A stretch of 27,544 nt of DNA from Saccoglossus kowalevskii (taxonomy: Eukaryota > Hemichordata > Enteropneusta > Harrimaniidae): positions 86,250 through 113,793 of the forward strand of contig NW_003126888.1 in NCBI RefSeq assembly GCF_000003605.2, in the 5' to 3' direction. The first letter of the stretch is position 1. The number at the start of each line of letters is the position of its first letter. Below the pieces are notes generated by a model. It saw only the letters and a program-made list of their open reading frames with translations. It was not told the origin of the DNA and did not search any database. A program made the position numbers and the translations under genes. Positions 1 to 27,544 of this stretch are shown here, one piece after another.

Positions 1-620
1 AATTATTTAATTTTCAGCTTTTCACCTGATATCTCAAGTACTAATCATCACATTTCAATGAGTCTTGCGACATAGATATTCTAGGACTATGCAGAGACCT
101 GATTAATTTTGGGATAAATAATTGTGCCTATTAATTACCTAATTTGAATAATTAGTTAATTTTTTTTGCTGTTCTGTGGCTGTTGCACTGATGTATAAAA
201 ACCACTCATTGGATTTCAACGAAACTTTTCAAGAGTACCTGTCACATTTCAATGAACCCAGGACTATACACCATATTAGTTTTTGGTAAATATTTATGCT
301 TCTTAATCACCTAATTAACATAATTAATTAATACTGTATATCTCAAGTATTGATCATCACATTTGAATAAAACTTAGTACATAAATGGTCTAGGACAATA
401 GACAGCCTGATTAATTTTGGGTCAAAATCTGTTCATATTAATTCTCTAATTAGCATATTAATTAATATTTTTTTGGTTCTAATCACATTTCAATGAAACT
501 TGGTACATTGTGCAGACCTTATTAGTTTTACACTTAAATCTGTTCGTTACCTTATTTGCATAATTAATTTTCTGCGTTTCCATCAACATCTCAAGTTCAA
601 GTAATTTTGAATTAATTTTT
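1..620 (+). repeat. Diverged AT-rich tandem element, about four units of roughly 145-165 bp
   Basis: Units share the order: CTGATATCTCAAG, a block like ATCACATTTCAATGAAAC, a block like GTCTAGGACTATACAGACC, GATTAATTTTGGG, and ATTAATTACCTAATTTGCAT followed by AATTAATT. Unit heads fall near 26, 190 and 333, and a truncated fourth lacks the first block and begins near 480. The same blocks recur near 3795-3880 and 25826-26290, so this is a dispersed, multi-locus family and not a single local duplication. There is no coding capacity. Confidence 0.6.
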
Positions 621-732
621 AATGCGTCTCCAATACTCTCAGCACACGGGAGTTCTTTCTAAGCTTTCTTTGATTTGGAAAGTGAGGTATCTTGGATAGG
701 ATTTGTTGGTATTCGTTAAAATTTGATACAAA

Positions 733-939
733 CATTATACATGTTGAGATACTTGTCCATAATGATTTATTTCATGTTTGAATCCAAAATGACCAACTGG
801 CAGCCATCTTGTTTTTTTCAAAATGTATCGCTGACATGTCTTTTTTCTCTTCAAATTATACATGTTAGGATACATGTCCATGACAATTAGTTTCACAATC
901 AGACCAAAGATGGTGACTGCCTGCAATCTTGCTTTTTGA
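733..939 (+). repeat. Two-copy direct duplication, period about 121 bp
   Basis: The segment starting CATTATACATGTTGAGATAC at 733 is repeated, diverged, at 854. Both copies run through a CAAAATGACC / CAAAGATGGTG block to a CCATCTTG / CAATCTTG block and a T run. A related GGCAGCCATTTTG block occurs near 3885-3899 after the other copy of the 1-620 element, which suggests both belong to one larger dispersed unit. Confidence 0.5.
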
Positions 940-949
940 CCATACTACA

Positions 950-2020
950 ACATCTCTGTACATGAGCGTGGACAAATAAAATTCAGTTTGAATACAAAAA
1001 ATGCATGAATAGCATATCCTGTTTAATTTCTGAATATATATTCAGATTTTAGAAGTCGTATATTACATGTAATTTCTGTTGATACTAGACCAGCCAGTTA
1101 TTCACTCTCAATTACTAACTATGCTTTTGGTTCATATTACTTTATTTTTGTCATGAATAACATTTCCCCTAATTCCAACAAGGACTATGTCATTAACAAT
1201 GACTTTTTATTATACATCACGTCATAGATATACAGATGTATTGGTTTGACAATCTAACAGGTGGCCATTTTGTTAATCAATGATGTTCCAACACAATCTC
1301 TCAATATGGACAAATATCGTACTATTCGATTTTGTTTGTGTAAACTGGCATTTTAATTCATTTTGAGGGGTCTGAATTTAGCCACTGTGTAATGTGTGTT
1401 CTGGATTTGTTATACAAACTTCAGGGCTTAAACATACTTCATAGAACATACACATAGATTGGTGAAGCACATGACGAAATAGACAACATTTCTAGTCAAC
1501 TTCAATGAACTAGCGCTAATACCAACTACACTATTTTGACACATAAACGAAGTGTAAAAATAAACTGTTTTTAGTTGTGATTCTTTGCATTTTAATATGT
1601 TGATTCACAAAACAGATGACTGTCCCGGCTCATGACAGGGACAGGCGCATTAATGTCACATGTTTTATTTGAATGCTATGACGCAATGCATGCACATATT
1701 CCATGCACACATTCTTCATGGGAGTTTTCTTGCAAAATGCAAAATATATTACCATTTTTGGAAATAATAATTGATATTACTATATTATCCCTGTTTTGAT
1801 AAGTTGATCATACACTCGCAATCACTATGATCGAATAGTGCTCGGTTGTGCGATCTCAGTTCAGTTAGATATTTGGGGCAGGATCACAGGTCTTCTAGTG
1901 GCAGATATAAGACCTTGCTTCAGCTAATCAAATTGCTAGATTCAGACCATGTTATCATTATTAACTCGCTATGGCTGCCAATGTTTTTAACCATACTAAT
2001 ATAATTGTGATTTTTGTCTT
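950..2020. other. Non-coding stretch, probably intron
   Basis: No convincing ORF or exon was seen. If the acceptor at 2021-2024 is real, this is intron sequence of the gene entering from the left. It contains only short AT-rich runs. Confidence 0.4.
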
Positions 2021-2024
2021 ACAG

Positions 2025-2066
2025 GCTCACAAGGAGGCTGAAGAGTTAATGAAGAAAGTGAAGTGA
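2025..2066 (+). CDS. Candidate terminal coding exon of an unidentified gene entering from the left
   Basis: A pyrimidine-rich acceptor (TTTTTGTCTTACAG, ending 2024) is followed by an open stretch that in phase 0 reads AHKEAEELMKKVK and then TGA at 2064-2066. The charged, helix-like composition resembles the C-terminal end of a soluble protein rather than chance AT-rich DNA. The other two phases close quickly, one at TAA with only seven codons and one at TGA with four. I cannot identify the protein from 13 residues, and upstream exons are not visible in 1-2000. AATAAA-type signals are not close; one occurs at 3269-3274, beyond the minisatellite. Confidence 0.4.
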   Translation, partial: AHKEAEELMKKVK

Positions 2067-2439
2067 GCTGGCCGATAATTGTATGCACCTACCTTCTAAA
2101 GTGTTTTCAATATACACATAGTTAAAGTCAGCTCTGTAGCCAATGATGAAACTCAGTGTTTTTTGTTTTTCTGTGTGGCTGTAGTTTCTGCTGGTAAAAT
2201 GATGCAGCACTAAGATTAAAATTTTCGCAAACAGCGATGAAACACTGCATGTGATTGGCCAGTGACATACGTATTATTATAATCGACATTATTTACAGTC
2301 GTTCATTTCTGAGATCTATTAATTGTATGGTAGTAGTATATATAAGTATAGTTCCGTTTTTGATATTTTTAGATAAGATAGGGAATGCAAAGGTTTAAAT
2401 GTAAATATGATGCTATTAACTATGACCTCACATACAGTC

Positions 2440-3111
2440 AGTAATATCCTGATAACTCGCCTTACACAGTAAATGACCACTCACCTGTCACAGTGAGTAA
2501 CTTGATAACTCGCCTCCCAGACAATAATATCCTGATAACTCGCTTCATACAGTGATTGACCACTCGCATGTCACACAGTGACTAACTTGGTAACTCACCT
2601 CCCAGACAATAATATCCTGATAACACGCCTCATACAGTTTATGACCACTCACCTTTCACAGTGAGTAACTTGATAACTCGCCTCCCAGACAATAATATCC
2701 TGATAACTCGCCTCGTACAGAGAATGACCACTCACCTGTCACACAGTGAATAACCTGGTAACTCACCTCCCAGACAATAATATCCTGATAACTCGCTTCA
2801 CACAGTGATTGACCACTCACATGTCACACAGTGACTAACTTGGTAACTCACCTCCCAGACAATAATATAATGATAACGCGCCTCATACAGTTTATGACCA
2901 CTCACCTTTCACAGTGAGTAACTTGATAACTCGCCTCCCAGACAATAATATCCTGATAACTCGCCTCGTACAGAGAATGACCACTCACCTGTCACACAGT
3001 GAATAACCTGGTAACTCACCTCCCAGACAATAATATCCTGATAACTCGCCTCATACAGAGAATGACCACTCACCTGTCACAGTGAGTAACTTGATAACTC
3101 ACTTCCCAGTC
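2440..3111 (+). repeat. 83/85-bp minisatellite with 253-bp higher-order repeat
   Basis: Eight units start at 2440, 2523, 2608, 2691, 2776, 2861, 2944 and 3029, with lengths 83, 85, 83, 85, 85, 83, 85 and 83. The length change comes from CACAGTGA against CACACAGTGA. Each unit contains three diverged sub-repeats that start with CAG and end in ACTC(G/A)CCT. Units 2-4 (2523-2775) and 5-7 (2776-3028) form two copies of a 253-bp block with about five differences, and the last units of each block are identical. Degenerate tails continue to about 3215. Confidence 0.9.
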
Positions 3112-3529
3112 AATAATTGCCTGCACGTAGTCAATAACATAACTCATCTCACAGTCAATGAACACTTGCTTCGTGCAGTTTAAAACCTGAAAACTCACAC
3201 AGTCAATAAACGCCATATTGTCAGCTTAGTGTTTACCTCTTGTGCTAAAATGGTAATGTATAATTTTAAATAAATTTGTACAACTACAAGAATATCACTG
3301 CATAAATAATGCTGCTTTGACGTCATTTCAATATTAGACATGAAGATAAATAAATTATTATTGATGCATTTGTTGAATAAATATTAATGCCAGTTTGTTT
3401 GTCTGTTTTATTACATAACACTATTCACATTATTGATTTCAATCTCATGAGTAGGAATTACTCAATGAATCCACAAGAGTTGTATTTTTGACTCCTGTAT
3501 GTGAAGCACACAATGAGTAATTGCAGTTA

Positions 3530-3530
<1 letters not shown>

Positions 3531-3581
<51 letters not shown>

Positions 3582-3619
3582 TTCTGTGTCTGTCTGTCTG
3601 TCTGTGTTGTCTGTGTGTG

Positions 3620-3670
<51 letters not shown>

Positions 3671-3770
3671 GTCTGTCTATCTGTGTCTGTCTGTCTGTCT
3701 ATCTGTGTCTGTCTGTCTGTCTATCTGTGTCTGTCTGTTGTCTGTCTGTCTGTCTGTATGTGTGTGTATG
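3531..3770 (+). repeat. (TCTG)n microsatellite
   Basis: About 240 bases of TCTG are broken by TGTG, CTAT and TTTC variants, grading into TATG/TGTG at the right end. Two overlapping ORFs that read as repeats of Cys-Leu-Ser-Val come from this array and are not genes. The array is followed directly by a copy of the AT-rich element seen at 1-620. Confidence 0.95.
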
Positions 3771-3784
3771 CTCAAATTTTATTA

Positions 3785-3900
3785 GGTTTTGGTTTAAATT
3801 CATTCATATTAATTACCTAATTAGCTAATTTTTAGCTGTTCCACTGATATCTAAAGCACCACTTAATTGATTTTAATGAAAGCCATGGCAGCCATTTTGA
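3785..3900 (+). repeat. Single-unit copy of the AT-rich dispersed element
   Basis: The order CATATTAATTACCTAATTAG, TTTTTAGCTGTT, CCACTGATATCTAAAGCACC and TGATTTTAATGAAA matches one unit junction of the 1-620 array. It is followed by a GGCAGCCATTTTG block like that at 799-812. It lies immediately right of the TCTG array. Confidence 0.6.
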
Positions 3901-4600
3901 TTAGGTCCAAATTGGTACATAGACTATTGCATTCTAGCACATTATTGAAAATTTATGTATTCCTGTGGTTGTGGGAAATGGATCAATTTGTTATGTGACT
4001 TATAATCCTTGGCGGGAATTGTAATATGACATTGCCCACTTGGTCAACCCAAATTTTTCTGTTGACACACTCAAGTGGTCACTGTTAAATGCTTTGATGC
4101 AGAATTTTCAACTAGTGTAGTGACAAGTACTTTGGAACAAAATTATTGATGTATCATGCAATTCCCATCTTGTAACAGTGCAGTAAACAAACCTGAAACA
4201 AGTTGGTCCCTTTGAACACATGTCAGTATGTGTAGCATGATGTACCGTGTGGGTAAAGTTTGAATTCAATCAGTCAGGACTATAGAACAGCCTGCCATGT
4301 AGGCATGGGTAGACCCGAACAGCATCAGACCTCGCTAACACCCGACAGAATATTGTCTGTCTCGTTGGAAAGATAAATATTGCGAATTCGCAAAGTTCAC
4401 GCCTTCTTACAATGAATTTTAATGAATATTCATTTTGGTAGTCATGGTAACATCGTTAATCAAAGCAGTGTTTGCATTGTCGGCAAAAATCACAGGCTGT
4501 TTTCAATAAGATGATAAACATTTGGCGTCAAAACATTTAAGTCAACAAACAAATAAACCCTGCCGTGAATGGTTACTCTTTGATGGCTGTCACTATCTGA
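3900..4600. other. Intergenic stretch with no recognised feature
   Basis: No gene, RNA or clear repeat was seen here. Confidence 0.4.
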
Positions 4601-4616
4601 TGTTCCTGCAATTTGA

Positions 4617-5740
4617 TTGGTACCGACAAAAAAAATCGTCCAGGGAAGTGTAAAACTTCATCTTTCTGTCAGGCGTGTGTTGGGTTCGGAGCACCGTGGA
4701 GGGTGCAACTCGCGCTACCTCATCAGGCTAGGCTTCAGAACAGCATTGTGTAAAATGGCTTCCCACTTGTCACCAATAGCTCTTTCTGATCACCAATTAA
4801 CTGAGATATTAATTGCTTTTGCACATGAACTCAAAGATCTTAATGCACTCAGTTATCCTGTGCCCTCTTCTGTTGTTGCCCAGCTTTCCCTTATGCTGAC
4901 ACTATTAAGGCCACTTTGATCAGTTTGTTGACTCGAGCATCAACTCTGATTATGGTTTTGGTAGCTGTCCTCACATTATCCAAGCTTGATGCATTCCTCT
5001 CCTCTGTTGAATTGTCATGGTATGAACACCTACTTGGTAACCAGGATGTTTAATGCCACAAGAATCATTCATATGTGCTCAATTAGTTCATGAAGTGAGA
5101 TACGTTCCGTACCCTCATGCCAACATTGCTCTTGCAAAGTCCGACTCTTTATCAATTCAAGCTTTACCATTATCATCATTGCAATGTACCACGTGAACAT
5201 CCTTTTTAATGCTTTCACTAAAACAGCTGCATCCAAGTCCCAACCTACCAATGACTATAAACCTAGAATCTGGTCCAGTAAGTCAAACACTAGCAAATGA
5301 AATAAGAATTCCCACTCCTACAATTATACATGCGTAAATGCTATAAGCTATGGTGTGTCAGTATTTGTTTGGGACAGAACCAACCAATCGTACTGGTTTC
5401 AGTACAACCGGGACTAGGTTATTTCAGAGAAGCACAGGGCCCAGACGTATTGGCATAACAAACTACATTCATAGTTGGTGTGGTATCTTTACTACTGACA
5501 TGGTCTCGAGGCCAATTCAATTCAGAATTGGCAGAGATTGCAAGCCAACTCAATTTAAAGTTCATACAGTGTCTGGCCAGTATGGGTTCTTGTTCAATGC
5601 TACTTCACCAATTGGCTTGTGCCTGTGTGTGGATCACTGGAGGAGGAGAATCTAGAACAAACTTTCTGGTAGAGTGAGGGTACACGATACCATTCTTTTT
5701 CACTCCCACACCCATAAACAGATCCTCTATTTGGACCATT
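4617..5740 (+). other. Uncharacterised, possibly retroelement-derived stretch
   Basis: Several short open frames of 60-100 codons follow one another in different frames, at 4617-4919 and 5350-5655 among others. They have more normal-looking codon composition than the surrounding AT-rich DNA. I recognise no domain in them. Because they lie directly upstream of a reverse transcriptase trace in the same orientation, they may be decayed upstream parts of the same retrotransposon. This is inference from position only. Confidence 0.2.
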
Positions 5741-6090
5741 TGCAAGAGTTTCAGAGAAGACTCGTGTATTATTGACAAGCTTGAAGCCTTACTAGAAAAG
5801 GAAGTGATCCAGATATACACAGGGTCAGGACCTGTATTTTATGCTCCTGGTTCCTGGTACTGCGGCAAAAGATCCTTTAGCAACTGGCAGAGCTGTAAGA
5901 CCAAGACCCTGGGCCAAGAGTTGCTTTTCTTATCCCATTAATAGCAATTGTTCGCCATTGTCTGCTTCAAAGTTGCAATATTCTTTGTTTGGTTTAAATA
6001 ACATTCATCAATTGTTGTTAAGGTTTGGGTTAAAAGAGATGGTATATCAATTTAAGATCTTCCCTTTCAGCCTCTGAATGGTACAATTGG
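5740..6090 (+). pseudogene. Degenerate reverse transcriptase fragment, DIRS-like
   Basis: Three motifs typical of reverse transcriptases appear in order but in three frames. DKLEALLEKEVIQ (from 5774) resembles the lead-in helix before the first RT motifs. FLV followed by basic residues (from 5851) resembles the FLVPKK motif. YQFKIFPFSL (6045-6074) resembles the YQFKVLPFGL motif. Stops and frame changes between them show it is dead. The YQFKxxPFGL style is shared by DIRS-type and Gypsy-type elements; the spacing and lead-in suit DIRS better, but no tyrosine recombinase was found. No long terminal repeats were seen. Confidence 0.4.
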
Positions 6091-6099
6091 TGGTCGTCT

Positions 6100-7085
6100 A
6101 ACTCTATGCCTGGCGCATCATTAGCAGAGAATAATATATCTTGGGATTACACAACACCATTACCGACTAAGACAACACTAAATGGCAGATCCTGACCAGA
6201 ATCTAAACTACTATACAAGCCCTGGGTGGGACCACTCATCGAGCTGACAGTCACACCACTGATTGGTTATCGTTAGCTCTTCAGGTTAAGTGTGTCATGT
6301 TAACAACACCAAGGCATCATTCCTCGCTGATTATTCAGGAAAGACAGTGTTCTTCGCTTTGCTAGCATGAGAAGATGTAGCAAATTACAAGTACACAGCT
6401 TTGAATGTTCATTTACAATGCAGTGAACAAATATAACACTTTTGCGTGCTGCACCATGAATGGTTCGTAGAAACTATCTGCATTACATGTTCCCTACGGC
6501 TCAATCCGTATATGGTGAAAGTGCATGGCTTTAGGGTATTGCTCATATGTTTTTTAAACACACAATACATGTATCTCCTCAAAAACCTTGCCATCAGCAG
6601 CACTGGTTGTCTTCTGTTGTTGTGGGACCGCGAATTACAACCATGTTTTGTTTAACATGTCATTCCTTAACCCTTAGCTCTGACTAACCATAAGGATGGC
6701 TAACCTCAAGTCATTCACGACAACGTAAATTAGGTATTTTCATTTCAGAAAAAATAATGCCTTGGTTATGTTGGATAAAACTGCATAAAACACTATATGA
6801 AGCCAGATTTGTTGGCAAGTTCAATTGAGTGTGCAGCTAAAGAAACTTTCTTACAGCAAAGATGGACTTCAAAAATACTTTGAAGGTATATTTTCTCACA
6901 CTCTATACTACCATACCACATGACAAGTTAAAATTACATTTGAATAATATTTTCCATAAAATATTACATTGTATAATGGTAAAAAATCCCATTTTTTTTA
7001 CTGATAACATTTAAGCAAAAACGTTCCACGCGGAAGATAACATTGTCAATATGCTTGAATATTTGACTGACAACATATTTCTTTG
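6100..7085. other. Non-coding stretch
   Basis: Only short chance ORFs on both strands. The first part (to about 6400) may still be decayed retroelement sequence continuing from 5740-6090, but I see no identifiable RNase H or recombinase motif. Confidence 0.3.
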
Positions 7086-7091
7086 GTAACC

Positions 7092-7277
7092 ATGTCTTTT
7101 AACAAAGCATCGGCATTCCAATGGGAACTCTTTGCTGGCCGAGTTCAAAATCATTCAATATCATCTTCAGATGATGTACTTTTCATCTACAATCCATCTG
7201 AACTTGAAATCAAAGGAACACGAGAATCAAGTTCTTCTGCCTCATATCTTGATCATTGCCGATATTATTCAGGTTAA
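7092..7277 (+). CDS. Candidate small ORF, 61 codons, unidentified
   Basis: ATG 7092 has A at -3 (AACCATG), and the frame runs to TAA at 7275-7277. The predicted peptide is hydrophilic and of mixed composition, with a Ser-rich C-terminal half, unlike the low-complexity ORFs around it. There is no signal peptide, membrane segment or known motif. It may be chance, or an exon with a weak donor at CAG|GTTAAA (7272/7273). Confidence 0.2.
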   Translation: MSFNKASAFQWELFAGRVQNHSISSSDDVLFIYNPSELEIKGTRESSSSASYLDHCRYYSG

Positions 7278-7279
7278 AG

Positions 7280-8260
7280 TGGATAAGACATTACGAAAAT
7301 AGTATCTTGGTCTGCAGTGGTTCACTGCATGCTCATTCGCTTCATTGTAACTATAACAACATACTATGTGATTATTATTGGACATCCTTCCAGTCTTGAC
7401 TACATCTTATCGCCCAAGCAGACGGACCTACCTCCACAAACTTAAGAGCGACAGCTCCTTGTATGGCTATACAATACTACAGATCGACTAGGAATAATTG
7501 TACTATGGTACACTCAAATCTTTGGCCCAGATGTATGAACTTACCAATTCATTTTCTTTCCATGAAATATTAACTTAATTTTCTATAAATGTAAAATCAG
7601 TGTCACTTTACAAATGACTGCAATAAAATAACGGTAATGTTATAAGTAAGTATTATGGTCCGTTATAAACAAATCAAGTTGTGGATCTGCCGGTGGTCCA
7701 CAGTGTGTTTTTGTTTTATAATAACAACGCCCATTGTCCAATTATTATAATGGTCTAGCTACAATGCTATAAAGACCACTCATCACATACTACATTATGC
7801 TGAATGATGTGCCTATTAGACGAGGACGTGGTCTCGGGTGTTTTCGTTTCCTAGTTAATAATACAATAAATAAGGGCAACATCACATGACTCTCACTACC
7901 TTCTAGTATAATACCTGGGAATCAAAGGAGCATCCAGAGTTGCCAAAACAACGATGGATGTCAAGCTGAGCAGCCATGTTTCATCATCCCTACTGAACAA
8001 CCTTGGCGAATCATATTATAAGTAATGTTTTTTTTTTCATAATTTAGGACACATCTCCATTTCCATGCTACGTGTTTCTGATTTACATCTTTTTTATTTT
8101 CAATGATTTTGTTAACAAATGACAAAAAATTAAAATAATCCGATAACACCCCAGATGTCAGTAACTCACCGGAAGAGTCTTTGTTGAAATGTTGAGGTTG
8201 CTATAGCAACTCAATGCTGACAAAATACGACTATGAATGAAACGTGCACCTGTTGTTATT
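7280..8260. other. Non-coding stretch
   Basis: No gene-like signal was seen on either strand apart from short chance ORFs. Confidence 0.4.
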
Positions 8261-8265
8261 TTCAG

Positions 8266-8325
8266 TCAGAGGAAGTAGATGGAACCTGTTCCATTGCCAT
8301 GGATACTGTGGGATGCTGCGAGTAA
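8266..8325 (+). CDS. Candidate small terminal exon
   Basis: A good acceptor (CCTGTTGTTATTTTCAG, ending 8265) precedes an open stretch of 19 codons in phase 0 that ends at TAA 8323-8325 and contains three Cys and several acidic residues. A second phase is also open, to a TGA beyond 8325, so the frame is not proven. No polyadenylation signal is close, and no partner exon was identified. Confidence 0.22.
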   Translation, partial: SEEVDGTCSIAMDTVGCCE

Positions 8326-8329
8326 TGTG

Positions 8330-9305
8330 TTGAAAATACATCACTGAGTGTCGGATGTAGAAATCCCAGCGGATTAACGCATCCAGAATGCAGAACACAT
8401 CCTTTTATTTTTTGTTAAATACATGTTTAATGTCTCATTTTTTCCAAAATGTATTTTATGACATTTTAACCATATGCCAGGCGAGTCTCTGCTCTCGTTA
8501 CATTTTCCGTATTGCCATTTGATATAAACGCAATTTCAACATTTTGACGCAAAAGATAGAGTTGGGTGGGTATTCGCATTTATCAGGCAGTGTGCCCGTG
8601 AACATGATAATATGCGTGACGACATTGTACTATATATCTGCGGCTTTCACCTTCATATATACGCCTTGATGCGGTTCGTCAATATCTCATTATCTATTCA
8701 TAAATGTATGTAAACGTCATGAACTACGTGTGATGTCACACACGTTGAAATTCTGCAGCTCCGGTGTAACTGTTAACAAACATTAAAGAAAATATTAAAA
8801 TGGTATACATATAATTTCAAATTTGTTTGAAATGTGTTGGATAGATGGATCGTATCGTCAGTTAATACCACGTGGAACACTTCTTTCTGGTAAAAGAAAT
8901 ACTTGTTTCCCAGTCACAAACGAAAAGTTATATAATGAGATTGTGAAAAGTGCTGTTTGAACTTTAAAAATTGTAACCCATCTTCAGCCAACATTGTAAT
9001 CACTTGACTTGAAGAAGAAAGTGTCTTTGAAACATTACCGGTAATTTAATTACTATAACCCCCGCCATTCCCTCTTTGTACACCTCCGCCGATTATTGTG
9101 GTCACCACGAAAAATGATAAAGTCAGTCGGTTTGGTAACAAATCTGAAATATTGGAAAACCGATTGTACAGTTTTCAGTTTTGTTAATGTTTACACAGGT
9201 TGATGATAGATACAGATCATACAAAGTAACGTGGGAATGGAATTTCCCCTTAAATTTTGCTGAAGAAAGGAGTGTTTGTGTATGTAATAAACTTATTGCA
9301 CTATT
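8330..9305. other. Non-coding stretch
   Basis: Nothing recognisable was seen here. Confidence 0.35.
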
Positions 9306-9313
9306 CAAACGGA

Positions 9314-9599
9314 CAGTGCTCGTCGTGCCACGCATGCGACATTTGTGTTGATAAACATTGATTTTCCCACAATCCAATGTGCTCTTCTAATGGAAATCAC
9401 GAGTACGAATTTTGACCTGGGCGCGACGTACACTAATTATCGTTAGTGACTCCTTCGATACCTTCCAAACACTAAAGAAATTAACTAGATAAAGCTTGCT
9501 AACGTCTCAGTTTGTATTGATCTACGCAACAGCCAAAGTCGCCATCTTTGTTCATATGTAAGCCATATCTGGTGCATGCGTAGCGCGACGACCACCGCC
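9314..9599 (+). repeat. GC-rich inverted repeat pair, MITE-like
   Basis: The left arm, 9314-9338 (with GCTCGTCGTGCCACGCATGC), is an imperfect reverse complement of the right arm, 9572-9599 (GTGCATGCGTAGCGCGACGA and following CCACCGCC). About 24 of 28 positions pair. The arms enclose about 230 bases of AT-rich DNA. The right arm shares 15 exact bases in reverse complement with the arm at 13364-13378. Confidence 0.4.
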
Positions 9600-9609
9600 C
9601 TTTGAACAA

Positions 9610-10790
9610 TGTAGAAACATACTGTGTCGCAATAAAAAAAAATATCTTATCTATGTTTGCTTAGTAGGAATTCACGTCAGTTGCTCTCAGACTAGTCTTT
9701 AGTCATGAGTGTGATAAATAGTTCAGTATGAATTGAGTCTTTAATTTCGTTTGGCCCCATGGCTGGAGGAACTGGTGTGATAAAATAAGTTACAAGTGTT
9801 AGAGTAAATAACGGCGGATGTGTGGAACCGTAAACTGAGTGACGCCGCCCATCCCATATGATCCCGCCCACCCTAATGACTCTGTCACCCAGGGGTACAC
9901 GCTTGTATTTTTAGTGGGGTGTTCCGCAAGCACTTGAAAACTTTTAAAACAAGATGGACGTTCACATTGTACTGTCACCTTCTCCGAGTCATTTCTCCAC
10001 CCCGTTTCGTTTTTCGGGATGTGTCACTCACTTTACATACATGCATTTCATCACTGGGACGCCAATCCACGTGTTCCTGACCATGCCATCTTATATTTAA
10101 ATTAAACATTTATAATCTGACTAGTATCGATACGCGCTGTGCTTTTTGCAAACACAGTCCCGCCTATATTTAACCTCGCTTCTCGCACCACACCTGATTC
10201 CTGGTGTATCTTGGACCATAATTCTTGTTTAATTATTTGATGAAGGTCATGGAGTATTTGGAAGCTGTGAAGTGAATTTGGAGCTGGGGGCACTCCATCG
10301 TCTTCGCAGACAAATTTCGCGTTATAATAATAAATTGCCTATCGATTATCCCTCCCTTCAATGCAAGCTGTTATCATTAAAGTTTAAAACCAGATAAACA
10401 TGGCAAAAATCACGTTTAATATGGAAAATTCGTACGACAATAAACCCCCTCCAAGTGCCAAGATGTATGTCCTTCTAATATATGCACAAGACATATAATT
10501 TATTAAAAGATATCTTCAGGGAGGTTTTACGTTATATTGGCACTGAACACTGTACAGAATCCGTACTCGCCACAATGAACAGTAATGTCGCTTTTAAAAA
10601 TCATTTTTAATGAGAGAGTCTATATCCTAGGCTTAACGTTGTAAAATCAACAATATCATAGCTTAGGGACCAATAAATCGAGTTGGAATCACATAATCGC
10701 CTTCAAAAACTCCCCAGCTGTCAACGTGTTAGTGTCAAACTTAATTTTTTAGTATAATGATGTCATTCTCGTCGTCGTTATGCTATGCCT
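9610..10790. other. Non-coding stretch
   Basis: No convincing exon was seen. The block at 9838-9895 has several CCGCCCA / CCCGCCCACC runs, which are GC-rich against the background. Confidence 0.35.
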
Positions 10791-10794
10791 CACT

Positions 10795-10838
10795 TAGAAT
10801 AGAATAGAATAGAATAGAATAGAATAGAATAGAATAGA
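10795..10838 (+). repeat. (AGAAT)n microsatellite next to an antisense polyadenylation-like signal
   Basis: About eight to nine AGAAT units are followed by ATGCTTTATTACATCC. On the minus strand this reads as an AATAAA-type signal immediately before a simple-repeat tail, the layout of many non-LTR retrotransposon 3' ends. A GC-richer block at 10860-11060 would be the element body, but it has no recognised coding motif. Confidence 0.7.
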
Positions 10839-10859
10839 TGCTTTATTACATCCTTAATC

Positions 10860-11060
10860 AGAGGCGGCGGCACTAAATTTGGCATGGGCGAGATCTACTC
10901 ACCATCCCTTTGGTGCGACCGTGACCTTACTAGGTGTCCAGGGCATTCTCCCCCTTCTAGACCCTCTGAAACACTATTACATGCATTTTGAGGGGCAAGA
11001 CGGGCATTCCTCTTCAACAAAATACACAAAGGGTTTCAGCTTGATTTGGGGGGGGGGGTT
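10860..11060 (-). mobile_element. Possible truncated retroposon body (LINE or SINE tail)
   Basis: This GC-richer segment sits directly behind the antisense AATAAA and AGAAT tail and ends at a run of ten G (11048-11057). No RNA polymerase III boxes and no reverse transcriptase motif were seen, so the class is not determined. Confidence 0.2.
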
Positions 11061-12020
11061 CATTTACTGTATTAAATCTTTTAAAAATAAACTACAATTA
11101 AACTACACATATAATACAATGCAATAATAGATTTTAAGTAAACTACAACTAAAAACCTGATTAGGATATTAAGTTTTGTTAAATTATTAATCGGGTCGTG
11201 AAAATTAACACCTGTAGGAATGTGTTTACGCGCCATTCGTTTACTATGTAACTCGCATTTACCGGACGTCGAGTCTCGGCACAACACGCTATTGCGATAA
11301 CCACATAATGCAAAATATATAAACCACACAGAAATATTCTACTAGAACCGAGACTGCTAATAAATTAGTGTATTTATTTTATATACAACATATGTACAAG
11401 TACTTAATAACTTTATCACAACAGCCTACAGATGTGTAAATGTTATGTATTCGATACAAATCTGCAAAAACAAAATTACATGATTCTAGTAATCCCCGGT
11501 GCTGGGGTTTTGCGTACGACAATGATGGATTTTGTATAATTCACTATTTTAAAATTCCAGCTCTCTCATCATCACAACATACTGTTTAAATTCACGAAAA
11601 TATTACATATTGCAATTGCACCTAATTGTATGGAAAATGCAATGTGTATTCGCGTATAATAATAATAGACGTCATGTGCGCAATTTTTCGGTGCCAGGTA
11701 TCATACTCCGACAAAATGTATTAAATATTATGAGTCATTATCAAAAATTAAAATATTCCATCCGTATGATTTCTTGTAAGAGAAATTTAATTCTGATGTT
11801 AGCTTTAATTCGTGGACAGACATGGGGGTCACAGTTCAACCGCGAAATTAAATTTGCAACTGGCCACCATATAAAATATATTATTAAACATATATTTTCT
11901 TTCTGAGATACTTGTTTAATTGTTTACTGTGAATTTCATGAAGGTGTGAATTTATTTCTAAGGCATTTATAAAATATTTATAAAACATGTATCCAGGAAA
12001 ATCAAAGAAATACTCGCTGT
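11060..12020. other. Non-coding stretch
   Basis: AT-rich, with only short chance ORFs. No gene-like signal was seen. Confidence 0.4.
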
Positions 12021-12250
12021 TACGGCACGCCTGATTGGCTGAAAATGAGTATGCGCACTTGATTTACCCAGAACTCTGTGCGAATCCCCCTTGATTCTGG
12101 CTGCTGGCCATTTTCGTTCATGAAATCGTCGGATATCATCAGAAAACGCGGGATTTGTGCAGTTTTGAATAAAACCAAGTTAGCGATTATGAACAATGGT
12201 TATTAACGTAACACCTGATCCACTCTAAAATTTTTGTTTCGCATTTTAAG
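12020..12250 (+). promoter_or_regulatory. Candidate promoter and non-coding first exon
   Basis: The block begins with GATTGGCTG (inverted CCAAT box, 12032-12040) and an ATGCGCAC NRF1-like half site near 12051. Richer sequence follows, including CTGGCTGCTGGCCATTTTCG, then a strong donor AAG|GTAAGA at 12250/12251. A short ORF runs from ATG 12120 to TAA 12204-12206 (28 codons). This is the arrangement of a housekeeping-type first exon. It could be a distal 5' exon of the gene at 17495 or of another gene. Confidence 0.3.
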
Positions 12251-12254
12251 GTAA

Positions 12255-13350
12255 GAAATCGACACTTGAAACCGACAGGGTGTCGATTTACTAGGTGCCG
12301 TGTTTCACAACTTGTTTATTTATATACGTATAGCGGATGATTTTTTTTGAAAATTAGTATTTATTGATTTTCAGCCCCCAAGTGACTGTGGTCTAAATAC
12401 GTTGTACCACTGAGTTTGTACTGTACGATATACAGGTACAAAGTCACAAAGTCAACTTATGAGGGCGTAACTTATATTCGGACTCTTGGTATTCCGCACC
12501 GACTTCAATTGTTCGGAGACTTACTCTAATGTATGAAAGTAAACCAGTGCCAATCGTGCTCTTCCAAATGTCTAGGAATGGTCTATTCATATGTTCTAGC
12601 TCAATTATGTAGAGTGAGAATGAGGCTACTTTGACCCAAACATCGAGATACGAGTTAAATGTTGCACTATGTCTCTATAGACACGATAGAAGTGTGTCTT
12701 GCGTCTATTTATTCCGTGTCACATTATGCATATAATTAATAGTTTCAGGCAAGACTAAAATGTGGACTTTAAATTCACTTTCAATCTGTTTGTTTGTTTT
12801 TTCGCCAAATAATACTGTATGTATAAAATGGCAGCGGTTTCTGTAGTAAAAAAAAACACTTTGTCATTGAAATGACCAAATCCTACTAAAAATAAGATCA
12901 ACTTGAATGCTGTAATAATCCCAGAATGTGGGATGTCATTTTTTTTTGCCGTATGTGACAAATCAAGATGCCTAGATATTGTGATAAAACTTCATCATAA
13001 AAAACAATAGGAAACAAAGAAATGCCTTTAAACAGAAGAAATATTTTTACATCAATTTTCAATGAACTGAGTACGATGTCCTCCTACTTCTCTTCCTTGT
13101 GACATGAAATGTCAAATACATTATATAAAGAAAATAATAATAGATGTTTTTACAATTAAGTAGCATTCTACCGTAAGTCCACTTCGATCATTACATTTAT
13201 CGCGCAATGTGAACAGTGAGAGGGAGTACTGCGTTTTCCCTTTAAAACAGTTAGTGATTCTAGTTAATTATGGGGGGCATCTTTTATTGATGAAGGTTTA
13301 AGTATCCCCACGTGTGCGTTTCTGTGGGTTTTAGGACTTTACGGAAGCAT
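12255..13350. other. Non-coding stretch
   Basis: No exon or repeat was recognised. If the donor at 12251 is used, this is intron. Confidence 0.35.
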
Positions 13351-13353
13351 GGT

Positions 13354-13477
13354 ATTTAAAGCGCGGTGGTCGTCGCGCAGCGCGTGTTGCAACTTCGTGT
13401 ATTTTACACGCGTTGTATACGTCGCTATGAGTCCCATATCGAACAGGACGCGGTGCGACGACTGCCGCCCTTTAAGC
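13354..13477 (+). repeat. GC-rich hairpin element, second family member
   Basis: The left arm, TTTAAAGCGCGGTGGTCGTC and onward (13355-13380), is an imperfect reverse complement of the right arm at 13450-13476, which ends CTGCCGCCCTTTAAG. The two arms enclose a loop of about 70 bases. CGGTGGTCGTCGCGC at 13364-13378 is exactly the reverse complement of 9583-9597, which links this to the element at 9314-9599. Confidence 0.5.
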
Positions 13478-13629
13478 TATTCATTATATAAAACAATCTG
13501 AAGTATTCACTTTAGAGCAGGGGAGGCAACGGTAGTTGCCAAGGAGAGAGTTTGTCTATATGATACAATGAATTTCGTCTTCTGTTAATTTGTTATTTAA
13601 CAAGATATCCGGCTTTGATAAATTAAATG

Positions 13630-13675
13630 ATAATAATAATAATAACTTTATTGACATTATTCATTTTGAATAGAA
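13630..13675 (-). repeat. (TAA)n tract with antisense AATAAAG, retroposon-tail-like
   Basis: ATAATAATAATAATAA (13630-13645) is followed by CTTTATTGACA. On the minus strand this reads TGTCAATAAAG and then a (TTA)n tail. The arrangement mirrors that at 10795-10850 and is typical of non-LTR retrotransposon 3' ends. Confidence 0.5.
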
Positions 13676-13745
13676 CATAGTCAAATACTATTCTAAGAAA
13701 CAAAACAAAAATAATAAAAAGAATAAAAAAGAAAAAAAGAATGAT

Positions 13746-13795
13746 NNNNNNNNNNNNNNNNNNNNNNNNNNNNNNNNNNNNNNNNNNNNNNNNNN
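13746..13795. other. Assembly gap (50 N) with duplicated flanks
   Basis: Fifty N bases. The 33 bases left of the gap (13713-13745) and the 34 bases right of it (13796-13829) are the same A-rich sequence with a one-base indel. The gap probably joins overlapping contig ends, so the true sequence may lack the gap and one copy of the flank. Confidence 0.95.
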
Positions 13796-13829
13796 AATAA
13801 AAAGAATAAAAAAGAAAAAAAGAAATGAT

Positions 13830-16800
13830 GGAAATAAATATATTGTTAACACTGGTTTAGAAAAAGACACTTTCGTTAATGTAAATTTCCAGTTCTATAT
13901 GTATGTTGCCCGTAATATATATAAACTTTGCTTATGTATTCTCTATGTTCTATGTATTTGTTCTGTAGCGATGGAACAGTTGGCCAGGAGTGGTGAATTC
14001 AAGAAACTCGTAGATTTATCACTTTGATGACGTAACGTTTTGGAAGCATCGTGATATGCAAATTCAACCAAATCACCTTCGTGCAAATTGGCGTCAATAA
14101 ATAAACGGGTATATTTATGTGTTTGGTATCAAATTATAAAAAGACGAACAAACACGTGGCATAAAAACGCTAACTCGGATGATTTCAGCAAAATCGGATG
14201 GCATTACATGCATTTTATCAGGGACAAATGCAACGCTTTCTGTGTAACGTAAAACACTATACATGTAGTGTAGCGATGACGTCGCTTCGTGGCACGCATG
14301 TAAACGGTGGCGTATGCATTTAATGGGTTAATTTCATTAGATGTCGGCATATAATATGTGACATCATTTAACTTTCTCTATAATGTTGTTTCATCATTAT
14401 AATAATCCTTCACTTTTAGGTGAATCGTTGTCACATTAACTCGGTGTACATTTGAACATTAATTGAATTTAACACAATATGAACTTGAACGTTTACTGTC
14501 ACAGGCGAATGTTACCAAATACAATTAAATAACCGATACTTTTCAACTTGACAGGTAGCAGCGTAATCTCAGTCGCATGCGCTATGAATGTTTCGACTGG
14601 ATCATTGTCATACAATGAAACTTCACGAATCGATGTAATTAATAATTTGTATGGCAGAGAACACATGACGCGTTCACTTATTACAGTAAAGACAGCGGCT
14701 GCCGATACAATATTTTACGTCGTGACTGCACAATCGACAGTTACTGTCTAATTACCATACCCAAAAAATAAAAACAAAACACAAATATGCGCCCGTATGC
14801 GCGCAAAGCGTATTCTCTGCTCTCGACCTCTGAGATAATTTGTATTCATTGTTGGTTGGCAATGTACGTGAATGAATTAATCACGTACGATCAAGATCCA
14901 GCTTTTTCTTTTCATTCAATTTATTTTAATTTTGCATTCATATAAAACGATGCACATGTGGTGATTTTTATATTCAAAAAAAAAAAAATACGAGAAAAGC
15001 CGCTTTTTATACTTTTCGCTTGTTGTTATCTTCGTCCATAGAGGGTCAGTCGGAGATCTATTGATCTGCATTGAGCGAGATGAGAAAAATCAATGGAGAA
15101 GTCATCTTTGCGATATTATCTTTAGATCGCCCGGCATTCACAATAAATATGCTAAATTATAAGAGTTTTTGCATGAAAACAGGTGCATACATCAGAAAAA
15201 AGGGGAGACAAGGCTTTTTACAGAAACGGCGCATATTAACAATGCGCAGTAACAGCTGGTCTCGCTAAATTGGCTCGCACAATACTCGTTAATGCTGGTT
15301 CTATGTTTTGTTACAAACGTGACGCGTGGACAAAATCACCCATTGATTCACGAGAAGTTCATATCTGTCAAAATATGTGAAATGTTCTATATATATATAT
15401 ATAAACCTTGATTGGACTATGTGGGCATGTGTTATAATTGTGCCATGTACATTTCACATTAACTAAGGAGTTAAATAAATGTAAACAAAAATAAATGATT
15501 GGAAATAAATGGGGGCGCCAAATAAAGAAATATAAAGACCGTAAAAAGTTCAGAACGAGCGTGCAATGGTCTGGGTATCACGCCTGTTGAAGAGACACTT
15601 AAAATTGTTAATTGCGTATGATAAGAGTTTCTCATCCAGTCGACTTAATTTACATAACAATGCCATGCCATGCCGGACATGCACCTGTGTCGATCAACTC
15701 CGTAGGATTTCAGCGATCATCTCGAATAACCGTGTCGATAACATTCAATGACAAAATAATTATGCCAAAAATTGGACAATGTTTCATTTTACGCAATATT
15801 TTTTTTTATTTATTACTTTTGTCGTATTTTTATTACATGCAAACTACTTCGTGTCACATCCGGTATGATTTAAACATCGTGATCATAATGACTTTATCAA
15901 AGCAACCCCGAATTGAATGTACAGTGAAGTGAATACCATAAAGCGATCACAAGCGTTAAGGCTGTCCGCTCCCCCATCGCCTACCACGCACCGTCGTCGT
16001 CCCAGAAAGTACAATTCTGTGCCTCTGTGCTCTGTTCTTCTTGGTCGTATCACGGTGAATAAACAGGTCGAACAATACATGATGAAGAGCTATCTCGTTC
16101 CTCGAAAAAACTTGTTAATTAAAAAAAGACACAAGCACTGTCGCTGATTTGACAAACAAAACAATTTGCCTATTTTACACAATAAAAACGAAGAAGAAAA
16201 GCCATTGTATTTTCAACCTTAGCTACTGTTACCAAAAAGTCTTTGTTTTTTGTCCACGCGTTGCTTCAGTACGAGACGGGGCAGGAGTACTTTTGCAATA
16301 TAGGTATAACAAGCGTACGTGGAAAACGCACGTGTTGCAAGCATTGTGTGAATCCCCCTTAACACATGTGATACACGTATTTACATACATGTACCGTAAC
16401 AGGTATTAACCAGAGTCGCCAACTGCTATCCCCAAATTCCCATCCATGCTTTACAATTGATTCTCGTTTTTTTTTACCAATTGCAAACGGACTACGTGGT
16501 AAAATTTAATGGTATCTGTAAAAAAGATTGTATTATTTCACTAACGACTACAGAAACATAAATTACTGTTATCAACATTCACCGATTTCGTCTCGTCGAT
16601 TTGCATATAATCGTGTGTAAGTGCACTACTTTTGGTTTCCCAACACAAATATCCGATCTTCGTCATTTATTCACAATTATTTGTAATTAATAAAAATAAA
16701 ACGTAAAACTGTAGCAATTTCTACATTTGGCAATTTATAATATCATATATTCTTGAAAAAAAAAAGAACTGTCGAAAAAAACAAAGACAATAATTGAATA

Positions 16801-16880
16801 GCTTTCCATTTATTTAAAAAAAAATCTTATCCCCCTTCAACGTATTATATTCGCTCGAGCGACTGACGGTTGTTCTCAAT
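13830..16880. other. Long non-coding stretch
   Basis: No convincing exon was seen on either strand. It holds a (TA)8 run at 15388-15403 and scattered short chance ORFs, several of which begin at non-ATG codons. CpG-containing patches are more common than in 1-9000. Confidence 0.4.
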
Positions 16881-16881
16881 T

Positions 16882-16899
16882 GTGTGTATATATACACAC
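16882..16899 (+). promoter_or_regulatory. TATA-containing perfect palindrome, candidate core promoter
   Basis: GTGTGTATATATACACAC is an 18-base perfect palindrome with a TATATATA core. It stands about 600 bases upstream of the ATG at 17495, where the DNA changes from AT-rich to more GC- and CpG-containing. A start site about 30 bases downstream (around 16915-16925) would give a 5' leader of roughly 570 bases, or less if an intron is removed. It could equally be a plain TA/TG simple repeat. Confidence 0.3.
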
Positions 16900-17045
16900 G
16901 GTTCGCCAGTATCGAAGGACGGTGAGCTCAGCCGAGAGCCGAGCAGGTGGCTTAGATCGTCATTCAATATAAAACATAGGTCAAAGGGCCCAGACTCTAG
17001 CAACGTAGCTCCCGTTGTCATCGTGTGTCACCGTCTCTAGCAAAT

Positions 17046-17324
17046 ATGGTATCACGGATGGCGTATTTCGTCCTATCGGGGTAGGAACTTCAACTTTCAA
17101 CTGTTTTGTGGTTATTTTGGTCCAGAAAATGCTTTGGTTGATTTAAAAACAGAAGCGATCTGGTATTGCAGTATGCAATATTCACGTTTCCGGGCGAATG
17201 TATAAACAAAGCATTGTGGGCCGACAGCTTTACAGACCAGGAAGAGATTTCACACACGTTCAGCAGTGATCTAGCAATGTGGTGTCCCTCTCCATCTCTC
17301 GTGTCTATTTTCTCGCATTTGTGA
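17046..17324 (+). promoter_or_regulatory. Upstream short ORFs in the presumed 5' leader
   Basis: At least two short ORFs precede the main start: ATG 17046 to TAG 17082-17084 (12 codons plus stop) and ATG 17277 to TGA 17322-17324 (15 codons plus stop). Further ATGs occur between them. If this stretch is all in the mRNA, translation of the main ORF would need reinitiation or leaky scanning. If a 5' intron is spliced out (a possible donor GGG|GTAGGA lies at 17080/17081), some of these ATGs would disappear. Confidence 0.3.
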
Positions 17325-17494
17325 AATGTTCATATTCAGAAAACGATTGTTTGTATTACGTGGGCGAAAGACGGCATCGCCCAATTGAAGAAGTTTTCGG
17401 AGTTTTTGCTCGCAGTGATTTAAAATCACAGACGATTGGATAAGTGTGCACCTCATCAACAGCGCAGTGCTGGCAGACGAGCAATTTCGAAATT

Positions 17495-19603
17495 ATGGCG
17501 GCGGGAACGAAGAATGAAAATTCGTACAAACCCATGAAAGGCAAGTCGACAAGATCTCCGATATGTTTTGTGTGCGGAAGTGAAGGCGCGTATTGTCAAA
17601 CCAACAGCCGGGTGCGAGGTAAGGAACCGTTTTTCTCGTTCCTTGAATACCACGAACCGCCTTCAGGCGCCCGACCTCTCAACCAAGACGGGACTGTCGA
17701 AGCATGCCAAGTTTGCTATGCGTTTTTGATTCAACAATGGCACGCTTTTGAGCGTACGAACACGCCTATAGTTAAACGCTTGTACTGGTTGAAAAGGTCT
17801 GGAGGGGGTGGGGCTGACAAGCCGGACCCGCAAATGCAAGTAAGCCAACAAGCCAGGGAGGAACTTTACAAGTTAAAACTACACGATGTCGACAATCTTA
17901 AACGCCACTACGAGGATCAAGACCAGGGAATTATAAACGCGAACAAGCAAAATGGTGCCCCGGAAAAGAGGTATGAAATTCGAACGCCCAGTCGTGATCG
18001 TGAACGCGTGAGCAAAGGCAAGTCCCCGGCTGTGAACGGGAAAGAAGTCAAACAAATGGAAGTGTGTTTTTGTTGTGGTAGGAAGAGACCTAAAGAGTGC
18101 GTGAGGGCTGTCAACACTAGGTATCAGCTCCAACTCAACACAGGAACTCCATTTTACCCTTCGCTTCAAAATCACACGCCTTTTCCAGGGGCCAAGCCAC
18201 CCGACTTTAGTGGCAAAATAATGACATGCGAAGAGTGCGAACAATTTTTATTCCGACAGTGGCAAGTTTATCAGGATCGTAACGTGGCACTTCATGAACG
18301 AAGATATCAGTTGCGAAGTGCTGAAACAAGTGTGTCCACCAACGAGGAGCCTGGAATGTTGGCTACTATGGTGTGCTTCCTGTGTGGTATCACCCAACCA
18401 GCCACATCTGGTAGATTCATTTACTCCAAGAAACACACAGAAGGTGACCCTTATTTTGCTTTCCTTGAGAATTTCAATCCTCCACCTGGTGCCATGCCGC
18501 TCACTGCGCAGGGACTAACTAGAGTGTGCAGTACTTGTCATAAGGCCCTTCGTCGGCAGTGGAAAGCTTATGAAGTAACAAATTTACCTGAAGAAAATCG
18601 GGTATATCAAATACGGAATGAGTCATTCAGAAAATTACCACCTGTACTTTCGTCGGAAACTACTGCCTTGGGGAAACTAAGTGAACCATCACAGGAAGAG
18701 ATATGTTACCTTTGCTCCCAGGTGTTTCCAAGATCTAATATTCGATATGTGCACACCTTGGCTCCTGATAAAACCAGCAAGCATATAATGTACTTCCCTT
18801 TTATTATTAATTTTAAATGTTCTCCCAGAGCTAAAGCAATTGACGAAGAGGGCAGAATATTGGCCTGTGAAACGTGTTATTTTACTCTTCAGCAGCAGTG
18901 GCAAATATACCAGTCTGAAGGAATTCCACTTACTGATAGACGGTACAATTTACGCCCTGTAGAACATGGAACACCCCATAGGCTAACTATGGAGGATGAA
19001 TCGGAATCTCAGTTGCAGTTGCCTTCTCCTGTTCTGCCAAGTCGCGAGTCAAGTCTGACAGTTAGTCATACGGTCAAAGATGGGTGTTTTGTTTGTGCTA
19101 CACCAGTCAAAATGACAGAGAGATACCAACTTTGTGCTTACCCTGCCAAAGGCGAGTCTCCAGGGGGACCGTTTTTCCCTTTTCTTGCCCACCGTGATCC
19201 CGCATCAAATGCGATACCTATGGATAGTGAGGGGGTTGTCATTTCTTGTACCATCTGTTACCATAACTTAGTCTGCCAGTGGGACGAATATGAAAATTCA
19301 AACGGCCTACGAGATTCAAATCGATGGTTACGTAGATACTGCATTTACAACATGGTTTGTTACCTCTGTACAAAATTAGTTATGCGAGGCAAGGTGAAGA
19401 CAGTGGAGATACAGAAATACCCATGCATTGCAGAGATAGATAAACCTAAAGGTGCTATTAAAATGGGAGGCATGGTACTGGTGTGTGGGACATGTGAGAT
19501 ATCACTCATCCGGCAGTGGACTGCATTTGAACATAGCCAAGTTCCTTCTGATAAGCGCAGATACAGTTTCAACTTCACCAGCAATAATATTAGTGCACAA
19601 GAG
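17495..19603 (+). CDS. Six-module cysteine-rich CxxC/QW repeat protein, first coding exon (3' partial)
   Basis: This open exon encodes 703 residues and continues into a later exon. The first in-frame ATG is at 17495, in a good context (A at -3, G at +4). An in-frame stop lies at 17441-17443, and the codon at 17444 is GTG, which is not an animal start. The protein holds six diverged copies of one module: CxxC, 38-50 residues with an aromatic block (PFFSFL, PFYPSL, PYFAFL, PFFPFL) and a P-GA-P motif, then CxxC-x6-QW-x2-(Y/F)-(E/Q) and a closing R-x-Y. Four cysteines per module suggest zinc binding; this is inference. Linkers are charged or Ser/Pro-rich. No signal peptide or membrane segment is visible, so an intracellular, perhaps nuclear, role is likely. 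The reading frame runs into GAG|GTAAGT at 19603/19604, a strong donor, and the TAA at 19616 is then intronic. I do not recognise the family and assign no function. Confidence 0.9.
17564..19570 (+). other. Array of six tandem CxxC...CxxC-x6-QW protein modules
   Basis: Numbering is from the ATG at 17495. Module 1 is residues 24-101 (C24/C27, C71/C74, QW 81-82). Module 2 is 191-273 (C191/C194, C245/C248, QW 255-256). Module 3 is 294-374 (C294/C297, C345/C348, QW 355-356). Module 4 is 404-487 (C404/C407, C458/C461, QW 468-469). Module 5 is 531-616 (C531/C534, C585/C588, QW 595-596). Module 6 is 622-692 (C622/C625, C664/C667, QW 674-675). The step from the last cysteine to Q is 7 in all six. The cysteine-pair gap is 43, 50, 47, 50, 50 and 38 residues. 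Module 6 is the shortest: it lacks the aromatic PFL block but keeps the GA and the CxxC-x6-QW core. All 24 core cysteines are present, so no module has lost its presumed metal site. Confidence 0.85.
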
Positions 19604-19609
19604 GTAAGT
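19604..19609 (+). other. Splice donor ending the main coding exon (phase 0)
   Basis: The sequence GAG|GTAAGT fits the animal donor consensus exactly on the intron side. It falls between two codons (Glu 703 and the next), so the following exon should begin in phase 0. If the site were ignored, the protein would end four residues later at the TAA at 19616-19618. No later exon carrying another CxxC-QW module was seen before 27544. Confidence 0.75.
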
Positions 19610-19714
19610 GGGATTTAAATTGACTTTCACAAGAAATTGATGCTAACTTATTTTTCACCTGTTAAATATGTATGTATGTTGTATAAGACTGTCTCCTTGG
19701 TAGCCTCCAAACTA

Positions 19715-19904
19715 CTGTAGAATACTTTATTTCGCTATTTTCGCTGAAGGGATGATTCAGTGAAAATAAAAACCAGCGAATATACCTTTTTTCCTATATT
19801 TCACATTAAACTCATCAAAAATCAGTGAAAATAAATTCCATACAAAATGTCCAAAAAGCCTTTTCAGCGAAAATTAATTCCAGCGAAAATAAAGTATTCC
19901 ACAG
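19715..19904 (-). mobile_element. MITE copy A, TA-flanked, about 190 bp
   Basis: The left end CTGTAGAATACTTTATT and the right end, which in reverse complement reads CTGTGGAATACTTTATTT, form inverted termini of about 22-25 bases. Each end abuts a TA dinucleotide (19713-19714 and 19905-19906), as expected for Tc1/mariner-type target duplication. The interior repeats short GCGAAAATAA blocks. It matches copy B in the opposite orientation and has no coding capacity. Confidence 0.75.
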
Positions 19905-19906
19905 TA

Positions 19907-20818
19907 CTCTGAGAAACATTGACACACACTTCAATAAACATACAAACATCATAACAATAATAAACATTATTGAACTTGTATCATTGGGATGATGTCCTAT
20001 CTAAAACCAATCATTGAACACAAACAGGTCGTCACACTGCAAAAAAGCCTGTTAAAGGTTTATAGGGCATGAACCTCTTCACCAACAATATAAAAATAAC
20101 CATGATAGTGGAGTAAGTAAACAACAATCACATTTGATAGAACTCTGAATAAATAAATATAATACAATTGCCCATATTTGGTCATTGTGTGATGTCATAG
20201 CTTCACATTATCAAAATATTGTATTGTGTTCTATCGTGCCATACATGCATGTGTTGGAGCTTTAAACTTGCTAATGCATTAACATGCGTTGTCAATAGCA
20301 ATCTATTGCATTGGGGACGAATACTAAATTATAAAATCATAGTAAAGTAAAACTGGCCTTTCTGTGAGAGTGTGGCATATTCCGTGCGGATGTTTGTTGA
20401 TCCAGAAGTCAAATCACTCATTTTATGCACATAAAGCCCAAACATTTTTTTCTGGTCATTGCAAGCATCATTTTAAAAAACAATTTAATTTTCTGGAAAA
20501 TGAAAGCCCATTTTTTATGAACATTTTAACCCTAATTTTGTCAGCCACATGTACTTTTACATTGACTTACCCAAATAAAACCAGAAACATTTCTATATTT
20601 TTTTGGGGGGCCTAACATTCCTACACATTCATACTTTAAAACAATATCAATTTAATTATAGTAACAGTCAGAAATAAATTCTGTTCTCGATAATGTCATT
20701 CACAGCCTATCGGCATCTGATCTGATGTGGTGATCAGTGTAGTAAAAATCTAAATGTAATTGGGTATGGTTCATCAGGTACAGAATTCCCCAACATGAAA
20801 ACAAATTAATTTATTCAA
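19907..20818. other. Spacer between MITE copies A and B, presumed intron
   Basis: AT-rich, with no exon-like block and no further CxxC-QW module. Confidence 0.4.
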
Positions 20819-20820
20819 TA

Positions 20821-21004
20821 CTGTGGAATACTTTATTTTCCCTGAAAAAGCTTTTTGGGTGCTTTGTATGGAATTTATTTTCACTGATTTTTGATGAGTT
20901 TAATGTGAAATATAGGAAAAAAAGTATATTCGCTGGATTTTATTTTCATCCTTTCAGCGAAAATAGCGAAAATAAATTCCATGCGAAAATAAATTATTCT
21001 ACAG
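20821..21004 (+). mobile_element. MITE copy B, TA-flanked, inverted relative to copy A
   Basis: It starts CTGTGGAATACTTTATTTTC, ends TTATTCTACAG, and has TA at 20819-20820 and 21005-21006. The internal block with TTTGTATGGAATTTATTTTC and TTTTTGATGAGTTTAATGTG is the reverse complement of the corresponding block of copy A, and nearly the full length pairs. The 184-base length against 190 in copy A reflects small indels. Confidence 0.75.
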
Positions 21005-21009
21005 TATAT

Positions 21010-22258
21010 CTCTCCATTGTATTATTAATTTCAAAGTTTTGTTTTTAATTTTTCTAATTTGTTGCATGTGTTATTATGGTCTCTTGGTAGAGTATAAATA
21101 GCCCATAGGTTGTTTTGCATAGCCAATTTAGTGGCATATGGATAACAGAGCTGTCAAATTACCTCATAAAAATAAATAAATGCCCTGACTAACAACCATT
21201 CAACTAGTATGACTTTCTCAGCAATGCCATGTGAGGATAATTGCATTGATCGGTTTAGATCTGGTTTTGGTGGGGAGTTCTATATTCAGTAATGTTTCTG
21301 TCTTATTCAGTGTAACATTCTGAAATGTTCAGCGTGTAACATCTGTCCCTGTAAAATCCGACAAAGTAATTAGAGTAACTAATTAAGAGTGTGCGAGAAA
21401 AAGTCCTTGGATTATCACTGATTATGGCGATGTGTAAATCCGAAATATCTGATACTTTTATATCCCCTCGTTTATTTTTATAATAAAAATGAGGAATTTA
21501 AAAATAATTACAGGGAAAATTACAGAAAAAGAACCATTTTTATAAAACATTAATATATTCAACATTTTGTGTATTATTATGTATTTTAAAAACCATTATT
21601 ATTTTATGTCAATTTTGAGTCATAAATTGTGGCAAAAAAACCATAAAGAAATATATTCCGTGAACGGTTAAAAAGATGACTTCAGTATAAGGTTCAGTCA
21701 GTTTTTCTATCAAACCTTAAAAAATTTGTTCAACCATCTTCTCGGAGTTTTTCAGTGTATGAAATGCAGAAAGTAAGCTTTGATACTAGTATTAATATTA
21801 TCATAGTATTTTCGAAAACGCTTAACCGACTTGATTATAGACTATGTTGGATCACTCTGACTCTCTATTTTCATTTGTAACTAGATATACTATACATGTC
21901 AAGTAGTTTCCAAGTTTTATCAATTGTACAAAGTACCAGGATGGGAATATGACCACATGCTATACTTGTTAATTGATAATAGAAAGTTGGTGTTGTTGTT
22001 GGATGATTTCAGTCCCCCACTCTCCTGAGCCAATCATGCGTAACTTTCCAGGTGGTGATCACAGATTTATATTTTTCCAGTTTTCTGGTTCAGGCAGCAG
22101 ATTGGATATTAACATAGATTTATGCTGGATATGTCTTTTTTATCTCGGTTCTTCTTTTTTTTCTGTCCATATTGGGTACTTGCCCTTGGATTTTGTTTTC
22201 CTTTTAATTTTGTACTAGAATTTCTTCTTTGCCTTTATAGCAACCATTCAAAGTACAA
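21010..22258. other. Non-coding stretch, presumed intron
   Basis: No firm exon was seen. A block at 22006-22090, after an acceptor-like GATGATTTCAG, is briefly open in more than one frame but shows no module motif, so I do not call it. Confidence 0.35.
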
Positions 22259-22262
22259 AGTA

Positions 22263-22375
22263 CTGTGAAATACTTTGTTTTAAGCTGGAATTAATTTTCA
22301 CTGAAAAGACATTTCAACTTTTTTGCAAAGTTTATTTTCACTGATATTTGATGAGTTTGTTTTTGGTTGTGACAT
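22263..22375 (+). mobile_element. MITE copy C, 3'-truncated or decayed
   Basis: After a TA at 22261-22262 it starts CTGTGAAATACTTTGTTTTA and continues with blocks like GCTGGAATTAATTTTCACTG and TTTATTTTCACTGATATTTG, in the same order and orientation as copy B. Similarity fades after about 22375, and no right terminus was found. Confidence 0.6.
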
Positions 22376-22379
22376 GTTA

Positions 22380-24350
22380 ATTTTTCAATTGATTCATGCA
22401 ATGGCTTCAACATGATTTTTCTTCTTTTTTTGCCAGCAACTAATGAAATCATAGTAAAAATGGAGTGGACAATAAAACCTCCTGTCATGGTACTGACCTT
22501 CTAAATTCTAAACCATTCTGATAAACACATACTTCATTGTAATTCAAACCAATAAATTTGGAATCCTACTTGTTTGATAAACAAATTAAAAATTAAATAG
22601 CTGCTCTTCGATCTGCCTGGTTGATTATGATCTTCCTTAGACATTGTACTTGGCTTGCTTCTAAAGCCCCCAGTAAATGGCTGACATGTGTATTTGGAAT
22701 TTTTCTCATATCACTCAAAGCCCTGTGCAGACAAACATTGTCATTGGATCCATATAGTTGGAATGGTTAATAGGAGTGTTGGCAGATGGGCTGTCTGTTG
22801 ATGTCAAATCACTCCATCACTTTGGATTTTCAAATCCTACAATAATTATGCTTTGGTCAAATTGTAATATTAACACCATCTACTGTTTTAGTGCCGCAAA
22901 CTGCCAAATAGTCCTGACTGTATTTTTGAAAAGGCCTAATTGAGAAGAGCTTATTTTGTTTCTGCCTAATTTTAGTAGTGCTTATATCATTAAATTAAGG
23001 AAAAGGCATATGGTGGAAGTATGTCTGTCGTCGTCGTCGTTGTCTCCGATTTTCACATGTATATTTACGAAGATATTTGTAAAATTCTTTTGCTTGTGGT
23101 TACAATAAGTTCAAACAATTTTCCTCGAATCATCTTCAAAATGTCAACCAAGTTCAAAACTGAAAACTGAACTGGACCAAATAAAATATATTTTCCTTCT
23201 GATCAGTGTCATCTGATGATGTTGTTGCAAACTTAGTACACCCAGTGTACTGAATAGGTTATTAATTCAGTCACTCCTGAGAGAATCTTATTCATGTTCA
23301 AACAGTGGATGTAATAGCATTTAACCATTTCACCACCAGTTCCCTCTTTCCATCACAAATTCACAAAATAGTCCTGTTTATAGTCTGCACTTTCCTTCAG
23401 AAGAGAGGGACAAACATAGCCAAATGTTTTTTAGTAAAAACTGAAAATTGCCTCAAATTTTGTCTGTTGGTTCCAAAATTAGGGTTCACTTCCAGAAATA
23501 TTGAAGAATATAAGAAAAAAGAACAGAAAAACTTGAGCAAGAAAGTCTGATGTTGCAAAGGTTAATTTAATTTAAATTATATCCTCACGGAGTCAAGTCA
23601 GATAATCGTCAGTGATACTAATGCAACAACCAATCTAATTTGTACCCCCCCTCCCCCACTGCTTCTCCGTTATTTAGTTACATGTACCTTTCTCAAACCT
23701 CCCTGGTTACTATAAGAATTGCATTTTTAATTAGCTTTACTTATTGTTTTAATTAATCGTTCTTATTCTGCCTTTACTGTCGAGTACATTAGTGCTTTGT
23801 ATCCTCTGGGTGTGTTTTATTTAAACTTCTCTTGCGGTATTATTATTATTATTTTTGAAACCATTTATCATTTTATTTTTTAAATTTAATTAATAAAAAA
23901 TAATTGACCTTATTGATAAACTGATTGATTAATCAAACTACCGGTATTTCCCTCTTTCAAATAATCTGACTTGTATTCATGGTTGGTATAGATCTAAAAA
24001 TAAGTGATAAATAAAAAGGTGCATTTTAACCAAATAATTAAAAATGTCAAGTTCAAGATAAATTAATCCGTTTTTAAGGAAGAAAGGAGGGATGTCGCTG
24101 ATATTCAGGGAGAGTGGAGGGGAAGTTGCGATCTATCTGGGTGGTATGATGTCTTTATTTTAGTGCTGGCTTTGATATGACCAAAGTGATCGAGGCCAAT
24201 CATGCCTGTAAACCAATCTACTTACTATAGATATTGTACTTAACCATCTGTCAGTGAGTTCCTTGTCTCTGGCATACTACCCCCTGCCTTCAAAGAATCT
24301 CTGGCAAAAAATTCCTACTGACTTGTCAAGTTTCAATCTTGCCTGACAGG
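22380..24350. other. Non-coding stretch, presumed intron or intergenic
   Basis: AT-rich with short chance ORFs only. A small GTC run lies at 23025-23045 and a C-rich tract at 23645-23660. Confidence 0.35.
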
Positions 24351-24353
24351 TGA

Positions 24354-24366
24354 AGGTCAAAGGTCG
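24354..24366 (+). promoter_or_regulatory. DR1-type nuclear receptor half-site pair
   Basis: AGGTCA-A-AGGTCG is a direct repeat with one-base spacing, the layout bound by HNF4, COUP-TF and RXR family receptors in animals. It is a short motif in non-coding DNA and may be chance. Confidence 0.25.
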
Positions 24367-24369
24367 TGT

Positions 24370-25780
24370 GCCTTATTCCTGAGGTTGTCTGTATGTACAC
24401 CAATTGGTGGTACTTAAGTAACTGAAGTGCTATACTCTTTGTGAATTTATTTGGGTGGGTGGGGTGGACCTGTGTCATCTGATTGGATTCAAACATTGTA
24501 CCACCTTGACTAATTTGTCGCTGGGTTAGTGGATTTGTGTTTCATGCAATTTAATTAAAATGCTATGATTTTGAAAACATTTTATCTGGACGCTGTATTA
24601 TGTCTTTGCACCATTCTCTATACCATTTAAAATACCAGACGTATCTATTACTTTTTATGCTCACGATAATTGTTTGTTGAAATAATTTGAATTTTTTGTG
24701 TGATTGATAACAACATTGTTGTTATGAAAATAAAAATAAACTCCAGTACATTGAACAAAAAATAAAAAACATAACCTGGACTTTTTAAAAATAATGGAGT
24801 TATAGGCGAAATGAAAACCATGTATTTGTCAGGTGTAATTACCAAACCAGTAAGGATGTGAACAGCTGCAATATATTGTGAGGGTCGGACCAAACCATTC
24901 TTAGAATAGGTAGAATTAACCGTTACGAGGTAGTTAAGTATAACATACCATAGGATCATAAATTTCGTTGAACCATTAAGAACGACAGCACTCCTGAACC
25001 TTGAACATTTTGGATGTTTTACTACTGTTGCGAAAAACAATGCTATGTCATGCTGTAAATCATGCTATAGTGTACAATTAAAACTGTACTGCTGTATCTA
25101 GTCATATTATGTACTATTCGCTGATCCATACATCACACACGTTATGTTGTCTGTCACCAACCTTACATTTATGGCTTTAACGTCCATTACAAAATTTCGA
25201 GTGGAATAAAAAAACAATCTGTCAAAGTTATTGCCTGAAGGGACAGCATCAGACATCTGGCTGCCCTTCAGTTTTCTGTCCATTTTCCATTGAATTTTTT
25301 CAACAAATTCATAATTCTATTATTCTTTGTTTGGTAAAAACCAGTGAGCTCAAATTTGCTCGTGGCTGTATCTGTCATTTTTTATTCACTTTGCATCTCA
25401 CATTAATGGATGGCCTGTAATTAATGGTTTTCATCTACCATATTGTATGATTTAGTGTTATTATTACAATTCCATTTTGTATTGCTGTTCAGATTTCAAC
25501 TGTGAGTTCTTGTAATATTTTGTAATTTTATTAACCCAACCCAGTGGTTGTGTTGCTTAATTTCATTTTTCAATTATTCTCCTACGAAAATCTGGTCGGT
25601 TTCTATATACTAATAATACTGTACAGATAATTTTATGGATTTGAATTATTATGTTGATGAATGAGATATAATCTGAAATATTTCTTTCAGTATTTTACAT
25701 GGAATTGTTCTCTTAGATTTATTGCCTATGTAATCCCTCAGGTTGGTCAAGATTTGTGACTCTTCTAGAAGAGTCTTTGT
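24370..25780. other. Non-coding stretch
   Basis: A minus-strand open frame covers 24648-25040, but it begins at TTG and is of the hydrophobic type expected from AT-rich DNA. An exon-like block at 25692-25739 (acceptor TATTTCTTTCAG, donor-like CAG|GTTGGT) is in phase 0 but unsupported. Confidence 0.3.
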
Positions 25781-25784
25781 GTTC

Positions 25785-26290
25785 ACCCTGTCTTTGTGTA
25801 TGTATTGTATCTATGTATGTATGCACTGATATCTCGTGAACCAATCATCACCTTTCAATGGTACATAGATGTCATAGATGAGCAAATTTTGTGGTATTTT
25901 CGTGGTAAATATTCATGCATACTAATTACTTAATTTACATAATTACCATTATGTCAAGAATCAGTAATTGCATTGGTATAGTATGCTCTGAGACAGTGCA
26001 CATAAATTATTAGTTTTCAGTTGAAATTTTTGCCTAATAATTACCTAATTTGCATAAATTTGGCAACTTCCAGATATCCACTTTAGTTTTGATTGAACCC
26101 AAGTACATCATAAGTGGTTTTGATATCCCACAGACTTTTTTTAACTTAGTGTAGAAATGTGCTCATATTAATCATCAATTTTACATTAATTTAAATTAGC
26201 TAATTTTAGCTGTTGCACAGGTATCTCAAGAATCACTCATCAAATGTCAATAGAATTTAATATATGTGTGGGCTTGGATAATATACACAA
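25785..26290 (+). repeat. Microsatellite-headed copy of the AT-rich tandem element
   Basis: A short TATG/TCTG-like head (25795-25825) leads into CACTGATATCTCGTGAACCA, followed by about four diverged units with heads near 25826, 25950, 26070 and 26215. The last contains GGTATCTCAAGAATCACTCA. The internal TAATTACCTAATTTGCATAA block matches the arrays at 1-620 and 3785-3900. Confidence 0.6.
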
Positions 26291-26299
26291 CTGATTTAT

Positions 26300-27544
26300 T
26301 TAGGTTTAGTTTTATCATGAGCAAATGTTTCACATGCTTTATCATTTCCGTAAACTCACATCTGCCAATGAAGTGACCTGCAAATGTCTTTTGACCTGAT
26401 AGGTAAAGAATGCTGTGTGATGCTGTCTTTATCCTTCATTTTCCGAATATTCGAAGTGATTTAAATGATTATCGAATTTCGGAGTGTGATCCTTTAGTGT
26501 TGATTTCGCTGGAAAATTGCTTTTTTTTTACAGAAGCAATTAGCAGTTTTTAAAGTATTGAGATTTAAAAGCTTTCTGGATAATAACAGTTGAAATGTAT
26601 TTTACTCATTTGTGTAGCAAACAGTGTTTTCCTAGTGCAAACTCTGTTCCATAATCTGTGCTTTGGCCATTATGGTAATGTGCCCAGATTTTTTTAAGCT
26701 AAAGAGGCTATGTTACGATTGTCTGTCATTTGACCTATGCCTTTCCATCTGTGCAACTGCAAATCTGTTGTACAGATATTGTATTTTACGGTAAATATTA
26801 AGTATCTAATTTAAATATTAATCAACACATTTGTGTTGCACCATTTATCAATTTACAGTAAGGCCAGAAAAACAAAATTCTCGTTTCATGGAAATTTTAA
26901 AATGAGGCAAGGCGATTTTTTTTTTACTGATACTTACTTATACTGAGCTAAAATGGAGGAAATTTGAAACAAGTGCGAGTACAAGTGCATTTTGGAATGC
27001 TTTAGAAAGAAAAAAAAACGTCCGAGGCGCATAGTTCAAAATGATGTGCGCGGAAACGAGAAACAGATATTTTTTTTCTCAGCCTAAATTCATTTATTTT
27101 CACTGACATTTAATTTAACTATTTTGAGCCTTGAACACTGGATTTTAAATTTACAAACTTGGCAGGGAATTGAGTTTTATTGTTATTAACATGTTCACAT
27201 GAATTTAATTTAGAAAAATAGTGAATTAAAAACCAGTGAATAATTAATACTTTTACACTAAGCTTTAGTAGTAACTTTTCATAAATGATTCCCCCATATT
27301 TCTATTCATCTTTGACTCTACTTAACACTTGTCAAGAGTTGATCCACTTTGAGTTATACTGGGATTATACACCTTGTTCCTTCTCATCTAACTTGTGTCA
27401 TTCAATTCCAGAATGCATTTTTGCATCGAGAAACATTCACTTGTTTTACAAAAGGTTGCCTGTAATCTTTTCTCCACCTTCAGTCATGCAATGAAAACTA
27501 CCATAAAATCTGTATTAGAAGCCGCACCCATTGAGACCCAAAAA
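26300..27544. other. Non-coding stretch with a weak acceptor and a possible decayed MITE trace
   Basis: A pyrimidine-rich acceptor (GCTTTTTTTTTACAG, ending 26533) is followed by an 18-codon open stretch in phase 0 ending TGA. That is compatible in phase with the exon ending at 19603, but there is no homology support. Near 27088-27120 a CATTTATTTTCACTGACATT block recalls the MITE interior. Confidence 0.25.

Follow-up and report, generated by a model that had tools for sequence, protein, structure and literature searches.

The CoREST complex (HDAC1/2, LSD1, RCOR1/2/3, HMG20A/B) is bound in human cells by GSE1 (genetic suppressor element 1), which USP22 requires for its own binding to this complex and which has therefore been proposed to be a scaffold (PMC10681733). 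Another system for comparison, the ZAD (zinc-finger associated domain, zf-AD; Grauzone 1PZW, ZNF276 7PPP), serves dimerisation and nuclear import and is N-terminal in fly C2H2 factors. An arginine directly follows the first cysteine in 81 of 93 fly ZADs (PMC5081699).

The window, i.e., the whole stretch of 27,544 nucleotides analyzed here (C1943:86250-113793, in a Saccoglossus kowalevskii genome of 572 Mb and 4830 contigs), contains an exon encoding six copies of a four-cysteine module. The array lies on the same contig and strand as the genome's only matches to the GSE1 profile (PF12540, DUF3736), upstream of them, but differs from described GSE1 in that this profile did not match the six-module exon in the Pfam scan of the window protein; to our knowledge, no such array is present in human GSE1. 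Unlike ZADs, the modules are without a zf-AD match and without arginine after the first cysteine, and six of them stand in tandem; QW and PFxxFL are also not known to be ZAD features. No sequence relation was found between the modules and the HNH (4H9D), GATA (3VD6/4HC7) and VAL PHD-like (5YUG) domains.

The six-module exon

The layout of the exon and of the downstream features is given in Table 1. The ORF list of the window has the reading frame open from 17444 to 19618, consistent with the original prediction of a single exon, and the array spans from the first cysteine at 17564 to the last R-x-Y at 19556-19564.

Table 1. Features of the six-module exon (window positions) and of the GSE1-like region downstream (positions on contig C1943).
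Feature	Position	Strand	Basis or remark
Exon with 703 codons (coding part)	17495..19603	+	ATG at 17495, phase-0 GTAAGT donor after 19603; genome locus single at E <= 0.001
Module 1, CFVC...CQVC-x6-QW...KRLYWLKR	17555..17803	+	motif; L001 module 1 pairs best with it
Linker between modules 1 and 2, long, charged	17804..18055	+	longest spacing in L001 too
Module 2, CFCC...CEEC-x6-QW...RRYQLR	18056..18321	+	motif and module comparison with L001
Module 3, CFLC...CSTC-x6-QW...RVYQIR	18365..18619	+	motif; copy used for AlphaFold2 model
Module 4, CYLC...CETC-x6-QW...RRYNLR	18695..18961	+	motif and module comparison with L001
Module 5, CFVC...CTIC-x6-QW...NRWLRRY	19076..19345	+	motif and module comparison with L001
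Module 6, shortest copy, without PFxxFL block	19349..19585	+	motif
GTAAGT splice donor, GT at 19604-19605	19604..19609	+	by eye; remaining gene beyond window
GSE1-like exons	C1943:200980-213180	+	95-107 kb downstream of six-module exon donor
GSE1-like piece TSSFAAALRKLAKQA	C1943 ~201.1 kb	+	ORF list
GSE1-like piece STPPVVTIAPT	C1943 ~202.3 kb	+	ORF list
RERERE run, low complexity	C1943 ~209.2 kb	+	ORF list
GSE1-like piece EEKWQLKQRQLRMQKEERQ	C1943 ~210.8 kb	+	ORF list
PF12540 (DUF3736, GSE1) match	C1943:212042-212284	+	profile search
PF12540 (DUF3736, GSE1) match	C1943:212989-213180	+	profile search
Downstream exons taken as GSE1-like			SSFAAALRKLAKQA exon and DUF3736 exons

The six predicted modules were confirmed: the ORF has six occurrences of the pattern C-x2-C-x(38-50)-C-x2-C-x6-QW, and outside these copies CxxC-x6-QW is absent from all six frames of the whole window. 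Shuffling the ORF 5000 times gave a mean of 0.0008 copies of CxxC-x6-QW and none of the full pattern, and a degenerate DNA pattern found exactly six sites against 0.00 expected. All 15 module pairs scored 11.3-30.7 SD over shuffled sequence. The copies are old since pairwise dN between modules is 0.70-1.02 and a dS value could be computed for two of the 15 pairs (none for the remaining 13). At E <= 0.001, the window protein matched the source genome once, at this locus only, in a search that scores the best candidates only, so that very diverged copies could escape.

The window holds other repeats. In the intron after the six-module exon, an inverted pair of 117-nt arms (19761-19877 and 20832-20948) is 92% complementary; judged by eye, each copy resembles a MITE-type element whose ends are AATACTTTATTTTCGC-like, and another, partial copy (the third) begins near 22263. 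An 85-base unit is repeated in tandem at 2435-3117 (~8 copies), a GTCT tetranucleotide run occupies 3530-3765 (~61 copies), and a short N run (X in the ORF list) lies at ~13745-13800. Scans of the window for Rfam families and tRNAs gave no match.

A second array and searches of known families

In the genome_contigs collection (84,980 species), a motif pattern in which 15 bases were specified matched a single contig, twice. This contig, hereafter L001 (CALHGQ010000039.1, 3052 bp), is filed as a MAG of an uncultured bacterium. Its open frame of 950 codons encodes modules 1-5 in full and module 6 in its first half only, followed by an apparent splice donor. Because of this intron-like end, and because no other contig of the collection fits the pattern, we take L001 to be probably stray animal DNA contaminating a bacterial bin. 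The window protein matched it with an E-value of 7e-42 when tblastn was run against L001 alone, and the four matches of the L001 protein in the S. kowalevskii genome (E <= 0.001) all fell inside the six-module exon.

The pairing in order of the five complete L001 modules with window modules 1-5 was the single best of 720 ways. By single best score, all five L001 modules and four of the five window modules picked their own counterpart, window module 4 scoring higher with L001 module 2. The incomplete last module of L001 (21 residues of module 6) scored 37, 36, and 34 with window modules 3, 2, and 6, respectively, and decides nothing on order because window module 6 was not its best score. We relied on score assignment for the pairing, the tree of the 11 modules being poorly resolved with long branches. 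Counted in residues from each second CxxC to the first CxxC of the following module, the spacings are 120, 49, 59, 73, and 37 for the window and, for L001, 211, 44, 62, 194, and 35. The tandem expansion originally proposed is ancient, as shown by the identical order of modules 1-5 in a second animal-type sequence. Two further features of L001 were observed: an intron seemingly lies inside module 6 (2689-2745), where the window exon is uninterrupted, and a linker (892-906) holds ALDLS, which resembles the CtBP-binding PxDLS motif; the window protein has no match of this kind.

We aligned 11 modules, six from the window and the five complete ones of L001, excluding its half module 6 (1/12). The four cysteines are invariant in all 11, as expected from the strict retention originally proposed. 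This strictness was overstated for Q and W, each present in 10/11, because L001 module 3 has lost QW. The other motifs attributed to all six window modules held for some of them: P[FY][FY]xF[LI] is found in 3/6 in its strict form and in 5/6 when relaxed (it is missing from module 6), the literal P-GA-P in modules 1-3 (3/6), and R-x-Y in register in 5/6, module 5 having N-R-W at this place.

No Pfam family was matched above cut-off by the window protein, any of its six modules, any of the 11 modules from the two animals or the L001 protein; the best sub-threshold match was LIM (E 0.02, one of the 11 modules). NCBIfam (prokaryotic families) gave no match, nor did PDB sequences with the window protein; with profiles as queries, the best PDB E-values were 0.62 (six-module profile) and 0.56 (11-module profile). 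No match was obtained in single-protein scans of viral contigs, whether the query was the window protein or L001, in plasmids and phages searched by tblastn with the window protein, or in viral contigs searched with a long motif pattern. One viral contig (L011), matched by a different pattern, was rejected as chance because the matched site lies in a frame interrupted by many stops. At the level of titles and beginnings of abstracts, with few subscription papers covered, the literature yielded no description of the module or of an N-terminal GSE1 array, which is no proof of novelty. The absence of a named class for the module thus holds for the libraries searched (Pfam, NCBIfam, and PDB sequences), and, judged from sequence comparison, the module is real, ancient and without a family in them.

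Predicted fold of the module

Structure prediction of one module, suggested originally as a check, gave a confident AlphaFold2 model for module 3 (pLDDT 95.9, pTM 0.84), with cysteines C4/C7, strand E17-20, a short helix H32-36, strand E51-54, cysteines C55/C58 and a long helix H56-71. The predicted arrangement, an N-terminal CxxC, strands and a second CxxC starting the long helix, is that of treble-clef fingers, although the strands do not by themselves show a tight beta-hairpin. It fits the proposed structural metal site, with zinc as the presumed metal, and the module is probably zinc-binding and treble-clef-like. The conserved QW/aromatic surface was not borne out: in the model, L62 and W66 follow each other at i/i+4 along the long helix, with F31/F33/L34 in or beside the short one, suggesting that these residues form a hydrophobic core rather than a shared binding face.

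The 17 VIA-align rows listed for this model comprise, with fold classes as we take them to be, eight HNH, three GATA, two ZAD, two PHD-like and two others. The ranges aligned with 1pzw, 2-74 against 2-72, agree with the cysteine register. The modules could then be very divergent ZADs in tandem, a reading compatible with membership in GSE1. All 11 modules have the C-x2-C ... C-x2-C arrangement of four putative zinc-ligand cysteines seen in ZADs. However, HNH and GATA score equal to ZAD within 1 Z, there is no ZAD among 24 Foldseek matches, and hhalign to a single Grauzone sequence gave a probability of 0.4%. The zf-AD profile matched none of the 11 modules and was not listed in the Pfam scans of the window protein, the 6 and 11 modules or L001 at a limit of E 10, HMMER filters discarding most matches above ~0.1 despite this limit. 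The residue after the first cysteine is F, Y or L in all 11 modules, and the six copies in tandem also argue against ZADs. We consider this identity improbable. As to the C2H2 array that follows an N-terminal ZAD, Pfam found no C2H2 match within this one exon of the gene.

The GATA fingers and HNH nucleases in the same VIA-align rows, together with the R-x-Y closing most window modules, could instead point to a DNA- or RNA-binding array of HNH- or GATA-like treble clefs. Yet the four cysteines alone are invariant in the 11 aligned modules, no histidine column reaches 7/11, and the only basic column present in at least 7/11 is the R of R-x-Y (9/11); nucleic-acid binding thus appears very doubtful.

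The exon as a candidate 5' exon of GSE1

The genomic context of the array is not visible from the window. In the 572-Mb genome, PF12540 had two matches (65 and 33 bits, both above the 22.6-bit cut-off) and none on other contigs; it had no match in any of the 14 control genomes. DUF3736 is the sole family with a genome-wide profile result. The two matches lie ~106 kb downstream of the six-module exon, which ends at C1943:105852, and the chance that a random place in the genome falls on this 279-kb contig would be ~1 in 2000. This region was covered as lists of ORFs of at least 70 aa for C1943:113500-183499 (with N gaps) and at least 85 aa for C1943:193500-211999, the lists extending to 213784; 183500-193499 lies outside this coverage. 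In these lists, we take TSSFAAALRKLAKQA, STPPVVTIAPT, the RERERE run and EEKWQLKQRQLRMQKEERQ to resemble human GSE1.

The first GSE1-like exon is preceded by a T-rich tract and CAG, which reads as a splice acceptor. GSE1 should therefore have at least one further 5' exon here, coding or not, and the six-module exon is a natural candidate since it ends at a consensus donor. The donor of the six-module exon is in phase 0 and the first GSE1-like acceptor in phase 1; as these cannot join directly, an extra intermediate exon would be needed. Moreover, a coding exon upstream of the GSE1-like exons is dispensable because the first of them has an in-frame ATG. This phase mismatch and this ATG, together with the 95 kb and several gaps between the exon and the GSE1-like exons and the lack of a DUF3736 match in the six-module exon alone, favor a separate gene located upstream of GSE1 by chance. 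It would encode a stand-alone adaptor of several treble clefs and have downstream exons of its own in the stretch that is unread or gapped. We consider such a gene unlikely, given that contig, strand and order all agree with GSE1, which is matched nowhere else in the genome, and given that some 5' exon is missing before the first recognized GSE1-like exon. Based on this arrangement, the six-module exon quite likely belongs to the GSE1 gene in this animal.

The exon would then probably be the 5' coding exon of GSE1, spliced into it, and its product would begin with six small C4 treble-clef-like domains arrayed at the N-terminus, with mostly flexible linkers between them. One structural zinc per module would be held by the two CxxC knuckles, the first near the N-terminus and the second where the long helix starts, and packing of this helix on the knuckle would fall to the conserved Leu/Gln-Trp/aromatic residues. 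The array may give GSE1 six separate protein-docking modules, recruiting partners or bridging complexes rather than reading DNA, in a GSE1 that is presumably a CoREST member in this animal too. The divergence outside the conserved residues suggests a separate binding partner for each module, and six diverged, separately linked modules at the N-terminus of a scaffold would fit a multivalent docking platform. We assign a probability of roughly 0.6 to this reading as a whole, a GSE1 5' exon encoding six zinc-holding treble-clef-like docking modules.

More tentatively, and with slightly less than even odds, the ancestral animal GSE1 may have consisted of two parts, the N-terminal one being an array of six treble-clef-like modules that form a new family. 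The CoREST scaffold would once have had a built-in multivalent recruiting platform, which many invertebrates may keep and which vertebrate GSE1 would have lost or moved to another gene. If the exon is part of a separate gene, it still encodes a treble-clef-like C4 domain for which Pfam has no family, in an ancient array conserved in order. If it is joined to GSE1, a poorly understood co-repressor scaffold would have a folded six-fold repeat outside Pfam coverage, offering a direct route to asking what GSE1 docks to.
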